This document shows positions 1 to 64,000 of a stretch of 64,000 bases of DNA, piece by piece. The DNA lies in NCBI GenBank assembly GCA_947488175.1, contig CANKYO010000014.1, positions 1 to 64,000 on the forward strand, read 5' to 3'. This DNA comes from an uncultured Paracoccaceae bacterium. GTDB taxonomy: Bacteria > Pseudomonadota > Alphaproteobacteria > Rhodobacterales > Rhodobacteraceae. The notes below the pieces were generated by a model that saw only the letters and a list, made by a program, of their open reading frames with translations, searched no databases and had not been told where the DNA came from. The first letter of the stretch is position 1. Each line of letters starts with the position of its first letter. Both the position numbers and the translations under genes were made by a program.

Positions 1-127
1 GTCTGGGTCCGGGATGTCGTCGCACGCAACTGATGCGACAGCCAACCAAACACACCCAAATCAACACGGATCTGACAAACTCATGTCGCGATCTCCGTCC
101 AGCATCCCTCCAAACGAGGACAGAACA

Positions 128-1141
128 ATGAAATTTCTACAAACACTCACACTCGCCGCGCTGACAGCGTTTCCGGCCCAACTCATCGCGCAATGCGATC
201 AAGGGGAAAGGGTTGCCCGTTTCAGCCTGATCACCGCACTGCAGGGTCACCCCAAGGGCGAAGCTGCACTGGCCTTCGCCGAGCAGGTCAACACGCAGCT
301 TGATGGTACATTATGTGTCGAGGTTTACGGCCGCAGCGAGCTCTACAATGATGACGACGTCTTTGAGGCCCTGTTAAACGACGACGTTCAATTTGCCGCC
401 CCCGGTGTCACGAAATTCGGGGCGTATTCCGATCAGTTCGAGCTTTTCAATCTGCCCTTCCTTTTCGACGGACCTTTGCAGGTCATGGCGTTCCTCGAAA
501 CAGAAATGGCGCAAAGCATGACCGATGGGATCAGTGATGACGGCTTTGTCGGGCTGGGCTATTGGGCCAACGGGATGCGGCAGTATTCGGCGACAGTTCC
601 AATGCGGTTGCCAAGTGATGCCAGCGGTCTGAGTTTCCGGGTGTCGTCCAGCTCACCTGTCACGGCAGAGGTGCTGCGCCGGATGAACATCACCCCGGTC
701 AAGCTGTCCTTCAGCAAAGTTTATGACGCGCTGGCCTCGGGCGAGGTGCAGGGACAAGAGAACACCTGGGCCAATATCCAGAAAGAGGAATTCTATCTCG
801 AACAGGCTGCCGTTACGGAAACGAACCATAACTACATCGGTTATCTGGTTGTAACGTCACAGGCCTTTCTTGACAGCCTTGATCCGGATACGCGCCAAAC
901 GGTGATTGATATCATGAAATTGACCACGCATGAACGAAACCGATTTGCCTATGAGATCAATCAGGCCCGACGCCAGGATATTCTGGATGATGACGGTGTG
1001 ATTATCACGCTGACCTCTGAGGAACTGGCGATCTGGAGGGCGGAGATGAAGCCGGTTTGGGATCAGTTTCGGTCTTCTATCGGGGGCGACCTGATCGACG
1101 CAGCGGTCGAAATCAACGCGACGGTCGATCCTTTCAACTAA
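128..1141 (+). CDS. TRAP transporter solute-binding protein (DctP family)
   Basis: A 337-aa periplasmic solute-binding protein of the TRAP family, which delivers organic acids such as C4-dicarboxylates to a DctQM membrane pair. The chosen ATG begins a classical signal peptide (MKFLQTLTLAALTAFPAQ) ending near residue 22; the frame stays open upstream to base 14, but that stretch is rich in polar residues and unlikely to be translated. Family hallmarks include the GHPKGEAALAFAEQ segment near the mature N-terminus and the GQENTWANI segment around residue 215, the ligand-binding region in DctP proteins. No DctQ or DctM lies downstream: the next gene is the convergent LysR regulator. The membrane subunits are either left of the window or absent. 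The substrate cannot be deduced. Confidence 0.88.
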   Translation: MKFLQTLTLAALTAFPAQLIAQCDQGERVARFSLITALQGHPKGEAALAFAEQVNTQLDGTLCVEVYGRSELYNDDDVFEALLNDDVQFAAPGVTKFGAYSDQFELFNLPFLFDGPLQVMAFLETEMAQSMTDGISDDGFVGLGYWANGMRQYSATVPMRLPSDASGLSFRVSSSSPVTAEVLRRMNITPVKLSFSKVYDALASGEVQGQENTWANIQKEEFYLEQAAVTETNHNYIGYLVVTSQAFLDSLDPDTRQTVIDIMKLTTHERNRFAYEINQARRQDILDDDGVIITLTSEELAIWRAEMKPVWDQFRSSIGGDLIDAAVEINATVDPFN

Positions 1142-1181
1142 GGCACTGATGCGCCGCGTGTCCTATTGCGCGCCGCGCATT

Positions 1182-2084
1182 CTATACAGGCCGACCTACA
1201 AGTTTTGCATCGAACACCTGTTGCAGAACGCGCCCGAAAGCATCGGCACTGGGATGCCTGTCGCGCTGTGGTGGCAGGAAGTACCCAAATGGCACGGCCA
1301 TTTTGTATCGCCACGGGACCAAAGCGATGGCGGATGCAAGCTCGGGGTCAAGGGCTATCGGATCGGCAAAGGTGAACCCAAGTTTGCTTTGCACCAATCG
1401 GTAGGCCGCCGACCCCACAGAAACCTCATGCTTGATCACCAGCTTCACACCGGCCCGATCCATCGCCTGATCCACAATGCGCCGGATCACGGTTGAATCG
1501 TCCAGCGCGATGTAGGGGACATCCGCAAGATCAATGGGGTGCAGCTCATCGCGATCGGCGAGCGGGTGATCCCGTGAAAGGGCCACGCATAGTTCGGTTG
1601 TGCCCAAAAGATTGGGTTTGATCCCCTCAACCGGGAGCGGGAGCGCCGAAATTCCCAGATCATAGCGATCATTCATGATGCGGCGGCCCAGATCACGCCT
1701 GGGATATATTTCCAGCTTGATCGCCGTGTCCGGTTCCAGTTCGGCGAAACGCGCAATGGCGGGCAGAACCAATCCGTTCACAATCCGCGTATGGCAGATC
1801 AGGCGCAATGGTTCCGGCGCATCGCTTTGAATTTGTGCAAAGAAATCGGGGATTTGGTCGACCTGTGCCAGAATGCGCAGGGCTTCGGGGTAGAACCGTT
1901 CGCCGGTCGGTGTTGGCACCAATCGTTTTTTGTCACGTCGGAACAGGCTGACGCCAAATTCGTCTTCAAGGATTTGCAGTAACCGGCTGGCGGCAGACTG
2001 GCTCAGGTGCATCCGGTCTGCCGCACGGGCAAGCGTGCCTTCCTCCATAACAAGGGCGAAGACCTTCAGGCTTTTGAGGTTCAC
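1182..2084 (-). CDS. LysR-family transcriptional regulator
   Basis: A 300-aa LysR-type regulator. The N-terminal winged helix-turn-helix covers about residues 1-60 (LARAADRMHLSQSAASRLLQ), followed by a type-2 periplasmic-binding-protein-like effector domain (about 90-295). It is divergent from the TctC/TctB/TctA/CoA-transferase operon, with 120 bp between the start codons. LysR regulators usually control the divergent gene, so it probably senses the acid carried by that transporter or its CoA derivative. A 20-bp near-palindrome lies 9-28 bp upstream of its start codon and is a likely binding site. The effector is unknown. Confidence 0.9.
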   Translation of the reverse strand: MNLKSLKVFALVMEEGTLARAADRMHLSQSAASRLLQILEDEFGVSLFRRDKKRLVPTPTGERFYPEALRILAQVDQIPDFFAQIQSDAPEPLRLICHTRIVNGLVLPAIARFAELEPDTAIKLEIYPRRDLGRRIMNDRYDLGISALPLPVEGIKPNLLGTTELCVALSRDHPLADRDELHPIDLADVPYIALDDSTVIRRIVDQAMDRAGVKLVIKHEVSVGSAAYRLVQSKLGFTFADPIALDPELASAIALVPWRYKMAVPFGYFLPPQRDRHPSADAFGRVLQQVFDAKLVGRPV

Positions 2085-2092
2085 TTCGAAAA

Positions 2093-2112
2093 ATCCGATT
2101 TATAAATCTGAT
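2093..2112. promoter_or_regulatory. Imperfect 20-bp palindrome, candidate LysR operator
   Basis: The two 10-bp half-sites ATCCGATTTA and TAAATCTGAT pair at nine of ten positions about the centre 2102/2103. The site is in the 120-bp region between the divergent LysR gene and tctC, beside the regulator's start. Its AT-rich centre and dyad symmetry fit a LysR regulatory binding site (T-N11-A type). The protein assignment is inferred from position only. Confidence 0.55.
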
Positions 2113-2204
2113 AATTGCGTTTTTTCTATTCTATGCTCCCGTTTAAGGTCCAGTGGTATTTCAAAGGTGCGCTCAGATGCACCCGGTGTTACTGGGAGGA
2201 AAAC

Positions 2205-3170
2205 ATGAAACGTCGCGAATTCATCAAAACAGGTGTCTCTGCCGCAGCGGTGGGTGCTATCGCCGCGCCGGCCTTGGCGGAATGGGCCCCGCGCCGCCCG
2301 ATCAATGCGATCTTGCCGTATTCTGCCGGCGGTGGCACCGATGCGCTGGCACGCGCTGCCGCCGCATCTGCCGATGGTATCCTACCGGTCCCGCTGGTCA
2401 TCGTGAACAAGCCCGGATCATCCGGCATCACCGGCGCGACCGAAGCTGCAGCCGCAAGGCCGGACGGGAACACAGTGATGGTCACGTCTGCCGGGTCATT
2501 CCTGCTGACCTCAATGCTGCGTGACACCGATGTGGACCCGTTTGACAGCTTTGAGATTATCGCCCAGATCGGCAATCTGACCCCTGCTGTCATTGTGCCT
2601 GCAAACAGCCCGTTCCAGTCTGTTCAGGACTTGGTGGATGCGGCAAATGCCAACCCCGGCAGCTTGCGATGGGCACATAACGGACGCGGTGGTTTCCACC
2701 ATGTGGCCGGGCAAAGCTTTCTGAACCGCAACGGCCTGCAAGCACAGGATGTCCCGTTCAAAGGGGGTGGGCCAACCCGTGCCGCTGTTATCGGCGAACA
2801 GGTGGATTTTGCCTTTGTCGGTATTCAGCAGGCGGCAGGTTTTGAAAACGAGCTGCGTGTGCTCGCTCTTGCTGCGCCAGAGCGTGATCCGGTCCGCGAC
2901 GATGTCCCTACATTGCCAGAGCTTGGCTTTGACTATGTCGCCGTATCCTCACCCATCGTGTTCTTCGCACCGAACGGCACGGATCCAGAGATGATCTCCG
3001 GCATGGAAGCCGCGTTGAAAGAGATCACGGAAACTCAGCAATTTGCCGATATGATGCTGGAACGCGGCAATGTGCCTGCGTTCCTGAGCGGCGCGGAAAC
3101 AGAAGCCCGGTTGCGCCAGATGCAGGTCGACACCCAGCCGGTGATCGATGCGTTGAAAGAGCAGGGTTAG
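2205..3170 (+). CDS. tctC: Tripartite tricarboxylate transporter substrate-binding protein (TctC/Bug family)
   Basis: A 321-aa periplasmic receptor of a tripartite tricarboxylate transporter. The chosen ATG is preceded by a strong ribosome site (GGGAGGA) and starts a twin-arginine-like leader (KRREFIKTG then a hydrophobic stretch ending APALAEW). An upstream in-frame ATG at 2115 would place 30 unlikely residues before this leader. The Bug-family fold is recognisable from the RPINAILPYSAGGGTDALAR start of the mature protein and the VNKPGSSGITGATEAA segment, which contact carboxylates in this family. It heads an operon with tctB, tctA and a CoA transferase, with 2-3 bp gaps or overlaps. Bug proteins bind very diverse acids, so the ligand is not predictable. 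Confidence 0.92.
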   Translation: MKRREFIKTGVSAAAVGAIAAPALAEWAPRRPINAILPYSAGGGTDALARAAAASADGILPVPLVIVNKPGSSGITGATEAAAARPDGNTVMVTSAGSFLLTSMLRDTDVDPFDSFEIIAQIGNLTPAVIVPANSPFQSVQDLVDAANANPGSLRWAHNGRGGFHHVAGQSFLNRNGLQAQDVPFKGGGPTRAAVIGEQVDFAFVGIQQAAGFENELRVLALAAPERDPVRDDVPTLPELGFDYVAVSSPIVFFAPNGTDPEMISGMEAALKEITETQQFADMMLERGNVPAFLSGAETEARLRQMQVDTQPVIDALKEQG

Positions 3171-3172
3171 AC

Positions 3173-3649
3173 TTGTCCGCAGGGCCTACTCCCGCCTCGC
3201 GGACCGTGGCCGTGGCGCTGATCCTTCTGGGGGTTGGCGCCACATTCACGAGTATGAACATCGCCTTGGATCAGTACGGGCGCTGGGGTGCGCGCATTTT
3301 TCCGTTGGCGGGATCGCTATCGCTGGTGGCACTTGGCCTTGCAGAACTGTGGGGTGCACGCGGTAAACCAGCACCTGCGCTTGATCGACAGCATCTGCCA
3401 GCCATTTTTGCGCTGTTGGCGCTGGCGGTGGCCTATGTCTGGGTCATGGCCCAGTTTGGCTATCTAATCAGCACTGCATTGGCGGCACCACTGGCACTAT
3501 GGATCTTCGGCGTGCGCAATGTGATCGGCCTGCTGGCTGCAGCCGTGTTATGCCCGGCAGCCTATCACCTGATCTTTTTTGAATTGTTGGGGGTCTTTCC
3601 GCCCTTTGGTCGCTGGTTTGACCTGCTTGATGTATTTGGTTGGTATTAA
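3173..3649 (+). CDS. tctB: Tripartite tricarboxylate transporter small membrane subunit (TctB)
   Basis: A 158-aa integral membrane protein with about four hydrophobic helices, the size and position expected of TctB, the small permease subunit. It begins with a TTG codon two bases after the tctC stop, so translation is probably coupled. Segments such as AIFALLALAVAYVWVMAQ and ALWIFGVRN are typical of this family. It lies between tctC and tctA, which supports the call better than its poorly conserved sequence does. Confidence 0.87.
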   Translation: MSAGPTPASRTVAVALILLGVGATFTSMNIALDQYGRWGARIFPLAGSLSLVALGLAELWGARGKPAPALDRQHLPAIFALLALAVAYVWVMAQFGYLISTALAAPLALWIFGVRNVIGLLAAAVLCPAAYHLIFFELLGVFPPFGRWFDLLDVFGWY

Positions 3650-3652
3650 ACG

Positions 3653-5161
3653 ATGGAAATCTTTCCCGCTCTCGCCAGTGTTCTGAGCGATCCGGTATTG
3701 CTGGGGTGGGTGTTTCTGGCAGCCATCGTTGGCATGATTGTCGGCGCTATTCCGGGGCTGACGGCTTCGGCCGCGATTGCGATGCTTTTGCCCCTGACGT
3801 TTTATATGGAGCCGCTTCCTGCGTTGGCGTTCCTTTATGTCATTGGCAAATCCGGGCGTTATGGCGGTTCGATTGCCGCGATCCTGTTCAATACACCGGG
3901 CACGGCAGCATCGGCAGCCACGCAGTTGGATGGCTATCCGCTCGCCCGCCAAGGCAAGGCAGGAAAGGCCATGAAAGTGGCGACCATATCATCGGTTATT
4001 GGCGACTTCATTGGTGAGATACTGCTGATCGTCGGGGTCGCATGGATCGCAGCAATCGCGCTGAAACTCGGCCCGCCAGAGCTGTTTGCTGTCTATTTCG
4101 CGGCCTTCATCGTCATTGGATCCGTGATTGGGAAATCGGTCACCCGCGGGCTGGCGTCAGCAGCTTTGGGTGTGCTGGTCGCCATGATCGGCCTTGATCC
4201 GATCAGTTCGACCGAGCGTTTCACCTTCGGCAGCTTTGATCTAACCAACGGGATTAGTCTGGTCCCCCTGATGATCGGAATCTTTGTATTGGGCGAGGTT
4301 TTCGCCCAGATCGAGGAACGCGGCAAGACAACCGAGATGGTCCCTGATGGCAACGACGCGATGCGAAACCGGCTGACCTGGGCGGAGTATAAACCCTGCC
4401 TGCCGCATGTGATCCGGTCATCCTTTATTGGGTCCTTTATCGGGATGCTGCCCGGCCTTGGGTCGGCCATCGCGGCCTTTGTGGCCTATGGCGAAGGCAA
4501 GCGCCGCGCCAAGAACCCGGACGATTGGGGAAAGGGTGCGTTGGAAGGCGTGGCCGCACCAGAGGCGGCCAATAACGCCGTCAGCGGCCCGTCCATGGCG
4601 CCGCTTCTGACACTGGGCATTCCGGGGTCCACCATTGGCGCGATCCTGATTGGGGTATTCCTGATCCATGGCATCCAGATTGGTCCAACCCTGTTTCTGA
4701 CATCCCGCGAACTGGTCTATGCGCTATTTGCCTGTGGGCTGATCGGCATTGCGATGTATGGGCTGATTGGCTTTTATGGTGCGGCATTCGTGGGGCGGTT
4801 CATCACGCGGATTCCCACAGGTGTGCTGTATCCGGTGATCTTTCTGACATCCTTTGTCGCGGCCTACACCTCGCGTGGGAACCTGTTTGATGTCGATGTC
4901 ATGGTGGCTGCCGGGTTTTTGGGGTGGCTTATGCGCAAACTCGACTTCAACCCGGCAGCCTTCGTCATTTCATTCGTTTTGGCAGGCGGCGCAGAGGAGG
5001 CATTTCGGCAAGCGCTCCTGTTGTCGGACAACGGTATGATGATATTCATTACACGGCCAATCGCGCTGCTCTTCCTCTTGGTCGGGCTGACGGCACTGGC
5101 GGTCCGGGTCCGGAGCCTGAACCGCCAGTCGCGCGCCGTCACGTTGGAGGAAGCGAGATGA
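3653..5161 (+). CDS. tctA: Tripartite tricarboxylate transporter large membrane subunit (TctA)
   Basis: A 502-aa polytopic membrane protein with about 11-12 hydrophobic segments, the ion-coupled permease of the TTT system. Characteristic family motifs are visible: the GAIPGLTASAAIAMLLPLTF region near residue 30, the GGSIAAILFNTPGTAASAAT loop near residue 75, and a second related loop, MLPGLGSAIAAFVAYGEGKR with PEAANNAVSGPSMAPLLTLG, near residues 265-325. It starts 3 bp after tctB, and its stop overlaps the start of the CoA-transferase gene (ATGA), so the four genes form one operon. Confidence 0.95.
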   Translation: MEIFPALASVLSDPVLLGWVFLAAIVGMIVGAIPGLTASAAIAMLLPLTFYMEPLPALAFLYVIGKSGRYGGSIAAILFNTPGTAASAATQLDGYPLARQGKAGKAMKVATISSVIGDFIGEILLIVGVAWIAAIALKLGPPELFAVYFAAFIVIGSVIGKSVTRGLASAALGVLVAMIGLDPISSTERFTFGSFDLTNGISLVPLMIGIFVLGEVFAQIEERGKTTEMVPDGNDAMRNRLTWAEYKPCLPHVIRSSFIGSFIGMLPGLGSAIAAFVAYGEGKRRAKNPDDWGKGALEGVAAPEAANNAVSGPSMAPLLTLGIPGSTIGAILIGVFLIHGIQIGPTLFLTSRELVYALFACGLIGIAMYGLIGFYGAAFVGRFITRIPTGVLYPVIFLTSFVAAYTSRGNLFDVDVMVAAGFLGWLMRKLDFNPAAFVISFVLAGGAEEAFRQALLLSDNGMMIFITRPIALLFLLVGLTALAVRVRSLNRQSRAVTLEEAR

Positions 5162-6345
5162 CGGCACCTTTGGACGGCATCCGGGTGATTGACTGGACGC
5201 ATGTATTGGCCGGGCCAGCCTGTTCCTATTATCTTGGCCTTCTGGGGGCCGAGGTGATCAAGGTCGAAAGCCTGAAGGGTGACGCGATGCGCCACCGTGG
5301 CGGGACTGACGCGGCGCTGGCTGCTCAGGGGATGAGTACAGCTTATCAGACGCAAGGCGCGGGCAAGCAATCCATCGCGCTTGATCTGGAGGTCAATGAT
5401 GGGCGTGACGTCTTTCACCGGTTGCTGACATCAGCGGATGTGCTGGTTGAGAACCATAGACCCTCCACGCTGGCCCGGCTTGACCTGACAGAAGCCCATA
5501 CACGGGCCATCAATCCGCGGCTGATCCATTGCGCAATGACCGGATATGGCCGTGGCAACGCGATGGCGGACGTTCCGGCGTATGACGTAAATATCCAAGC
5601 GATCAGCGGGTTGATGGCGTTGACAGGAACAGCGGAAACCGGGCCGGTTCGGACCGGCGCGCCGATTATCGACTACGCTACCGGACTTGCCGGTGCGCTT
5701 GGTGTCACCTCCGCTTTGATGAATAGGCAGGCGACCGGTGAAGGCGGGTTTGTCGATGTCTCAATGCTCGAAACGGCATTCAGCCTGATGAGTTCGACGA
5801 TCACTGACTACAGAATGACGGGCCGACCGCCCGAACCCCGTGGAAACACCGCAAATAGCCGCTCGCCTTCTTCCGGCATCTTTGCCTGCCTGTCCGGGCA
5901 TATCAGTTTGGGTGTAAACGAGGACTCGCAGTTCAAACGGCTGGCCAATGCGGTTGGGCGCGGGGATTGGCTCGACAATCCTGATTTTGCAAACCCCGTG
6001 GCGCGGGACAGAAATCGGGACACACTCGCCGACGCCTTAGCGGATGTGCTTGCACATCGCACGGCAGAAGATTGGGAAAGGATCTTCATTGCTGCGGACG
6101 TACCAGCAGCACGGCTGCGCACGCTGCCAGAAGCGTTGGACCTCGCGCCCGAAACCGCTCGCGCGTTTGTATCCCGTGGTACAGCCGGACATGTCGGTCT
6201 GCCATTCACGATGGAAGGGAATGCAACGCCGGACGCTGCCAGCGCACCGCCAATATTGGCGGGTGATACGACAAAGGTGCTGCGTGCCTTGGGATATTGC
6301 GAACACGAGGTGAAATCACTGCGTGACGCTGGAACGGTTGTCTGA
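5158..6345 (+). CDS. CaiB/BaiF-type (family III) CoA transferase
   Basis: A 395-aa class III CoA transferase, which moves CoA from a donor thioester to a carboxylic acid. The start at the ATGA overlap with tctA gives the usual family N-terminus (PLDGIRVIDWTHVLAGP). Landmarks are VIKVESLKGDAMRH, the Asp-containing active-site segment PAYDVNIQAISGLMALTG (the Asp acts as the acyl carrier in formyl-CoA transferase), and GFVDVSMLETAFSLM. Co-operonic with a TTT transporter, it probably activates the imported acid to its CoA ester. Its last 30 bases overlap the 3' end of the convergent matB. Substrate unknown. Confidence 0.9.
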   Translation: MTAPLDGIRVIDWTHVLAGPACSYYLGLLGAEVIKVESLKGDAMRHRGGTDAALAAQGMSTAYQTQGAGKQSIALDLEVNDGRDVFHRLLTSADVLVENHRPSTLARLDLTEAHTRAINPRLIHCAMTGYGRGNAMADVPAYDVNIQAISGLMALTGTAETGPVRTGAPIIDYATGLAGALGVTSALMNRQATGEGGFVDVSMLETAFSLMSSTITDYRMTGRPPEPRGNTANSRSPSSGIFACLSGHISLGVNEDSQFKRLANAVGRGDWLDNPDFANPVARDRNRDTLADALADVLAHRTAEDWERIFIAADVPAARLRTLPEALDLAPETARAFVSRGTAGHVGLPFTMEGNATPDAASAPPILAGDTTKVLRALGYCEHEVKSLRDAGTVV

Positions 6346-7851
6346 GAACAGATCGCAATAGCGGTTGCGTAGCGCGTTCTTCTGGACCTTTCCCATCGTG
6401 TTGCGGGGCAGTTCGTCAATCACCAACAGTTTGCGCGGATGCTTGAACCGGGCGAGCGTGTCGCCCACGGCGTCAGCGATGGCATCTGTATCAGGGGTTG
6501 CACCCGGTTCCGGCACCAGAAGACCCAGAACCGTTTCGCCGAAATCCGCATGAGGAACACCGATTACGGCACTTTCAAGCACGCCGGGCTGCGCATCGAG
6601 CACCAGTTCGATTTCCTTGGGGTAGATGTTGTAACCCCCAGAGATGATCAGATCCTTGTCCCGTCCCACGATATGGACATAGCCATCTTCATCGATCTGC
6701 CCCAGGTCGCCCGTGATGAAAAAACCATCCGGTCGCAGTTCTTCCGCGGTCTTTTCGGGCATCTGCCAGTAGCCTTTGAACACATTCGGCCCGCGTACCT
6801 CGATCACGCCAACCTCGCCTTGCGGCAACTCGGCGCCGGTCTTGGGATCACACACTTTCAGGTCTACACCCGGCAGCGGAAAGCCGACCGTGCCCGCCCG
6901 GCGTTCGCCACCATAAGGGTTGGACGTGTTCATATTGGTTTCGGTCATGCCATACCGTTCAAGAATACGGTGGCCTGTGCGCCCCTCGAACTGGATGTGC
7001 GTTTCGGCCAAAAGCGGGGCAGAGCCGGAAATGAACAGCCGCATGTCGCGCACAAGATCGCCGGTGAACCGGTTGTCATCCAGAAGGCGGGTATAAAAGG
7101 TCGGCACGCCCATCATCACCGTCGCCAGTGGTAGTTTTTCGATAATCAGATCGACGTCGAATTTTGGCAGAAAGATCATCGCGCCGCCCGCGATCAGGGT
7201 CACGTTCGTTGCCACGAAAAGCCCATGCGTGTGAAAGATCGGCAGTGCATGCAGCAAAATGTCGTCAGCGTCGAAACGCCAGTGCTCTGCCAAGGTGTGC
7301 GCGTTCGAGAGTAGGTTGGCTTGGGTCAGCATCGCGCCTTTTGATCGGCCGGTTGTTCCGGATGTGTAAAGAAACGCGGCCAGATCATCCGCAGCGCGCG
7401 CCACGGTCGGGTAGGTCTCAGACTGCCCTTGGGCCCCATCCATCAGGCTGCCAGTGCCATCGCCGTTCAGTGTCAGCAGTTGCGCACCCAGCCGGTCGGC
7501 AACGGGTTGAAGCCCATCCGCCCCCGCGTCGTCGCAAATGACCATCCGCGCACGGCTGTTTTCGATGAAATAAGTCAACTCATCGACGGTGTAGGCGGTG
7601 TTCAGCGGCAGGAACACAAGCCCGGCCTGCGCGCAGGCGGCGTAAAGCGCCAGCGCATCTGGCGATTTCGCAACCTGTGCGGCAAGGCGGTCACCGGGTT
7701 GCAGGCCTGCCTTGGTCAGGACATGCGCGATCCGCGCCGCCAGCCTCAGAAATCCATCATGAGTGACAATCTGGCCATCCGCCAAATGAAGAAACGGCGT
7801 CGCCTTGCCTGCATGGACGCCGAAAAGTGCGTCGTAGAGTGGATTTGTCAT
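6316..7851 (-). CDS. matB: Malonyl-CoA synthetase MatB
   Basis: A 511-aa AMP-forming acyl-CoA synthetase that converts malonate, ATP and CoA to malonyl-CoA. The chosen ATG gives the family N-terminus (MTNPLYDALFG); an upstream frame extension to 8040 overlaps matA and is rejected. Visible motifs are the P-loop YTSGTTGRSKGA at about residues 162-173, the A5 motif YGMTETN near 300, TGDLG near 395, and the catalytic-lysine region GKVQKN near the C-terminus. RRAGTVGFPLPGV is typical of MatB. It is the last gene of the malonate operon, 16 bp after matA. A second homologue is encoded at 45977-47437. Confidence 0.93.
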   Translation of the reverse strand: MTNPLYDALFGVHAGKATPFLHLADGQIVTHDGFLRLAARIAHVLTKAGLQPGDRLAAQVAKSPDALALYAACAQAGLVFLPLNTAYTVDELTYFIENSRARMVICDDAGADGLQPVADRLGAQLLTLNGDGTGSLMDGAQGQSETYPTVARAADDLAAFLYTSGTTGRSKGAMLTQANLLSNAHTLAEHWRFDADDILLHALPIFHTHGLFVATNVTLIAGGAMIFLPKFDVDLIIEKLPLATVMMGVPTFYTRLLDDNRFTGDLVRDMRLFISGSAPLLAETHIQFEGRTGHRILERYGMTETNMNTSNPYGGERRAGTVGFPLPGVDLKVCDPKTGAELPQGEVGVIEVRGPNVFKGYWQMPEKTAEELRPDGFFITGDLGQIDEDGYVHIVGRDKDLIISGGYNIYPKEIELVLDAQPGVLESAVIGVPHADFGETVLGLLVPEPGATPDTDAIADAVGDTLARFKHPRKLLVIDELPRNTMGKVQKNALRNRYCDLFSDNRSSVTQ

Positions 7852-7867
7852 ATCGCGTGTCGTTTCA

Positions 7868-9115
7868 TCAGGCTGCGGCCTTGCGTGCCGTGGCCGCCAG
7901 CGCACGCACCTCTGCCGAGGCGGTAATCTGATGATCGACCGCAAAGCGTTCGTGGTTCTGCGACACCTTTGCGAGGTCGTAGAGGTAATTGACCATGGCA
8001 CCGCGCGATTGTGCCAGCCCCTTTTCCGACAGATCGGCATTTGCGCTGACCTGATGGATCAGCGCGCCGTTCCCTAGATGGAAGCGGGCCACAGGGTCGC
8101 GCGGCAGACCATCGCGTCGTTTGACATCCAGCAGATAATGCGCGGCAAGGCTACGAATGCGGTCGTCCTCCTCCGGCGTGACCTCATCATCGGTTTCAGC
8201 CAGCCAATCAGCCAGGCCCGGAATGGGCGATAATGTCACGAATGTCTTCAGCCCCGGCACTTCCAAGGCAAGGTCGGCAGCGACCTGTTTGATCAGCGAG
8301 TTGCCGAACGAAATGCTCGCCAACCCCGCCTGACAGTTCGAGATCGAATAGAACACAGCCGTATCTGCGGCCTCGGCCTCTATCATCTCACGGTTTTCGG
8401 CCAGCACACCCTGCACTGACCCCGGCACGCCTTGCGTCAGCGCGACCTCGACAAAGATGAGTGGCTCGTCCGGCATGGCAGGGTGAAAAAAGGCAAAGCA
8501 GCGTCGGTCGGACGGTTCGACGCGCCTGCGCAGATCGTCCCAACTGTCGATCTGATGGACCGCTTCATAGGCGATGATCTTGTCCAGGATCTGTGCCGGG
8601 CTTTCCCAGTTGATGCGCCGCAGCACCAGAAAGCCACGGTTGAACCAGCTTGCGAAAAGATGGCGAAAATCAATGTCGAGCGCCTGCAGCGTGTCGATGT
8701 CGCGGCCAAGGCGCAAAAGATCGGCGCGCATCGACACCAGCGCGCCGGTGGCCCCCGGCACCTGATTGAGCCGGCGGATCAACTCTTGTCGCGGCGGCTC
8801 TGCGGCCTGCATGAAGGTGCGATAGGTGGGTTTGGTCTGCGCCGTTTCATAGGCATCCAACGCCTGACGGACCCGCGCCGCATCGATGTTCATATCCCGC
8901 GCAAGATGGTGAAAAAACGCCAGCTTCGCGGCATTATCCATTTCGGCATAACGGTTCAGAAGATTTTGCGCGACGGTTGTTCCGGAAACCTCGCCTGCAG
9001 CACCAATCAGATCAGCCGTCAACACCTTGATCGGTCGATCATCGCGATGCCCGGCCCGGCCCAGCCGCTGGCGCCTTTCAAAAACGGTCGAAAGAAGATC
9101 AGCCAGCAGTGTCAT
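7868..9115 (-). CDS. matA: Malonyl-CoA decarboxylase MatA
   Basis: A 415-aa malonyl-CoA decarboxylase, which produces acetyl-CoA and CO2 from the malonyl-CoA made by MatB. The chosen start overlaps the matM stop by 4 bp; an upstream start at 9172 would lie deep in matM. The N-terminal helical domain covers about residues 1-130. The C-terminal acetyltransferase-like catalytic domain shows FFHPAMPDEPLIFVEVALTQ, FYSISNCQAGLASISFGN, FVTLSPIPG and the conserved histidine and asparagine region FHLGNGALIHQ. Neighbours matB and a TRAP transporter support the malonate-degradation role. Confidence 0.95.
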   Translation of the reverse strand: MTLLADLLSTVFERRQRLGRAGHRDDRPIKVLTADLIGAAGEVSGTTVAQNLLNRYAEMDNAAKLAFFHHLARDMNIDAARVRQALDAYETAQTKPTYRTFMQAAEPPRQELIRRLNQVPGATGALVSMRADLLRLGRDIDTLQALDIDFRHLFASWFNRGFLVLRRINWESPAQILDKIIAYEAVHQIDSWDDLRRRVEPSDRRCFAFFHPAMPDEPLIFVEVALTQGVPGSVQGVLAENREMIEAEAADTAVFYSISNCQAGLASISFGNSLIKQVAADLALEVPGLKTFVTLSPIPGLADWLAETDDEVTPEEDDRIRSLAAHYLLDVKRRDGLPRDPVARFHLGNGALIHQVSANADLSEKGLAQSRGAMVNYLYDLAKVSQNHERFAVDHQITASAEVRALAATARKAAA

Positions 9116-10428
9116 ACCGCTGTCCCCATCACCGCGTTCGGAAGCCATGTGGCGATACCGGGAAAGATGCACAGCAGGATGATCGCAACGACCATGCAGG
9201 CGACATAGGGCAGCGACCCCATCAGGATGGTCTTCAGCTTGATGTCGGGTGCGATGCCGTTGATGACATACAGGTTCAGCCCAACAGGTGGCGAGATCAG
9301 CCCGATCTCCATGTTGATCGTCAGGATCACGGCAAACCAGATCGGATCAAACCCTGCGGTGGTGATAATCGGCAGCAGGATCGGTGCCGCCATCAGGATC
9401 ACCGCCACCGGCGGCAGAAAGAACCCCGCGATTAGCAAAAAGATGTTCACCGCCCCCATCAACACCCAGGGGTTCACATCCAGCGTGCCGATCCATGCGG
9501 CGATGGATTGCGTGATGAAAAGGGACGACAGCATGTAGCTGAAAACGCCTGCCGCCGCGATGATGAACAGGATCATCACCGATTCCTTGGTACTGTCGCG
9601 CAGGACCACCCACAGGTCAGCCGGGTTCCACAGCTTGTAGATGACCATCGCGATGACAAGGCAAAGAAGGGCACCGACCGCTGCGGTCTCGGACGGTGTC
9701 GCGATACCGCCATACATCGCGTAAAGCACCCCGATAATGATGGCCAGGAATGGCAGAACACGCGGCAGAATCTCGAACTTTTCGCGCCACGAATAGCTGA
9801 CAGATGACAGCACCTCCATATTGCCGGACCGCCATGTCGAATAAAGCGACCACGCCATGAACAGACCGACCAGCATCAGGCCAGGAAAGACACCGGCAAG
9901 AAACAACCGCCCGATCGAGGTTTCAGTCGCAATGCCGTAGACGATCATGGTGACCGATGGTGGGATCAGAATACCCAGCGTGCCACCCGCCGCGATAGAG
10001 CCCGCGGCAACACCATCCGGATAGCCACGCTTGCGCATTTCGGGGATACCCATCTTGCCGATGGCCGCACAGGTTGCGGGGCTTGACCCCGACATGGCCG
10101 AGAAAAGCGCGCAGGCACCAAGGTTGGAAATCACAAGCCCACCCGGCACGCGGGTTAGCCATCGTTCCAGCGCCTCATAAAGGTCCGCACCTGCGCGCGT
10201 TGATGCAATTGACGCCCCCATGATGATGAACATCGGGATCGACAGCAGAGCAAAGTTGTTCAGCTTGCCAAACAGGATTTCGGGCATCAGTTCCAGCGAC
10301 CGCATGCCGTCGAAGATGATCAGGAAACCAGCCGACACGACCAGCAGCCCGAGCGCCACTGAAATCCCTGAAAACAGAATGAAGATCGTGAATACGGCAA
10401 CCAGTGCGCCAAGCAGCAGCGGATCCAT
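9112..10428 (-). CDS. matM: TRAP transporter large permease subunit (malonate, MatM)
   Basis: A 438-aa DctM-family membrane protein with about 12 transmembrane helices, the ion-coupled permease of the TRAP system. It has FALLSIPMFIIMGA, the SGSSPATCAAIGKMGIPEM segment and GGTLGILIPPSVTMIVYG, all hallmarks of DctM. It overlaps matQ upstream by 1 bp and matA downstream by 4 bp. The operon order matP-matQ-matM-matA-matB matches the malonate TRAP operon described in Sinorhizobium, so malonate is the likely substrate. Confidence 0.93.
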   Translation of the reverse strand: MDPLLLGALVAVFTIFILFSGISVALGLLVVSAGFLIIFDGMRSLELMPEILFGKLNNFALLSIPMFIIMGASIASTRAGADLYEALERWLTRVPGGLVISNLGACALFSAMSGSSPATCAAIGKMGIPEMRKRGYPDGVAAGSIAAGGTLGILIPPSVTMIVYGIATETSIGRLFLAGVFPGLMLVGLFMAWSLYSTWRSGNMEVLSSVSYSWREKFEILPRVLPFLAIIIGVLYAMYGGIATPSETAAVGALLCLVIAMVIYKLWNPADLWVVLRDSTKESVMILFIIAAAGVFSYMLSSLFITQSIAAWIGTLDVNPWVLMGAVNIFLLIAGFFLPPVAVILMAAPILLPIITTAGFDPIWFAVILTINMEIGLISPPVGLNLYVINGIAPDIKLKTILMGSLPYVACMVVAIILLCIFPGIATWLPNAVMGTAV

Positions 10429-11009
10429 CAGAGCTCCCCCGAAGTGCGGGATTCCAACCCATCATTTTCGCCAAGGCCGAATGGATCTTCGATGCGCAGG
10501 ATCACGGCGACCAGATCAGCAATCAGCTGCAGCATCAAAAGGGCAAATCCCACAGGCAGCGCCAGATAGGGTATCCACAGCCGTACACCCCACACCGTGT
10601 CAGAGCGCCAGTTCCGTTCCCAGGCAAAGTGCCAGTATTCATAGCCATAGTAGAGCATCACACCCACAATCACGATCGACATTGACATCGTGATAATGAA
10701 CAGACCAAACCGCGCCTTTGGCGCCAGCCAGATTGGCACAAGATCGACATTCACATGCCCGCGCAGACGCTGCACGTAAGGCAGCCCCAGCAGGGTAGCC
10801 GCGATGACAAGGTAGATTACCGCTTCGGTCTGCCAGATGGTCGATCCGTTCAGGACAAAGCGGATGAAAATCATCTGGCAGGTGATGGCGACGGCGGCGA
10901 CGATCATCGCCGCGGATGTCCACCCCGCCAAGGTCGATATCGCCGCCACAAACCGCAGGAACGGATTCCCACCAGTTTGCGCGACAGTGATGCCTGGGTT
11001 GCCCGCCAC
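10428..11009 (-). CDS. matQ: TRAP transporter small permease subunit (malonate, MatQ)
   Basis: A 193-aa DctQ-family protein with four predicted transmembrane helices. The DctQ signature region QTEAVIYLVIAATLLGLPYV is followed by RGHVNVDLVP, the most conserved part of this otherwise variable family. It sits between the binding protein and the large permease. The N-terminal 30 residues are hydrophilic and longer than in many DctQ proteins. Confidence 0.9.
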   Translation of the reverse strand: MAGNPGITVAQTGGNPFLRFVAAISTLAGWTSAAMIVAAVAITCQMIFIRFVLNGSTIWQTEAVIYLVIAATLLGLPYVQRLRGHVNVDLVPIWLAPKARFGLFIITMSMSIVIVGVMLYYGYEYWHFAWERNWRSDTVWGVRLWIPYLALPVGFALLMLQLIADLVAVILRIEDPFGLGENDGLESRTSGEL

Positions 11010-11067
11010 CGCAGCCTCCTGATTTTATGTAGAAAACAGGGCGGCACAATCGCCGCCCTTGATTGGA

Positions 11068-12057
11068 TCACTCGACAGAAAGGGCCAGATCAAGCAGTTC
11101 CTGACCACCCGGTGTGTCCTCGATAAACGCCTTGTAGGATGTCTCTTGCGCCAATGCGCGCCAGGCGTTGAAGTCTTCCTCGGACATCTCAGCGATCTCA
11201 ACACCCGCTTGCGCAAATACCTCGCGGCTGGCCGCATCTTCCTTCTTGGCCTCTTCAAGATAGAACTCTTCAGCCTTTGCAGCTCCGTCCAACAGCGCCT
11301 GTTGCTGTTCTTCGGTCAGACCGTCAAACGTCGATTTGTTGATCAGCAGGGGCTGATACATGAACCACAGAGCGTAATCGCCCGCTGGCGTGTAGCAGGA
11401 GACCTGCTCATAAATCCGGTAGCTGACGAAAGACGAGGATGAGGTATTCGCCGCATCCAGAACGCCGGTCTGCATGGCGTTGTAGATCTCGGACGATGCC
11501 ATGGACGCGATGGATGCACCCGCCCCGGCCAGCATCTGCTCAAACGCGCGCCCGGCGGCACGGGTCTGCAGGCCCGCCATATCGTCAGGCGAGGTGATGC
11601 AGGTCTCTTTGCCCGCAAAGCCCCCGGCAAGATAGCCATGGACAAGCACCATCACATCATCTTCCGCCATCTTTTCCTCGATGGCTTCCATGAACGGGCT
11701 TTCGTTCAGGCGTGCGGCGTGGTCGTGGTTCTTCACCAGACCAGGCATTAGGGTCAGGTTATAGGCAGGCTGCAGACCGCCCGCATAGGACAATGGCAGC
11801 ACCGTCATATCAAGCTGACCGCGCGACAGCGGCGTGTACTGCTCGCGTGCTTTGAACAGGGATTGGGTCGGGAAAATGCGGATTTCAAGCCCGACGTCGG
11901 CCGTCGCAACCTCGTCCGCGACGATCTGGGCGACCTTGTGGCGCACGTCGTTATCAGACCATTGATGGGACAGGCGCAATTCCTGTGCCTGCAATGATGT
12001 TGCGGACACGGCCATCATGGCGACAGCCGCTATTGTCGCTTTAAAAGCGGTCTTCAT
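11068..12057 (-). CDS. matP: TRAP transporter solute-binding protein (malonate, MatP)
   Basis: A 329-aa periplasmic DctP-family protein. The chosen ATG is preceded on the coding strand by GGGAGGAA and starts a clear signal peptide (MKTAFKATIAAVAMMAVS, cleavage near QAQE). Ten upstream in-frame residues to 12087 would disrupt the leader. The mature domain contains LRLSHQWSDNDVRHKVAQI at its start and the DctP ligand-loop region AASGAGRAFEQM-like segment around residue 165 (TRAAGRAFEQMLAGAG). It is the first gene of the malonate operon and lies 157 bp from the divergent GntR regulator, with a palindromic operator between them. Confidence 0.92.
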   Translation of the reverse strand: MKTAFKATIAAVAMMAVSATSLQAQELRLSHQWSDNDVRHKVAQIVADEVATADVGLEIRIFPTQSLFKAREQYTPLSRGQLDMTVLPLSYAGGLQPAYNLTLMPGLVKNHDHAARLNESPFMEAIEEKMAEDDVMVLVHGYLAGGFAGKETCITSPDDMAGLQTRAAGRAFEQMLAGAGASIASMASSEIYNAMQTGVLDAANTSSSSFVSYRIYEQVSCYTPAGDYALWFMYQPLLINKSTFDGLTEEQQQALLDGAAKAEEFYLEEAKKEDAASREVFAQAGVEIAEMSEEDFNAWRALAQETSYKAFIEDTPGGQELLDLALSVE

Positions 12058-12135
12058 GGTAGTTCCTCCCTTGGTGGCACTCATCAAGCACCGATGGGAT
12101 ATTAATTCACCCGACGTAATGCATAGTCAAGTTTT

Positions 12136-12145
12136 TTGTATACAA
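12136..12145. promoter_or_regulatory. Perfect 10-bp palindrome TTGTATACAA, candidate GntR operator
   Basis: TTGTATACAA is a perfect dyad midway between the divergent matP and GntR genes. FCD-type GntR regulators commonly bind short palindromes containing GT-N(2-3)-AC, which this matches. It is 68 bp upstream of the regulator start and 78 bp upstream of matP, where it could control both promoters. Confidence 0.6.
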
Positions 12146-12213
12146 GATATCCAAACCTGTATTAATTATAGAGTCAAACAGCAAACCGTCATGGCCGCGA
12201 GGGAGCACGGACA

Positions 12214-12870
12214 ATGGCAAACCGGCATGCAGACACCATCGCCGACGAACTGGAAGATATGATTCTCGATGGCAGATTCGCCAACAATGACCGCCTTGAT
12301 GAGGTGCAGCTGGCGCAGCGGTTTTCGGTCTCGCGCACACCGATCCGCGAGGCGCTGCAACGGCTCACACAGGCGGGGCTTGTTGAACAAATCCCACGAC
12401 GCGGGGCGTTTGTGCGCCAGCCCGGCGCTATCGAACTGATCGAAATGTTCGAAGTCATGGCAGAACTCGAAGCCGCAAGCGCCCGTTTTGCCGCAATGCG
12501 CATGACCGATGCAGCACTGGGCGACTTGAACGATGCCAACGAAAAATGCATGAAAGCCATGCAGGATCAGGACGCCGACAGCTACTACCGCGAGAATGAA
12601 CGCTTTCATCACATCATCTACGCGCAGTCCGGCAACAGTTTTCTTGAGGCCGAGGCAAAACGGCTACATCGGCGGCTGAAACCCTTTCGGCGGCTACAAC
12701 TGCGACTGCGGGGGCGACTGCGGCAATCCATGTCCGAACACGAAAGCATTCTCGAAGCACTTGCCAATGGTGATCCGGAAATGGCGGCACAAGTCACCCG
12801 CCAGCATGTTGCCGTGCAGGGCGAGAAATTCCATCACCTGATCGCAACCCTGAAGATCGCTGCTGAATAG
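12214..12870 (+). CDS. matR: GntR-family (FCD subgroup) regulator of the malonate operon
   Basis: A 218-aa GntR regulator. The N-terminal winged helix-turn-helix (FANNDRLDEVQLAQRFSVSR, RTPIREALQRL) spans about residues 15-75, and an all-helical FCD ligand domain follows (85-210) with conserved metal/ligand histidines in ERFHHIIYAQSG, SEHESILEAL and RQHV. It is divergent from matPQMAB. FCD regulators typically bind carboxylates, so malonate or malonyl-CoA is the natural effector, by context. The symbol matR is given by analogy with malonate operons elsewhere and is less certain than the family. Confidence 0.88.
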   Translation: MANRHADTIADELEDMILDGRFANNDRLDEVQLAQRFSVSRTPIREALQRLTQAGLVEQIPRRGAFVRQPGAIELIEMFEVMAELEAASARFAAMRMTDAALGDLNDANEKCMKAMQDQDADSYYRENERFHHIIYAQSGNSFLEAEAKRLHRRLKPFRRLQLRLRGRLRQSMSEHESILEALANGDPEMAAQVTRQHVAVQGEKFHHLIATLKIAAE

Positions 12871-13599
12871 CGCGCACGAAAAGACGGAAAGCAGGCCGAA
12901 TGTTCAACGGCTGCGAGATCTATGGGCCTTGAAAGGAAATCGACTGAACGCGGCCGGTCCAGGCACGATCGTTTATAAAGGCTGGCGCTGCGCCGCAGGC
13001 AGTCACACAAAGGCGCATCTGACGTGTTTCGCGCCATTCTGATGAGCGCCTGATCTCCGAACTAGACTAACCCATTCGTAGGCGTGGAACGATCTTGCGA
13101 GGCACGGAGTCAAAAGACGCGTTGCGCGAGGAAATCGAAGGACGGATTGTGGAGGCAAGTTGCGCGCAAATGATCAAAGGTGCAGTAAAGGTTCCCGCCG
13201 AGATTCATATTGCTAGGTCAGAAGCAATCTAGTGGCCAAGCGGCTATTTTTAGACCGGGCAACATCGGTTCAAATGGGCTCTTTCCCGACTTCGGATGCT
13301 CTGCGGCATCTTTTGCTCTTCGGCGGTCTGATTTTCTGTTAGGCGGTCCTTTGGACCGGTTGTTCGCTGCACGAGCGCCATTGAATGATCCGTGGATGCC
13401 CGCTGGGCCCGGCGTTGTTTGAGATTACTTCGGCTGTTTTTACGCCATCTTGGAGCGGCCTCCGTAAAGTCTGGAATGTAGATTCTCTGTCGTCGCCACG
13501 TCTATCCGGATTTCGCTGTAAATGACCCGCCGCTCTGACGCATGACAGGGCAGGCTGTGTGTTGCGGCCTGCCCCTGCTCTGCATCTTATTGACGCTGC
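12871..13599. other. 729-bp intergenic region, largely without recognisable genes
   Basis: No convincing gene was found. An open frame of about 49 codons at roughly 13083-13232 on the plus strand has a charged, protein-like composition (ESKDALREEIEGRIVEA) but no clear start or family match, and could be a gene remnant. A frame at 13210-13422 and one on the minus strand at 12834-13037 have no ribosome site and unlikely composition. A hairpin at 13548-13574 probably belongs to the downstream-facing TRAP gene. Confidence 0.4.
13548..13574 (-). terminator. Hairpin after the orphan TRAP gene, possible terminator
   Basis: An 8-bp perfect stem (GGGCAGGC / GCCTGCCC) with an 11-nt loop lies 26 bp beyond the stop codon of the minus-strand gene ending at 13600. 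There is no run of T after it on the minus strand, so it may work with Rho or only protect the 3' end. Confidence 0.45.
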
Positions 13600-14826
13600 C
13601 TACCGGCCTCCGTTGATTGTGCTGGTGGCCAGATCGTAAAGCTCTTGTGCGGGAAGGCCCAAGGCTTGGTTTTGCGCGATCCAGGCGTTTGCGGTTGGTG
13701 CTGCGACTTCAGCGTTGATCGCATTCAGAATGCTGTCGTCGATTGTCAGCTGGATGATCTGCCGCTCTTCAAGCGCGGTTTCCCAGGCGGACAACGTGGA
13801 GTCCTCGTAATTGGAAATGAAGTGATCCAGCGCATCATCCACCGAGGACAGAAGTGCCACGCGGCTGTCTGTTGGCAGCGCATTGAGCGCGTCCGTGTTG
13901 ACCACAACAGGACAATTGGCCGTGCCAGGGTTGAGATTAGTTGTCCACCAAAGCGCGTTGTTGATCGTTTCGAACGACATATGCGCATGGGGTGCGAAGG
14001 CCACCGCGTTGATTTCGCCAGCTGACAATGCATCTTTGACCTGCGGGGCGGGCAAGTTCACGGTTGATGCCCCGAGAGCATTGATCGCCGCACCGGTGCC
14101 GCCGGTGGCGCGGACTGTCATCCCCCGAAACGCAGCAAGGCTCGTGGGTGGCGTGCCGACCCCCGCGATGTTGTATTGTGGCTGTGGTGTCGGCATCAAG
14201 AGGGTCGCATTCCACCGTGCCAGGTCTTCTTTGACGGCCGGGTGATCATAGATCGCTTGTGAGACGGCGCGTTCCAGATCCATCGACGATACGCCGAGGA
14301 ATGGGAGTTCGAGAACGGTAATGGACGGGTTCTTGTCCGGATGATAGCCGGCGCAGAATTGTGCCATTTCGAATGTGCCGGCCGCAATGCCATCAAGGTT
14401 TTCCCGGCTTGGAGCCAGCCCGCCATAGGAAATGTTGAGGGTGAACTGACCGTCCGTCTTTTCGGCCACTTCCTCTGCCAGTTTTTCCACATGCTCGGTG
14501 AAGGCCCGCCGTTTGCCCCAAAGCGAGACATCCCACTCAATGGGGCCGTCCTGCACGGCTGTTACTGACGCATCGATGATCTGAGGGCAGGCATCGCCGA
14601 AACATTCGACAAAGTCAGCCTTGACGTTGATCCCGCCGAGGTCTGTGTTGATCGTATAAACGTTATTGTCGAATGCGATAAGCTCTCCGGTCAGGACCAT
14701 CGATCCACCATCGGTAGACTTCAGCGTGACCTCGTCGGCGCTTGCCTGAAGCGGCACCAATAGTGCTGCACTGGCCAAAAGTGCGAGGATTGCGGAGCTG
14801 GTGTTATGCCCATGCTTCAAAATCAT
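13600..14826 (-). CDS. Orphan TRAP-type solute-binding protein with an extra N-terminal periplasmic domain
   Basis: A 408-aa secreted protein. After a signal peptide (residues 1-30, ending LQASA) it has a 50-60-residue domain with pattern EVTLKSTDGGSMVLTGELIA, then an xYxIxT segment and a cysteine pair (CFGDAC) before residue 90. A DctP-like solute-binding domain follows (about 95-405; WGKRRAFTEHVEKLAEEVAE, GGLAPSRENLDGIAAG, GMTVRATGGTGAAINALGAS). The extra domain closely resembles the mature form of the 85-aa protein at 23769-24026. No DctQ or DctM genes are adjacent and both flanks are gene-poor, so its membrane partner, or a sensing role, is unknown. It is longer than ordinary DctP proteins (about 330 aa) because of the added domain. 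Confidence 0.85.
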   Translation of the reverse strand: MILKHGHNTSSAILALLASAALLVPLQASADEVTLKSTDGGSMVLTGELIAFDNNVYTINTDLGGINVKADFVECFGDACPQIIDASVTAVQDGPIEWDVSLWGKRRAFTEHVEKLAEEVAEKTDGQFTLNISYGGLAPSRENLDGIAAGTFEMAQFCAGYHPDKNPSITVLELPFLGVSSMDLERAVSQAIYDHPAVKEDLARWNATLLMPTPQPQYNIAGVGTPPTSLAAFRGMTVRATGGTGAAINALGASTVNLPAPQVKDALSAGEINAVAFAPHAHMSFETINNALWWTTNLNPGTANCPVVVNTDALNALPTDSRVALLSSVDDALDHFISNYEDSTLSAWETALEERQIIQLTIDDSILNAINAEVAAPTANAWIAQNQALGLPAQELYDLATSTINGGR

Positions 14827-15120
14827 TGGTATTCCCTTTACCTATTTATACCGCTGAACATTCTGTCTGCGAGTGCAGGTGAGCTTGGTCCGTCGGATCG
14901 TCCATGAATTCTAAACAATAACAGCTTATAGTTGGGAATTAGGCGTAACTTAGTCGGAATTCAGACCAGAAGGAGCCGATTTTGGGCTGGGAGTATGCGC
15001 GCGATGTGGGCCCGACCCCATTCAACCCAACCGTGCGGCGCCTTTTTCGGAGTTATCCCTAAAAATGATTAATGCGTCCGCGAATTGGGCAACCATGCAT
15101 TGCACAGTAGCAGTTCGAAT

Positions 15121-17187
15121 TCACCGCCGCCCTTCGCGCAGCCACGCACCCACGATCAGGATTGAGGCCAGCAGAAGCCAGGCCCAGGCAGGCAGGAGCG
15201 GGGTGATGCTGATATCGGCTGTCTGGTAGGCCCCGCGCGGTGTGATCCCGATCCAGCCGCGCCCGGATGCGGGCCGTCCTTCGCGCACGGTCCGGATGCT
15301 GATATCTCCGTCAGAGATCGCCTTGACCCCAGCGCCGGTGCTTTCGACCAGCGGTTCCAGCAGTGTCGCCGAGGCGATGGTTTGTTCGAATTCGCGCGGC
15401 GCTGACGGCCCTAGTGCGATAACGCTGGTTTCTTCGCCATCATCCAGCCGGTAAAGCCCGATTTCCGGGGCTTCCCAAAGGGTTTCGAACCGCCCGGGCG
15501 ACACCTCTTCCAGTGACAGCACTGTTTCGGTTCCGTCGGGATGGGTGACGGTCACATCGCCGGTGTCCAGATCGAGCGTGCGCCGGATGATCCGCATGGT
15601 CTGGCCTGCGGGTTCGACCCAGAGCGATTCTTCCTCAAGCTCGGGTTCTTTCATCATCCAGTGGGCCAGCCGCCGCAAGAGTTCCAGTTGTGGTCCGCCC
15701 CCTTCATAGCCGCGATCCCACAGCCAGCTTTGATCGGAGGTCATCAGCGACACCCGGCCTTCGCCGATCCGGTTGAGGATCAGAAGCGGCCTTTCGTCGA
15801 TGCCGGACATGACGGTTGTCGCCTCTTCCGGGACCAGCACGTCGATCAGGCGGAACCAGCGACCCCAGCCGGGACCTTCGCCATCGGGGTTGGGCGACAG
15901 GGCGTCCAGCCCTTCGGTCACCGGATGGCGCTGGCCGATATCGGTGATCTGGGGTATGAATCCTTCTTCGAATACCCGCGCGGTGGGCGCGCCGGGCAGG
16001 ATGGTGCCAAGGGGAGACCGATAGATGCTTTCCGCGGCCCCGTATTCCGGCCCGGAGGAGATCAGGACCGCGCCACCCTGTTCGACATATTGCCGGATAT
16101 TGTCGAGATATTCGCTGGGCAGGATCCCCCGCCGCCGATAGCGGTCGAAGATGATCAGGTCAAAATCGTTGATTTTCTCAAGGAACAACTCGCGCGTGGG
16201 AAAGGCGATAAGCGAGAGTTCGTTGACCGGTACGCCGTCTTGCTTTTCCGGCGGGCGCAGGATGGTGAAATGCACGAGGTCCACCGCAGAATCCGATTTC
16301 AGCAGGTTCCGCCATGTCCGCTCACCGGGATGCGGTTCGCCGGAAACAAGCAGCACCCGCAACCGGTCACGCACGCCGTTGATCTGGACGACAGCGCTGT
16401 TGTTGCGATTGGTCAACTCGCCGTCAGCCTCGGGAATGGTGAATTGCAGAACGTTCATGCCGCCATGGGGCAGTTCGATCGGCAGTTCGATGTCTTGGCC
16501 GATGGGCACCGGCAAGGTCAGCGGTTCGTCCCCGTCAATGGAGATGGACAGTAGAACGGAGTCGGTCGCGGGGGCCTGCCCCTGATCTTCGACGCGCAAC
16601 GTCAGGCTGACCTGTTCGCCAAGGATTGCAAAGGCGGGTGCGTTGGAGACCACAAGCCGCCGGTCCCAGTCGTCAGGCTGGCCGGTCAGCAATGCGTGCA
16701 TCGGCGCGGGCAGACGCGGGGCGCGTTCAATGTCGTGCAGCCGCCCGTCTGTCACAAGGACGATCCCGGCGATGCGCCCTTGTGGTTCTTCGGCCAATGC
16801 CTCTGACAGGGCGGTCATCAGGGTGGTGCCGGCGTCGCCTTCACCGTCGCCAAGGGTGACGGTGCGCAGCTCGGTGTTGGGCTGGCGGGCGAGTTCAGCT
16901 TCGATATTCGCAATGGCGGCGGCGTTCTGGGTGGGCCGGTCGCCGATCCGCTGGCTGGCGCTTTGGTCGACCACCAGCATGACGATATCGGTCAGCGGTT
17001 CGCGGTCTTCCTGCTGGATCGCGGGATTGGCGAGGGCTGCGAGCAAGGCCAGACCGGCGAGGCCGCGCAGCCACCAGCCGGGCAGCCGCCGCCAGATCGC
17101 CAGTCCGAGGGCCAGCGCGGCGAGCCCGACGACCCCGTAGAAAAGGACCATGGGCAGAAGCGGGTCAAGGATCAGCGAACCGGTCAT
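15121..17187 (-). CDS. Membrane-anchored VWA / glutamine-amidotransferase-like protein of the MoxR cluster
   Basis: A 688-aa protein and last gene of the MoxR-DUF58-DUF4159 operon. Two N-terminal transmembrane helices (about residues 10-60) precede a VWA-like domain with an apparently intact metal site: VVDQSAS near residue 73, the threonine in GTTLMTALSEAL, and VTDGRLHD near 148. A second domain (about 270-470: VLLVSGEPHPGERTWRN, FDLIIFDRYRRRG, GGAVLISSGPEYGAAE) resembles the class-I glutamine-amidotransferase fold without an evident catalytic cysteine. A final helix is at the C-terminus (LLPAWAWLLLASILIVGAWL). It starts within the last bases of the 919-aa gene (4-bp overlap). Precise function is unknown; by family it is a membrane scaffold acting with the MoxR ATPase. 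Confidence 0.8.
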   Translation of the reverse strand: MTGSLILDPLLPMVLFYGVVGLAALALGLAIWRRLPGWWLRGLAGLALLAALANPAIQQEDREPLTDIVMLVVDQSASQRIGDRPTQNAAAIANIEAELARQPNTELRTVTLGDGEGDAGTTLMTALSEALAEEPQGRIAGIVLVTDGRLHDIERAPRLPAPMHALLTGQPDDWDRRLVVSNAPAFAILGEQVSLTLRVEDQGQAPATDSVLLSISIDGDEPLTLPVPIGQDIELPIELPHGGMNVLQFTIPEADGELTNRNNSAVVQINGVRDRLRVLLVSGEPHPGERTWRNLLKSDSAVDLVHFTILRPPEKQDGVPVNELSLIAFPTRELFLEKINDFDLIIFDRYRRRGILPSEYLDNIRQYVEQGGAVLISSGPEYGAAESIYRSPLGTILPGAPTARVFEEGFIPQITDIGQRHPVTEGLDALSPNPDGEGPGWGRWFRLIDVLVPEEATTVMSGIDERPLLILNRIGEGRVSLMTSDQSWLWDRGYEGGGPQLELLRRLAHWMMKEPELEEESLWVEPAGQTMRIIRRTLDLDTGDVTVTHPDGTETVLSLEEVSPGRFETLWEAPEIGLYRLDDGEETSVIALGPSAPREFEQTIASATLLEPLVESTGAGVKAISDGDISIRTVREGRPASGRGWIGITPRGAYQTADISITPLLPAWAWLLLASILIVGAWLREGRR

Positions 17188-19943
17188 TGGCCCAACCTGT
17201 CGAGCAGATCAGGCACATGGACCTGATCGGATTTGTAGTTGCCGGTCAGCACATGCATGATCACGTTCACCCCGAACCGCAGTGCAATCTCGCGCTGGCG
17301 TTCACCGGCCATGCCGCGCCCGACCGGGAACATGCGCGCCCCGCTGGGTGTCACGGCCCAGGCGCGCGCCCAGTCATTGCCGCCGATGATCACCGGGGTC
17401 ACGCCGTCGTTGAGGTTGCGGAACGGCATGCCTTCGATCAGTTCGGCATCGGGTGGCGCCGCCTCGACCCAGACATCACGGCTGGCGTAACGGCCGGGGA
17501 AATCCTGCAGCAGATAGAAGGTGCGGGTCAGGACGTGGTCTGACGGGATGGGTTCAAGCGGCGGGATGTCCAGTGACCGGGCGATGGCCTGCAGCTTGCG
17601 CCCCTCGGGCGAGCCGGAGCCGAAACGGGCGGTGTCCGCATCGCGGGTATCGAACAGGATCATCCCGCCGGAGCGCAGATAGCGGTTGAGCTTGCCGTAC
17701 GCCTCGCGGCTGGGCAGGGGCTGATCGGCGGTGATGGGCCAGTAGAGGAACGGGAAGAATGCCAGTTCGTCAGTTTCGAGGTTCACGCCAAGTGGGGCGG
17801 CAGGTTCGATAGAGGTGCGCCGGAACAGGGTTTGCGAGATGCCCAAGAGGCCTGCGGCGGTGATATCGTCGGTTTCGCCGTCGCCGGTTAGCACATGGCC
17901 CAGCACAACCTCTGACGTGGCGCGGATCGCGAAATCATCGCCCGTCAACTCTTGCGCCTGCGCATCAGGCGTCATGAACAGAACCAGCGCCAGTGCGGCG
18001 GCCACGTCGGCGCGCGGGCCGCGCAACCGCCCACCCACGGCGAGCGAGGCAATCACATCCATTAGCAGGAGCAGAACCGCCCCACCCAATAGCCAGCCTT
18101 TCAGCGCGGTTTCACGGGTCACGGCCATGCCTTCGACAACGATCCGGGCGGGCCATTGGGCGGTGTTGAGCATCGTATCCTTTCCGATCACGTTGATGGC
18201 CAGTTGCCGGTCGCCGCCTGCGTAAAGGCCCGGTGGCAATTCGGGCCCCGGCGTTGCCGTGGCAAGTCGTTCGCCCGCCACACCGGGCAGGGTGCTGCCA
18301 TCATCCAGCCGCCCGTAGGCGTCGAGCACCTTGTTGGGTTGCCATGTGGTCCCTTCCAGCTCTGCCGCGTCGGGTGTGGAGGGCCGTGTCGACACCGCCA
18401 GCCGTTCCAGCATTTGCACAAAAAGGCCCGAGAGCGGTAGCGTAGACCATTCCGCATTGGCCGTCACATGGACCAGGACGATCTGTCCTTCGCCGCTGAT
18501 CTTGCGGGTCACCAGCGGGGTGCCGTCGGCCAGTTGGGCGATAACCCGGTCGGCCAGCGTCGGGTCGGGCTGGGCCATGACCTGGCTAGTCACGGTGACA
18601 TCATCGGGTATGGCAAGGCCAAAGAACGGGCTGTCGTCGCTGAACGGGGCCAGTGATTTGGGTTCCCCCCAGCTCATCGCGCCGCCCACGCTGCGCCCAC
18701 CGGATCGCAGGCGGACAGGCAGCAGCGGGTCTTCGCTGTTGCGGCCCAGATCAGAGGCGGCGAGCCGTGGTCCGGCAAAGCGCAAAAGCATCCCGCCTTT
18801 TTCGACCCAATCTTCAACGCCGCGCGCTTCAATATCGGTCAGGATCGCCACATCGGCCAGAATGATCACATCCGGGTTGGCGAGCAGGATATCCTCGAGC
18901 GCGCCGTCGATGATATCGGCGGTCGGTTCAAGTGCTTCCTGCAGATAGTAGAGCGGTGAAAGCAACTCCAGCCCTTCGCGATCTTCGCGCCCGGCGATCA
19001 GGGCGACCTCGCGCCGTTTGAGCGCATCATCGGTCAGGCTGACCGCCCCGGCAGAGCGTGTGCCGCTGATCTCGAACCGGGTGATCCGGTTGCGCAGTTC
19101 GGGCGGCAGCACCATTGCGGTTTCGGCGACAGCCTCGCCCGCTTCGAATGTCAGGGGGACCATGGCCAATTGCCGTTCCACGCCGGCGGGATCGAGACCC
19201 ACTGCCGTAACGGTGGTTTCGATCAAGTTGCCGACGGGCGTGCGGGTGGCCGAGACGAGGACTTGCCCATCCTCGAACCGCGCGGGGCGCAGACCGATAG
19301 TCTGGCGTGGGGTCTGGAACACGGTGACGGGACCGGCAGTTTCCAGCGCGGTCAGCAGGTCGTCGCGCCCTTCGTAATCTAGACCGTCGGAAATCCAGTA
19401 ACTCTCAAAACTGTCGGATTTGTCTGCGAACCATCCAGCCGGATCGGCAGGCTGCCAAGGCTGGGGCTGCAGGTTGGGCAGCCGGTTTTGCCAATCATTC
19501 GGTGCGGCAAAGGGCAGATCGCCGACGGGCAGGTCGGTCAGGCTGACCACCGCCACACGCCGGTCGGCCAGTGCGGCCTCTGTCAATAGTGTATCGACCC
19601 GGTCGATCTTGGCCTGCCAGCTATGTGCCCCGGCCCATGTGCCATCCATCACAATGACCAGATTGCCAGTGCCGGTGCGGGCGTTTTGCGGGTTCAGCAC
19701 AGGGCCTGCAAATCCGATGATCACGGCGGCAACGGCCAGCATCCGCAACAGAAGAAGCCACCATGGCGTCCGGTCGGTCTGGTTTTCGTCGTCGGTCAGG
19801 CCAAGCAGCAGTGCTACGCCGGGAAAGCGTCGCCGGATCGGGGCCGGTGGCACCGCCCGCAGCAGGATCCACAGGATCGGCAGGGCGATCAGGCCAAGCA
19901 GCAACCATGGGGCGCTGAAACCGATGGGGCCAAGTGTCCACAT
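17184..19943 (-). CDS. DUF4159 domain membrane protein with BatA-like N-terminus
   Basis: A 919-aa protein. The N-terminus (about 1-80) is the BatA-type double helix (FSAPWLLLGLIALPILWILL), followed by a VWA-like region near residue 95 in which the metal motif is degraded (MDGTWAG instead of DxSxS). A middle region (about 300-600) has alternating beta segments. Another helix is near residue 620 (GWLLGGAVLLLLMDVIASLA), and the C-terminal DUF4159 domain (about 690-915) includes FFPFLYWPIT and RSGGMILFDTRD. It overlaps both neighbours (1 and 4 bp). Homologous clusters are widespread in alphaproteobacteria, but the biochemical role is not established. Confidence 0.87.
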   Translation of the reverse strand: MWTLGPIGFSAPWLLLGLIALPILWILLRAVPPAPIRRRFPGVALLLGLTDDENQTDRTPWWLLLLRMLAVAAVIIGFAGPVLNPQNARTGTGNLVIVMDGTWAGAHSWQAKIDRVDTLLTEAALADRRVAVVSLTDLPVGDLPFAAPNDWQNRLPNLQPQPWQPADPAGWFADKSDSFESYWISDGLDYEGRDDLLTALETAGPVTVFQTPRQTIGLRPARFEDGQVLVSATRTPVGNLIETTVTAVGLDPAGVERQLAMVPLTFEAGEAVAETAMVLPPELRNRITRFEISGTRSAGAVSLTDDALKRREVALIAGREDREGLELLSPLYYLQEALEPTADIIDGALEDILLANPDVIILADVAILTDIEARGVEDWVEKGGMLLRFAGPRLAASDLGRNSEDPLLPVRLRSGGRSVGGAMSWGEPKSLAPFSDDSPFFGLAIPDDVTVTSQVMAQPDPTLADRVIAQLADGTPLVTRKISGEGQIVLVHVTANAEWSTLPLSGLFVQMLERLAVSTRPSTPDAAELEGTTWQPNKVLDAYGRLDDGSTLPGVAGERLATATPGPELPPGLYAGGDRQLAINVIGKDTMLNTAQWPARIVVEGMAVTRETALKGWLLGGAVLLLLMDVIASLAVGGRLRGPRADVAAALALVLFMTPDAQAQELTGDDFAIRATSEVVLGHVLTGDGETDDITAAGLLGISQTLFRRTSIEPAAPLGVNLETDELAFFPFLYWPITADQPLPSREAYGKLNRYLRSGGMILFDTRDADTARFGSGSPEGRKLQAIARSLDIPPLEPIPSDHVLTRTFYLLQDFPGRYASRDVWVEAAPPDAELIEGMPFRNLNDGVTPVIIGGNDWARAWAVTPSGARMFPVGRGMAGERQREIALRFGVNVIMHVLTGNYKSDQVHVPDLLDRLGQ

Positions 19944-20815
19944 CAGACGCGCCGCTCCAACGCGCCGTAGAGCCAGAGCAGTGCGGCTGCGGCACTTTCG
20001 CCAGTGTGATGGGTGCTGAATTGCCAGCCGGTGGTGCGGGCCAGATGGGCAAGCCTGTCTTTACGTTCGGCCAGCCGGTCAAGATAGCGGGTCTTGAGGT
20101 CGCCCGCCTTCAGCGTTTCGTGGCTGAGCGTCCCTGACATGCTTTCGAAGATCGTGCGCCCGTCGAATGGAAACGCCTCTTCCTGCGGGTCGAGCACCTG
20201 CAACAGCGCGCCGCGCACGCCACGGTCTGCGGCGCGCAGCAACGCGGCTTCGACCGGGGCCATGTCACCCATGAAATCACTGATGAACAGCGCGCGGGAA
20301 TGGGGCAGCATGCCTTGCGCCTCCGGTGCGCCATAGTCGGCGTCGTCCTGCGTCGAGAGAAGCTGCGCCATCTGCATCAGCTGCGCTTCACCACTGCGCG
20401 GCGGCAGGCGCAGGCCGGTCAGGCCGACACGTTCACCGCCACGAATGAGTAGGATCGCCGTTGCCATCCCCAACGTGCGGGCGCGTTGCCCCTTGGTGGG
20501 CAGGTTGTCATCAGAGCGAAATGACATTGACGCGGCCTGATCGACCCACAGGATGATCGACTGGGCAATCTGCCATTCCTTGTCTTGCACAAAGTTCGAA
20601 TCCGACCGGGCCGACCGGCGCCAGTCGATGCTGCGCGCCTCGTCATAGGGTTGCGCCGGGCGATATTGCCAGAACGTATCGCCCACACCGGCCCGGCGAC
20701 GGCCATGTTCACCCAGCAGGACAGCCGTTGCCAGATGCTCGGCCTCGGCCAGCAGCGCCGGAAGCGGCGATGCAAGCGTTTCGGCCTCGGAACGGAGGGC
20801 GAGGGGTTCTGTCAC
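19943..20815 (-). CDS. DUF58 domain protein
   Basis: A 290-aa DUF58 protein, the usual partner of MoxR ATPases. The DUF58 signature around residues 45-75 (FWQYRPAQPYDEARSIDWRR, then SARSD) is well conserved. A VWA-like strand follows with WVDQAASMSF, in which the central DxSxS serine is an alanine, so metal binding may be weakened. It overlaps the MoxR gene by 4 bp and the DUF4159 gene by 1 bp, so the four proteins are probably made together. It has no transmembrane segment, consistent with a cytoplasmic adaptor. Confidence 0.9.
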   Translation of the reverse strand: MTEPLALRSEAETLASPLPALLAEAEHLATAVLLGEHGRRRAGVGDTFWQYRPAQPYDEARSIDWRRSARSDSNFVQDKEWQIAQSIILWVDQAASMSFRSDDNLPTKGQRARTLGMATAILLIRGGERVGLTGLRLPPRSGEAQLMQMAQLLSTQDDADYGAPEAQGMLPHSRALFISDFMGDMAPVEAALLRAADRGVRGALLQVLDPQEEAFPFDGRTIFESMSGTLSHETLKAGDLKTRYLDRLAERKDRLAHLARTTGWQFSTHHTGESAAAALLWLYGALERRV

Positions 20816-21816
20816 GCAGCCGCCTCAACATGGGTGATCTGGGCGGCGACGGTGTTGATGACGTTATGGATGCTTTCGCCACGGGCGCGGGCCGCGAAAG
20901 ACAGCGCCATGCGATGTTCAAGGACCGGCACAGCCATGGCGCGCACATCTTCGGCTGAGGGGGCAAGCCGTCCTTCGAGCAGCGCCTGCGCACGCACAGT
21001 CAGCATCAATGCCTGCGCGGCGCGCGGGCCGGGGCCCCAGCTGACGCTTTGGCGGATGATGTCGGGGGCATTGTCATCCGGGCGGCAAGCGCGGACAAGA
21101 TCAAGGATCATTTCAACAATGTTTTCGCCGACCGGCATCCGGCGCAGCAGAGTTTGTGCGTCAAGCAACTCCTGAGCCGTGAACACTGCCGTGGACTGGG
21201 CATCCTCGATCCCGGTCGTGGCGATCAGGATGTCCTTTTCGGTGTCCCGGTCAGGGTAAGGCACATCGATCTGGACAAGGAAACGGTCCAATTGCGCTTC
21301 TGGCAGGGGGTAGGTGCCTTCCTGCTCGATCGGGTTTTGCGTGGCCAGCACGTGGAACGGCACACCAAGCGGATGATGCTGACCTGCGATGGTGACTTCC
21401 TTTTCCTGCATGGCCTGCAGCAGGGCGGATTGGGTCCGGGGGGAGGCGCGGTTAATCTCGTCCGCCATCAGAAGCTGGCAAAAGATCGGGCCTTCGATGA
21501 ACCGGAAAGAGCGGGAACCATCATTGGTGGTTTCCAACACTTCGGAGCCAAGAATATCGGCGGGCATCAGATCGGGAGTGAACTGGATGCGGCTGCCATC
21601 AAGACCCATCACGGTCGAAAGCGTATCGACAAGGCGGGTTTTGCCAAGGCCCGGCAGGCCGATCAGTACCGCATGGCCGCCGCAGATCAGCGCGCTGAGC
21701 GTCAGATCGACGACCCGCTGCTGGCCGATGAAACGTGCCGAAATACTTTCGCGGGCCTGGCCCAGTTTGGTGCCCAGTGCCTCGATCGAAGCGACAAGAT
21801 CGGCGTCGTTGGCCAT
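20812..21816 (-). CDS. MoxR-family AAA+ ATPase
   Basis: A 334-aa AAA+ ATPase of the MoxR family. It shows Walker A (GLPGLGKTRLVDTL) near residue 55, Walker B and sensor region LLMADEINRASPRTQSALLQ near 115, and the pre-sensor NPIEQEGTYPLPEAQLDRFL. The C-terminal lid domain contains SWGPGPRAAQALML. MoxR proteins act as chaperone-like ATPases with VWA proteins, often for maturation or envelope-stress functions. It is first in the operon and divergent from the DUF1285 gene. Confidence 0.94.
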   Translation of the reverse strand: MANDADLVASIEALGTKLGQARESISARFIGQQRVVDLTLSALICGGHAVLIGLPGLGKTRLVDTLSTVMGLDGSRIQFTPDLMPADILGSEVLETTNDGSRSFRFIEGPIFCQLLMADEINRASPRTQSALLQAMQEKEVTIAGQHHPLGVPFHVLATQNPIEQEGTYPLPEAQLDRFLVQIDVPYPDRDTEKDILIATTGIEDAQSTAVFTAQELLDAQTLLRRMPVGENIVEMILDLVRACRPDDNAPDIIRQSVSWGPGPRAAQALMLTVRAQALLEGRLAPSAEDVRAMAVPVLEHRMALSFAARARGESIHNVINTVAAQITHVEAAA

Positions 21817-21886
21817 GACATTCCTCCGGTTGGACTATATCGTCGTATACCAACAGATAATCCCGCGAACCCCAATGGCAAAAGTT

Positions 21887-22462
21887 ATGAGCACACAAAA
21901 GATTGTGACCCCGTCGGCAGAAAGCCTCGCTGCATCGGCCCGTGCCGCGAAAAAGGGCGGATTGCCGCCTGTGCATCTATGGAATCCGCCATTTTGCGGG
22001 GATCTGGATATGCGGATCGCCCGTGATGGCACGTGGTTTTATCTAGGCACGCCGATTGGCCGGGTCGAACTGGTCAAACTGTTTTCAACGATTCTGCGCA
22101 AAGACGGGGACAAGTATTTCCTGGTCACACCTGTTGAAAAGGTGGGGATCACCGTGGATGACGCCCCGTTTGTTGCCGTGGATTTCAACCCGGTGGGGGA
22201 TGGGCTGGAATTCGAAACGAATGTTGGTGACCGGATGGTCGCGGGGCCTGACCACCCGATCAGGGTTGAACGCGATCCACAAACTGGTGAGCCATCACCT
22301 TACGTGTTGGTGCGTGCCAATCTTGAGGCGCTGATCGACCGCAAGTCATTTTACCGGCTGGTCGAGATCGGCGAACATGCCGAACATGATGGCGCACAAT
22401 GGTTCGGGCTGCGATCGCGGGATGTCTTTTTTCCGATTATTCCGTCCGGCGAATTGGAGTGA
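21887..22462 (+). CDS. DUF1285 domain protein
   Basis: A 191-aa protein of the DUF1285 family. The conserved core begins GLPPVHLWNPPFCGDLDMRI and continues DGTWFYLGTPIGRVELVKLF. Two in-frame ATG codons are possible, 21875 and 21887; neither has a good ribosome site, and the shorter one is chosen because the extra four residues (MAKV) add nothing recognisable. It is divergent from the MoxR operon, an arrangement common in alphaproteobacteria. The structure of the family is known but its function is not. Confidence 0.85.
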   Translation: MSTQKIVTPSAESLAASARAAKKGGLPPVHLWNPPFCGDLDMRIARDGTWFYLGTPIGRVELVKLFSTILRKDGDKYFLVTPVEKVGITVDDAPFVAVDFNPVGDGLEFETNVGDRMVAGPDHPIRVERDPQTGEPSPYVLVRANLEALIDRKSFYRLVEIGEHAEHDGAQWFGLRSRDVFFPIIPSGELE

Positions 22463-22656
22463 ATGCAACCTCGGTAAACGGGCGCAATCCTGCCCAGGTG
22501 CAGGCTATCGAAGTGTTGATTTTCACGCATAGCGGGTATGCACAATCTGCCCAAAACTGATGTATTGTCGCACCACCAAAGAATATCGGCGAAGCAGATA
22601 TTGTGGGCTGCCCTTGGGTCACCATATCGGGCGCATACATTAAAAAAGGAGATGTT

Positions 22657-23577
22657 ATGCGACGATCACTCACCATGACTGCTATTGCAGCACTGTTCGC
22701 TGGCCCGGCATTTGCCGATGGCATCAACTATGCCCGTTTGAGTTACGATTTTACCAAGTTTGATGCCGACAGCGTTGAGACTGAGCTCGGCCTGTTGCAG
22801 GGCGGGATTGAATATCAGGCTGGCCAGTTTCTGTTTACTGGCGACGCTTTGAACATCACAGCGGATGTTGATGCCGGGGGTGTTGGCGATTCAGATACGT
22901 CATCATCAGCCTATGCCATTGCCGCCGGTTACATGTTTACACCTGAGGTTTTGGCAGGTGCTGGTGTTCTGATCGCTGACGAAGAGGGCGATGCGGAAGA
23001 CGCCGAAGGTTTCGAGCTTTTCGGACAGTATCAGACCGTAGAATTTGGTGTGGGTCTGAATGTCGCCAAGTTCGATGCTGACGAAGACAACGTGACAACG
23101 TCGCTATATGGCGAGTTTGTTGCGACACCCGGTGTTACTCTTGCCGGATTTGTGATCACCGAGTCAGAGTTTGATGGGTCCGATTTCAACCTGAGCGCGG
23201 ATTATGAGGATGGCGCCATTGCGGTGCGGGCCTTCTACAATGACTCGACCGAGGATGATGAAGGTGTCTTTGGCGTGCGTGGCCATTATGAATTCACCCC
23301 GCAACTGCGTGCTTCGGCCAGCTATGCCACCAATTTGGGCGACGACCTGCCTGACGGGTCGGTCTTTGCGATTGGCGGCGGTTACCAGATCGTCGATGGT
23401 CTGTGGGTTGATGCGAATTATGGCATTGTCGACAGCGACGAAGTATCGGGCGATATTGACCGCATTCAGGCATCACTGACCTATGAGCTTGGTGATCGCA
23501 AGCGGATTGATCGCCGTCTTGAGCAGGATGCAATCGACGACCTGCAGGTCGGCGCCGGCCTTGGTTTTTCGTTCTGA
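22657..23577 (+). CDS. Outer-membrane beta-barrel (porin-like) protein
   Basis: A 306-aa protein preceded by a strong ribosome site (AAGGAGAT) 5 bp before the chosen ATG. An 18-residue upstream extension to 22603 is rejected because it precedes the signal peptide (MRRSLTMTAIAALFAGPAFA). The mature part alternates hydrophobic and polar residues in strands (YARLSYDFTKF, GYMFTPEVLAGAGV, VRGHYEFTPQLRASASYATN), is strongly acidic in its loops, and ends in a phenylalanine (GAGLGFSF) as barrel proteins do. It is likely a small general porin or barrel; substrate unknown. A T-tailed terminator follows. Confidence 0.82.
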   Translation: MRRSLTMTAIAALFAGPAFADGINYARLSYDFTKFDADSVETELGLLQGGIEYQAGQFLFTGDALNITADVDAGGVGDSDTSSSAYAIAAGYMFTPEVLAGAGVLIADEEGDAEDAEGFELFGQYQTVEFGVGLNVAKFDADEDNVTTSLYGEFVATPGVTLAGFVITESEFDGSDFNLSADYEDGAIAVRAFYNDSTEDDEGVFGVRGHYEFTPQLRASASYATNLGDDLPDGSVFAIGGGYQIVDGLWVDANYGIVDSDEVSGDIDRIQASLTYELGDRKRIDRRLEQDAIDDLQVGAGLGFSF

Positions 23578-23601
23578 TCTTTGCTAAATGTGAACAAAGA
23601 A

Positions 23602-23628
23602 GCCCGCGCATTTGCGTGGGCTTTTTTT
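23602..23628 (+). terminator. Intrinsic terminator of the porin-like gene
   Basis: The stem GCCCGCGC / GCGTGGGC (one G-T pair) with a short loop is followed by seven T residues, 24 bp after the stop codon at 23577. Confidence 0.85.
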
Positions 23629-23694
23629 CTTTTTTCTGGGTCTCCACTGACCGTGGGCCTCTGTCAGAGGAATGAAAAAACAGCCAAAAATATC

Positions 23695-23754
23695 ATTGAC
23701 GACGTCGGGTCAATCAGATACTTTACGCGCGTAAAGAATGGTCACGGTGACCAT
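23695..23754 (+). promoter_or_regulatory. Sigma70-like promoter overlaid with three inverted repeats
   Basis: A -35 box TTGACG (23696-23701) and a -10 box TACTTT (23719-23724) are separated by exactly 17 bp. Three dyads cover the region: ATTGAC-N8-GTCAAT (23695-23714), the perfect 16-bp CTTTACGCGCGTAAAG (23721-23736), which covers the -10 end and start point, and ATGGTCAC-G-GTGACCAT (23738-23754) in the leader. The 85-aa protein starts 14 bp further on. The boxes are read directly; binding by regulators is inferred. Confidence 0.6.
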
Positions 23755-23768
23755 GTTAAGGTGGTAAT

Positions 23769-24026
23769 ATGTTAAATGGTTTTCATCGGACGGTGGCGGT
23801 GCTTGCGTCGGCTATCGTAGTTGCTGGATCGGCCAACGCGGGAGAGATCGCGCTGACGCTGACCAGCAGCGACATCACAATCAGCGGCGAATTCGTGGGC
23901 TTCAAGGATGCAGCCTATATCATTCGCACAAGTTCCGGCGAACTGCATATTCCGGCGATCCATGTCAGTTGCGAAGGCGCGGACTGCCTGAACATCCTGA
24001 CGGATGCAGACAGGGTCAGCGGGTAG
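23769..24026 (+). CDS. Small periplasmic protein, stand-alone copy of the orphan TRAP N-terminal domain
   Basis: An 85-aa protein with a signal peptide (residues 1-25, ending AGSANA) and a mature domain of about 60 residues. An AAGGTGG ribosome site is close upstream. The mature sequence has pattern EIALTLTSSDITISGEFVGF, YIIRT, and the cysteine pair CEGADC. It aligns along its length with the N-terminal domain of the TRAP-like protein at 13600-14826, sharing the GE(F/L)xxF core, the YxIxT segment and both cysteines, which could form a disulfide in the periplasm. Similar domains, as I recall, occur in front of other periplasmic proteins in this bacterial family. Function is unknown. Confidence 0.8.
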   Translation: MLNGFHRTVAVLASAIVVAGSANAGEIALTLTSSDITISGEFVGFKDAAYIIRTSSGELHIPAIHVSCEGADCLNILTDADRVSG

Positions 24027-24045
24027 CGCGCTGACCGGGCGGAAC

Positions 24046-24065
24046 CGGGGCGTAGGACCGCCCCG
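24046..24065. terminator. Hairpin between convergent genes
   Basis: A perfect 7-bp stem (CGGGGCG / CGCCCCG) with a 6-nt loop lies between the stops of the 85-aa protein gene and the YHS gene. No T run is present on either side, so termination is plausible but not proven. Confidence 0.4.
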
Positions 24066-24080
24066 ATCCACCAGTGACGG

Positions 24081-24542
24081 TTATTCCAGAACCATGGGCC
24101 AGTTGGCATTGGCAGAGGCAATGCGCCCGGGGATGTCGCCTTCCCAACGCCGCTGGATGCGGCGTGAATAGTTCAGGTAAAGCTTGTCATCGACAATCCG
24201 CCACGCCTCTGGCGTGGTGGAAGCCGTATAGCCTTCGCTGACCGCCCAGGCGCAGTATCCGCCGTATTGCGGCGCATATTTTTCCGGATCGGCGGCAAAG
24301 GTGGCGCGGTTTTCTTCGCTGGAAAACCGCCATGTCGCGCCCATCCAGTCATGGGTGATGGCAGGGTCGCCCGCGACCGGCTGGTTTTCGGTGAAATAGG
24401 CGACCGGATCGGTGCCGTCGATGGCAATCCCGTCTTCGGCATAGATGGCCGGGGTACTGTCGGCCCGCACAAAGGTGGTGGACAAGGCGACCAGCGGCAA
24501 TGTGGCCGAGAGGGTCAGGATTTGGCGGCGGTTCAGTTGCAT
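24081..24542 (-). CDS. Secreted YHS-domain protein
   Basis: A 153-aa protein with an N-terminal leader containing NRRQIL followed by a hydrophobic stretch, suggestive of Tat or Sec export. The YHS domain spans about residues 45-100 (GIAIDGTDPVAYF, ATWRFSSEENRATFAADPEKYAPQYGGYCAWAVSEG). YHS domains are associated with metal (copper or heavy-metal) proteins, but secreted single-domain versions like this one have no settled role. An inverted repeat, TGGCGTC-N8-GACGCCA, lies 16-37 bp upstream of its start. Confidence 0.88.
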   Translation of the reverse strand: MQLNRRQILTLSATLPLVALSTTFVRADSTPAIYAEDGIAIDGTDPVAYFTENQPVAGDPAITHDWMGATWRFSSEENRATFAADPEKYAPQYGGYCAWAVSEGYTASTTPEAWRIVDDKLYLNYSRRIQRRWEGDIPGRIASANANWPMVLE

Positions 24543-24557
24543 GATGTGGCTCCGTCA

Positions 24558-24579
24558 TGGCGTCTTTGCTTTGACGCCA
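24558..24579. promoter_or_regulatory. Inverted repeat upstream of the YHS gene
   Basis: Perfect 7-bp arms TGGCGTC and GACGCCA are separated by 8 bp, 16-37 bp before the start codon of the minus-strand YHS gene. It could be an operator or a leader hairpin. Confidence 0.4.
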
Positions 24580-24637
24580 ACATAGACAGGGCGGATCAAA
24601 ACGCGAGACGGGTCACCGACAGTTTATAAATGTGTCA

Positions 24638-25375
24638 TCAGGTACGCGCGGGCCTGCGTGCGCTTTTGACGTTCCGTGGCATCTTTTTAACACCGTAGGC
24701 CTTGCGCGCGGTGACCAGACGCAGATCCTCGGGGTCCATGCCCATGGACAGGATCGTGTCGCGGTCATAGCGGGCGCGGGCGGTTTCTGGATCGTGTGGC
24801 GTGCCGAGCAGCCGGTCGATCCAGCCCATGCCAAAGCTGACATGGAAGGTCGCGTGATGATCCTGGAAATGATGTGCCAGATGGGACCGGGTGATGCGTT
24901 GGCCGAACCAGCCTTTCTTGATGTTCAGGTGGGCCAGCGTGTGGCAGTATTCATAGAACGCAAAGGCGCTGACCGAGCCGGCAAAGAGCGCCACAAACGA
25001 CCATAGCGCGGCGGCCGCAAGCCCTACAAAGGGCAACAGGATCAGCGTGTGGATCGCGACAGAGATCAGGCCGAACCGCACCGGATACCAATGATCATCG
25101 CCGGAAAAGAACTCTGCATCCGATGGAAATTCATGATGGCCGATATGGCTGCGGTACAACTGGTTGAAGATGCCCTGTTCCGTCGGTGGTTCCCGGTGCA
25201 GCAGGAACCGGTGCATCGCGTATTCCACAAAGAACTGCATGATGCCGCCGTAAAGGATCGCCAGCAGCAGCCAAGGTGTGAAGAAGGCAAACAGGCATCC
25301 CATGGCCGCGAGCCAAAGCGGGAAAAGCCGTTGCAGGCTGCCCATATGCATCAGGACGCGCAAGGTGGGGATCAT
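24638..25375 (-). CDS. Fatty-acid hydroxylase / sterol-desaturase superfamily membrane protein
   Basis: A 245-aa di-iron membrane enzyme family member with about four hydrophobic segments. The histidine clusters are visible: HRFLLH near residue 55, SHIGHHEF near 82, HTLAH near 155, and HLAHHFQDHH near 178, together forming the di-iron ligand set. The chosen ATG has a weak TGGAG site; the frame continues ten residues upstream to 25405. Enzymes of this group oxidise lipids, carotenoids or sterols. No lipid-biosynthesis genes are adjacent, so the substrate is open. Confidence 0.85.
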   Translation of the reverse strand: MIPTLRVLMHMGSLQRLFPLWLAAMGCLFAFFTPWLLLAILYGGIMQFFVEYAMHRFLLHREPPTEQGIFNQLYRSHIGHHEFPSDAEFFSGDDHWYPVRFGLISVAIHTLILLPFVGLAAAALWSFVALFAGSVSAFAFYEYCHTLAHLNIKKGWFGQRITRSHLAHHFQDHHATFHVSFGMGWIDRLLGTPHDPETARARYDRDTILSMGMDPEDLRLVTARKAYGVKKMPRNVKSARRPART

Positions 25376-25522
25376 GATAAGGCTCCATCGAGTTTGCCGA
25401 TGCAATGATGCAAATGACGTTTGCGTCAGGCAAGGGCGACGCTACGTCAACTATCCCGGCAACATCCGCTTGGCAGCGCACAACCATCGCGGTATGGCTA
25501 CCCGAAAACAAGGGGGATCGGG

Positions 25523-26272
25523 GTGCCGAAATTCTGTGCCAATCTGACGTGGTTATTTACTGAACTGCCATTTATCGAAAGGTTCGAAGCCGCCAAGGAG
25601 GCCGGGTTTGATGCGGTTGAAGTGCTGTTTCCCTATGACGTGAACGCGCAGGATATCGTCAATGAACTCGGCCGGTACGAGTTGAAGATGGTGCTGATCA
25701 ATTGCCCGCCGCCCAACTATACCGGGGGTGATCCGGGCTGGGCCGCTGTGCCCGAACAAAAGGACCGGTTTCGCCGCGATTTCAAACGGGCGCTGCGCTA
25801 TGCCAAAACGCTGGGCGCCCGGCATCTGCACATCATGGCAGGCGAGGCCGAAGGCGATGCCGCCAAGGCCTGTTTCATCGACAATCTGCGCTGGGCAGCA
25901 GCAGAGGCACCGGGCCAGAGTCTGACCATCGAGCCGATTAATAACGAGACCATGCCAGGGTATTTCATGAATGATTTCGATCTGGCTCGTGATGTGATCA
26001 AAGCCGTTGATGCGCCCAATCTGCGGCTGCAGTTTGATGCATTCCACGCGGCCAAGATCAGCGGCGATGTCATGGGCACTTGGGCCGCGATGCGCGATCT
26101 GGTGGTCCATGTGCAGGTGGCGCAGATCCCCGACCGGTCAGAGCCCGACAGTGGTGTGATCGATTATCCTGCCTTCTTCGCCCAACTTGATGCGGAAGGT
26201 TATAACGGGTGGGTCAGCGGCGAATACAAACCGGCTGAAGACACGAAGGCAGGGCTGGGCTGGATGAGCTGA
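25523..26272 (+). CDS. hyi: Hydroxypyruvate isomerase family protein
   Basis: A 249-aa TIM-barrel isomerase that interconverts hydroxypyruvate and tartronate semialdehyde in the glycerate pathway. The chosen GTG start follows AGGGGG and gives the family N-terminus PKFCANLTWLFTELPF (usually MPKFAANLTMLFTE-like). An upstream extension to 25421 lacks similarity. Metal and catalytic glutamates lie in TIEPINNETMPGYF (about residue 140) and VSGEYKPAEDT near the C-terminus. No glyoxylate carboligase or tartronate semialdehyde reductase gene is adjacent, so the precise substrate is inferred from family only. Confidence 0.88.
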   Translation: MPKFCANLTWLFTELPFIERFEAAKEAGFDAVEVLFPYDVNAQDIVNELGRYELKMVLINCPPPNYTGGDPGWAAVPEQKDRFRRDFKRALRYAKTLGARHLHIMAGEAEGDAAKACFIDNLRWAAAEAPGQSLTIEPINNETMPGYFMNDFDLARDVIKAVDAPNLRLQFDAFHAAKISGDVMGTWAAMRDLVVHVQVAQIPDRSEPDSGVIDYPAFFAQLDAEGYNGWVSGEYKPAEDTKAGLGWMS

Positions 26273-26273
26273 A

Positions 26274-26295
26274 AGACCGGTATTCATCCCGGTCT
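26274..26295. terminator. Hairpin between convergent hyi and membrane-protein genes
   Basis: A perfect 7-bp stem (AGACCGG / CCGGTCT) with an 8-nt loop begins just after the hyi stop and runs into the stop of the convergent gene. It has no T run. Confidence 0.45.
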
Positions 26296-26730
26296 GTGCG
26301 CCCTCGTTTTGCGTTCTTGTTCAGGCCACCAAAGCGGCCCGATAGCGGCCAGCAGGATCAGCATATTGAAGGCCACGTTAGACGGGTTGCCTGATGTGAT
26401 CGACCCTGTCGTGTCCAGCAGGAACCACGACAGAATGCTGGTCAGCACGGCCTTACGCACTGCCTCTGGTGCGGCGTCATAAACCGACCCGGACAGACAC
26501 CAGATCAGCACGCCCCAACCCAAGAGGAAGCTGCCCGCCAAGGCCGACAGGAAGCGCAAGGTCGGGTCGGCATAACTTTGGGCACCGTCCAAAGGCCAAC
26601 TGAGCAGGTCAAGCGTGAACCGTGCAGGCTCGGCGAAGGTGGGTATCGTTGCCAGAAAGAAGATCGGCCCAAACGATCCAACAATAACCGCTGTGATCTT
26701 CAACCAGGTTTTGTGGGATATCTGGGTCAT
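26284..26730 (-). CDS. Small integral membrane protein of unknown function
   Basis: A 148-aa protein with four predicted transmembrane segments (ITAVIVGSFGPIFFLATI, LSALAGSFLLGWGVLIW, ILSWFLLDTTGSI, VAFNMLILLAAIGPLWW). I do not recognise the family. It is divergent from the XRE-type regulator starting at 26841, and a perfect palindrome between the two genes suggests that regulator controls it. Confidence 0.75.
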   Translation of the reverse strand: MTQISHKTWLKITAVIVGSFGPIFFLATIPTFAEPARFTLDLLSWPLDGAQSYADPTLRFLSALAGSFLLGWGVLIWCLSGSVYDAAPEAVRKAVLTSILSWFLLDTTGSITSGNPSNVAFNMLILLAAIGPLWWPEQERKTRAHRPG

Positions 26731-26790
26731 CGCATCGCTCCTTTTGTGATCAATGCTAATGACCTATTGTGTTCTGGATCATCAAAACAA

Positions 26791-26805
26791 TTACCTGACA
26801 GGTAA
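26791..26805. promoter_or_regulatory. Perfect dyad TTACCTG-A-CAGGTAA, candidate operator
   Basis: A 15-bp perfect inverted repeat with one central base lies 60 bp upstream of the small membrane-protein gene and 35 bp upstream of the XRE-type regulator. This is the position expected for autoregulation and control of the divergent gene. Confidence 0.6.
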
Positions 26806-26840
26806 CTGACGCGGTGATCATTTCGTCATATGCTGGCTGG

Positions 26841-27599
26841 ATGAGTGATTTCCCTCATTACTTGAAAACTTGGCGAAAGGCGCGACGGTTCAGTCAACTT
26901 GAGCTCGCGATGGAGGCCGATGTGTCCTCTCGGCACCTGTCATTTCTTGAAACCGGCCGGGCCCGCCCGAGTGCTGACATGATCGCGCGGCTGGGTGATG
27001 CGCTGCAATTGCCGCTGTCGGCGCGCAACCAGATGCTGAATGTTGCGGGGTTTGCCACCCGTTATCCCGCCCGCGCCTGGAGTGCCGCGGAAATGGCGCC
27101 GATCCGTGCGGCGATGGATCACATGCTGGACCGGCACGCGCCATACCCAGCCATCGCTATCGACCGGCTTTGGAACGCTGTCCGCATGAATGCCACAGCG
27201 CGGTTTCTGTTCGCGCAGGTCGGCGTTGCCGAAGGGGGCAGCCTGCTGGATCTGATGATGTCTGACCATTTGCCGGGCGTGGTCGAAAACTGGCCTGCGG
27301 TTGCCCATCACACCGCGTTGCGTCTGCGCACCGAAAGTGCGGCGCAGGGGGGTGTCGCAGCACTTGACCGGGTTGCCGACCATCTGGCGGCTGTGCCGGG
27401 TGCGCCGCAGCAGCCGACCGGCCCGGTTGTGCCCACGATCTATCGCACCGGCCCCTTGCGCCTGTCGCTGATCGCCACGATTGCGCAATTCGGCACGCCA
27501 GAGGATCTGATGCTCGATGATCTGCGGATCGAACTTTATTTCCCTGCCGACACGGCCACCGCCGACATTCTGAATGCTCCTGAAAACATGCTGACATAA
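26841..27599 (+). CDS. XRE-family regulator with MmyB-like ligand domain
   Basis: A 252-aa regulator. The N-terminal helix-turn-helix (LKTWRKARRFSQLELAMEAD, VSSRHLSFLETGRARPS) spans about residues 5-60. The C-terminal domain (about 90-250) matches the MmyB-like, PAS-like ligand-binding domain with WNAVRMNATARFLF and YRTGPLRLSLIATIAQFGTP. The chosen ATG follows a nine-residue in-frame extension to 26814 that has no family similarity. The ligand is unknown; related proteins have been proposed to bind fatty acids. Confidence 0.87.
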   Translation: MSDFPHYLKTWRKARRFSQLELAMEADVSSRHLSFLETGRARPSADMIARLGDALQLPLSARNQMLNVAGFATRYPARAWSAAEMAPIRAAMDHMLDRHAPYPAIAIDRLWNAVRMNATARFLFAQVGVAEGGSLLDLMMSDHLPGVVENWPAVAHHTALRLRTESAAQGGVAALDRVADHLAAVPGAPQQPTGPVVPTIYRTGPLRLSLIATIAQFGTPEDLMLDDLRIELYFPADTATADILNAPENMLT

Positions 27600-27656
27600 C
27601 GCTGTCAGCAGGGGTATGGTTAAAGGTGTCCATCAACCAAGCAAGGAGATGGAAAA

Positions 27657-28022
27657 ATGGGTAAACGCAGCATTATCGTCTGGGGTGAAATTCCTGTGAC
27701 CGACATGGAAAAATCGGTGGCGTTTTATAACAAGGTCTTTGGCTACGATATGACCATCGACAATTCCGGACCCAACCCGATGGCTATTCTGGGCGGGTCG
27801 ATGGATGACGCTGGCGGGCATCTGTACCCCGGCAAACCTGCGAAGGATGGCGGCAACACCATCCATCTGGGGCTGACCGACAGTCTTGAGGCCGGGATGG
27901 AACGGTGCAAAGAGGCCGGTGGCGAGGTGGTCAGCGATCCGATCGCGATCCCGTCGGGCCGGTTTGCCTATGTCAAGGATCTGGACGGCAATTCCATCGG
28001 CCTGTTCGAGGCGAATGCCTAG
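27657..28022 (+). CDS. VOC (glyoxalase/bleomycin-resistance fold) protein
   Basis: A 121-aa single VOC-domain protein with GEIPVTDMEKSVAFYNKVFG at the start and AYVKDLDGNSIGLFE at the end, typical of the superfamily. AAGGAG precedes the start. Its stop abuts the start of the WYL regulator with no gap, so the two are co-transcribed. The function in metabolism is unknown; the enzyme chemistry of this superfamily is too varied to assign. Confidence 0.87.
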   Translation: MGKRSIIVWGEIPVTDMEKSVAFYNKVFGYDMTIDNSGPNPMAILGGSMDDAGGHLYPGKPAKDGGNTIHLGLTDSLEAGMERCKEAGGEVVSDPIAIPSGRFAYVKDLDGNSIGLFEANA

Positions 28023-28706
28023 ATGCGTCGTGCCGACCGCCTGTTTCAGATATTGCAATATCTGCGCGGCGGTCGGCTGACCACGGCGGCACAATTGGCC
28101 GAACGGCTGGAGGTCACGCCGCGCACGATCTATCGCGATGTGGCACATCTGATCGGTTCAGGTGTGCCAATCGAGGGTGAAGCGGGCGTGGGCTATCTGA
28201 TGCGCGACGGCTATGACTTGCCGCCCTTGATGTTCACCCATGACGAGATGGTCGCATTGGTCGCCGGTGCCCGGATTTTGCAGACATGGGGCGGCTCCAA
28301 GATGGCGGCGGCCGCGCAGGAGGCGCTGGTCAAGATCGACGCGGTTCTGCCGGAGGCCGAACGCGTGCGCGCGGGCCGTATCAACGTGCATGCGATGGAA
28401 ACCCCCTGGCACGGAGGCAGTTGGCGCGCGTTTGTGGACCAGTTCGAGGCCGCGTCTGAAAACCTGATCCGTCTGCAGATTACTTACGAGGACGAGGCGG
28501 GCAACCGGTCAGAGCGGACGGTGCGACCTTTGGGGGTCTGGTTCTGGGGCAAGGTCTGGACGGCGGTGTGCTGGTGTGAATTACGCAATGATTTCAGGAT
28601 GTTCCGGCTGGACCGGGTGGTTGAATTGGCCGAGCTGGACCAGTATCGCCCCGTGAAAGGGCAGAGCCTGCAGGATTTCATCGACACAGAAGCCTATTGC
28701 CGCTGA
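28023..28706 (+). CDS. HTH and WYL-domain transcriptional regulator (YafY-like)
   Basis: A 227-aa regulator with an N-terminal helix-turn-helix (LTTAAQLAERLEVTPRTIYR) and a C-terminal WYL domain (about 130-215; LIRLQITYEDEAGNRSERTV, RPLGVWFWGKVWTAVCWCEL). WYL domains bind ligands or nucleotides in several regulators. It immediately follows the VOC gene and probably regulates the local operon. Confidence 0.9.
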   Translation: MRRADRLFQILQYLRGGRLTTAAQLAERLEVTPRTIYRDVAHLIGSGVPIEGEAGVGYLMRDGYDLPPLMFTHDEMVALVAGARILQTWGGSKMAAAAQEALVKIDAVLPEAERVRAGRINVHAMETPWHGGSWRAFVDQFEAASENLIRLQITYEDEAGNRSERTVRPLGVWFWGKVWTAVCWCELRNDFRMFRLDRVVELAELDQYRPVKGQSLQDFIDTEAYCR

Positions 28707-28776
28707 CCCCACGCAATTGTGGCTGGCGTATGGGATCAGGTCACCTACATTGGCCAATAAAGCATGTGAGGGCCTG

Positions 28777-29787
28777 ATGGTTTCAATTCACCGACGCGGG
28801 TTTCTGGCCGGGGCAGGGGCCATTTGTGCAACGCCGCTGCTGGCGCAGGCAGATCCATGGGCTGTGGTCGCCGATCAGGCCCGCGCGCTGGAGCAATGCC
28901 ATGCGCTGATGATCCGGCAGGCCGGGCGCGATGTGCTGCGCGCGGTGTTTCGCGGGCCCGCATTTGGTCGGGCTGTACCGGTCAAATCAGTGTCCAAAAC
29001 CATTGTGGCCGCATTGACGGGGGCAGCGCTGGATCGCGGGGAAATCCCCTCCCTTGATGCCAGTATCGGGCAGGTGGCGCCGCGCCTGATACCAGCTGGG
29101 GCCGATGCCCGTGTGGCGGATATCACCATGGCGCATCTGGTGACGATGCAGGCCGGGCTGGAGCGGACATCAGGCGCCAATTACGGCGGCTGGGTAAGCA
29201 GTTCCAACTGGGTTTCCAATGCCTTAGCCCGTCCTTTTGTTGCCGCGCCGGGCAGCCGGATGCTGTATTCCACGGGCTCGTTTCATGTGCTGGGCGCGGT
29301 TCTTTCAGACGTATCGGGGCAAAGCCTGCTGACACTGGCGCGCCGCCGGCTGGGTGATCCGCTGGGTATCGATATTCCCGCCTGGACCCGCGATCCGCAA
29401 GGCCGGTATCTGGGCGGGAACGAGATGTCGCTGACCCATGAGGGCATGATCCGCTTTGGTGAGATGTACCGGCTGGGCGGCGCTTTTGGCGGTACGCAGG
29501 TGCTGAGCAGGGATTGGGTGGCGCGGTCATTGGAAATGCGGACACGCTCACCGTTCTCCGGGCTGAGCTATGGGTATGGCTGGTTTCTGGGGCAGTCCGG
29601 GGGCGAGGCTTACGCGCTGGCGCGTGGCTATGGCGGGCAGATCATCTGTGTTGTGCCGGGGCTGGAGATGACAATCGCGCTGACATCCGACCCGCTGCGC
29701 CCGGCACGCAGCGGCGGGTATTTCGGTGATATCATGCGGCTGATCGAAGGTGCGATTATCCCGACGGCGCGGGCGCAGATGGGCTGA
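28777..29787 (+). CDS. Serine hydrolase of the beta-lactamase / class C fold, exported
   Basis: A 336-aa protein with a twin-arginine-like leader (HRRGFLAGAGAICATPLLAQ). The catalytic tetrad SVSK (SxxK) is near residue 78, YST is in RMLYSTGSFHVLG near 165, and the third motif appears as GYGGQ near 292 in place of HxG or KTG. Such proteins include esterases, D-aminopeptidases and penicillin-binding homologues, so an antibiotic-resistance role should not be assumed. The chosen ATG follows GTGAGG; an upstream in-frame start at 28717 precedes the leader. Confidence 0.86.
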   Translation: MVSIHRRGFLAGAGAICATPLLAQADPWAVVADQARALEQCHALMIRQAGRDVLRAVFRGPAFGRAVPVKSVSKTIVAALTGAALDRGEIPSLDASIGQVAPRLIPAGADARVADITMAHLVTMQAGLERTSGANYGGWVSSSNWVSNALARPFVAAPGSRMLYSTGSFHVLGAVLSDVSGQSLLTLARRRLGDPLGIDIPAWTRDPQGRYLGGNEMSLTHEGMIRFGEMYRLGGAFGGTQVLSRDWVARSLEMRTRSPFSGLSYGYGWFLGQSGGEAYALARGYGGQIICVVPGLEMTIALTSDPLRPARSGGYFGDIMRLIEGAIIPTARAQMG

Positions 29788-29792
29788 CGCGC

Positions 29793-29811
29793 GGTGGGGT
29801 GAAACCCCACC
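29793..29811 (+). terminator. Hairpin after the serine-hydrolase gene
   Basis: A strong stem (GGTGGGGT / ACCCCACC) with a 3-nt loop is found 6 bp after the stop at 29787. It lacks a clear T run. Confidence 0.5.
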
Positions 29812-30353
29812 CTAGGCAACGGTCGGTGGTGTTGCGTGAGGGGGCACCGCGCGGCCCGCGCCGTATTCTGGCGAATCATCCGTTAATGCAGGGCCTTTGG
29901 CCGATTTCTGCGGTCGGCATCGCGTCGGCAAAACGTCGGACTTGCGTCGGACCTTTTGTGGCGCAGAGACAGGTTTAACGGTCAGTGCGGTGGAAGTGTG
30001 AACGCGGCGTTAAGGTTTTGGGGTGGTCTGTCTTGCGGACGAAGCGCCGAGTTGTGCAGGTGCGGCTAGTGCTTGCAAGGAGAAGAACTCATATGCGCAG
30101 ATCGCCGCAGTGGCATTGCAGCACATTCACCAAAACATTCATTCAAATGGGCTGATCCTGAACTAGCTTTTTGCTCGGGTCTACCACATACTTTCAGTTC
30201 GGGATCAACCGGATTTGTGTAGTCAAAGTCTTTCACGACGTAGAAAGCGTTCACTATCGCGAAAGGGTGGCTCCGCGATTGAACGTGCATACCCGAAGCT
30301 TCATTGGACCTTTTACTGTAAAGCGATTGCATCCCGTTTCATGATGACCAAAC
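29812..30353. other. 542-bp intergenic region holding a GTCGG repeat element
   Basis: The region separates two convergent genes. At 29913-29950 it carries four GTCGG boxes with exact 11-bp spacing, listed separately. No family was recognised in the open frames. A 20-codon frame at 30093-30155 on the plus strand is preceded by AAGGAG at 30077-30082, and a minus-strand frame at 30066-30332 has no ribosome site; neither is convincing as a gene. A small RNA downstream of the repeat element is possible. Confidence 0.4.
29913..29980. repeat. Intergenic element with four GTCGG boxes at 11-bp spacing, copy 1
   Basis: GTCGG occurs at 29913, 29924, 29935 and 29946, each exactly 11 bp after the last. 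About 22 bp after the fourth box is GGTTTAACG. A second copy with the same spacing and downstream GGTTAACG is at 45845-45911. Eleven-base direct repeats are the usual form of sites for PhoB/OmpR-type response regulators, which is the suggested role. Confidence 0.6.
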
Positions 30354-31154
30354 TTAACGGCCCTCAATTTCGATTTGCCAACCTGTCCTCGCGCCTGATG
30401 GTGGCGGTGGAAATGGCGCGGCCTTACGGATCACCTGTTGGGCAAGCCGGTCAACTTCGCGGCTGCCAGAACTGCGGGCGATGCTGATGCTGGCAAGACT
30501 GCCGTTGGCCGCAATGGTGAATGTGACAGTGGCAACGCCGCGCTCGCTGGAGCGGGGGCGCCGCACGCGAGCAATCTGGTTCAGCACAATGCCGTTGTAA
30601 TTTGTGGCCGCCGCATTTGCGCCCGTCGCTGCTTGCGTTGCGGATGCGGCGTTTGATCCCGATTGCGGTGCAGTGGCTTCGCTCGGTTTGGTGTTTGCTC
30701 CAGCGGTTGCATCCTGTTGCGCGTTTCCTGTGCGGGGCGCGGGGGTGATTTGCGCCTGATCGGGTGGTCGCGCGACTGGGCGGACCGAATGGGTCAGCGC
30801 GGTCTCTGGCCGGGCGGTGATTACTGTGGTGGGCGTGACGGGAGTTTGCGTGACCGCGTTGGATGCCACGGTCGGTTGCAGCGGTATGACAGCTGCAAGG
30901 TCAGCTATGTTGGGTCGCACGGCCATATTGGTGGTCTGCGACGGTTGGATGGCAGGTGTCGCCATGGGCCGCGCATACTGCAACACCCCCGTTGCAAGAT
31001 CGGCAAAGGATGATCCGACTTTTGCTTCGGTCGCGGGGCCGCCACCGGCGATTTCTGTTCTTTCCCGAGCTTGCCAATTGCCAAGCCCCGCCAGATGCAC
31101 GCCGCTGGCTACAATCAGACAAAGCCCCATCAGCATAGGCGATCGCAGGATCAT
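30354..31154 (-). CDS. tonB: TonB-family energy transducer of the haem operon
   Basis: A 266-aa TonB. An N-terminal anchor helix (PMLMGLCLIVASGVHLAGL) precedes a long proline/alanine/threonine-rich periplasmic spacer (about 60-180; TPVTPTTVITARP, RPVARPPDQAQITPAP) and a C-terminal TonB domain (about 190-266; RGVATVTFTIAANGSLASI, QQVIRKAAPFPPPP). It couples the inner-membrane ExbB/ExbD motor to the outer-membrane haem receptor. It overlaps the second ExbD gene by 4 bp. Confidence 0.93.
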   Translation of the reverse strand: MILRSPMLMGLCLIVASGVHLAGLGNWQARERTEIAGGGPATEAKVGSSFADLATGVLQYARPMATPAIQPSQTTNMAVRPNIADLAAVIPLQPTVASNAVTQTPVTPTTVITARPETALTHSVRPVARPPDQAQITPAPRTGNAQQDATAGANTKPSEATAPQSGSNAASATQAATGANAAATNYNGIVLNQIARVRRPRSSERGVATVTFTIAANGSLASISIARSSGSREVDRLAQQVIRKAAPFPPPPSGARTGWQIEIEGR

Positions 31155-31528
31155 TCGAGCGCCGTTTCCGTGGCGATCAGGATCGTTTCCGCACCTGCAT
31201 CACGCAGGTCCGCGCTGATTTGCAACAACGTCCTTGCAGGCAACGCCCGGTCGGGAATGATATGCACAGGACCGTCGCCGTATGCGGCCAGAAACTGCCT
31301 CACTTGCACCACATCCGCCCCATCCGATTGCATGCGTCCGTCTGCATGGATGACCAACCCCTTAGGCGGCTGGGTTGGATCCAGATCGCGTGTTTCGACC
31401 AATTGCAGGTCATCTTTCAACGGGGGCGCCAATGTGCCTGCGATCAAGAAAAAGATCAGCATCAGGAAGACGATGTTGATCAAGGTAATCGTCGGTTCAG
31501 GCTTGGATTTGCGTCGTGCCAGCGTCAT
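31151..31528 (-). CDS. ExbD-like protein lacking the transmembrane aspartate
   Basis: A 125-aa ExbD/TolR-family protein with one N-terminal transmembrane helix (TLINIVFLMLIFFLIAGTL, residues 15-33) and a C-terminal periplasmic domain. The proton-pathway aspartate of ExbD/TolR, present in the neighbouring paralogue as SLIDIIF, is here asparagine at residue 18 (LINIVF). It overlaps exbD and tonB by 4 bp on each side. It probably assembles with the other ExbD and ExbB as a mixed complex. Confidence 0.9.
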   Translation of the reverse strand: MTLARRKSKPEPTITLINIVFLMLIFFLIAGTLAPPLKDDLQLVETRDLDPTQPPKGLVIHADGRMQSDGADVVQVRQFLAAYGDGPVHIIPDRALPARTLLQISADLRDAGAETILIATETALE

Positions 31529-31893
31529 GCAGGCACCAAGACGTTCAGCGAAAGATTTGCGACAACGCGCACCGCCGTCAGCACATCGGTCAGTCGCTGT
31601 GCGGTCACATCAGGGCCAAGTGACAGAATTGCAGTCACCGGATCGGTTTGGTTTAGCGCCGTTGCCAAATCCTTTAACGCAACCGGATCACCGTTGAGCG
31701 TTACGGTGTCCGCCTCCACTTTGACAAAAACCGGCGCGGCTGTGGGCGCAACAGCGCCGCTTGTCCCAAGAGGCAGGGGTACAAGCCCGAATTTGGAAAA
31801 TGTCGATGACAGCATGAAAAACAACAGCAAAAGAAAGATGATATCAATCAGTGATGTCATCGACAAACGACGTCTGGCGGTTCTACGCCGCAT
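31525..31893 (-). CDS. exbD: ExbD biopolymer-transport protein
   Basis: A 122-aa ExbD/TolR-family protein with a basic N-terminus (MRRRTARRRL), one membrane helix carrying the conserved aspartate (SLIDIIFLLLLFFML, Asp17), and a periplasmic domain of about 75 residues. With ExbB it forms the proton-driven motor that energises TonB. It overlaps exbB by 11 bp and the second ExbD gene by 4 bp. Confidence 0.92.
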   Translation of the reverse strand: MRRRTARRRLSMTSLIDIIFLLLLFFMLSSTFSKFGLVPLPLGTSGAVAPTAAPVFVKVEADTVTLNGDPVALKDLATALNQTDPVTAILSLGPDVTAQRLTDVLTAVRVVANLSLNVLVPA

Positions 31894-32530
31894 CCGCTGC
31901 GGCCTGTTCAGACATTTCAGAGATCAGCGGGGCAACAATGTTTTGGATCGCTTGCCCAGCAAATACGCGTTCTGCATCCATGCGCTGTTCAAACCATGAC
32001 AGGACCAGCGAGGTCGGCATCGCAACGGCAAGGCCGACCGCCGTCGTCAGCAGCGCCACCCAAATCCCCCCGGCAAGAAGCGATGGGTCCACCTGATTGC
32101 CCGCGTCTTGCAATGCCTGAAAGGCCGAAATCATACCAAGGACAGTGCCGAACAGACCCAGCAACGGCGCAATCTGGGCGACATTGTCCAGAAACCTAAA
32201 ACCGCGTTCAAGTTGCATGAACTGCGCCTCGGCCTCGGCCTCAAGCCTGGCGGCGAGGGTGGTTGGTGCGGTGTCGGATGCGGTGAAACCGGTCTGCATA
32301 ACCGGCGTAAGATAGGTTTTGCTGCGCCCTAGCTCTGCAACCGCGAAGGTGCGTTTCCCGCTGTCCCACAGGGTTAAGGCACGCTGCAACTCGTGATGCC
32401 GCCCCACGCCTGCCGCGCGAAACTGGATGATTTTGTAAAGTGTCACGGTCAGCGCCAGAATCGAGACGGCCAGAAGGAAGGCAACGACAGGTCCACCCAT
32501 TTCGATGATGCTGTGAAGCGGTGCAAACAT
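31883..32530 (-). CDS. exbB: ExbB (MotA/TolQ/ExbB family) motor protein
   Basis: A 215-aa membrane protein with three transmembrane segments. The conserved core APLLGLFGTVLGMISAFQAL (about 130-150) and GIWVALLTTAVGLAVAMPTS (about 168-187) are diagnostic of the family. It lies between the small secreted protein gene (12 bp upstream) and exbD (11-bp overlap) in the haem operon. Confidence 0.94.
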   Translation of the reverse strand: MFAPLHSIIEMGGPVVAFLLAVSILALTVTLYKIIQFRAAGVGRHHELQRALTLWDSGKRTFAVAELGRSKTYLTPVMQTGFTASDTAPTTLAARLEAEAEAQFMQLERGFRFLDNVAQIAPLLGLFGTVLGMISAFQALQDAGNQVDPSLLAGGIWVALLTTAVGLAVAMPTSLVLSWFEQRMDAERVFAGQAIQNIVAPLISEMSEQAAADAA

Positions 32531-32542
32531 GGATCTGTTCCT

Positions 32543-32965
32543 TTAGCCAAGCAGGGCGATTGCAGTGCGGCTGTTCAATTCCAGCGTTGTGCTGCAGATA
32601 TCTGCGCCAAGCGCACCTGCCTCGCACGTGCTGGCTCCGTTGATCAGGATGCGCGATAGCCCGTCACAGGCCAGATCAGGCACCTCGAATTGCCGCACGC
32701 GCGGGCGGTTGGCGGGCAGGGTGCCAAAATCGAAGAGAGTGAGTTGATTGACCGTCCCATCGGCGTCAAACAGGACGGTTTCATACACCACCTGCGCGAT
32801 GTCGGTCGCATGTGTGTTTTCGACCAGAAACGAAAGGCGACAGGCTGTACCTGTTGTCTCCGCGGTGTTGAGTTCGACCCGCACCGCGCTGTCCTCTGCT
32901 GCGGCAGGTGCCGCCGCAGGCACGACAAGCAACGTGAGGATGATGGCTGTTCTCGGCAACATCAA
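32543..32965 (-). CDS. Small secreted protein of the haem-uptake operon, function unknown
   Basis: A 140-aa protein with a signal peptide (ILTLLVVPAAAPAAA, cleavage near residue 23) and four cysteines in the mature part (CRLSFLV, LACDGL, TCEAGALGADIC), which could form two disulfides. It overlaps the end of hmuR by 4 bp and is followed 12 bp later by exbB. I do not recognise a characterised family. Its place between the haem receptor and the energy-coupling genes suggests a periplasmic or outer-membrane accessory of haem uptake. Confidence 0.82.
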   Translation of the reverse strand: MMLPRTAIILTLLVVPAAAPAAAEDSAVRVELNTAETTGTACRLSFLVENTHATDIAQVVYETVLFDADGTVNQLTLFDFGTLPANRPRVRQFEVPDLACDGLSRILINGASTCEAGALGADICSTTLELNSRTAIALLG

Positions 32966-35058
32966 AACGTCCGGGACACTGACAAGTTGATGCTACGGCC
33001 CGCGCGGCGCACATCGGCGCTTTGCAGATGTGTGCGGTAATCTGTATCGGCAACGTTGATTACGCCAAGCCGCACGGTAAGATCCTTGAACACGCCTTCG
33101 TCGGGGGTCCATGCCGCATAGATATCGTGGATCACCTCATCAGGGGTGTCGATTGTTGTGACACCCGTCATGCCGGCGCTTGACCGGCCTTTGCTTTCGT
33201 AATGGGTTCCGGTCCAACCCAATTCCAGATTGACGGCGGGAACGCGTGTGCCCAGCGACAGCACTAGCGTGTTGGCGGGAATGCGGTCTTCCAGATTGGG
33301 GTTCAGGGATGCCGGATCGCTTTCATTTTCGCCATCCAGGTTGGTGTAGGCAAGCGCACCAAAGAACCGTTCAGATTCATAGGCGGCTTCGAGTTCCACG
33401 CCCTGAATAGATGCCTCGTCTATATTGACAAAGACCGGTTCGCCTGCGGCCCCTGCATTGTTGCGGGCGATCAGGTTATCAAGGTCATTGCGGAAAGCGA
33501 CCGTTTTGAACGACAGTTGATCACCTGTGCCAAGCACATCATTTTGACTATAAGAAAAGCCCAGTTCGATATTGCGGCTTTCCTCGTTTTCCAGTGTTCC
33601 TGCCGAAACCTGATCCGCACCGCCGGTCGTCGCGCGGCTGTCATAAAGCTCGTCCACCACCGGCAGACGTTCGGTGTACGAGGCAGAACCGAAAACCGCC
33701 CATTGATCCGTCAGCTGGTAATGCAGTGCCAGCGTGGCGGCTTTGCCTTCGCCGTTAACCGTTTGATCTGTGGGGACCTGATCGCCCGGCGTCGTTTCCT
33801 GAAAATCGATGCGGGCGCCGGTCAGCACGGTCAGTTTCTGATCCCAGATGAATTCGTTCTGGGCAAAAATGCCGATGGTGTCTGTTGTGCCTTCTGGCTG
33901 AAATGCCGCATTAGCGGCAGAGGCGCGGGTGCTGATCCGGTCTTGCTGGCTAATATCAACGCCGAAGGTCAGATAGTTTTCAGCAGCAGCCCCCTGAAAT
34001 TGCGCTGTGTTTTCAATGCGCAGCCCCCGCCCTTCATAGGCGTAATCGGTGTCAAAACTGTCGGCGATGCCGGGACTGCCCTGAAAATCGGTGACGTAGT
34101 TTTCGGATTTGCCGTAGGACAACTGAACCTCAAGATCGATCAGGTTATTGTCCAAGGGGTTGTATTGGTAGTTCACGAAGGCAGTTGTGTCGATCACTTC
34201 GCGATCAACGGTGCCGAAGAAACTGACATTGTCGATCACATCCAATAACTGATCATCCGCTTCGCCCTGATAGCGGATATAGCCGGTTTCAACTGCGTGC
34301 TCATCCGCGTCACCAAAGCGAAGCGTGCCTTTGACCAATAGGTTTGTTTCGGTGATGCGCGTGCCAAAAATGCGGTCGCCGTCACCGCTTTCCATGAAAT
34401 CACTGTCATCATAGATAAATCCGATCAGGCCATCGAACTGATCATCAGGTGCAAAGGCAAGGAAGGTTGCGGATTCCCTGCCGTCACCATTGCTGCGATA
34501 TTCCAGCTTTTGATCAATACCAAAGGGGTCGCCCGGTTCAAGAAAATCAGAGGCGTCTTTCGTTTCCAGCGACACGACACCCGCCAGCGCACCGGCGCCG
34601 TAAAGGGTCGATGATGCAGGCCCACGCAGGATTTCGACTGTTTTGAAGAACGCTGGGTCGGTAAACAGCGACCCCTGCCGATAGGATTCGTAGTATTTCT
34701 TAACCCCGTCAATCAAAGTCACAATCCGTGGTTCATCGGCGGATGTCCCACCACCGATTCCACGGATATTCAGGCTTTCGCCAAATCGCGACTCTGACCC
34801 GACGGTCGAGATACCTGGGCTGCGTTCCAGCACATCGCCAATGGTGCCCGGCTGCACCGTTGCGATATCGTCCTCATCAAGGACCGAAATGGATTGCGGT
34901 GCGTCAATCGCGACTTTTTCCGCACCAGCCCCCAGCACGATACGCCCGAGTGGTGTGAAGGTTTCGGCATCTTCCTGCGCCATGGCAGGTGCCGCGACGG
35001 TGCCAATCACGGCCACAAATGTCAGCAAAATATGTCGTTTTGATTTTCCGATACGCAT
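32962..35058 (-). CDS. hmuR: TonB-dependent haem/haemoglobin receptor
   Basis: A 698-aa outer-membrane receptor. The chosen ATG (after GGAAG) starts a signal peptide (residues 1-30, ending PAMAQ); a 63-residue extension to 35247 is rejected. A plug domain (about 50-160; SISVLDEDDIATVQPGTIGD, NIRGIGGG) precedes a 22-strand barrel ending in aromatic residues (SVSRTF). Haem receptors share FRAP and NPNL boxes: NPNL is present near residue 610, while the FRAP position reads ERLP in SYTERLPVVDELYD. It heads the leftward operon, divergent from hmuS, with an IRO-type operator in its promoter region. Confidence 0.92.
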   Translation of the reverse strand: MRIGKSKRHILLTFVAVIGTVAAPAMAQEDAETFTPLGRIVLGAGAEKVAIDAPQSISVLDEDDIATVQPGTIGDVLERSPGISTVGSESRFGESLNIRGIGGGTSADEPRIVTLIDGVKKYYESYRQGSLFTDPAFFKTVEILRGPASSTLYGAGALAGVVSLETKDASDFLEPGDPFGIDQKLEYRSNGDGRESATFLAFAPDDQFDGLIGFIYDDSDFMESGDGDRIFGTRITETNLLVKGTLRFGDADEHAVETGYIRYQGEADDQLLDVIDNVSFFGTVDREVIDTTAFVNYQYNPLDNNLIDLEVQLSYGKSENYVTDFQGSPGIADSFDTDYAYEGRGLRIENTAQFQGAAAENYLTFGVDISQQDRISTRASAANAAFQPEGTTDTIGIFAQNEFIWDQKLTVLTGARIDFQETTPGDQVPTDQTVNGEGKAATLALHYQLTDQWAVFGSASYTERLPVVDELYDSRATTGGADQVSAGTLENEESRNIELGFSYSQNDVLGTGDQLSFKTVAFRNDLDNLIARNNAGAAGEPVFVNIDEASIQGVELEAAYESERFFGALAYTNLDGENESDPASLNPNLEDRIPANTLVLSLGTRVPAVNLELGWTGTHYESKGRSSAGMTGVTTIDTPDEVIHDIYAAWTPDEGVFKDLTVRLGVINVADTDYRTHLQSADVRRAGRSINLSVSRTF

Positions 35059-35126
35059 AGACTTCCCAATCTTTTCAGCGGTTATGCTGGCTGGGAAGCT
35101 GGCGTTGCCTTTCCGCTTATTAATGC

Positions 35127-35141
35127 TGACAAAAAGAGTCA
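35127..35141. promoter_or_regulatory. IRO-type iron-responsive operator (TGA-N9-TCA)
   Basis: TGACAAAAAGAGTCA fits the TGA-N9-TCA pattern of the RirA iron-responsive operator of alphaproteobacteria. It is 69 bp upstream of the hmuR start. A second dyad, GTCAAG-TAC-CTTGAC at 35138-35152, overlaps it, and TTGACT on the minus strand in the same place could be a -35 box. The whole region separates hmuR from hmuS. Confidence 0.55.
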
Positions 35142-35381
35142 AGTACCTTGACGGACTTGCGTTGTTGCGACGCAGTTCTGTGCAAAACCCGTGAAAAAGC
35201 GGAGTTTGGGATGCCGACGTCGACAATGCGCACAGCCCCCCTTGCATCTGAACTACAATTCCTAGTAATTCTATCAGGAATAGGGTGGAGGTTATCCATC
35301 ACCCCCCTCGCAGCCAGGCGGAATCGCATTCCCGGCCCAGCCGTTTCTCTTCCTTATCGTCGCATCACAGCAAGGCAGACA

Positions 35382-36440
35382 ATGGCACAGCGTAACTCGA
35401 TCTCTCCTGCGGATATCCGCGCTCAACACCTTGAAAACCCCAAAACCCGCGAACGCGATCTGGCGGCAAAGCTGGGCATCAGCGAAGCCGCACTGGTTGC
35501 CGCCCATTGCGGCGATCTGGCGACCCGGATTGATCCGCATCCCGATCACGTCATGGGACTGGCCACGAAACTGGGCGAGGTTATGGCGCTGACCCGCAAC
35601 GAAAGCTGCGTCCATGAAAAGGTGGGGGTTTATGACAATTACCACCCCGGTGGCCATGCCGCCATGGTATTGACTGACGATATAGACCTGCGGATCTTTC
35701 CGACGCATTGGAAACATGCATTTCTGGTTGAAAAGCATACTGACGAGCAAATGCGCCGCAATGTGCAGGTGTTTGATGCTGCCGGTGATGCGGTACACAA
35801 GATTTTCGTTCGCACCCCGGAAGGCCATGCCGTCTGGGAAAACTACCGCGAAATCGGCGCGCTGGATGATCAAAGCCAGACAATTACGACAACCCCGCGG
35901 GTCCCCCCCGAAACCCCCAAGGCCGATGCCGCGAATGTAGATATCCTGCGCAAGGAATGGGCACGCATGACCGACACGCATCAGTTCATGCGCCTGACAA
36001 GCAAGCTGAAAATGAACCGCCTTGGGGCATACCGCATCGCCGGTGCGCCACTCGTGCGTCCGCTGGCAACCGATGCTGTCAACGACGCGCTGACAGCAGT
36101 GGCACGACAGGGGATTGAGGTGATGATTTTCACCGGCAATCGCGGTTGCATCCAGATCCACAGCGGTCCGATTGAGACACTACGGCCCATGGGCCCATGG
36201 CAAAACGTGATGGACCCCCGCTTTAACCTGCATCTGCGCGCTGATCACGTGGCCGAGGTATGGGCGGTGGAAAAGCCCACCAAACGCGGCATGGCTGTGT
36301 CGCTTGAGGCGTTCGATGGGCAGGGCGCGCTGATCTTCCAGATCTTCGGAGTGGGCAAGGAAGGGCGCGATCATCGCGCGGCCTGGGCGGATGTCGTCAA
36401 CGCGCTGCCGGGTCTTGCGCAAAAGGAAACGGTCGGATGA
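35382..36440 (+). CDS. hmuS: HmuS haem-handling / haem-degrading protein
   Basis: A 352-aa cytoplasmic HemS/ChuS/HmuS-family protein of two tandem homologous halves. The chosen ATG gives the family N-terminus (MAQRNSISPADIRAQHLENP). Conserved elements include MALTRNESCVHEKVGVYDNY in the first half and GNRGCIQIHSGPIETLRPMG with NLHLRADHVAEVWAVEKPT in the second; a histidine in these families ligates haem. It accepts haem imported by HmuTUV and may degrade or pass it on. It overlaps hmuT by 4 bp. Confidence 0.94.
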   Translation: MAQRNSISPADIRAQHLENPKTRERDLAAKLGISEAALVAAHCGDLATRIDPHPDHVMGLATKLGEVMALTRNESCVHEKVGVYDNYHPGGHAAMVLTDDIDLRIFPTHWKHAFLVEKHTDEQMRRNVQVFDAAGDAVHKIFVRTPEGHAVWENYREIGALDDQSQTITTTPRVPPETPKADAANVDILRKEWARMTDTHQFMRLTSKLKMNRLGAYRIAGAPLVRPLATDAVNDALTAVARQGIEVMIFTGNRGCIQIHSGPIETLRPMGPWQNVMDPRFNLHLRADHVAEVWAVEKPTKRGMAVSLEAFDGQGALIFQIFGVGKEGRDHRAAWADVVNALPGLAQKETVG

Positions 36441-37303
36441 ACATCTGGATCAAAGCGGCCAGTTGTGCCGCGCTTACCCTGTTACCTGCAATAGTCCCGG
36501 CAGAGGGTGAAAGGAACGTGCTGTCCATCGGCGGCTCCGTCACCGAAATCGTCTATGCGCTTGGCGAAGGCGACCGCGTGATCGCACGCGATACAACATC
36601 AAGCTACCCGGCCGAGGTCGAGGCATTGCCCGATGTCGGCTATATGCGGGCGCTGTCACCAGAGGGTGTGCTGGCCGTCGCGCCCGGCCTGATCATTTCG
36701 GAAGATGGGGCGGGGCCGCCCGAAACCATCGCGGTGCTTGAGGCGGCTGATATCCCGTTTGTGATGGTCCCGGACACCTATTCCACCGAAGGGATTGTCG
36801 CCAAGATCCTGGCAGTGGGCGAGGCATTGGATGTCGAGGATGCCGCAGCCAAGTTGGCGGAAGATATTCGCGCTCGCCTGCAAATGGCCGAAGCCGCCGC
36901 ATTGGCACGGGCTGGTGACGCTCCCAAACGGGTGCTGTTCATTCTCAGCACCCAAGGCGGGCGCATCATGGCGTCCGGTCGGAACACCGCCGCGAACGGT
37001 ATCATCGAAATGGCTGGCGGCGTGAACGTGATCACCGAATTCGAAGGGTATAAACCGCTGAGTGACGAAGCCGTCACTGCCGCCGCCCCCGATGTGATCC
37101 TGATGATGGATCGCAGTGGTGATCATAGCTCTGACGATGCAGAGCTTTTTGCGATGCCCGCTATCGCCACCACACCGGCAGCCCGAACACAATCCGTTGT
37201 GCGCATGAACGGGCTTTATCTGCTGGGGTTCGGGCCACGGACCGCCGATGCCGTGCTTGAACTGACAGCAGCACTTTACGAAAGCCGGGATGACAATATC
37301 TGA
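36437..37303 (+). CDS. hmuT: Haem ABC transporter periplasmic binding protein HmuT
   Basis: A 288-aa protein with a signal peptide (to about residue 22) and a type III periplasmic binding domain (VLSIGGSVTEIVYALGEGDR; DVGYMRALSPEGVLAVAPGL). The tyrosine in GYMRALSPEG corresponds to the haem ligand in this family. It overlaps hmuS by 4 bp and hmuU by 14 bp, in the usual STUV order. Confidence 0.94.
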   Translation: MNIWIKAASCAALTLLPAIVPAEGERNVLSIGGSVTEIVYALGEGDRVIARDTTSSYPAEVEALPDVGYMRALSPEGVLAVAPGLIISEDGAGPPETIAVLEAADIPFVMVPDTYSTEGIVAKILAVGEALDVEDAAAKLAEDIRARLQMAEAAALARAGDAPKRVLFILSTQGGRIMASGRNTAANGIIEMAGGVNVITEFEGYKPLSDEAVTAAAPDVILMMDRSGDHSSDDAELFAMPAIATTPAARTQSVVRMNGLYLLGFGPRTADAVLELTAALYESRDDNI

Positions 37304-38363
37304 CAGTATTTCCGGCATCGCGGCACCGTCGGACCGGCGCAGCCGTGCGCGGCAGGCGCATATCTGGCTGGCGCTGCTGCTTGGGGTCGTGTCGGTCGTC
37401 AGCCTCGCCACCGGGCCCACCGGCACTTCACTTTGGGGAGCCATCGCGAAATTGTTGGCAGGCGAGCCGCTGACGGCGATGGAACGGGTCGTTTTATGGG
37501 ATATCCGTATGCCACGGCTGATCCTGGGGATCACCGTGGGCGCGGCATTGGCCGTATCGGGCGCGGTGATGCAAGGATTGTTTCGCAACCCACTGGCTGA
37601 TCCCGGTCTTGTCGGGGTGAGCGCCGGTGCCGGGTTGGGGGCAATCCTTGCGATTGTGCTGGGCGCATTGCTGCCGGTTTGGGCGCAGGATGTTGCGGGC
37701 AACGCGCTGGTGCCGATTGCGGCCTTTATGGGGGGATGGCTATCAACCATCATCCTTTACCGCGTCTCGACCCGGCGGGGGCGAACATCTGTGGCAACGA
37801 TGTTGCTGGCCGGGATCGCCCTTGGGGCATTGGCGGGCGCTGTGGCAGGGATATTGGTTTACATGGCCGATGACCGGCAATTGCGTGATCTGACCTTCTG
37901 GGGGTTGGGATCACTGGCTGGGGCCACATGGTCCAAGGTGCTGGTGGCTGGCCCATTGATTGGCCTGGCCGTGATCGCATCGTTATTTCTGGGGCGTGGG
38001 TTGAATGCGCTGGCCTTGGGAGAAGCGACAGCCGCGCACCTGGGTATCCCCGTGCAGCGGTTGAAATCCGCGTCGATTCTGATCGTTGCCGCCGCGACAG
38101 GGGCTGCAGTCGCCGTTTCAGGCGGCATTGGTTTTATCGGCATTGTGGTGCCGCACCTGTTGCGCCTGGCAACTGGGCCGGATCATGAAACGCTGTTGCT
38201 GAATGCCGCGCTTTTGGGGGCAACGTTGCTTTTGGGGGCCGATATCATCAGCCGCCTGATCATCGCCCCGGCTGAACTGCCGATTGGCATTGTAACCGCC
38301 GTTTTGGGTGCCCCGGTATTCCTGTGGATCCTGTTGCGGCGGCGCGGTCTGGTGGATCTTTGA
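37290..38363 (+). CDS. hmuU: Haem ABC transporter permease HmuU
   Basis: A 357-aa FecCD-family permease with about ten transmembrane segments. The family signature is present in RMPRLILGITVGAALAVSGA, MQGLFRNPLADPGLVGVSAG and the coupling region GFIGIVVPHLLRLATGPDH. It starts inside hmuT and is followed 3 bp later by hmuV. Confidence 0.95.
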   Translation: MTISDSISGIAAPSDRRSRARQAHIWLALLLGVVSVVSLATGPTGTSLWGAIAKLLAGEPLTAMERVVLWDIRMPRLILGITVGAALAVSGAVMQGLFRNPLADPGLVGVSAGAGLGAILAIVLGALLPVWAQDVAGNALVPIAAFMGGWLSTIILYRVSTRRGRTSVATMLLAGIALGALAGAVAGILVYMADDRQLRDLTFWGLGSLAGATWSKVLVAGPLIGLAVIASLFLGRGLNALALGEATAAHLGIPVQRLKSASILIVAAATGAAVAVSGGIGFIGIVVPHLLRLATGPDHETLLLNAALLGATLLLGADIISRLIIAPAELPIGIVTAVLGAPVFLWILLRRRGLVDL

Positions 38364-38366
38364 GCC

Positions 38367-39161
38367 ATGATCACTGCCAGCGATATTCAGGTTCGGATCG
38401 CCCAGAAGACAATCCTGCAAGGTGTCAACTTTACCGCCAAACCCGGTCAGGTCACTGCGATTGTCGGTCCAAACGGCTCTGGCAAAACCACGCTTCTGCG
38501 CGCGCTAACCGACGAGGTGCCCTGGACCGGACGGGTACAAATCAACGGGCAAGATACCAGCGCCTACAAACCATGGGAACTGGCCGCGGTGCGCGGCGTG
38601 TTGCCCCAGGCAGCAACGCTTGCATTTCCGTTCACGGTGATTGAGGTGGTGCGCATGGGGCTGATGTCTGGCATCCACGGCCACAATGACACCATCGCCC
38701 AACGAGCGTTGGACATGGTAGGGCTGAACGGTTACGAAAAGCGTTTTTTCCATGAGCTGTCCGGCGGCGAGCAGCAGCGGGCCCATCTGGCGCGCGCCCT
38801 TTGCCAAGTGTGGGAGCCAGTGCAAAACGGCAGCCCGCGATGGTTGTTACTTGATGAACCGGTGGCCAGCCTTGATATCGGTCATCAACTGCTGATCATG
38901 AATTGCCTGGCTGTCTTTGCTCAGCGGGGCGGGGGTGTTGTGGCTGTCATGCACGACCTGAACCTGACAGCAATGGTTGCGGACGTGGTGACGATCATTG
39001 CGGATGGACACGCCATCGCGCGTGGGCCGGTTGCGGATGTCTTTAACGATCAGACACTTTCTGCTGCATATAAATGCGATCTGAGAACCAATACTGTCCC
39101 TACGCATCCCAAGGCATTTATCCTGCCGCAAGTAGCGAGGCTGAGTTGCTCCGCAGTTTGA
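38367..39161 (+). CDS. hmuV: Haem ABC transporter ATPase HmuV
   Basis: A 264-aa ABC ATPase with Walker A (GPNGSGKTT), signature LSGGEQQRAHLARAL, Walker B (WLLLDEPVASLD) and switch histidine (MHDLN). It completes the HmuTUV importer that moves haem from the periplasm to HmuS. Confidence 0.95.
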   Translation: MITASDIQVRIAQKTILQGVNFTAKPGQVTAIVGPNGSGKTTLLRALTDEVPWTGRVQINGQDTSAYKPWELAAVRGVLPQAATLAFPFTVIEVVRMGLMSGIHGHNDTIAQRALDMVGLNGYEKRFFHELSGGEQQRAHLARALCQVWEPVQNGSPRWLLLDEPVASLDIGHQLLIMNCLAVFAQRGGGVVAVMHDLNLTAMVADVVTIIADGHAIARGPVADVFNDQTLSAAYKCDLRTNTVPTHPKAFILPQVARLSCSAV

Positions 39162-39363
39162 TATATCTTGCGGAATTTGTGAACTGTCGAACCTCCAATT
39201 GCATAACAACAAGAAAGGCGGAGCGTTGACTAATTTCTCTTGCTGCGAGTGCGTGCGGCGAGGTTGGAGCACTTACAGTATGGGCTAGCACTCGACATCT
39301 GCTAATTTGGTATCAGATGCCAGACCTCGGCCGATGATGCCGCTCTTTGTCCATCGTAGCTAG

Positions 39364-39392
39364 CACCCACCCTGCGCACAGCAGGGTGGGTG
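39364..39392. terminator. Strong hairpin between convergent hmuV and VWA genes
   Basis: A perfect 12-bp stem (CACCCACCCTGC / GCAGGGTGGGTG) with a 5-nt loop lies 8 bp from the VWA stop. No T tract follows on the minus strand. It may terminate transcription from both sides. Confidence 0.6.
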
Positions 39393-39399
39393 AGTGTGT

Positions 39400-41514
39400 T
39401 TACCGCGACAGGCTTTGTGCTAGTCGCATCAGTTGCACGGCTTCGGTCCGGTAGCCGAACGGGTCTTCGCCCCGATTGGCGTTGGCGAGCGAGATGGCGT
39501 CGTCGTAGCCCCAGTCGCCTAAGTAGCTGTCATCGCGCAGCAGTTGCCCGAAACCGGCGATGGCGGCGGCGAAGTTCGCCTCGGTCCCCGGGATGCTTTC
39601 GCCGATGATCGGGGTTTCGATCAGTTGGCTGGTATCCTCGCCCGGTTCCTTGTAGCGCAGTTTGACATAGCCCAGTTCGTCAGAGGATGCCGCCACCGTG
39701 TTGGGCGCGTAGCGCAGCGGGTCGCTGAGTTGCGCGGGACTGCCCACGGGCGTGATTTCGTAGATCGCCGTGACCGAATGGCCTGCGCCAAGTTCGCCCG
39801 CATCGACCTTGTCATTGTTGAAGTCTTCGCGCGCCAGTGCCCGCGTCTCGTAGCCGATCAGTCGGTATTCGGCGACCTGTGCCGGGTTGAATTCGACCTG
39901 CACCTTCACGTCGCCCGCGATGGGGAAGAGTGCGCCGGTGAGTTGATCGACCAGCACCTTCTGCGCCTCTGACAGGGTGTCGATATAGGCCGCTGTGCCG
40001 TTCCCGTTCTGGGCAAGGGCCTGCATCGTTGCGTCGTCCAGATTGCCCCGCCCGAAGCCGAGAACACTCAGATAGGTGCCCGTCTCGCGCTTGTCGGCGA
40101 TGAAGTCTTTCAGAGCATTTGGGTTGCTGATGCCCACGTTGAAATCGCCATCTGTAGCGAGGATGATGCGGCTGACCTGACCGTCTTCTTTCATCGTGTC
40201 AGCCACCGCGTAGGCCTGTTGTAGCCCGCCTTGCCCATTGGTGGACCCGCCTGCGCCAAGTGATTGGATCGCCTGCAGGATCGTTGTGCGCTCGGATGCT
40301 GCCGTGGGGGCGAGCACCTGACCGGCGCTGCCCGCGTATTCGACGATGGCGACTTCGTCCTCTGGCCGGAGTTGATCGAGCATCAGCCGGAAGGACTGTT
40401 TCAGGAGCGGCAGTTTGGTCGGGTCGTTCATGGACCCTGACGTGTCGATCAGGAAGACGAGGTTCAACGGTGGCCGGTCATCCAGCGCGGGCATTTCGCC
40501 TTGCAGGGCGATGTGGACCAGTTGCGTGTCGGCGTTCCAGGGGGTCTGGAAGCTGCTGATTGTGGGCCGGAACGGTGCCTCGCCCGCGTCGGGGGCAGGG
40601 TAGTCGTAGGGGAAGTAGTTGATCATTTCCTCGATCCGGACGGCCTGTGCCGGGGGCAGTTGACCGCGCGAAAGGGAGGAGCGGATGACCGAATAGGCAG
40701 CCGTGTCCACGTCAATGGAGAAGGTGGAGACGGGGTCGTCGGATGTGATTTTGAGGTCGTTGGGGCCCTCGGTTGGGAAGGCTTCGGTGTTGGGTTCAGA
40801 GCGTTGAACAAGATCCACATCGGAGCTGATCGGTGGCGCCACAATTGTCCGCGCGGGACCTGCGTTTTGGTTCGCCGAAGGGGACGCCGTGGGTGCGGCC
40901 GCAATGCTGGGCGCGCGGGGTTGGGGGGCGGCCTCTTCTGACAATTCAGCGCCGCCCAACGCACCAACAACTTCTTCCATTGGCGCGCTTTGCAAGGCGA
41001 CATCCGCCTCGCTTGTGCGCAGTCTTTCGGTTTTGCCAACTTCATCTTCCAAGACGACCGCAGGTGGCGGCGGCGCAACGCGCACCAGCGCCGGCGACTC
41101 CTGTGTTTGTCGCGTGCTGTCATCGGTGAAGGACTGATCGCGCCGCGTTTCGTTGTCGGTCGGAATCGCGGCTTCCGTTACATTGCGCTCGATCTCGCCG
41201 GTGAGGTTTTGCGTAGCGCCTTCGGGGCGCAAAAAATCCTGCCCTTGCGGTGTCAGAAACAGAAAGCCGCAAGCGACGAGCGCGGTTGTCGTCGTCAGTG
41301 CCGCTTTGGATGTGAATGTGTTCAGCATGGTCTTTACTCCTGTCCAGAGGCCTTTTGGCCCGTTTGCAGGAGTGGGACGCGGGGCAGTCCGCGATCCTTG
41401 GAGGTTTTCGAAATTTTTCTGAGCCAGTGCCAGATTTTCCGCCCGCCGCGCGGCGTCAGGCCGGGGTGTGGCGCTATCCATCGTTGCCTTGAGGTCGCTT
41501 AGGTCATCAGTCAT
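39400..41514 (-). CDS. Membrane-anchored VWA-domain protein (YfbK type) coupled to an ECF sigma factor
   Basis: A 704-aa protein. The N-terminal 70 residues are cytoplasmic and charged (LSDLKATMDS, ARRAENLALAQKNFENLQ), then one membrane helix (about 72-90) and a proline/alanine-rich linker to residue 240. YfbK-type domains follow: an N-terminal part with DDPVSTFSIDVDTAAYSVIR (255-335), a VWA domain with intact metal site (FLIDTSGSM at 354-362, GGSTNG, ATDGDFN), and a C-terminal domain to the end. It overlaps the upstream sigma-factor gene by 4 bp, so the N-terminal tail may be an anti-sigma segment. The role is inferred, not established. Confidence 0.87.
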   Translation of the reverse strand: MTDDLSDLKATMDSATPRPDAARRAENLALAQKNFENLQGSRTAPRPTPANGPKGLWTGVKTMLNTFTSKAALTTTTALVACGFLFLTPQGQDFLRPEGATQNLTGEIERNVTEAAIPTDNETRRDQSFTDDSTRQTQESPALVRVAPPPPAVVLEDEVGKTERLRTSEADVALQSAPMEEVVGALGGAELSEEAAPQPRAPSIAAAPTASPSANQNAGPARTIVAPPISSDVDLVQRSEPNTEAFPTEGPNDLKITSDDPVSTFSIDVDTAAYSVIRSSLSRGQLPPAQAVRIEEMINYFPYDYPAPDAGEAPFRPTISSFQTPWNADTQLVHIALQGEMPALDDRPPLNLVFLIDTSGSMNDPTKLPLLKQSFRLMLDQLRPEDEVAIVEYAGSAGQVLAPTAASERTTILQAIQSLGAGGSTNGQGGLQQAYAVADTMKEDGQVSRIILATDGDFNVGISNPNALKDFIADKRETGTYLSVLGFGRGNLDDATMQALAQNGNGTAAYIDTLSEAQKVLVDQLTGALFPIAGDVKVQVEFNPAQVAEYRLIGYETRALAREDFNNDKVDAGELGAGHSVTAIYEITPVGSPAQLSDPLRYAPNTVAASSDELGYVKLRYKEPGEDTSQLIETPIIGESIPGTEANFAAAIAGFGQLLRDDSYLGDWGYDDAISLANANRGEDPFGYRTEAVQLMRLAQSLSR

Positions 41515-42056
41515 GCCACGTCCTCCTTTTCCTTGATCGCCCGCAGGGCCTTTTTGGCTTCCGATATCCGCCAGCTGATCGTGCCTTCGCTGACGCCGAG
41601 GATGTCGGCGGCCTGTGCATGGGTCATGTCATCGAGCACAAGGGCGAGGGTGTCGCGCAGGTCTGTGTTCAGTTGGTTCATGGCGGCGGTCAGCCAGTCG
41701 ATTTGTTCGTTCGTGTCCCGGTTCGCGGCGGTGCGGTTGGTTTCCCAATCGCCCCAGCCGGTCGTTGCGCGCGTGTATGTCGCACGCTTGCGCCGCCGGT
41801 CGTGGGCGGCGTTGACGGCGACGCGGTAGAGCCAGGTCGTGACCTTGGCTCGGCGCTGATAGCTGGCAAGCTTGGCGGGCAGGGCCGCACAGATATCCTG
41901 CGTCAGATCCTCTGCCTCGGCCCGTGCACCGGTCAGCCGGAAGCAGAAGGCGAACAGCCGGTCATAATGGCGATCAAGCAGGCTCGCGAAGGCCTGCCCA
42001 TCACCATGGGCGGCCGCCTCTGCCAGGTCCTCGTCGCTTGTCATCATGCGCATCAC
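41511..42056 (-). CDS. ECF-type RNA polymerase sigma factor
   Basis: A 181-aa sigma70-family ECF factor. Region 2 (about 15-85) contains FASLLDRHYDRLFAFCFRLT and DLTQDICAALPAKL, and region 4 (about 125-175) contains LVLDDMTHAQAADILGVSEG with TISWRISEAKKALR. The start has three nearby methionines (residues 1, 2 and 4). It is translationally coupled to the VWA protein. I found no convincing ECF-type autoregulatory promoter in the 180 bp upstream. Confidence 0.9.
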   Translation of the reverse strand: MMRMMTSDEDLAEAAAHGDGQAFASLLDRHYDRLFAFCFRLTGARAEAEDLTQDICAALPAKLASYQRRAKVTTWLYRVAVNAAHDRRRKRATYTRATTGWGDWETNRTAANRDTNEQIDWLTAAMNQLNTDLRDTLALVLDDMTHAQAADILGVSEGTISWRISEAKKALRAIKEKEDVA

Positions 42057-42236
42057 AATTGGTTGGACGGGGGTGGATGGTCAATCCTTGGTGAGGTGGG
42101 TATTTTTTTGACGTGAATGACTGCAAGCAGTCCATCCTGACCGATGCTGCGGCGTAAACCAATGTCGGCAAAGGCACCGCCAGTAGGATATTCTTAATGC
42201 CAAACGCTTTTTCCGTTCCGACAACGAACGAAAAAC

Positions 42237-42782
42237 CTATCGTACCTTGGCGTAGACCAGACCGTCGCGCGGTTCGGACGAAAGATTCGGATAGACGGCA
42301 TGCCGCCGCCGGACGCCCTCATGAACCATGCCAATCTTCACCATAACCCTTGCGGAAGCCGGGTTTTCGGTATCACACAGCGCGTAGACGCGCCAAATCG
42401 CCGGGTGCGCAAGAGCGTTGGTCGCGAGCGCGGAAAGCGCCTCGGTCATGATGCCATGGCCCCACCTATCTCTCCGCAGCACGTACGCATATTCAACTGC
42501 ATGTTCCTGTACCCGCACCTCAGTCATCCCGAGAATTGAACCTTCTTCGCGATCCTCGATCACATAGGCGAAGTCAGTGCCGACAGCGCGCGCACGGTCG
42601 CACCGCGCAAGGAACTCGAGTGTATCTTGCAGTACAGTGTGTGGGTGCCAACTCAGGTAACGGGTCACCTGGGGATCCGTCGCGTAGGCCTCGAAAATCG
42701 CCTCGGCATCTGACGTTGCAGACGGCCGAAGCTTCAGGCGCGACGTCAAAAACTCGTTCGGTGGGATGTAGGCCACAATCAT
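42237..42782 (-). CDS. GNAT-family acetyltransferase (RimJ/RimL type)
   Basis: A 181-aa N-acetyltransferase. The chosen ATG begins MIVAYIPPNEFLTSRLKLRP, the usual N-terminus of RimJ/RimL-like enzymes. The acetyl-CoA binding region is RRDRWGHGIMTEAL near residue 110, and SARVMVKIGMVHEGVRR is near 150. A longer frame to 42914 is not supported. Substrate (protein N-terminus, antibiotic or small amine) unknown. Confidence 0.86.
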   Translation of the reverse strand: MIVAYIPPNEFLTSRLKLRPSATSDAEAIFEAYATDPQVTRYLSWHPHTVLQDTLEFLARCDRARAVGTDFAYVIEDREEGSILGMTEVRVQEHAVEYAYVLRRDRWGHGIMTEALSALATNALAHPAIWRVYALCDTENPASARVMVKIGMVHEGVRRRHAVYPNLSSEPRDGLVYAKVR

Positions 42783-42951
42783 CGCCAATACGATATCAGG
42801 CTGTGCACCCCCCCGCAGGGGCAGGGAGTGTTGGGACTGGACGTTGGTGCAAACTGAAGCGAAAGTCCGATTTGTTCGCAAAACCGACGGTGGCGGCCTT
42901 GCAATTGTTGGCACCCACCAAAAACATTGGGAAAGGGAGCTGCTTTTCGGC

Positions 42952-44430
42952 TCAAACGCTGGTGCAGATGTATTTCATCTCCATATAGTCGTCGATCCCG
43001 TGGCTTGACCCCTCACGGCCCAGACCCGACTGTTTGACCCCGCCGAAAGGTGCAACTTCGGTTGAGATGATGCCGGTGTTCACGCCGACGATCCCGTATT
43101 CGAGCGCCTCTGCGACCTTGGTCACGCGGCTCAGATCCTTGGCGTAGAAATAGGAAGCGAGGCCGAAGATCGTGTCGTTGGCCTTGGCAATGACGTCGTC
43201 CTCGTCCTCGAATTTGAAGAGCGGCGCGAAGGGGCCGAAGGTTTCATCGGTGGCTACCTGCATGTCCTGCGTGGCCCCGGTGACGATGGTCGGTTCAAAG
43301 AATTGGCCGCCCAGATCATGCGGTTTGCCGCCGGTCAGCACCTTGCCGCCCTTGGACAACGCATCCTTGAGGTGCTCCTGCACCTTGTCGACCGCTGCGG
43401 GTTCGATCAGTGGGCCAAGGTTGGTGCCGTCCTGCAGGCCGTCGCCGACCTTGAGCGCCTCGACCGCTTTTTTCAGCTTCTCGGCAAAGGCGTCGTAGAC
43501 ACCGGCCTGCACGTAGATCCGGTTGGCGCAGACGCAGGTCTGCCCGTTGTTGCGGAATTTGCAGGCGATGGCGCCTTCGACGGCCGCGTCCAGATCGGCG
43601 TCGTCAAAGACGATGAAGGGGGCGTTGCCGCCCAGTTCCATCGAGCATTTCATGACCTGATCGGCGGCCTGTTTGAGCAGGATCCGCCCGACCTCGGTCG
43701 AGCCGGTGAAGGTCAGTTTGCGCACGATCGGATTTTCGCAGAATTCCTTGCCGACCTCGGATGATGAGGTGGAGGTCACGACCGAGAGCAGCCCCTTTGG
43801 CACGCCAGCCTCTTCGGCGAGCTTTGCCATGGCAAGTGCTGACAGCGGGGTCAGCGATGCGGGCCGGATCACAAAGGCGCAGCCGACGGCAAGTGCCGGG
43901 GCCACCTTGCGGGCGATCATTGCGTTGGGGAAATTCCAAGGCGTGATCCCCGCTGCGACCCCGATGGGCTGGCGGATCACGGTGATCCGTTTGTCTGCCA
44001 TGTGCCCGGGGATGGTTTCGCCGTAGACACGCTTGGCCTCTTCCCCGAACCATTCGATGAAACCGGCGCCATAGGCGACCTCGCCCCGTGATTCAGTCAG
44101 GGGTTTGCCTTGTTCGGCGGTCATGATGATGGCGAGGTCTTCCTGATTTTCCATCATCAGATCGTACCATTTGCGCAGTACTTTGGCCCGTTCCTTGGCC
44201 GCAAGCGCGGCCCATGGTTTTTGCGCCTTTTCGGCGGCGTCGATGGCGTCGGCCACTTCCTCGCGGCTCAGGTCAGGAATTTTTGCGATCACATCGCCGC
44301 GGGCCGGGTTGGTGACATCGAATGTCTTGCCGCTGGCGGCCTGCACCCAGTCGCCCGCGACAAACGCGGCCTCGCACACCAGGTCGGGACGCGAAAGCAT
44401 GGATTTGAGGTTGGTGGTTTCGTCAAGCAT
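42952..44430 (-). CDS. gabD: Succinate-semialdehyde dehydrogenase (GabD-type)
   Basis: A 492-aa aldehyde dehydrogenase that oxidises succinate semialdehyde to succinate. Catalytic residues are present: Glu265 in MELGGNAPF and Cys299 in FRNNGQTCVCANR. TPWNFPNAMIARKVAPALA and GVNTGIISTEVAPFGGVKQS are typical of the GabD subgroup. An oddity is at residue 189: the normal nucleotide-binding lysine (VKPA) is arginine (FVIRPASLTPLSAL). The gene stands alone, without gabT or a regulator nearby. Confidence 0.93.
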   Translation of the reverse strand: MLDETTNLKSMLSRPDLVCEAAFVAGDWVQAASGKTFDVTNPARGDVIAKIPDLSREEVADAIDAAEKAQKPWAALAAKERAKVLRKWYDLMMENQEDLAIIMTAEQGKPLTESRGEVAYGAGFIEWFGEEAKRVYGETIPGHMADKRITVIRQPIGVAAGITPWNFPNAMIARKVAPALAVGCAFVIRPASLTPLSALAMAKLAEEAGVPKGLLSVVTSTSSSEVGKEFCENPIVRKLTFTGSTEVGRILLKQAADQVMKCSMELGGNAPFIVFDDADLDAAVEGAIACKFRNNGQTCVCANRIYVQAGVYDAFAEKLKKAVEALKVGDGLQDGTNLGPLIEPAAVDKVQEHLKDALSKGGKVLTGGKPHDLGGQFFEPTIVTGATQDMQVATDETFGPFAPLFKFEDEDDVIAKANDTIFGLASYFYAKDLSRVTKVAEALEYGIVGVNTGIISTEVAPFGGVKQSGLGREGSSHGIDDYMEMKYICTSV

Positions 44431-44493
44431 GGTAGCCTCCCCTAGGTTTGGCGCTATCTGACCTATCGGGCGGGGGAACGTAAAGGGGGGATC

Positions 44494-45246
44494 ATGGAAT
44501 TAGACGACGCATATGCCAACGCGGCCTATATTGACGGAGCCGAGGCCTATCCTGACAAATGGTCGGGGCTGGCGGCCACGTTTCGCGAACGCACAATTTG
44601 CGAGATTGATCTGCCTTATGGTGAGCGCGAACGTGAGCGGTTTGATCTGTTTCACCCGCGCAGGCTGGCCAAAGGTGTCGTGATCTTTGTGCATGGGGGC
44701 TATTGGCTGCGGTTCGACAAATCCTATTGGTCGCATCTGGCCGCCGGGCCGCTGGCTCATGGCTGGGCCGTTGCGATGCCGTCCTATGATCTTTGCCCGG
44801 ATGTACGGATTACCGATATCGGCCAGCAGATCGCCCGCGCGATTGATGTGATAGCGGCGCGTGTGCCGGGGCCTGTGCGCCTGACCGGGCATTCGGCGGG
44901 CGGGCAGTTGGTGGCGCGGTTGGCGCATCTGGACAGGGTGGAAAATGTCGTGCCCATCTCGCCCGTGGCGGACATCGCGCCGCTGATGAAAACCAGTATG
45001 AACAAGGATTTACGGATTGATGAAGATGAGGCGCGGGCTGAAAGCCCGGTGCATTTGCCGGTCCCGAAAGTACCGGTAACGGTCTGGGTCGGGGCAGAGG
45101 AACGGCCGGTGTTTCTGGAACAGGCAGAGGCATTGGCAAAGCGTTGGAAGACGGCGCATGTGGTTGAGCCGGGGTTGCATCATTTCAATGTGGTGGAGGG
45201 GTTGGGCGACCTTCAGTCACCGCTGACCATGGCGGTTGTCAGCTGA
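44494..45246 (+). CDS. Alpha/beta hydrolase (arylformamidase-like)
   Basis: A 250-aa alpha/beta hydrolase with the oxyanion motif HGGYW near residue 68 and the nucleophile elbow GHSAGGQ near 131. HGGxW together with GHSAGG is characteristic of kynurenine formamidase-type hydrolases; the catalytic histidine is probably in HHFNVVEGL near residue 228. Kynurenine-pathway genes are not adjacent, so the substrate remains open. Its final 34 bases overlap the 3' end of the convergent HAD gene. Confidence 0.87.
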   Translation: MELDDAYANAAYIDGAEAYPDKWSGLAATFRERTICEIDLPYGERERERFDLFHPRRLAKGVVIFVHGGYWLRFDKSYWSHLAAGPLAHGWAVAMPSYDLCPDVRITDIGQQIARAIDVIAARVPGPVRLTGHSAGGQLVARLAHLDRVENVVPISPVADIAPLMKTSMNKDLRIDEDEARAESPVHLPVPKVPVTVWVGAEERPVFLEQAEALAKRWKTAHVVEPGLHHFNVVEGLGDLQSPLTMAVVS

Positions 45247-45818
45247 GTGACACCGGTAAAGTGATGCGCTTGCCAGCCTGCGGCGCGGGCGGCGATGACG
45301 TTTTCCATTGTGTCGTCGATTAGGATCAGGTCGCGGGGTGCGCGGCTTTCGTGCTCTGATATATGTTTGAAGAACAAAGGGTTAGGCTTGGCGAAGCCGA
45401 GGGCTGCGGAATGATAGATCCCGTTGCAATGTGCTTCCAGCCCCACGTTGTTCATCAGATACATCGCGCGGCTGTGATCCTGATTGGTTGCCAACATGAC
45501 CCGGTGCCCGTCCTGCCGCCGCTTTGAGATCCAGTCGAGCATATCCTGGTTCAACGTGGCGTCCTTGCTGAACCAGTAATCGCGCAGATGGGATGCTTTG
45601 ATGTTTGAATTCATGGCCTTGAGCGCCTGCGCCAGACGCGGCAGCAGATCATTGCGTCCGGTGACGATATCGGGCCAGAACGGGGCAAAGAAATGTTCGC
45701 GCAGCGTCGATTTGTCGAAACCGAAATCACGCTGCAGATCGGCGGACCAATGCGGTTTGGTGGTCACGACAACGCCATCCACGTCGATCAGCAATACCGG
45801 TTTTCGCGCGTTAACCAT
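45213..45818 (-). CDS. HAD-superfamily hydrolase
   Basis: A 201-aa HAD phosphatase-like protein. Motif I is DVDGVV near residue 12, motif II threonine is in MLATNQD, motif III lysine is in FAKPNPLFFKH and motif IV is LIDDTMEN. It resembles small haloacid-dehalogenase-type phosphatases of broad specificity. The 11-bp GTCGG repeat element begins 27 bp upstream of its start codon. Confidence 0.88.
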   Translation of the reverse strand: MVNARKPVLLIDVDGVVVTTKPHWSADLQRDFGFDKSTLREHFFAPFWPDIVTGRNDLLPRLAQALKAMNSNIKASHLRDYWFSKDATLNQDMLDWISKRRQDGHRVMLATNQDHSRAMYLMNNVGLEAHCNGIYHSAALGFAKPNPLFFKHISEHESRAPRDLILIDDTMENVIAARAAGWQAHHFTGVTQLTTAMVSGD

Positions 45819-45844
45819 TGCCCCGCTATGCCCGGTTTGGCCCG

Positions 45845-45911
45845 GTCGGACAAGCGTCGGACTTGTGTCGGCAAAACGCCGGACCCTAGGCGGCGTTGCA
45901 AAAGGTTAACG
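45845..45911. repeat. Intergenic element with GTCGG boxes at 11-bp spacing, copy 2
   Basis: GTCGG occurs at 45845, 45856 and 45867, with GCCGG at 45878, all at exact 11-bp spacing. GGTTAACG starts at 45904, about 22 bp after the last box. The element lies between the divergent HAD gene and the second malonyl-CoA synthetase and matches the copy at 29913-29980. An 8-bp inverted repeat (AAAAGGTT / AACCTTTT, 45900-45921) overlaps its right end. Confidence 0.6.
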
Positions 45912-45976
45912 TGAACCTTTTTCGCGCTTGCCGCCGTCCGGGTGACCGGGAATGATGCGCCTGATCCAAAGGGGGC

Positions 45977-47437
45977 ATGCCATTGGCCAACATATTGTTC
46001 GACGCGCTGTTTGCGCCGCATCGAGGCAGCGCTGATCCGTTCTTGCACCTGCCGGACGGGCGCCGCGTGACCTATGGCGGGTTCGTGGATCGCGTGGGCC
46101 AGTTTGCTGCCGTTCTGGCGCAGCTTGACGCCGGTGAGCGTGTGGCAGTGCAGATTGCCAAGACGCCCGATGCGCTCGCGATCTATGCCGCATGTGTGCA
46201 GCGCGGTCTGGTGTTCTTGCCGCTGAACCCGGCATATACGATCGCGGAATTGCGCTATTTCCTGACCGATAGCGGGGCCGGGTTGTTTGTCGGGGACCGG
46301 GTGCCGACTTATGAGGTGATGGATATCACGCCATGGGTTGAAACCGAGGCGACGCTGGCGCAATTGGCCGATGCCGCGAGACCGATAACGATGGTGGCGG
46401 ACCGGGGACCTGATGATCTGGCCGCGCTGCTTTATACCTCTGGCACGACGGGCCGGTCCAAGGGCGCGATGCTGAGCCATCGTAACCTGTTGTCCAATGC
46501 CGAGGTGCTGCGCGATGTATGGGCCTTTACCGGCGATGATGTGCTGCTGCATGCCCTGCCGATTTTTCATACCCATGGGCTGTTTGTCGGCACCAACATC
46601 ACCTTGCTTGCGGGTGGGACCATGGTGTTTCTGCCTGGCTTTGATTTGGATGCCATGATTGCAGGGCTGCCCAAGGCGACGACACTGATGGGTGTGCCGA
46701 CCTTTTATAGCCGCCTGTTGGATGATGACCGGTTTGACCGTGATCTGGTCGCACATATGCGCTTGTTCGTGTCCGGTTCTGCCCCGCTTTTGGCGGAAAC
46801 GCATGACCGGTTCGCTGTCCAGACGGGGCACCGCATTCTTGAGCGCTACGGGATGACCGAAACCAACATGAACACCTCGAACCCGTATGAGGGCGAACGG
46901 CGGGCTGGTACGGTGGGTCACCCGTTGCCGGGGGTCGAACTGCGTATCACGCACGAGGGTGCAGAGGTGCCGCCGGGCGAGATTGGCACAATCGAAGTGC
47001 GCGGCCCGAATGTGTTTCAGGGCTATTGGCAGATGCCTGAAAAGACCGCCGAAGAGCTGCGCCCCGACGGCTGGTTCATCACTGGCGACTTGGGGCAGGT
47101 GGATGCGGATGGCTATGTCACCATCGTGGGGCGGGGCAAGGATCTGATCATTTCGGGCGGGTACAATGTGTACCCGAAAGAGATCGAACTTATCCTCGAT
47201 GATCAGCCGGGTGTGTTGGAAAGTGCGGTCATCGGGGTGCCCGACGACGATCTGGGCGAGGCGGTGCTGGCCGTGTTGGTGGCCGCAGGTGATCTGGATA
47301 TCGCGGCGGTGCAGGCGGGAGCGGCCAAGGCGCTGGCCCGATACAAACAACCCCGCCACTACGAGGTGGTTGAAGCGCTGCCACGCAACGCGATGGGGAA
47401 GGTGCAGAAGAATGTGCTGAGGGAGATGTTCGGGTAG
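45977..47437 (+). CDS. Second malonyl-CoA synthetase-like acyl-CoA synthetase
   Basis: A 486-aa AMP-forming acyl-CoA synthetase closely resembling MatB of the malonate operon. Identical or near-identical blocks include YTSGTTGRSKGAML, HALPIFHTHGLFV, RYGMTETNMNTSNPY, RRAGTVGHPLPGV, GPNVFQGYWQMPEKTAEELR and LPRNAMGKVQKN. It lacks about 20 residues in the region after residue 100 relative to MatB. It stands alone behind the GTCGG repeat element and is not linked to a transporter or decarboxylase, suggesting malonyl-CoA for biosynthesis or a related dicarboxylate such as methylmalonate. The choice is inference. Confidence 0.87.
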   Translation: MPLANILFDALFAPHRGSADPFLHLPDGRRVTYGGFVDRVGQFAAVLAQLDAGERVAVQIAKTPDALAIYAACVQRGLVFLPLNPAYTIAELRYFLTDSGAGLFVGDRVPTYEVMDITPWVETEATLAQLADAARPITMVADRGPDDLAALLYTSGTTGRSKGAMLSHRNLLSNAEVLRDVWAFTGDDVLLHALPIFHTHGLFVGTNITLLAGGTMVFLPGFDLDAMIAGLPKATTLMGVPTFYSRLLDDDRFDRDLVAHMRLFVSGSAPLLAETHDRFAVQTGHRILERYGMTETNMNTSNPYEGERRAGTVGHPLPGVELRITHEGAEVPPGEIGTIEVRGPNVFQGYWQMPEKTAEELRPDGWFITGDLGQVDADGYVTIVGRGKDLIISGGYNVYPKEIELILDDQPGVLESAVIGVPDDDLGEAVLAVLVAAGDLDIAAVQAGAAKALARYKQPRHYEVVEALPRNAMGKVQKNVLREMFG

Positions 47438-47542
47438 GACGGTTGGTTTGAGCCCATCTCTACCGATGCTGCGCAACGCGGGAATGACTGGTTCTAGGAA
47501 AACTGGCTCTGATCGGTTCACAATGCGAGCGTCGCTTTGTTC

Positions 47543-48568
47543 TCAGGACCGGATGTTTTTCACAATACTTGCCATTGCTTCAAAAGCGGACTCGCCCGTT
47601 CCTGCTGAAAAGAAGGTAGTTCCCGACGAGCTATGGTGACGCCATTCAGCCGAGAAGATGTCATTGCCGCCATCATGCCAAAACAGTAGCCCGCCATCAT
47701 CAAGTGGTTCGACCACAAGGCCGTACCCGTAGAATGTGTCACCTTCACCCTCATTGACATGAGGAACCAGCGCTGCAGCCACGTAATCTTCGCCTACGAT
47801 TTCTCCCTCAAGAAATGCCGCCCAGAAGGACAAGAAGCCTTCGGCTGTCGTTACAAGCCCACCGTTTCCTACAAGATTCCACCCTGGTGCAGAGCCACCC
47901 CAGCTTGCTTCAGCGACGTGAAGGCGCTGATACCCGGTCAACCAAAGTCTCTTGCTGATTATGGATCGATCTTCATCAAACACCCGCCCATAGCCGATGG
48001 GATCTAAACCCTTTGGGATGACGCGCTCCATAAGGTAGCCTTCATAATCCAGACCACTTTGTAGCTCGATGATGGCTGCGAGTATGGAATATCCAGCGTT
48101 TGAATAGGAATGAACTGCACCAGGTTCGGCATCCAATGGCGCTTCAAATACGCGTTCAAGGAATGCGGAACGTGACAGTTTTTCTTCATCATCGCCTGTC
48201 GACTCGATGATACCAGAGGTGTGGGTCAGCAGTTGATGAAGGGTTATCTCAGCCTTGTCCCGAGGCACATTCGGCAAAAGTTGAGAAAGCGTCGTCTGGG
48301 TCGTCATGCCCATGTCTTCGATAAGATGTAAGACTGCTATGGCCGTCACAGTCTTGGTAATCGATCCAATGTCCACGATCTCATCAGCGCCCGCGACCTT
48401 GGCGTCAATCCCGCTTTCGACGTCTATTGTGCCAGCGCTGTCGCGTGCGGCGACAATGACTGGATGGTCAGAAGCCATCGCAGCAGCCAAGATTTCGCGC
48501 GTCGCTGTGTCGGCCAGCGCCGGGCTAACAAATACAATTGCCGTGACAAACAGAATGAGGGATTTCAT
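47543..48568 (-). CDS. Exported serine hydrolase (beta-lactamase / penicillin-binding-protein fold)
   Basis: A 341-aa protein with a signal peptide (residues 1-19, ending SPALA). Catalytic motifs are SITK (SxxK) near residue 69, YSNAGYS (YxN) near 156, and HDGG near 292 as the third box. Base composition appears lower in GC than the flanking synthetase and ubiquinone genes, as it is in the next two genes, which may indicate acquisition. The HxlR-type regulator gene starts upstream on the same strand, 23 bp away. Substrate unknown. Confidence 0.86.
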   Translation of the reverse strand: MKSLILFVTAIVFVSPALADTATREILAAAMASDHPVIVAARDSAGTIDVESGIDAKVAGADEIVDIGSITKTVTAIAVLHLIEDMGMTTQTTLSQLLPNVPRDKAEITLHQLLTHTSGIIESTGDDEEKLSRSAFLERVFEAPLDAEPGAVHSYSNAGYSILAAIIELQSGLDYEGYLMERVIPKGLDPIGYGRVFDEDRSIISKRLWLTGYQRLHVAEASWGGSAPGWNLVGNGGLVTTAEGFLSFWAAFLEGEIVGEDYVAAALVPHVNEGEGDTFYGYGLVVEPLDDGGLLFWHDGGNDIFSAEWRHHSSSGTTFFSAGTGESAFEAMASIVKNIRS

Positions 48569-48591
48569 AGTGGTTCTCCGTAGGGGCTTGT

Positions 48592-49125
48592 TTAATCTGA
48601 TGTGTCACGATGATCAAAACTTTGCGTTGAACTTCGGCCTTTTTCTCGAACGACCTCTTCATATGCAGCTTGTAGGCGCTGCGAGACTGACTGCTTTTGG
48701 GTTTCAAGCGGGATGCCAAGATGAAGGGCGCGCAATTCGTTCATGAAGTCGTTTGCCAGCTCCGAACCGCCGTTTTCGAGAAGCTCCGCCCGGATGCTCA
48801 GTTCTTCGGAGACGGGCAGAAAGCGTCGCCCCCATGACCCAAGTGCCACGATCACTGGTACGAGCGAGATCGCCATTTCAGTCAGGCTGTAGATAAACTT
48901 CTGGCGATGTGATGGGTCGGGCCTTTTTGTCAGCAGCCCTTCTTCAACGAGCTTATTTAAACGGCTTGTCAGGATGTTGGTTGCGATGCCCTCTTCCGAG
49001 TTCGTCAATATGTCGCGAAAGCTCCGGCGCTGCCCAAACATGATATCTCGCAGGACGATCAAGCTCCATTGGTCGCCAAGGACCTCCATGGAGAGATTGA
49101 TCGGACACCCTGATCGTCGCTGCAT
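48592..49125 (-). CDS. HxlR-family transcriptional regulator
   Basis: A 177-aa winged-helix regulator of the HxlR family (CPINLSMEVLGDQWSLIVLR, FGQRRSFRDILTN, IATNILTSRLNKLVEEGLL). The chosen ATG has a GGAGAG site 8 bp upstream and keeps the two operator-like palindromes outside the gene; an alternative start at 49188 would put one inside it. The protein has a long C-terminal extension (beyond residue 110) compared with the 100-120 aa family norm. It is divergent from the reductase gene at 49217. Confidence 0.87.
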   Translation of the reverse strand: MQRRSGCPINLSMEVLGDQWSLIVLRDIMFGQRRSFRDILTNSEEGIATNILTSRLNKLVEEGLLTKRPDPSHRQKFIYSLTEMAISLVPVIVALGSWGRRFLPVSEELSIRAELLENGGSELANDFMNELRALHLGIPLETQKQSVSQRLQAAYEEVVREKGRSSTQSFDHRDTSD

Positions 49126-49146
49126 TTCATCTCTCCACAATTCTAG

Positions 49147-49195
49147 TTGCAACTTGCAATTAGATTCGTTTTCGTATACCAGTTGCATACTGCAA
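49147..49195. promoter_or_regulatory. Pair of TTGCA-N3-TGCAA palindromes, candidate HxlR operators
   Basis: TTGCAACTTGCAA (49147-49159) and TTGCATACTGCAA (49183-49195) are two dyads with the same half-sites, 36 bp apart. They sit between the HxlR gene and the divergent reductase, as expected for operators bound by a dimeric winged-helix protein. Confidence 0.65.
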
Positions 49196-49216
49196 TTGGT
49201 AGAGGATGTGACTCAT

Positions 49217-49795
49217 ATGCGCAAACTGGTTGTATCAATGGTTCAGAGTATCGATGGCTACATCAATGGCCCGGGTCACGAACCGCTCATTCCAGAGTGG
49301 TCAAGCGATCTCGATCAATGGACGTTCGATATGATTGAGCGTTTCGACACGCTCCTATATGGGCGCGCCGCTTGGCAGGAGATGGCTGCTTTTTGGCCGA
49401 ACGCCGAAACAAATCCAGATACGCCCGAAGCTCAGCGCAAGCTGGCGAAGTTCATGAATGGATCGCGGAAGATCGTTTTCAGCCGAACTTTGCGCGATGC
49501 CGATGCCTGGCAAAACTCAGCATTGGCAAGTCACAGCATCGAAAAGGTTGTCGGGGACTTGAGACAGGAGCGCGGCAAAGACATGGTGATCTTTGCGGGG
49601 GCGGCTTTTGCCCAAGAAGCGATGCGCGCCGACGTTGTGGATGAGATATGGTTGCTCACGGTTCCCCTGTTGTTCGGGCACGGAACGAGGCTGTTCGATG
49701 GTCACGCATTTCGCACTAACCTGACGTTGACCGAAGCTAAGCAAATGGACACCGGCGCAGTTTCCACGCGCTACGTCCGAGTTCGCACCAGTTGA
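49217..49795 (+). CDS. Dihydrofolate-reductase-like protein (RibD C-terminal domain family)
   Basis: A 192-aa protein of the DHFR/RibD C-terminal superfamily. The N-terminus MRKLVVSMVQSIDGYINGPG and LLYGRAAWQEMAAFWP, RKIVFSRTL, DMVIFAGAAFAQEAMRADVV and VDEIWLLTVPLLFGHGTRLF match stand-alone RibD_C proteins, which are probably NADPH-dependent reductases of unknown substrate. AGAGGA precedes the chosen ATG. It is divergent from the HxlR-family regulator, which probably controls it. Confidence 0.88.
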   Translation: MRKLVVSMVQSIDGYINGPGHEPLIPEWSSDLDQWTFDMIERFDTLLYGRAAWQEMAAFWPNAETNPDTPEAQRKLAKFMNGSRKIVFSRTLRDADAWQNSALASHSIEKVVGDLRQERGKDMVIFAGAAFAQEAMRADVVDEIWLLTVPLLFGHGTRLFDGHAFRTNLTLTEAKQMDTGAVSTRYVRVRTS

Positions 49796-49803
49796 ACCGA
49801 AGG

Positions 49804-49828
49804 CGGGCATTGGGCCAATGCCCGTTTT
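49804..49828 (+). terminator. Intrinsic terminator of the reductase gene
   Basis: A 10-bp self-complementary stem (CGGGCATTGG / CCAATGCCCG) is followed by TTTTG, 9 bp after the stop at 49795. Confidence 0.78.
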
Positions 49829-49849
49829 GTCCCGCAAAGCAGTCGCCCA

Positions 49850-51061
49850 TCACCCCCGCATCAGTTTCGGCAAATCCCCGGTCAGCCCTGCGGCCTCGCG
49901 GATAAAGCCGCGCCGCAGCCCGGGGGCGGCGTTGACCAGCCCCATGCTGATATCGCGGGCGGCCCGTAGCAGGGGGTTATCATTGGAAAACAGGCGGTTA
50001 AACGTATCCGTCGCAATGGCAAGTGTGGCGGTGTCGAACCGCCGCCATTGCTGATAGCGTTGCAGGACGACAGGGCTGCCGATGTCTTCGCCGCGCCCAC
50101 GCGCCTCTGCCATAACCTCGGCCAGGGCCGCCACATCGCGCAGCCCCGCATTCAGCCCCTGCCCCGCAATCGGATGCACGCCATGGGCGGCATCGCCGAC
50201 CAGTGCCAGCCTGTCTGCGATAAAACTGTTGGCCAGCGTCAGCCCCAGCGGATAGGTGAACCGCGCGCCTGTCAGGCTGATCTGCCCCAGAAAACTGCCA
50301 AAGGCGGGGCGCAATGCGTCCAGAAAATCCGCATCATTCATCGCCGCCAACTCTGCCGCGCGCGCATCCGTCTCGCTCCAAACAATGGAACTGCGATCAT
50401 CCGTCAGCGGCAGAATGGCCAGCGGCCCACCCGGCATGAAGAACTGATGGGCAACGCCACCATGGGGTTTCTCATGGGCCACCGCGCAAACTACGGCCGT
50501 CTGCCCGTAGCCCCAGCCGGTTCGCTTGATCCCGGCGCGTTCCGCCGTCCCGCTGCTGCGCCCGTCAGAGCCGATAAGCACGGCCCCGGTCACCGTCTTG
50601 CCGGAGGCGAGGGTGACGGTGACGCGCGGCCCGTCGATATCCTGTGCGACCACCGTTTCGGGGGCCAGATGGGTGATCCGCTTATCCGCTTTCATGGCGT
50701 CAAGGAAGGCGCGGCGCAGGAACCGGTCTTCGACCATGTAGCCCATCGGGCCTTCCTCGATTTCGGCATAGTTGAAATGCATCATCCAGGGGCTAGGCCC
50801 TTCGCCGGCGCGCCCGTCGGTGACCTTGATTTCCAGCATTGGCTGGGCCTGATCGCTGATCGTGTCCCAGATGCCGATGCCCCGCAAGAGCCGGGTGGAT
50901 GCAAGGGCCAGCGCATAAGAGCGCCCGTCGAAATCCGGCTTCTTGCGCCGGTCCACGGGCAGCGCATCAATGATTGTCACGGTGAAACCCGCCTGCGCCG
51001 CAGCCAGTGCAAGCGCGGGTCCGTTCAGGCCGCCGCCCACGATGATGATGTCCGTATCCAT
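49850..51061 (-). CDS. ubiH: UbiH/UbiF/COQ6-type FAD-dependent monooxygenase (ubiquinone biosynthesis)
   Basis: A 403-aa flavoprotein hydroxylase that modifies the ubiquinone ring. The chosen ATG gives DIIIVGGGLNGPALALAAAQ (dinucleotide-binding motif) at the N-terminus. The second FAD motif is GDAAHGVHPIAGQGLNAGLRD near residue 285. A further 12-residue in-frame extension to 51097 is rejected because it precedes the normal start. Which ring position it hydroxylates cannot be told from this sequence alone. Confidence 0.88.
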   Translation of the reverse strand: MDTDIIIVGGGLNGPALALAAAQAGFTVTIIDALPVDRRKKPDFDGRSYALALASTRLLRGIGIWDTISDQAQPMLEIKVTDGRAGEGPSPWMMHFNYAEIEEGPMGYMVEDRFLRRAFLDAMKADKRITHLAPETVVAQDIDGPRVTVTLASGKTVTGAVLIGSDGRSSGTAERAGIKRTGWGYGQTAVVCAVAHEKPHGGVAHQFFMPGGPLAILPLTDDRSSIVWSETDARAAELAAMNDADFLDALRPAFGSFLGQISLTGARFTYPLGLTLANSFIADRLALVGDAAHGVHPIAGQGLNAGLRDVAALAEVMAEARGRGEDIGSPVVLQRYQQWRRFDTATLAIATDTFNRLFSNDNPLLRAARDISMGLVNAAPGLRRGFIREAAGLTGDLPKLMRG

Positions 51062-51141
51062 GGCGCGCACTATGCGCACCCATCCGGGATTGTCCATGCG
51101 CCTGATGGCCGCTACCGTCGGCCAAAATCAGGGAGACGACG

Positions 51142-52488
51142 ATGCAGGACTGGCGATGGATGACTGCGGCTGATCTGGGGCGCGGTATTGCGGCAGGGGC
51201 AATTGACCCGGTCGCCCTGACAGAGGTCTATCTGGACGCCATCGACGGTCACGAACACCGCGACCGCATATATGCGCGCGTGACCCATGACAGGGCCCGG
51301 GCCGAAGCAGCCGCTGCCGCCGCGCGTGCCAAATCCGGGTTCCGGCGCGGTCCGCTCGACGGGGTGCCGGTCTCATGGAAGGACCTCTTTGACACTGCCG
51401 GGGTGGCGACTGAGGCGGGGACCGCCCTGATGGCAGGTCGTGTGCCCGAAACGGACGCTTATGTGCTGCAAACGGCGACCGCCGCCGGTCTGGTCTGCCT
51501 GGGCAAGACCCATATGTCCGAAATCGCGTTTTCGGGGCTGGGGCTGAACCCGATCACAGCCACGCCGCCTTGTGTGAACGACCCTGACGCGGTGCCGGGC
51601 GGATCGTCATCAGGGGCGGCCGCATCGGTGGCGTTCGGGCTGGCGGCGGCTGGGATCGGGTCGGACACGGGTGGGTCGGTGCGCATACCATCGGCGTGGA
51701 ACGATCTGGTGGGGCTGAAAACGACCCACGGGCGGCTGTCGCTGGACGGGGTGGTGCCGCTTTGCCTGACCTTCGACACCATCGGCCCGCTTTGCCGGTC
51801 CGTCGAGGATGCAAACCTGCTGCTGGCGGCCCTGGAAGGGACAAAGCCCGCCGATCTGGCCGGGCATACGCTGTCCGGCGTGCGCCTGATGCTGCTCGAA
51901 ACCATCGTCTCTGATGATGTGAGGCATGAACCCAAGGCCGCGTTCGACAAGGCTGTCGTGGAATTGCAGGACGCCGGTGCCACCATCAGCCGACGGGCAT
52001 TTCCGGCACTGACGCAGGCATTTGACGTGGCTGGTGCACTTTTTGCCGGTGACAGCTATGGCTGGTGGCGGGATCGGGTCGAGGCGCATCCGGAAAAGAT
52101 GTTCCCGCAAATCCTCGAACGGGTGCGGGGCGGGCGGGATGTGCGGGCGGCGGACTACGTGGCCGGATGGAACCTCGTCCATGACATCCGCAAACAATAT
52201 GCGGCTGCGACGGCAGGTTTTGATGCGATGATTATGCCGACAGCACCCATCCTGCCGCCCAACGCTGACCGGCTGCTGGCCGAAGACGCCTATTACAAAA
52301 CCGAAAACCTACTGGCGCTGCGCAATACGCGGGTCGCCAACCTGATGGGGACATGCGCGATCACGCTGCCCACCGGGGCGCCATCCTGCGGGATCATGTT
52401 CAACGCCCCGGCAGGGGGTGAGGCGGGGCTGCTGCGGCTTTGTGCGGCGGCAGAGCAGGTGCTTGCTGAACACGGGTCACAGAGCTGA
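51142..52488 (+). CDS. Amidase (amidase-signature family)
   Basis: A 448-aa amidase-signature enzyme. The catalytic triad is visible: Lys in DGVPVSWKDLFD near residue 78, cis-Ser in VPGGSSSGAAASV, and the nucleophilic Ser in GIGSDTGGSVRIPSAWND near 178. Signature enzymes include amide hydrolases and the GatA amidotransferase; the lack of gatB/gatC nearby and the length favour a stand-alone amidase. GAGACGACG is upstream of the start. Confidence 0.9.
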   Translation: MQDWRWMTAADLGRGIAAGAIDPVALTEVYLDAIDGHEHRDRIYARVTHDRARAEAAAAAARAKSGFRRGPLDGVPVSWKDLFDTAGVATEAGTALMAGRVPETDAYVLQTATAAGLVCLGKTHMSEIAFSGLGLNPITATPPCVNDPDAVPGGSSSGAAASVAFGLAAAGIGSDTGGSVRIPSAWNDLVGLKTTHGRLSLDGVVPLCLTFDTIGPLCRSVEDANLLLAALEGTKPADLAGHTLSGVRLMLLETIVSDDVRHEPKAAFDKAVVELQDAGATISRRAFPALTQAFDVAGALFAGDSYGWWRDRVEAHPEKMFPQILERVRGGRDVRAADYVAGWNLVHDIRKQYAAATAGFDAMIMPTAPILPPNADRLLAEDAYYKTENLLALRNTRVANLMGTCAITLPTGAPSCGIMFNAPAGGEAGLLRLCAAAEQVLAEHGSQS

Positions 52489-52867
52489 CCTGGGACCTGA
52501 CTGTTAGACCCTTTGTGATCGATGGCTCTCCATTTTTCCTTGTAGCCTCCTGTTGGCTGTCTGATGACGTCGGTCTTCAAGTCAGGCCGCCTGCTCGAAA
52601 AATCAAAAAATAGTTGAGCTGCCTTCCCTACAGAACGTAGCGAACGTGTCAGAAGAGCCCATACCCACGTGATGCTGCAACCCGCATGGATGGCCGCTTT
52701 TCGGGCAAAACTGCGCGAGGTCAATGCGGCCGCGGATCGTTCTTGTAGGCTGAACCGGCGAGGTCGCCAAATTATCGACCGTCAGTCATCCCGAAACAGG
52801 AGACCGCTTTGCCAAGGATTGCTTTGAGCCAGACAAGGTGTGCTACCGCTGTCGCTTCGAACCAGCC
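52489..52867. other. 379-bp intergenic region, probable degenerate repeat
   Basis: No gene was recognised. A segment at about 52640-52705 resembles the intergenic segment at about 56570-56630 (shared GAAGAGCCCA, GATG/GGATG, CTGC and ATGGCCG in the same order), suggesting an old dispersed repeat. The remaining open frames look like shadows. Confidence 0.35.
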
Positions 52868-53236
52868 ATGAGTTCTTCATCCGGCATAACCCGTGTTCTG
52901 CGCCTCGCAGTGCGGGCGCTGCTGGTAGTTTTCGCGCTCTTCTGGTTTGTCTTCGCCCTGCTGTCCGGTGCCGGACAACACGGTCAGGGTATTGGCGTGA
53001 TGCTGCGAAATTTGCCGAACGCCATGCCTTGGTTGGCCTTGTTTGTTGTGATCCACATTGCCTTCAGATGGGAACTCGCCGGCGGCCTTCTGGTCGTTGC
53101 GGCGGGGTTTTTCTCAATGGCGTTCTTCAACGCCCTTACCTCACCAGTCGTTTTGCTCGCCGTCTCTCTGCCAATGGTCGTGTTGGGTTCTGGGCTGATC
53201 CTTTGCTGGTTTTCGGATCGCCGTCAGACACCGTAG
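52868..53236 (+). CDS. Small integral membrane protein of unknown function
   Basis: A 122-aa protein with three to four hydrophobic segments (LLVVFALFWFVFALLS, AMPWLALFVVIHIAF, GLLVVAAGFFSMAFFNALTS, VVLLAVSLPMVVLGSGLILC). The chosen start is the second methionine of the frame. I do not recognise a family. Its 3' end overlaps the convergent membrane-protein gene by 13 bp. Confidence 0.65.
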   Translation: MSSSSGITRVLRLAVRALLVVFALFWFVFALLSGAGQHGQGIGVMLRNLPNAMPWLALFVVIHIAFRWELAGGLLVVAAGFFSMAFFNALTSPVVLLAVSLPMVVLGSGLILCWFSDRRQTP

Positions 53237-53664
53237 AGAGCATCCGCGTGGAATGTCGTCCAGACTAGGATTCCCAAGCCCAGGAAAATGCCCAGCGGAA
53301 AGACAATGAACCACATCGGGGTCATCTTCGGCTTCTCGAACCGCAGGCTGGTTGCCGTGGTCATGGTATTCGTCCAAACATACCAGAACCCAAGCATCGT
53401 TAACAGATAGTGGCCCCAAGGAGACGACTGAAAGCTTAGGACAACTGCGGCGACTGAAAGCGGAATGGTCAGGATCAGATCGGCAAAAGCGATCCCGAAT
53501 AAGATGCGTTGCTGATGCCAGTCATCGAACGTACCATCGGGGTTCGGCATCGCCTTTCCGATCAGAACTTGTGCCTGGAACCACAACAGGAGCGCGGTGA
53601 GTATGGCGTTTAAGGCAAGAAGTATGTAGAGACTGATCCGCGACAAAAGCGAAAACTCGTCCAT
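53224..53664 (-). CDS. Four-helix integral membrane protein, paralogue of its upstream neighbour
   Basis: A 146-aa protein with four predicted membrane helices. The chosen ATG has a good AAGGAG site. The segment AFADLILTIPLSVAAVVLSF resembles AIADTILILPLFLIATIGLW of the next protein at the same place, which suggests a duplicated pair. No family is recognised. Confidence 0.75.
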   Translation of the reverse strand: MDEFSLLSRISLYILLALNAILTALLLWFQAQVLIGKAMPNPDGTFDDWHQQRILFGIAFADLILTIPLSVAAVVLSFQSSPWGHYLLTMLGFWYVWTNTMTTATSLRFEKPKMTPMWFIVFPLGIFLGLGILVWTTFHADALYGV

Positions 53665-53698
53665 CTTGTCTCCTTTCAAGTTGCGTTACGCAAATGTG

Positions 53699-54157
53699 TC
53701 AGTCGAACAGTGCGCGGTTTCGGTACAGATACCAGATACCCCAGGCGGCGATCACACACAGCGTTGCCGGCACCAGGATACCCACCATCCCGGTCGGCGC
53801 GTGTCGGATATCGGCAGCTGCGTAGAGAGCCTGAGAGCTCCAGAAGACAAGCGGAAAGTACCAGAGCCATCCCAGTACGATCCAGCTTGCAACCACCCCC
53901 CAGAAGCGCATCCCCCAAAGCCCGATCGTCGCAATCAGAAAGAGCGGTAGGATGAGGATTGTATCCGCTATGGCAATCGCCCGGTTAACCTCGACAATCA
54001 CGGGATCAACAAGCACTCGGGGTTCCTGCAAACCCCATTCTGCGACCATGTCATAGTAGAAGAAAGCCAAGGTCTGGCCAAAGAACCAGATAATCAGGTT
54101 GAACAAATGAAACAGGATGAGTGTGGTCACACCGATGGGCCGTCCTGATCTGGTCAT
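53699..54157 (-). CDS. Four-helix integral membrane protein, unknown function
   Basis: A 152-aa protein with four predicted helices (TTLILFHLFNLIIWFFGQTL, AIADTILILPLFLIATIGLW, VASWIVLGWLWYFPLVFW, ILVPATLCVIAAWGIWYLY). It is upstream of its paralogue with a 34-bp gap and probably co-transcribed. Function is unknown. Confidence 0.75.
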   Translation of the reverse strand: MTRSGRPIGVTTLILFHLFNLIIWFFGQTLAFFYYDMVAEWGLQEPRVLVDPVIVEVNRAIAIADTILILPLFLIATIGLWGMRFWGVVASWIVLGWLWYFPLVFWSSQALYAAADIRHAPTGMVGILVPATLCVIAAWGIWYLYRNRALFD

Positions 54158-54389
54158 ACTGCCTCTCGCTTGTCACGTAACTCGCATAAGGTGACCTCGC
54201 TGACTCGGATCACCGCATGTGCGAACCCGAGTACGCCAGATGGACAAAGAAGCATTGATTTCAGTCAATCGTTGGGTTCGCCCGCATGCCAGTTGCGGGC
54301 TAAACTGCGCAACACCCGCCCATTGCAGACCTTGAGGTCTGCTAGGTAGATGGCAGCTTCGTTCGCAAACCGGTCATTTACTATCAACC

Positions 54390-56282
54390 CTATCCCCCCG
54401 CATATCCCAGCGGTTTCAGCGCTTCTTTTATCTCGTCGAGGATGGCCGGGTCGTCTATTGTCGCGGGCATTTTGAAATCTGCGTTGTCCGCGATCTTGAC
54501 CATTGTTCCCCGCAGGATCTTGCCGGATCTGGTTTTGGGCAGCCGGTCTACTACGGCGATCAGCTTGAAAGCCGCAACCGGTCCGATCCTGTCGCGGACC
54601 AGTTTGATGCATTCGGCCTTGATATCGTCGTCCGATTTATCCGTGCCCTTGTTGGTGCAGACGAACCCCATGGGCAATTGCCCTTTCAGCGTGTCGGTCA
54701 CCCCGATCACGGCGCATTCGGCGACGTCGGGGTGGCTGGCCAGCACCTCTTCCATGGCACCGGTGGACAGCCGGTGCCCGGCCACGTTGATCACGTCATC
54801 GGTGCGCGCCATGATGTAGAGATACCCGTCTTCGTCGATCATGCCCGCGTCGCCGGTTTCGTAGTAGCCGGGGAAGGTTGTCAGGTAGCTTTTGATGAAA
54901 CGGTCGTCGGCGTTCCAGAGTGTCGGCAGCGTGCCGGGGGGCAGGGGGAGCTTGACGGCGATGGCGCCGAGTTCGCCGGGTTTCACCGGGTTGCCGCCTT
55001 CGTCGAGGATCTGCACGTTATAGCCGGGCATGGCGACGGTGGGGCTGCCGATCTTGACCGGCAGTGCTTCGATCCCGGCCGGGTTGCCGGCGATGGTGTA
55101 GCCGGTTTCGGTCTGCCACCAGTGGTCGTAGACCGGGACGTTCATGACCCGCTGTGCCCATTCGATCGTGTCGGGGTCCGCCCGTTCGCCCGCGAGGTAG
55201 AGCGCGCGCAGGTGCGAGATGTCGTAGTTCCTGATCATCTCGCCGGTCGGGTCCTCGCGCTTGATGGCGCGGAAGGCGGTGGGGGCGGTGAAGAAGGACC
55301 GCACCTTATGCTCTTCGATGACCCGCCAGAATGTGCCTGCGTCGGGGGTGCCGACCGGTTTTCCTTCGAACACCACGGTGGTGTTGCCGTGGATCAGAGG
55401 GGCGTAGCAGATGTAGCTGTGGCCCACGACCCAGCCCACATCGGAGGCGGCCCAGAATACATCGCCGGGGTCGACGTTGTAGATTGATTTCATGGTCCAG
55501 TTCAGCGCGACCAGATGCCCGGCGGTGGGGCGTACAACGCCCTTGGGCGCGCCGGTGGTGCCGGAGGTGTAAAGGATATAGGCGGGGTGGTCGCCCTTCA
55601 CGGGCACGCATTCGGCGGGTTCCACACCGGCCTGAAAGGCGTGCCAGTCATGGTCGCGCCCGGGGATCAGTTCCGCGACCTCTTGTTCACGCTGAAAAAT
55701 CACGCAGAAATCAGGTTTATGGGTGGCCAGTGCGATGGCCCCGTCGAGAAGTGGCTTGTAATGCACGACCCGCCCCGGTTCGACCCCGCAGGAGCCGGCG
55801 ATGATCGCCTTGGGTGTGGCATCGTCTATCCGGACGGCCAGTTCGTTGGCGGCGAAACCACCGAAGACGACCGAGTGGATGGCCCCAAGCCGGGCGCAGG
55901 CCAGCATCGCCTCGAGCGCTTCGGGGATCATGGGCATGTAGATGATGACGCGGTCGCCCTTTTCCACACCCTTGGCCCGCAGTGCCCCGGCGAGTGATGC
56001 GACGCGGGTCTGCAGATCGGCGTAGGTGATGGTGCGTTTGGTGTCGGTGATCGGGCTGTCATAGATGATTGCCGCCTGATCGCCGCGCCCGTTTTCCACA
56101 TGCCGGTCCACGGCGTTGTAACAGGTGTTGACCTCGGCATCTGTGAACCAGCGGTAGAGGGGGGCCTTGCTGTCATCCAGCGCCTTTTGCGGCGGTGTGA
56201 CCCAGTCAATCGCCTTGGCCTGATCCATCCAGAAGCCTTCCGGATCGTTCTGCCATGCGGTGTAGACGTCAGCGTAACCCAT
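54390..56282 (-). CDS. prpE: Propionyl-CoA synthetase PrpE
   Basis: A 630-aa acyl-CoA synthetase of the acetate/propionate-CoA ligase family. It shows YILYTSGTTGAPKGVVRPTA, WWQTETGYTI and the catalytic-lysine region KTRSGKILRGTMV near residue 595. The start follows GGAGGAACAGGA. Characteristic PrpE features include GDVFWAASDVGWVVGHSYIC and IAGNPAGIEALPVKIGSPT. It activates propionate for entry into the methylmalonyl-CoA or methylcitrate route. No other propionate gene is adjacent. Confidence 0.93.
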   Translation of the reverse strand: MGYADVYTAWQNDPEGFWMDQAKAIDWVTPPQKALDDSKAPLYRWFTDAEVNTCYNAVDRHVENGRGDQAAIIYDSPITDTKRTITYADLQTRVASLAGALRAKGVEKGDRVIIYMPMIPEALEAMLACARLGAIHSVVFGGFAANELAVRIDDATPKAIIAGSCGVEPGRVVHYKPLLDGAIALATHKPDFCVIFQREQEVAELIPGRDHDWHAFQAGVEPAECVPVKGDHPAYILYTSGTTGAPKGVVRPTAGHLVALNWTMKSIYNVDPGDVFWAASDVGWVVGHSYICYAPLIHGNTTVVFEGKPVGTPDAGTFWRVIEEHKVRSFFTAPTAFRAIKREDPTGEMIRNYDISHLRALYLAGERADPDTIEWAQRVMNVPVYDHWWQTETGYTIAGNPAGIEALPVKIGSPTVAMPGYNVQILDEGGNPVKPGELGAIAVKLPLPPGTLPTLWNADDRFIKSYLTTFPGYYETGDAGMIDEDGYLYIMARTDDVINVAGHRLSTGAMEEVLASHPDVAECAVIGVTDTLKGQLPMGFVCTNKGTDKSDDDIKAECIKLVRDRIGPVAAFKLIAVVDRLPKTRSGKILRGTMVKIADNADFKMPATIDDPAILDEIKEALKPLGYAGG

Positions 56283-56641
56283 TCCTGTTCCTCCCCAAAC
56301 AATCTGGACCATGTGTTACGCCCGCAAAATGACGCAGGCAACGCGAGAGGTGTGAAACGGGACAGAAAGAGTCAAAAAATTGACCAAGCGACAGAGCGGA
56401 TGGCGCAGGGAAGGCAGCACCCTTCGGCTTGCATCAGGGGTTCAGATCGGCCGGGGCGATGTCCTTGACCTCTGTTGTAGAATGTCAGATGACTTTGAAC
56501 TTCACCTCACCAACTGACCCAAAATGTGAAACCGGCAAAGCGAACCTTGGTTTAAACGCGGCGAAAGCGGACGGAAGAGCCCAGCCCTACTGGATGTCTG
56601 CGCCTTGTCGAATGGCCGGTTCTACCATTTAACTCTGCGAT
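56283..56641. other. 359-bp intergenic region between divergent prpE and the MFS gene
   Basis: It contains the short dyad GTCAA-AAAA-TTGAC at 56371-56384 and a segment at about 56570-56630 resembling a degenerate repeat also seen at 52640-52705. No gene was recognised. Confidence 0.35.
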
Positions 56642-57865
56642 ATGCCTTCACACCGATACAACTCGCACCAGATCATCGTTCTATTGGTCTGTGTTGGTAT
56701 ATTCGCGCTTGGTCAGTTTCACCGAGCGTCAGGAGGCGTGTTTACACCGATCTTGATGGATCGGTTTGCGCTTTCGGCCGCGACCATCGGCGGGTTGGTG
56801 TCGGCAATGTTCTTCGCCACGATTTTGGCGCAGGTGCCATTTGGCGTAGCGTTGGACAAGAAGGGACCACGCCCTGTTCTGAGTTTGTGTATTCTAATTA
56901 TCGCTGTCGGGACCGCCATCTTTGCCTTTGCAGACCGCTTCGACGCAATGCTTCTTTCGAGAGTTCTGATCGGGATCGGATCAGCCGCAATGGGGGCTGC
57001 GACACACCTCATCATTGCGCGAAATTTTACAGGCAGTGACTTTGGATACATCAGCGGGCTAGTTGTCACTCTTGGCGGGATTGGAGGTTTGATCGGGACG
57101 TATCCTCTTGCCTTCGTTCTTGAGCGCGTTTCGTGGTCCGTCGTTTTCGCGACTGTGGCTGCGGCTACACTTCTGCTATCCGTTGTCGTGTTTCGTTCGG
57201 TGCGACCAGGTGCGCCAGAAACAGTTGAGTCGGATCCGGATGTTGGCAAACAAGGGTTTCTGACACTCCTATCGCGACCAGAATTCCTCAGAATCCTCGT
57301 GCTGGGTGCGGTGACATATGCGCCGATCACCACGATCACCGGTCTGTGGGGTGGTCCATACTTGCAGGATGTCACCGGGCTTTCCGCAGAGCAGGCCGGC
57401 GCGGTTCTATTGCTTTTCTTTTCCGCCACGATTGTCGCAGGTTATGTCTTTGGGCTTTTGGATCGCAGGGCTAAGTCGAGAAAGCGCATCGTTCTGGTCG
57501 CTGTCGGCCTGTCGGGATTTATGCTGATCCTTCTGGCTGGGCTGAACGGCTTAAGCGCGCAAACATCAATTGCGCTCTTATTGGCGATGGTCTTCCTACA
57601 GCAGTTCTATGTCCCGTTAGGTGCACATATGAGACGAGCGGTCCCGGACCATATGCTTGGTCGTGCCTCCACCTTGCTGTCGCTTGTTTCTGTTGCGGCC
57701 ATACCGGCAATGCAACTTGGCTTTGGTGGTGTCCTTGATCTTGCTGCCAGCATGGGCTTCGGGATCGAGGCCCAATACCGATTGGCGTTCGGGTTGATGG
57801 GAATTCTGATCTTGCTTTGTGGGTCGGTCTACGCGTTCTCCCAAGACGCAGATGACTTTGAATAA
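56642..57865 (+). CDS. Major facilitator superfamily transporter
   Basis: A 407-aa membrane transporter with about 12 helices. The MFS loop motif between helices 2 and 3 appears as PFGVALDKKGPRPVL, and the helix-4 region as RVLIGIGSAAMGAATHLIIA. It resembles cytoplasm-to-outside or nitrate/sugar-like MFS proteins only loosely, so the substrate is not assigned. GC content looks lower than in prpE and maeB, its large neighbours, which may point to transfer. The gene end overlaps a truncated glycosyltransferase fragment on the other strand. Confidence 0.85.
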   Translation: MPSHRYNSHQIIVLLVCVGIFALGQFHRASGGVFTPILMDRFALSAATIGGLVSAMFFATILAQVPFGVALDKKGPRPVLSLCILIIAVGTAIFAFADRFDAMLLSRVLIGIGSAAMGAATHLIIARNFTGSDFGYISGLVVTLGGIGGLIGTYPLAFVLERVSWSVVFATVAAATLLLSVVVFRSVRPGAPETVESDPDVGKQGFLTLLSRPEFLRILVLGAVTYAPITTITGLWGGPYLQDVTGLSAEQAGAVLLLFFSATIVAGYVFGLLDRRAKSRKRIVLVAVGLSGFMLILLAGLNGLSAQTSIALLLAMVFLQQFYVPLGAHMRRAVPDHMLGRASTLLSLVSVAAIPAMQLGFGGVLDLAASMGFGIEAQYRLAFGLMGILILLCGSVYAFSQDADDFE

Positions 57866-58011
57866 ACGGCAAAGCGGCCATTGGTCAGACAGATCAGCCG
57901 AAAAGGCCCCGTCATGATATCGCTGAGCGCCCGGTAGAGGATATTGGTGTATTTGCACGGATAGCCCTTGCCCCATTTGAAGCAGAGGAAAACCGGCGTC
58001 AGGTCAGCCAT
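57829..58011 (-). pseudogene. Truncated glycosyltransferase-like fragment
   Basis: A 60-codon frame whose first 47 residues (VFLCFKWGKGYPCKYTNILY, GPFRLICLTNGRF) resemble the N-terminus of small glycosyltransferases of the kind LCxKWGxxYxxxYVNxLY and GPFRxVCxTD. Its last 12 codons run antisense into the MFS gene and look random. The start overlaps the maeB stop by 8 bp (ATGGCTGA), so the intact gene was probably translationally coupled to malic enzyme. It is likely the stub of a gene whose 3' part was removed when the MFS region was joined. Confidence 0.55.
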
Positions 58012-60283
58012 AGTGGGCCACCGGTGTGCCTGCCAGCGCGGACATGTTCAGAAGCCCACGTGCGGTGATTGATGGGGTCACGATGTGGCAGCGGTTGCCC
58101 ATGCCCATCAGGATCGGTCCGACCTCAAGCCCGCCGGCTTTCATCTTGAGCGCGTTGCGTACGCCCGATGCCGCGTCGGTATTGGCGAAGATGAGTGCGT
58201 TGGCGGCACCCGGTAGATGTGCTTCGGGGAAGACCCGGTTGCGCAGTTCGACATCAAGGGCCGCATCCACATGCATTTCGCCTTCATAGGCGAAATCGTG
58301 GGGCGTACTGTCGAGGATTGCCATGGCTGCCCGCATCCGGCGGCCTGTATCGCAATCGAGATTGCCGAACTGGCTGTGCGAGCAGAGCGCGATTTTCGGT
58401 TCCACCCCGAAGCGTCGCACATGGCGCGCGGTCCCGATCACCGTTTCGGCGATCTGTTCCGGGGTTGGCTCCGCGTGAACCTGTGTGTCGGCCACGAAGA
58501 GCGGCCCGTCTTCGAGGATCATCAGTGAGAGCGCACCGACCGGGTGCAGGTCTTTGGTGCCGAGGATCTGGGCGACGTAGTTCAGGTGCCACAGGAATTG
58601 TCCGAATGTGCCGCAGATCATGCTGTCGGCCTCGCCCCTGTGGACCATGACGGCCCCGATGGCGGTGGTATTCGTGCGCATGATCGCCTTGGCGAGGTCG
58701 GGCGTCACGCCGCGCCGTGCCATCAGGCTGTGATAGGTTTCCCAGTAGTCGCGGTAGCGGGGGTCGTTTTCGGGGTTTACGATGCTGAAATCGATGCCGG
58801 GCCGGATCTTGAGGCCCGCGCGTTCGCAGCGCCGCTCGATCACTTCGGGTCGGCCGATCAGGATCGGCGTGTCGGTGGTTTCTTCCATGATCGCCTGCGA
58901 GGCGCGCAGGACCCGTTCGTCTTCGCCTTCGGCAAAGACGATCTTGCGTTCGGCGGTGCGGGCGGCGTCAAAGACGGGCCGCATGATCATCGCGGATTTG
59001 AAGACGGACCCGTCGAGTTTGGCCTTGTAGGCCTTCATATCCTCAATGGGTCTCGTCGCGACGCCTGTTTCGCAGGCGGCCCTCGCCACCGCACTGGCCA
59101 CCACGCCCATCAGGCGGGGGTCAAAAGGTTTGGGGATGAGATAATCGGCCCCAAAGGTCAGTTGTTCGCCTTGGTAGGCGGCTGCGGCCTCAGCACTTGT
59201 GGTGGCGCGGGCGAGGGCGGCGATACCTTCGACGCAGGCGATTTTCATTTCGTCATTGATGGTGGTGGCGCTGACATCCAGCGCGCCGCGGAAGATGAAG
59301 GGGAAACACAGGACATTATTGACCTGATTGGGGAAATCGCTGCGGCCCGTGGCGATGATCGCGTCCGGCGTGACGGCGCGCGCGTCCTCCGGGCTGATTT
59401 CCGGGGTTGGGTTGGCGAGGGCAAAGATGATCGGGCGCTTGGCCATTTTCGCGACCATGTCGGGTTTCAGGACGCCGGGGCCGGACAGGCCAAGGAAGAG
59501 GTCGGCGCCTTCGATCACATCCATCAGCGTCGCGGGTTCGGTCCCTTGGGCATATTCCGCCTTTTGTGGGGTCATGTCCTTTTCGCGGCCTTCATAAACC
59601 AGCCCTTCGATGTCGCAGAGCCAGACATTTTCGCGTTTGACGCCCAGTTTCAGCAGCATGTTCAGGCAGGCGATGCCTGCTGCCCCGCCGCCGGTGCTGA
59701 CGATCTTGATATCCTCGAATGTCTTGCCAGCGACTTGCAGGGCGTTGGTGGCGGCGGCACCGACGACAATCGCGGTGCCGTGCTGGTCGTCGTGGAAAAC
59801 GGGGATGTTCATCCGTTCGCGGCACAGTTTTTCGACAATGAAACAGTCGGGGGCCTTGATGTCTTCGAGGTTGATCGCCCCGAATGTGGGTTCCAGCGCG
59901 CAGACGATATCGGCGACTTTTTCTGGGTCTGGTTCGTTCAATTCGATATCGAAACAGTCGATATTGGCGAATTTCTTGAACAGGACCGCCTTGCCCTCCA
60001 TCACCGGTTTGGAGGCCAGCCCGCCGATATTGCCAAGGCCCAGAACGGCGGTGCCGTTGGTCACGACGGCAACCAGATTACCCCGCGCGGTGTAGTCGCG
60101 GGCGGTTTCAGGGTTTGCCTTGATTTCCAGACACGCCTCGGCGACGCCTGGGGAATAGGCGCGCGCAAGGTCGCGGCCATTGGCCAGCGGCTTGGTTGCC
60201 CTGATTTCCAATTTGCCGGGTTTGGGGAACTGGTGATAGTCGAGTGCGGCCTGTCGCAGGCCCTCTTTGGCGTCGTCTGGCAT
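58004..60283 (-). CDS. maeB: NADP-dependent malic enzyme with C-terminal phosphotransacetylase-like domain
   Basis: A 759-aa malic enzyme. The N-terminal malic domain (about 1-430) has [57 protein letters not shown] and [13 protein letters not shown]. The C-terminal phosphate acetyltransferase-like domain (about 445-755) has [11 protein letters not shown] and [17 protein letters not shown]. This architecture is the standard long form of MaeB. It converts malate to pyruvate with NADPH. A perfect 20-bp palindrome is 15 bp upstream of its start, a likely operator. Confidence 0.95.
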
Positions 60284-60297
60284 CTGTCCCTCCCGAT

Positions 60298-60317
60298 ATG
60301 GTTTAATATTAAACCAT
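60298..60317. promoter_or_regulatory. Perfect 20-bp palindrome ahead of malic enzyme
   Basis: ATGGTTTAATATTAAACCAT is a perfect 20-bp dyad, located 15-34 bp upstream of the maeB start and 89 bp upstream of the divergent cupin gene. A TGG-N-CCA frame with AT-rich centre is reminiscent of GntR/PdhR-like sites, but the regulator is not identified. Confidence 0.65.
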
Positions 60318-60405
60318 TTTGCATTTCCTTGGAAAAGCCGTGGGATGATTAAGCATGGTTTGCAGGCCCTTGCAAATCATTCCACCCGGCCACAGGGTGC
60401 GAGGT

Positions 60406-61497
60406 ATGACATCAGAACACGATATCCGGGCCGAGATTTGCCTGCCAACGACCGATTTGCGGGCCGATCTTGGGTTTTTCGGCAAGGTTCTGAATATGCG
60501 TTTGGATATGATCTATCCGGCTGATGATCCGTCGGTCGCGGTTTATTCCGGCCATGGCCTGCGGGTGCGGTTGGAGCAGGGGGCGGGTGCGCCCGGACGT
60601 TTGCGTGTATTGACGGATGATCCTTGTTTTGCGGAAGGTCAAAAGGAATTAACAGCGCCGGGTGGCACGCAGGTGGAACTCCATCCGCTACACCCGCCGC
60701 TGTTGCTGCCTGAGACTGATCATGCCTTTGTCGTGCGCCGTTTGGCCGATCAGGCCCCTTGGGTGATTGGCCGTGCGGGTATGCAGTATCGCGATCTGAT
60801 CCCCACCCGGTTGGGCGGGTCGATCATTGCCAGCCACATCCGCATTCCCGATGGTGGTCCGGTGCCGGATATGGTGCATTTTCACAAGGTCGGGTTTCAG
60901 TTGATCTTTTGTTACCGCGGCTGGGTCGATGTGGTTTACGAGGATCAGGGCCCGCCGATCCGCCTGACCGCGGGTGATTGCTTTATCCAGCCTCCGGAAA
61001 TCCGCCATCGCGTGCTGGAAGCGTCTGACGGGATCGAGGTGATTGAGATCGGGGTGCCCGCCGAGCATATCACCGAGATTGATCATGAGATGGAATTGCC
61101 GACCCCGCATGTGCGTCCGGACCGCGAATGGCAAGGCCAGAAGTTCGTGTTCAATCAGGCCAAGGATGCGGATTGGCAGGCGTCGCGTTTGCGCGGGTTT
61201 GTTGCGCGGGATACAACCATTGCCGAAAACACAAGGAACGTGGCCGGTGTGCAGGTGTTCAGGCGGGGGCAGGGTGAGCCGGTCTGGACCGTGCATGACG
61301 CCGATATTCATTTCACCTTTGTGATGGCCGGGCAGATGATGTTGGAGGGGGAGGGCAAGGACCCCTACAAATTGGAACCCGGTGATGCCTTTGTCATCCC
61401 GCCGGGGATGGCCACCCGTTATGCCGACCCGTCAGAGGACATCGAATTGCTGGAGGTGACCTTGCCCGGTGCGTTCAAGACCGATCAGAGGTTCTGA
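60406..61497 (+). CDS. Fusion of a VOC-like half-domain to a bicupin
   Basis: A 363-aa protein. Residues 1-65 (AEICLPTTDLRADLGFFGKV, SVAVYSGHGLRVRLEQ) resemble the first half of a VOC/glyoxalase domain. Two cupin domains follow at about 130-230 (FHKVGFQLIFCYRGWVDVVY; GDCFIQPPEIRHRVLE) and 275-355 (DIHFTFVMAGQMMLEGEG; GDAFVIPPGMATRYADPSED). The chosen ATG is the second of two in frame; the upstream 17 residues add nothing recognisable. Cupins bind metals, and HxF with HR fits this, but the reaction is unknown. The gene is divergent from maeB. Confidence 0.8.
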   Translation: MTSEHDIRAEICLPTTDLRADLGFFGKVLNMRLDMIYPADDPSVAVYSGHGLRVRLEQGAGAPGRLRVLTDDPCFAEGQKELTAPGGTQVELHPLHPPLLLPETDHAFVVRRLADQAPWVIGRAGMQYRDLIPTRLGGSIIASHIRIPDGGPVPDMVHFHKVGFQLIFCYRGWVDVVYEDQGPPIRLTAGDCFIQPPEIRHRVLEASDGIEVIEIGVPAEHITEIDHEMELPTPHVRPDREWQGQKFVFNQAKDADWQASRLRGFVARDTTIAENTRNVAGVQVFRRGQGEPVWTVHDADIHFTFVMAGQMMLEGEGKDPYKLEPGDAFVIPPGMATRYADPSEDIELLEVTLPGAFKTDQRF

Positions 61498-61694
61498 GTA
61501 TCGTTCAGATGCCCGCGCAGTGCTTCGATCCGTTGCAGCGCCTGTGCTTGGGTCAGCGATGCATCGAACGGTTCGCCCGCGTTTTCGCAAAGAACCCGCA
61601 GGATATCGGCCTGATCGCCGGTCATTGGCGCATCGGGATCATGCGGGGTTGATGCATCCGGATCGTCGAGCACGGTTTTGGGTGGGGTTGCCAT
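61485..61694 (-). CDS. DUF3072-like small protein
   Basis: A 69-aa acidic, soluble protein. AAGGAG precedes the chosen ATG; the frame continues to 61823 without similarity. The family pattern is DPDAPMTGDQADILRVLCEN then LTQAQALQRIEALRG. Small DUF3072 proteins are widely scattered and of unknown role. Its stop overlaps the convergent bicupin gene by 13 bp. Confidence 0.75.
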   Translation of the reverse strand: MATPPKTVLDDPDASTPHDPDAPMTGDQADILRVLCENAGEPFDASLTQAQALQRIEALRGHLNDTQNL

Positions 61695-61806
61695 CGTTGA
61701 ACTCCTTTGTTCTGTCATTCCTTCAACCCCGTCATGGCCATTTCGGTTCCCCTTGCATCCCCGCGCGTCCGGCTTCACTCTGGCATGAAACATTACCGGA
61801 GGCCCC

Positions 61807-62199
61807 ATGTCACTGATCGACACCGCCCGACAGGTGCGTGAAAATGCCCATGCCCCCTATTCGAAATTCAAGGTGGGCGCGGCTTTGCGGGCGGTATCCG
61901 GCACTGTTTATGCGGGCTGCAATGTGGAAAACGTGGCCTATCCCGAAGGCACCTGTGCAGAGGCCGGGGCGATTGCCGCGATGGTCGCGGGGGGCGATAC
62001 CGAGATTGCCGAAATCGCCGTGATTGCAGACAGTCCCAAGCCGATCAGCCCTTGTGGTGGCTGCCGCCAGAAGATTGCGGAATTCGCCAAGGGCGATGTG
62101 AAGGTGACCCTGACCACGGTTGATGGGGTGACGATGGAAACCACCGTGGCCGCGTTGCTGCCGGGGGTGTTCGACGCTGATTACATGAGCAGGGTCTGA
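61807..62199 (+). CDS. cdd: Cytidine deaminase
   Basis: A 130-aa cytidine deaminase that converts cytidine and deoxycytidine to uridine and deoxyuridine. Zinc ligands lie in CAEAGAIAAM (CAE motif, near residue 53) and SPCGGCRQKI (near 83), the homotetrameric form with three cysteines. A GGAGG ribosome site is just upstream. It is followed 3 bp later by deoA in a nucleoside-salvage operon. Confidence 0.95.
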   Translation: MSLIDTARQVRENAHAPYSKFKVGAALRAVSGTVYAGCNVENVAYPEGTCAEAGAIAAMVAGGDTEIAEIAVIADSPKPISPCGGCRQKIAEFAKGDVKVTLTTVDGVTMETTVAALLPGVFDADYMSRV

Positions 62200-62202
62200 T
62201 TA

Positions 62203-63504
62203 ATGGACGCCCGTGCCATCATCGCCAAGGTGCGCAAGCACCAGACCCCCAGCCGGGAGGAGTTGACGTGGTTTGCCAAGGGGCTGGCAAACAAAGATGT
62301 CAGTGATGCGCAGGCCGGTGCCTTTGCCATGGCGGTCTGCCTGAACGGGTTGAGTGATGAGGGGCGTGTGGCCTTGACCCAAGGCATGCGTGACAGTGGT
62401 GATGTGCTGAAATGGGATCTGCCGGGGCCGGTCGTGGACAAGCATTCGACCGGTGGGGTTGGGGATTGTGTGTCACTGATCCTCGCCCCGGTTCTGGCGG
62501 TGTGTGATGTGTACGTGCCGATGATTTCGGGGCGCGGGTTGGGCCATACCGGCGGGACGTTGGACAAGTTGGAGGCGATCCCGGGCCTCAATATCAACGT
62601 GTCAGAGGCGCAGTTGCGCAAGATTACCCGCGATGTCGGCTGTGCGATTGTCAGCGCCTCTGGCCAGATCGCCCCTGCGGACCGACGGCTTTATGCGATC
62701 CGCGATGTGACGGCGTCAGTGGAAAGTGTGGATCTGATCACGGCCTCGATCCTGTCCAAGAAACTTGCCGCCGGGCTGGAAAGCCTGATCCTGGATGTCA
62801 AATGCGGGTCTGGGGCGTTTATGAAAACCCCCGACGAGGCGCGCGCACTGGCCCGTGCGCTGGTGGATGCCGCAAATGGGGCAGGGTGCAAAACCGAAGC
62901 GATGATTACCGATATGAACGAACCGCTGGCCCCGTGTCTGGGCAACGCGGTCGAGGTGGCGGTGTGCATGGAAATTCTGGCGGGCAACAAGGCGGCCAGC
63001 CCGCGCCTTCATGATCTGACCGTGGCGCTTTGCGCGCGTCTTTTGGTGATGCAGGGTCAGGACGAGGGCGAGGCGACGGCGCGTGTCAGCAAGGCGATCA
63101 GTTCCGGTGCGGCGATGGAGCGTTTTGCGCAGATGATTGCGGCGCTGGGTGGCCCGCCTGATATGGCCGAGGACTGGCACACGCATCTGCCACGCGCCCC
63201 TGTTGTTGGCGATGTGGTCAGCCCGGCCGCCGGGCATATCGCTGCGATTGATGGTGAGGCGCTGGGCCTTGCCGTCGTGGCCCTTGGTGGCGGTCGGCGG
63301 GTGGAAACGGACCGGATTGATCCTGCGGTTGGTCTGACCGATATGGTCGCACTTGGCGCTGCGGTGGGGCAGGGTCAGCCGCTGTGTACCGTGCATGCCG
63401 CGAGTGAGGAAGCGGCTGAAGAGGCCGCGCGCACCGTGCAGGCCGCGATTACAATCGGCAACCCGTCCGCGCCGCAGGACCTGATACTGGAAAGGATCAC
63501 CTGA
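62203..63504 (+). CDS. deoA: Thymidine phosphorylase
   Basis: A 433-aa thymidine phosphorylase that splits thymidine or deoxyuridine to the base and deoxyribose-1-phosphate. The family motifs [20 protein letters not shown] near residue 85 and [20 protein letters not shown] near 190 are intact, and [19 protein letters not shown] is the conserved phosphate/pyrimidine region. It overlaps deoB by one base (TGATG). Confidence 0.96.
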
Positions 63505-64000
63505 TGCCCCGCGCCTTCCTGATTGTCATCGACAGTGTCGGTATTGGCGGCGCACCAGATGCCGACCAGTTTTTCAATGGCGATGTGCCGGATACCGGGG
63601 CGAATACCGTGGGGCACATTGCGGAAGCTGTCGCGTTGAATGTGCCGGTGCTGGATGCACTGGGGCTGGGGGCGGCTGTCAGGCTGGCGTCTGGGTTCGA
63701 TGCGCCGGGGCTGGGGGCCTTGCCCACGGGGGCTTGGGGGGCCGCGACCGAGGTGTCGCGGGGCAAGGACACGCCGTCGGGCCATTGGGAGCTGGCGGGT
63801 GTGCCGGTGCCGTGGGACTGGCACACCTTTCCTGATACTGATCCCGCCTTTCCGGAGGATCTGACAGCCGAGATTTGTGCGAAAGCCGGAACGGACGGCA
63901 TCCTCGGCAATCGCCATGCGTCTGGCACGGCAGTGATCGAGGACGAAGGCGAGGCGCATCTGAAAACGGGGTGGCCCATCTGCTATACCTCTGCCGACAG
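63504..64000 (+). CDS. deoB: Phosphopentomutase, 5' part (cut by window end)
   Basis: The first 165 codons of a phosphopentomutase. The N-terminal metal-site motif [18 protein letters not shown] and the later [16 protein letters not shown] are diagnostic. It converts deoxyribose-1-phosphate from DeoA to the 5-phosphate. It starts at the ATG overlapping the deoA stop (TGATG). The open frame continues past base 64000, so the 3' end is outside the window. Confidence 0.93.

What the first reader, a model, noticed from the sequence alone, without database searches (positions are those of the whole stretch)
29913..29980. Four GTCGG boxes at exact 11-bp spacing between convergent genes (copy 1)
Boxes at 29913, 29924, 29935 and 29946 are followed about 22 bp later by GGTTTAACG. 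A second copy in the window has the same layout. An 11-bp direct-repeat spacing is typical of PhoB/OmpR-type regulator sites. This copy faces no annotated gene start, so it may drive an unannotated small RNA or peptide.
Basis: partly seen in the sequence, partly recalled or inferred. Interest (0 to 1): 0.6.

Follow-up and report, generated by a model that had tools for sequence, protein, structure and literature searches.

The report
Chromosome-wide arrays read by RHH protein
The four evenly spaced DNA boxes are one of about ninety similar clusters spread over this marine bacterium's chromosome, very probably docking sites for one small DNA-binding protein, and related bacteria keep clusters at some of the same places but with a different box word.

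Summary
The tetrad at 29913-29950 is exact and is one of about 90 arrays (four GTCGG boxes, 11-bp period, almost all intergenic) in this Yoonia/Loktanella-like genome. In a same-genus genome 48 of 70 arrays examined sit beside orthologous genes; a few positions are shared across genera. Other genera have the same architecture with another box (GGCTG, GTATG, GTACA): the 11-bp period is kept and each genome uses mainly one box.

The likely reader is a solitary ribbon-helix-helix (RHH) protein of the Pfam BrnA family. It co-occurs with arrays (21 of 30 array genomes against 16 of 364 others). In 25 of 29 genomes with a known box, an array of that same box lies just upstream of its gene. One beta-strand residue varies with the base after the box.

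Best reading: an autoregulated RHH protein that sits on dispersed centromere-like arrays and probably organises the chromosome, working like ParR/parC, CdbA and SegB. The OmpR/small-RNA reading is partly supported: tandem protein sites yes; OmpR regulator, promoter or small RNA, no evidence found. Binding and function are inferred, not tested.

The parts
29913..29950 (+). Array 1: four GTCGG boxes (29913, 29924, 29935, 29946), spacers CATCGC, CAAAAC, ACTTGC; proposed tandem site of the RHH protein
29816..29829 (+). GCAACGGTCGGTGG, left module of the extended (type I) element; function unknown
   Evidence: 39 genome-wide matches to GCAACGTTCGGTGG with up to 1 mismatch, control 3; by my comparison all 39 lie beside an array, 38 in its orientation, 1 opposite
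29872..29886 (+). CGAATCATCCGTTAA, conserved left-flank motif of type I copies
   Evidence: position profile of 62 copies
29951..30020 (+). Right flank of type I copy: ACC, GGTTTAACG at 29972, GTTAAGG at 30009
45845..45882 (+). Array 2: GTCGG x3 plus GCCGG, spacers ACAAGC, ACTTGT, CAAAAC; GGTTAACG at 45904. My pattern filed it as type I, by eye it looks like the short type
28717..29787 (+). Gene upstream of array 1 (reads as a beta-lactamase-like serine hydrolase, recalled); its orthologue in G294 is also followed by an array
   Evidence: ORF list; pair window-L193, 87% identity
30354..31154 (-). Convergent gene downstream of array 1 (reads as TonB-like, recalled)
   Evidence: ORF list; my crude gene finder missed it

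Best explanation
The boxes are a tandem binding array (an iteron or centromere-like site) for a solitary, chromosomally encoded ribbon-helix-helix protein of the Pfam BrnA family: 131 aa in this genome, at G000:C2:561666-562058, outside the window. Probably one RHH dimer sits on each 5-bp box, 11 bp (about one helical turn) apart, so that four or five dimers line up on one face of the DNA. About 90 such arrays are spread over the chromosome, on average about 40 kb apart on the seven contigs measured, and one lies 70 bp upstream of the protein's own gene, which implies autoregulation. The most likely job is chromosome organisation (bending, bridging or marking many loci) rather than control of individual genes. 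SHOWN by sequence: the arrays, their conserved positions, the lineage-specific box, and the protein's co-occurrence, co-location and co-variation with the box. INFERRED: that the protein binds the boxes, one dimer per box, autoregulation, bridging or organisation.
For: About 90 arrays in one genome, control 0. 48 orthologous array pairs between 91 G000 and 70 G294 arrays. Arrays at the same place across genera, for example 10-12 bp after gltD in G000, G294, G035 (GTCGG) and G349 (GGCTG). After gltD period 11 scores at least 10 in 20 of 79 species loci; no other period from 6 to 18 does in any. Other boxes genome-wide: GGCTG, GTATG and GTACA. RHH protein in 21 of 30 array genomes against 16 of 364 others (hand tally; Fisher 3e-18, relatedness not corrected). 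Upstream period-11 array scoring at least 12 in 31 of 64 homologues, 0 of 64 at each of six control periods. Same box upstream of the gene as in the rest of the genome in 25 of 29. Strand residue Y goes with T after GTCGG in 12 of 13, residues R/W/L/M with C, A or G in 10 of 10 (hand table; p 1e-5). All 26 aligned members match PF14384. Precedents: ParR of R1 needs two 11-bp repeats (PMC9426499, passages); CdbA and SegB.
Against: No binding, structure or phenotype data; the structure was not predicted and no PDB chain matches. Array genomes without a detected protein: G055, G080, G176, G180 and the weak case G239. Homologues also occur in 9 of 22 GTCGG-poor genomes at E 1e-5, 7 of them below 1e-15; in some of these no clear upstream array was seen (G009, G065, G070). 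Four of 29 lack the matching upstream array: G266, G286, G342, G366. Even spacing is significant in G000 but not in G269. Y/T association has an exception (G210), and G286, G326 and G116 were left out as mixed or other boxes. The conserved flanks of type I copies (GAATCAT, GTTAA) are not explained by an RHH array reader. The organising function is inferred from other proteins.
Confidence: 0.6

Rival explanations
1. Same RHH reader, but it is a global transcription regulator: arrays are operators of about 90 transcription units.
For: An array lies upstream of the RHH gene itself in most genomes examined; some arrays lie close upstream of genes, such as lpd in G000, G294, G119 and G180; positions are conserved with genes.
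Against: No bias to promoter-side positions: 18 convergent, 9 divergent of 62 type I copies; no functional theme by eye; many arrays lie just after stop codons.
Confidence: 0.22
2. Another protein reads the arrays, and the RHH gene is merely one of its conserved neighbours.
For: Other genes (gltD, lpd) also keep arrays across genera; G055, G080, G176 and G180 have arrays but no detected RHH protein.
Against: Presence of the RHH gene tracks arrays; the array is more constant at this gene (25 of 29) than at gltD (20 of 79), though the two samples were chosen differently; a strand residue varies with the box.
Confidence: 0.1
3. Arrays are old mobile repeats, or chromosomal decoys that titrate phage or plasmid replication initiators; the box follows the invaders of each lineage.
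For: Phage replication-initiator genes contain 11-bp GTCGG arrays; array interiors evolve in concert within a genome; copy 1 resembles at least 17 non-orthologous G294 copies better than its orthologous one.
Against: 48 of 70 G294 arrays sit at orthologous places, so most are old; no array-bearing initiator of a phage of this host family was found: the one host-like hit (L481) lies beside a host-type gene; the RHH protein links better to the arrays.
Confidence: 0.08

Closest known systems
CdbA of Myxococcus xanthus (PMC7156744; abstract and passages seen)
   Same: Small RHH protein, hundreds of sites along the chromosome, direct-repeat motif with the two binding regions one helical turn apart, little effect on transcription, nucleoid organisation and segregation.
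   Different: Moderate specificity, a two-repeat motif, many sites inside genes, binds c-di-GMP. Here: few, near-perfect arrays of four or five boxes, almost all intergenic, box differs between genera; c-di-GMP not tested.
SegB of Sulfolobales (PMC12284271; abstract and passages seen)
   Same: RHH protein with sites scattered over the chromosome and upstream of its own locus; bridges and loops DNA.
   Different: 13-bp palindrome, mostly intragenic, motif well conserved across genera, ParA-like partner SegA. Here: 11-bp direct repeats, intergenic, box changes, no such partner next to the gene in G000.
ParR/parC of plasmid R1 and relatives (PMC9426499; passages seen)
   Same: RHH protein on tandem direct repeats of 10-11 bp near its own operon; specificity differs between families.
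   Different: One plasmid centromere with an actin-like ParM; here about 90 chromosomal arrays and a solitary gene.
BrnTA toxin-antitoxin, antitoxin BrnA (Pfam PF14384)
   Same: The DNA-binding domain belongs to the BrnA family.
   Different: No BrnT-like motif in 30 loci (regular expression only); dispersed arrays.
TAACTGA intergenic repeats of Beggiatoaceae (PMC4679880; abstract and passages seen)
   Same: 169 sets of intergenic direct repeats, no functional theme of neighbours.
   Different: Heptamer repeats mostly just upstream of start codons, proposed translational role, reader unknown.
Intragenic origin iterons of phage replication initiators
   Same: GTCGG boxes at 11 bp, four or more.
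   Different: Inside the initiator gene, different protein families (DnaD-like, O-like, DUF1376).

Membership tests
RHH nucleoid-associated / chromosome-organising protein (CdbA, SegB) | RHH DNA-binding domain | tested here: met
   Sequence only: PF14384 in all 26 aligned members; that this family is RHH is recalled; no PDB match; fold not modelled
RHH nucleoid-associated / chromosome-organising protein (CdbA, SegB) | Many sites dispersed over the chromosome | tested here: met
   91 arrays extracted in G000; binding itself not tested
RHH nucleoid-associated / chromosome-organising protein (CdbA, SegB) | Loss disturbs nucleoid or segregation with little change in transcription | not testable with these tools
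   needs a deletion strain
ParMRC partition system | RHH protein with tandem 10-11-bp direct repeats by its own gene | tested here: met
ParMRC partition system | Actin-like ParM gene in the operon | tested here: not met
   Only the G000 locus: neighbours are GntR/FCD regulator, an unmatched RAYT-like frame and an ABC ATPase
BrnTA toxin-antitoxin system | BrnA domain | tested here: met
BrnTA toxin-antitoxin system | Adjacent BrnT toxin | tested here: not met
   No match of a BrnT-like pattern in 30 loci (a recalled motif, weak test); none among three G000 neighbours
OmpR/PhoB-type regulator sites | 11-bp direct repeats | tested here: met
OmpR/PhoB-type regulator sites | Sites placed at promoters of a regulon | tested here: not met
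OmpR/PhoB-type regulator sites | Bound by a winged-helix response regulator | not tested
   no OmpR-family protein was examined
KOPS-like polarity sites | Orientation follows replication direction | tested here: not met
   20 of 32 arrays in G035 (hand count; noisy skew)
Mobile repeats (MITE/REP) | Insertion polymorphism with empty sites | tested here: inconclusive
   48 of 91 G000 arrays have an orthologous G294 array; empty sites were not looked for

The most novel reading that the evidence does not exclude
A fast-evolving chromosome-organising system: a single RHH protein and its tens of dispersed arrays switch recognition word together between genera (GTCGG, GGCTG, GTATG, GTACA, perhaps GTGCA) while array positions stay put, and the spacers inside arrays are homogenised within each genome. 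It would be a bacterial counterpart of rapidly evolving centromere or hotspot recognition, possibly with an active mechanism that rewrites arrays.
Probability: 0.3. Interest if true: 0.93.

Novelty: new variant of a known kind. Interest (0 to 1): 0.8.

Why it matters
Well-known dispersed chromosomal sites (parS, matS; recalled) and SegB sites (PMC12284271) keep their sequence across genera. Here positions and the 11-bp period are kept but the word changes, together with a likely DNA-contact residue of the presumed reader. That gives a natural series of matched protein/site pairs for asking how a specificity with tens of genomic sites can change, and points to a possible chromosome-organising protein in a large marine bacterial family that the libraries searched know only by a toxin-antitoxin domain name.

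Tried and rejected
RNA element: RNAalifold on 62 copies, both strands, ungapped, gave no convincing fold; no Rfam match at gathering score. KOPS-like polarity: not found in G035. Strictly even spacing: G000 yes, G269 no. Regulon: no theme by eye. Arrays everywhere in the family: in 400-kb samples G175 showed one four-box array with another word and G093 no uniform set, with positive controls G035 and G269; G175 nevertheless has an RHH gene with GTCTG boxes upstream. Phage initiator as reader: the parallel is real but no link to this host family was found. Class-wide search: 17 of 385 genomes match, 3 of them of this family at E below 1e-42; the other 14 are partial matches at 1e-12 to 1e-15. 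Papers: ten searches listed nothing that I recognised as these arrays or this protein; most listed papers were seen as listing only, and the library lacks most subscription journals. Limits: gene predictions come from my crude codon-usage script, which missed at least one window gene; the split into two element types rests on one left-flank pattern; the reversed control is not independent, because it also matches GTATG.

Full report
WHAT IS THERE. The tetrad at 29913-29950 is exact. The three-box pattern occurs 177 times (overlaps included) in the host genome G000 and 0 times as reversed control. Ninety-one separate arrays were extracted. A left-flank pattern splits them into two types. Type I (62 copies, window copy 1 included) is an extended element of roughly 200 bp: a GCAACGTTCGGTGG-like module about 97 bp before box 1, CGAATCATnnGTTAA, AAAT..C, four boxes, ACCC, GTTAAnG..GCG.GCGG, GTTAAG. 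Type II (29) is the array with only short conserved edges. GCAACGTTCGGTGG with up to one mismatch occurs 39 times (control 3); compared by hand with the array lists, all 39 lie beside an array, 38 in its orientation. In 25 of the 35 type I copies whose upstream gene runs the same way, box 1 starts 86-106 bp after the stop codon (hand count).

PLACEMENT. Two of 91 arrays fall in predicted genes: one is probably a chance match (L127), the other lies in a frame that reads as valyl-tRNA synthetase to me (L080; not confirmed by a family search). Gene orientation around type I copies: convergent 18, tandem 15 and 14, divergent 9, one side unknown 6. Spacing is more even than random in G000 (80 arrays on seven contigs, CV 0.69 against 0.95, p 0.0008), not clearly so in G269 (69 arrays, p 0.085). 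In G035 all 78 matches lie on one 3.79-Mb contig of a 4.4-Mb genome, with up to five boxes. Orientation does not follow replication there (20 of 32 by hand).

CONSERVATION. The host is close to Yoonia: its GltD is 94% identical to that of Yoonia maricola. Against the same-genus genome G294, 48 orthologous array pairs were found between 91 and 70 arrays, window copy 1 among them (L193, neighbour gene 87% identical). Boxes are 97.5% identical between orthologues. Spacers are 57% identical between orthologues, 62% and 69% among paralogues within a genome, 53% between random cross-genome pairs. The flank at -40 to -12 behaves the ordinary way: 58% between orthologues, 37-39% otherwise. So array interiors look concerted while flanks keep a signal of orthology. 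Against a simple picture, copy 1 as a whole resembles at least 17 other G294 copies better than its orthologous one. Whether a changing reader or an active rewriting process drives this is open.

THE WORD CHANGES. Directly after gltD, 79 of 80 fetched loci could be read (L343 ends inside the gene). Period 11 gives scores of at least 10 in 20 loci; no other period from 6 to 18 does in any. By eye the boxes there include GTCGG, GTACA, GTATG, GTCTG and GTGCA. Genome-wide, G211, G349 and G377 carry GGCTG arrays; of 74 genomes searched G067, G105 and G049 carry GTATG arrays and G131 and G094 GTACA arrays, whereas the eight GTCGG-rich genomes in that call have 0 or 1 match. In 394 family genomes 52 have at least one GTCGG three-box match and 27 have four or more (hand count; one of these, G132, is a simple repeat and G239 is marginal).

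THE LIKELY READER. Comparing genes beside arrays showed a 131-aa protein with an array 69-85 bp upstream in G000, G294 and G269. It matches PF14384 BrnA_antitoxin (E 6e-13), as do all 26 members later aligned; that this domain is RHH is established knowledge. NCBIfam gives no match for it and no shared family among 26 members, PDB sequences none, PADLOC none for three members. With the three-sequence profile 37 of 394 genomes match at E 1e-12: 21 of the 30 genomes with arrays (27 GTCGG, 3 GGCTG) and 16 of the other 364 (Fisher 3e-18, no correction for relatedness). Several of the 16 carry arrays with other boxes upstream of the gene. With a 26-sequence profile on 42 chosen genomes, G349, G377, G266, G131, G049, G063, G140, G106 and (partly) G132 also match; G055, G080, G176, G180, G048, G276, G239 and G083 do not; 9 of 22 GTCGG-poor genomes match at E 1e-5, 7 of them below 1e-15. 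So the protein is commoner than GTCGG arrays, as expected if other boxes exist, and four clear array genomes lack it.

ARRAY BESIDE THE GENE. In 64 homologues, weak ones included, 31 have an upstream period-11 array scoring at least 12 and 45 at least 9; control periods 8, 10, 13, 14, 16 and 17 give 0 and at most 3. Where the genome's dispersed box is known, three boxes of the same word (at most one mismatch each, two in all) lie within 250 bp upstream in 25 of 29; the misses are G266, G286, G342 and G366. In the strand K-[VI]-[TS]-L-X-LD, X is Y in 13 genomes with GTCGG arrays, 12 of them with T after the box (G210 has C); 10 homologues with X = R, W, L or M have C, A or G (hand table; p 1e-5). 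G286 (mixed), G326 and G116 (other or mixed boxes) were left out. Related genomes are not independent.

MECHANISM. Shown: arrays, positions, word change, and the protein's linkage to them. Inferred: RHH dimers occupy successive boxes on one DNA face; the array before the gene gives autoregulation; dispersed arrays serve chromosome organisation. The inference leans on ParR of R1, which needs at least two 11-bp repeats (PMC9426499, passages), on CdbA, an RHH protein on direct repeats one helical turn apart that organises the nucleoid with little effect on transcription (PMC7156744, abstract and passages), and on SegB, with scattered sites and DNA looping (PMC12284271, abstract and passages). A global regulator remains the main rival.

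PHAGE PARALLEL. Many are plain tandem repeats, but a good part of those in open frames lie in replication-initiator-like genes; each of the ten that I chose for naming hits PHROG families annotated as replication initiation, DnaD-like helicase loader or primosomal proteins. They look like intragenic origin iterons. I found no such case in a phage of this host family: the one array with host-like spacers (L481) lies beside a gene that reads as acyl-CoA dehydrogenase. A decoy role therefore stays a rival.

Boxes and spacing are right, and a tandem protein site is right. OmpR family, promoter function and a small RNA are not supported.

Noticed in passing
IMG/VR loci such as L512, L454, L435, L491, L515: Phage replication-initiator genes carry GTCGG boxes at 11 bp inside the reading frame, in several unrelated initiator families: likely intragenic origin iterons.
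   Followed up: partly
IMG/VR loci L437, L469, L497, L519, L522, L530, L537: A GC-rich group of related contigs keeps a GTCGG tetrad with varied spacers shortly before what looks like a start codon; identity unknown.
   Followed up: no
L622:2266-2820 (G000), also L625 (G242) and L641 (G119): A frame with a RAYT-like HUH motif lies near the RHH gene in 3 of 30 loci scanned with a recalled pattern; Pfam gave no family for the G000 one.
   Followed up: partly
L080 (G000:C5, about 56435-56472): One array lies inside a long reading frame that reads as valyl-tRNA synthetase, coded through by the protein.
   Followed up: partly
G055, G080, G176, G180: Genomes with 9-29 GTCGG matches but no detected RHH protein: gene lost with arrays decaying, diverged, or missed (G180 is fragmented).
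   Followed up: no
window 29795-29812: A hairpin GGTGGGGTGAAACCCCACC follows the stop codon of the upstream gene; similar hairpins lie beside several arrays and look REP- or terminator-like.
   Followed up: no
L160, L181 (G211): Two GGCTG arrays are directly preceded by TTATCCACA, which looks like a DnaA box.
   Followed up: no
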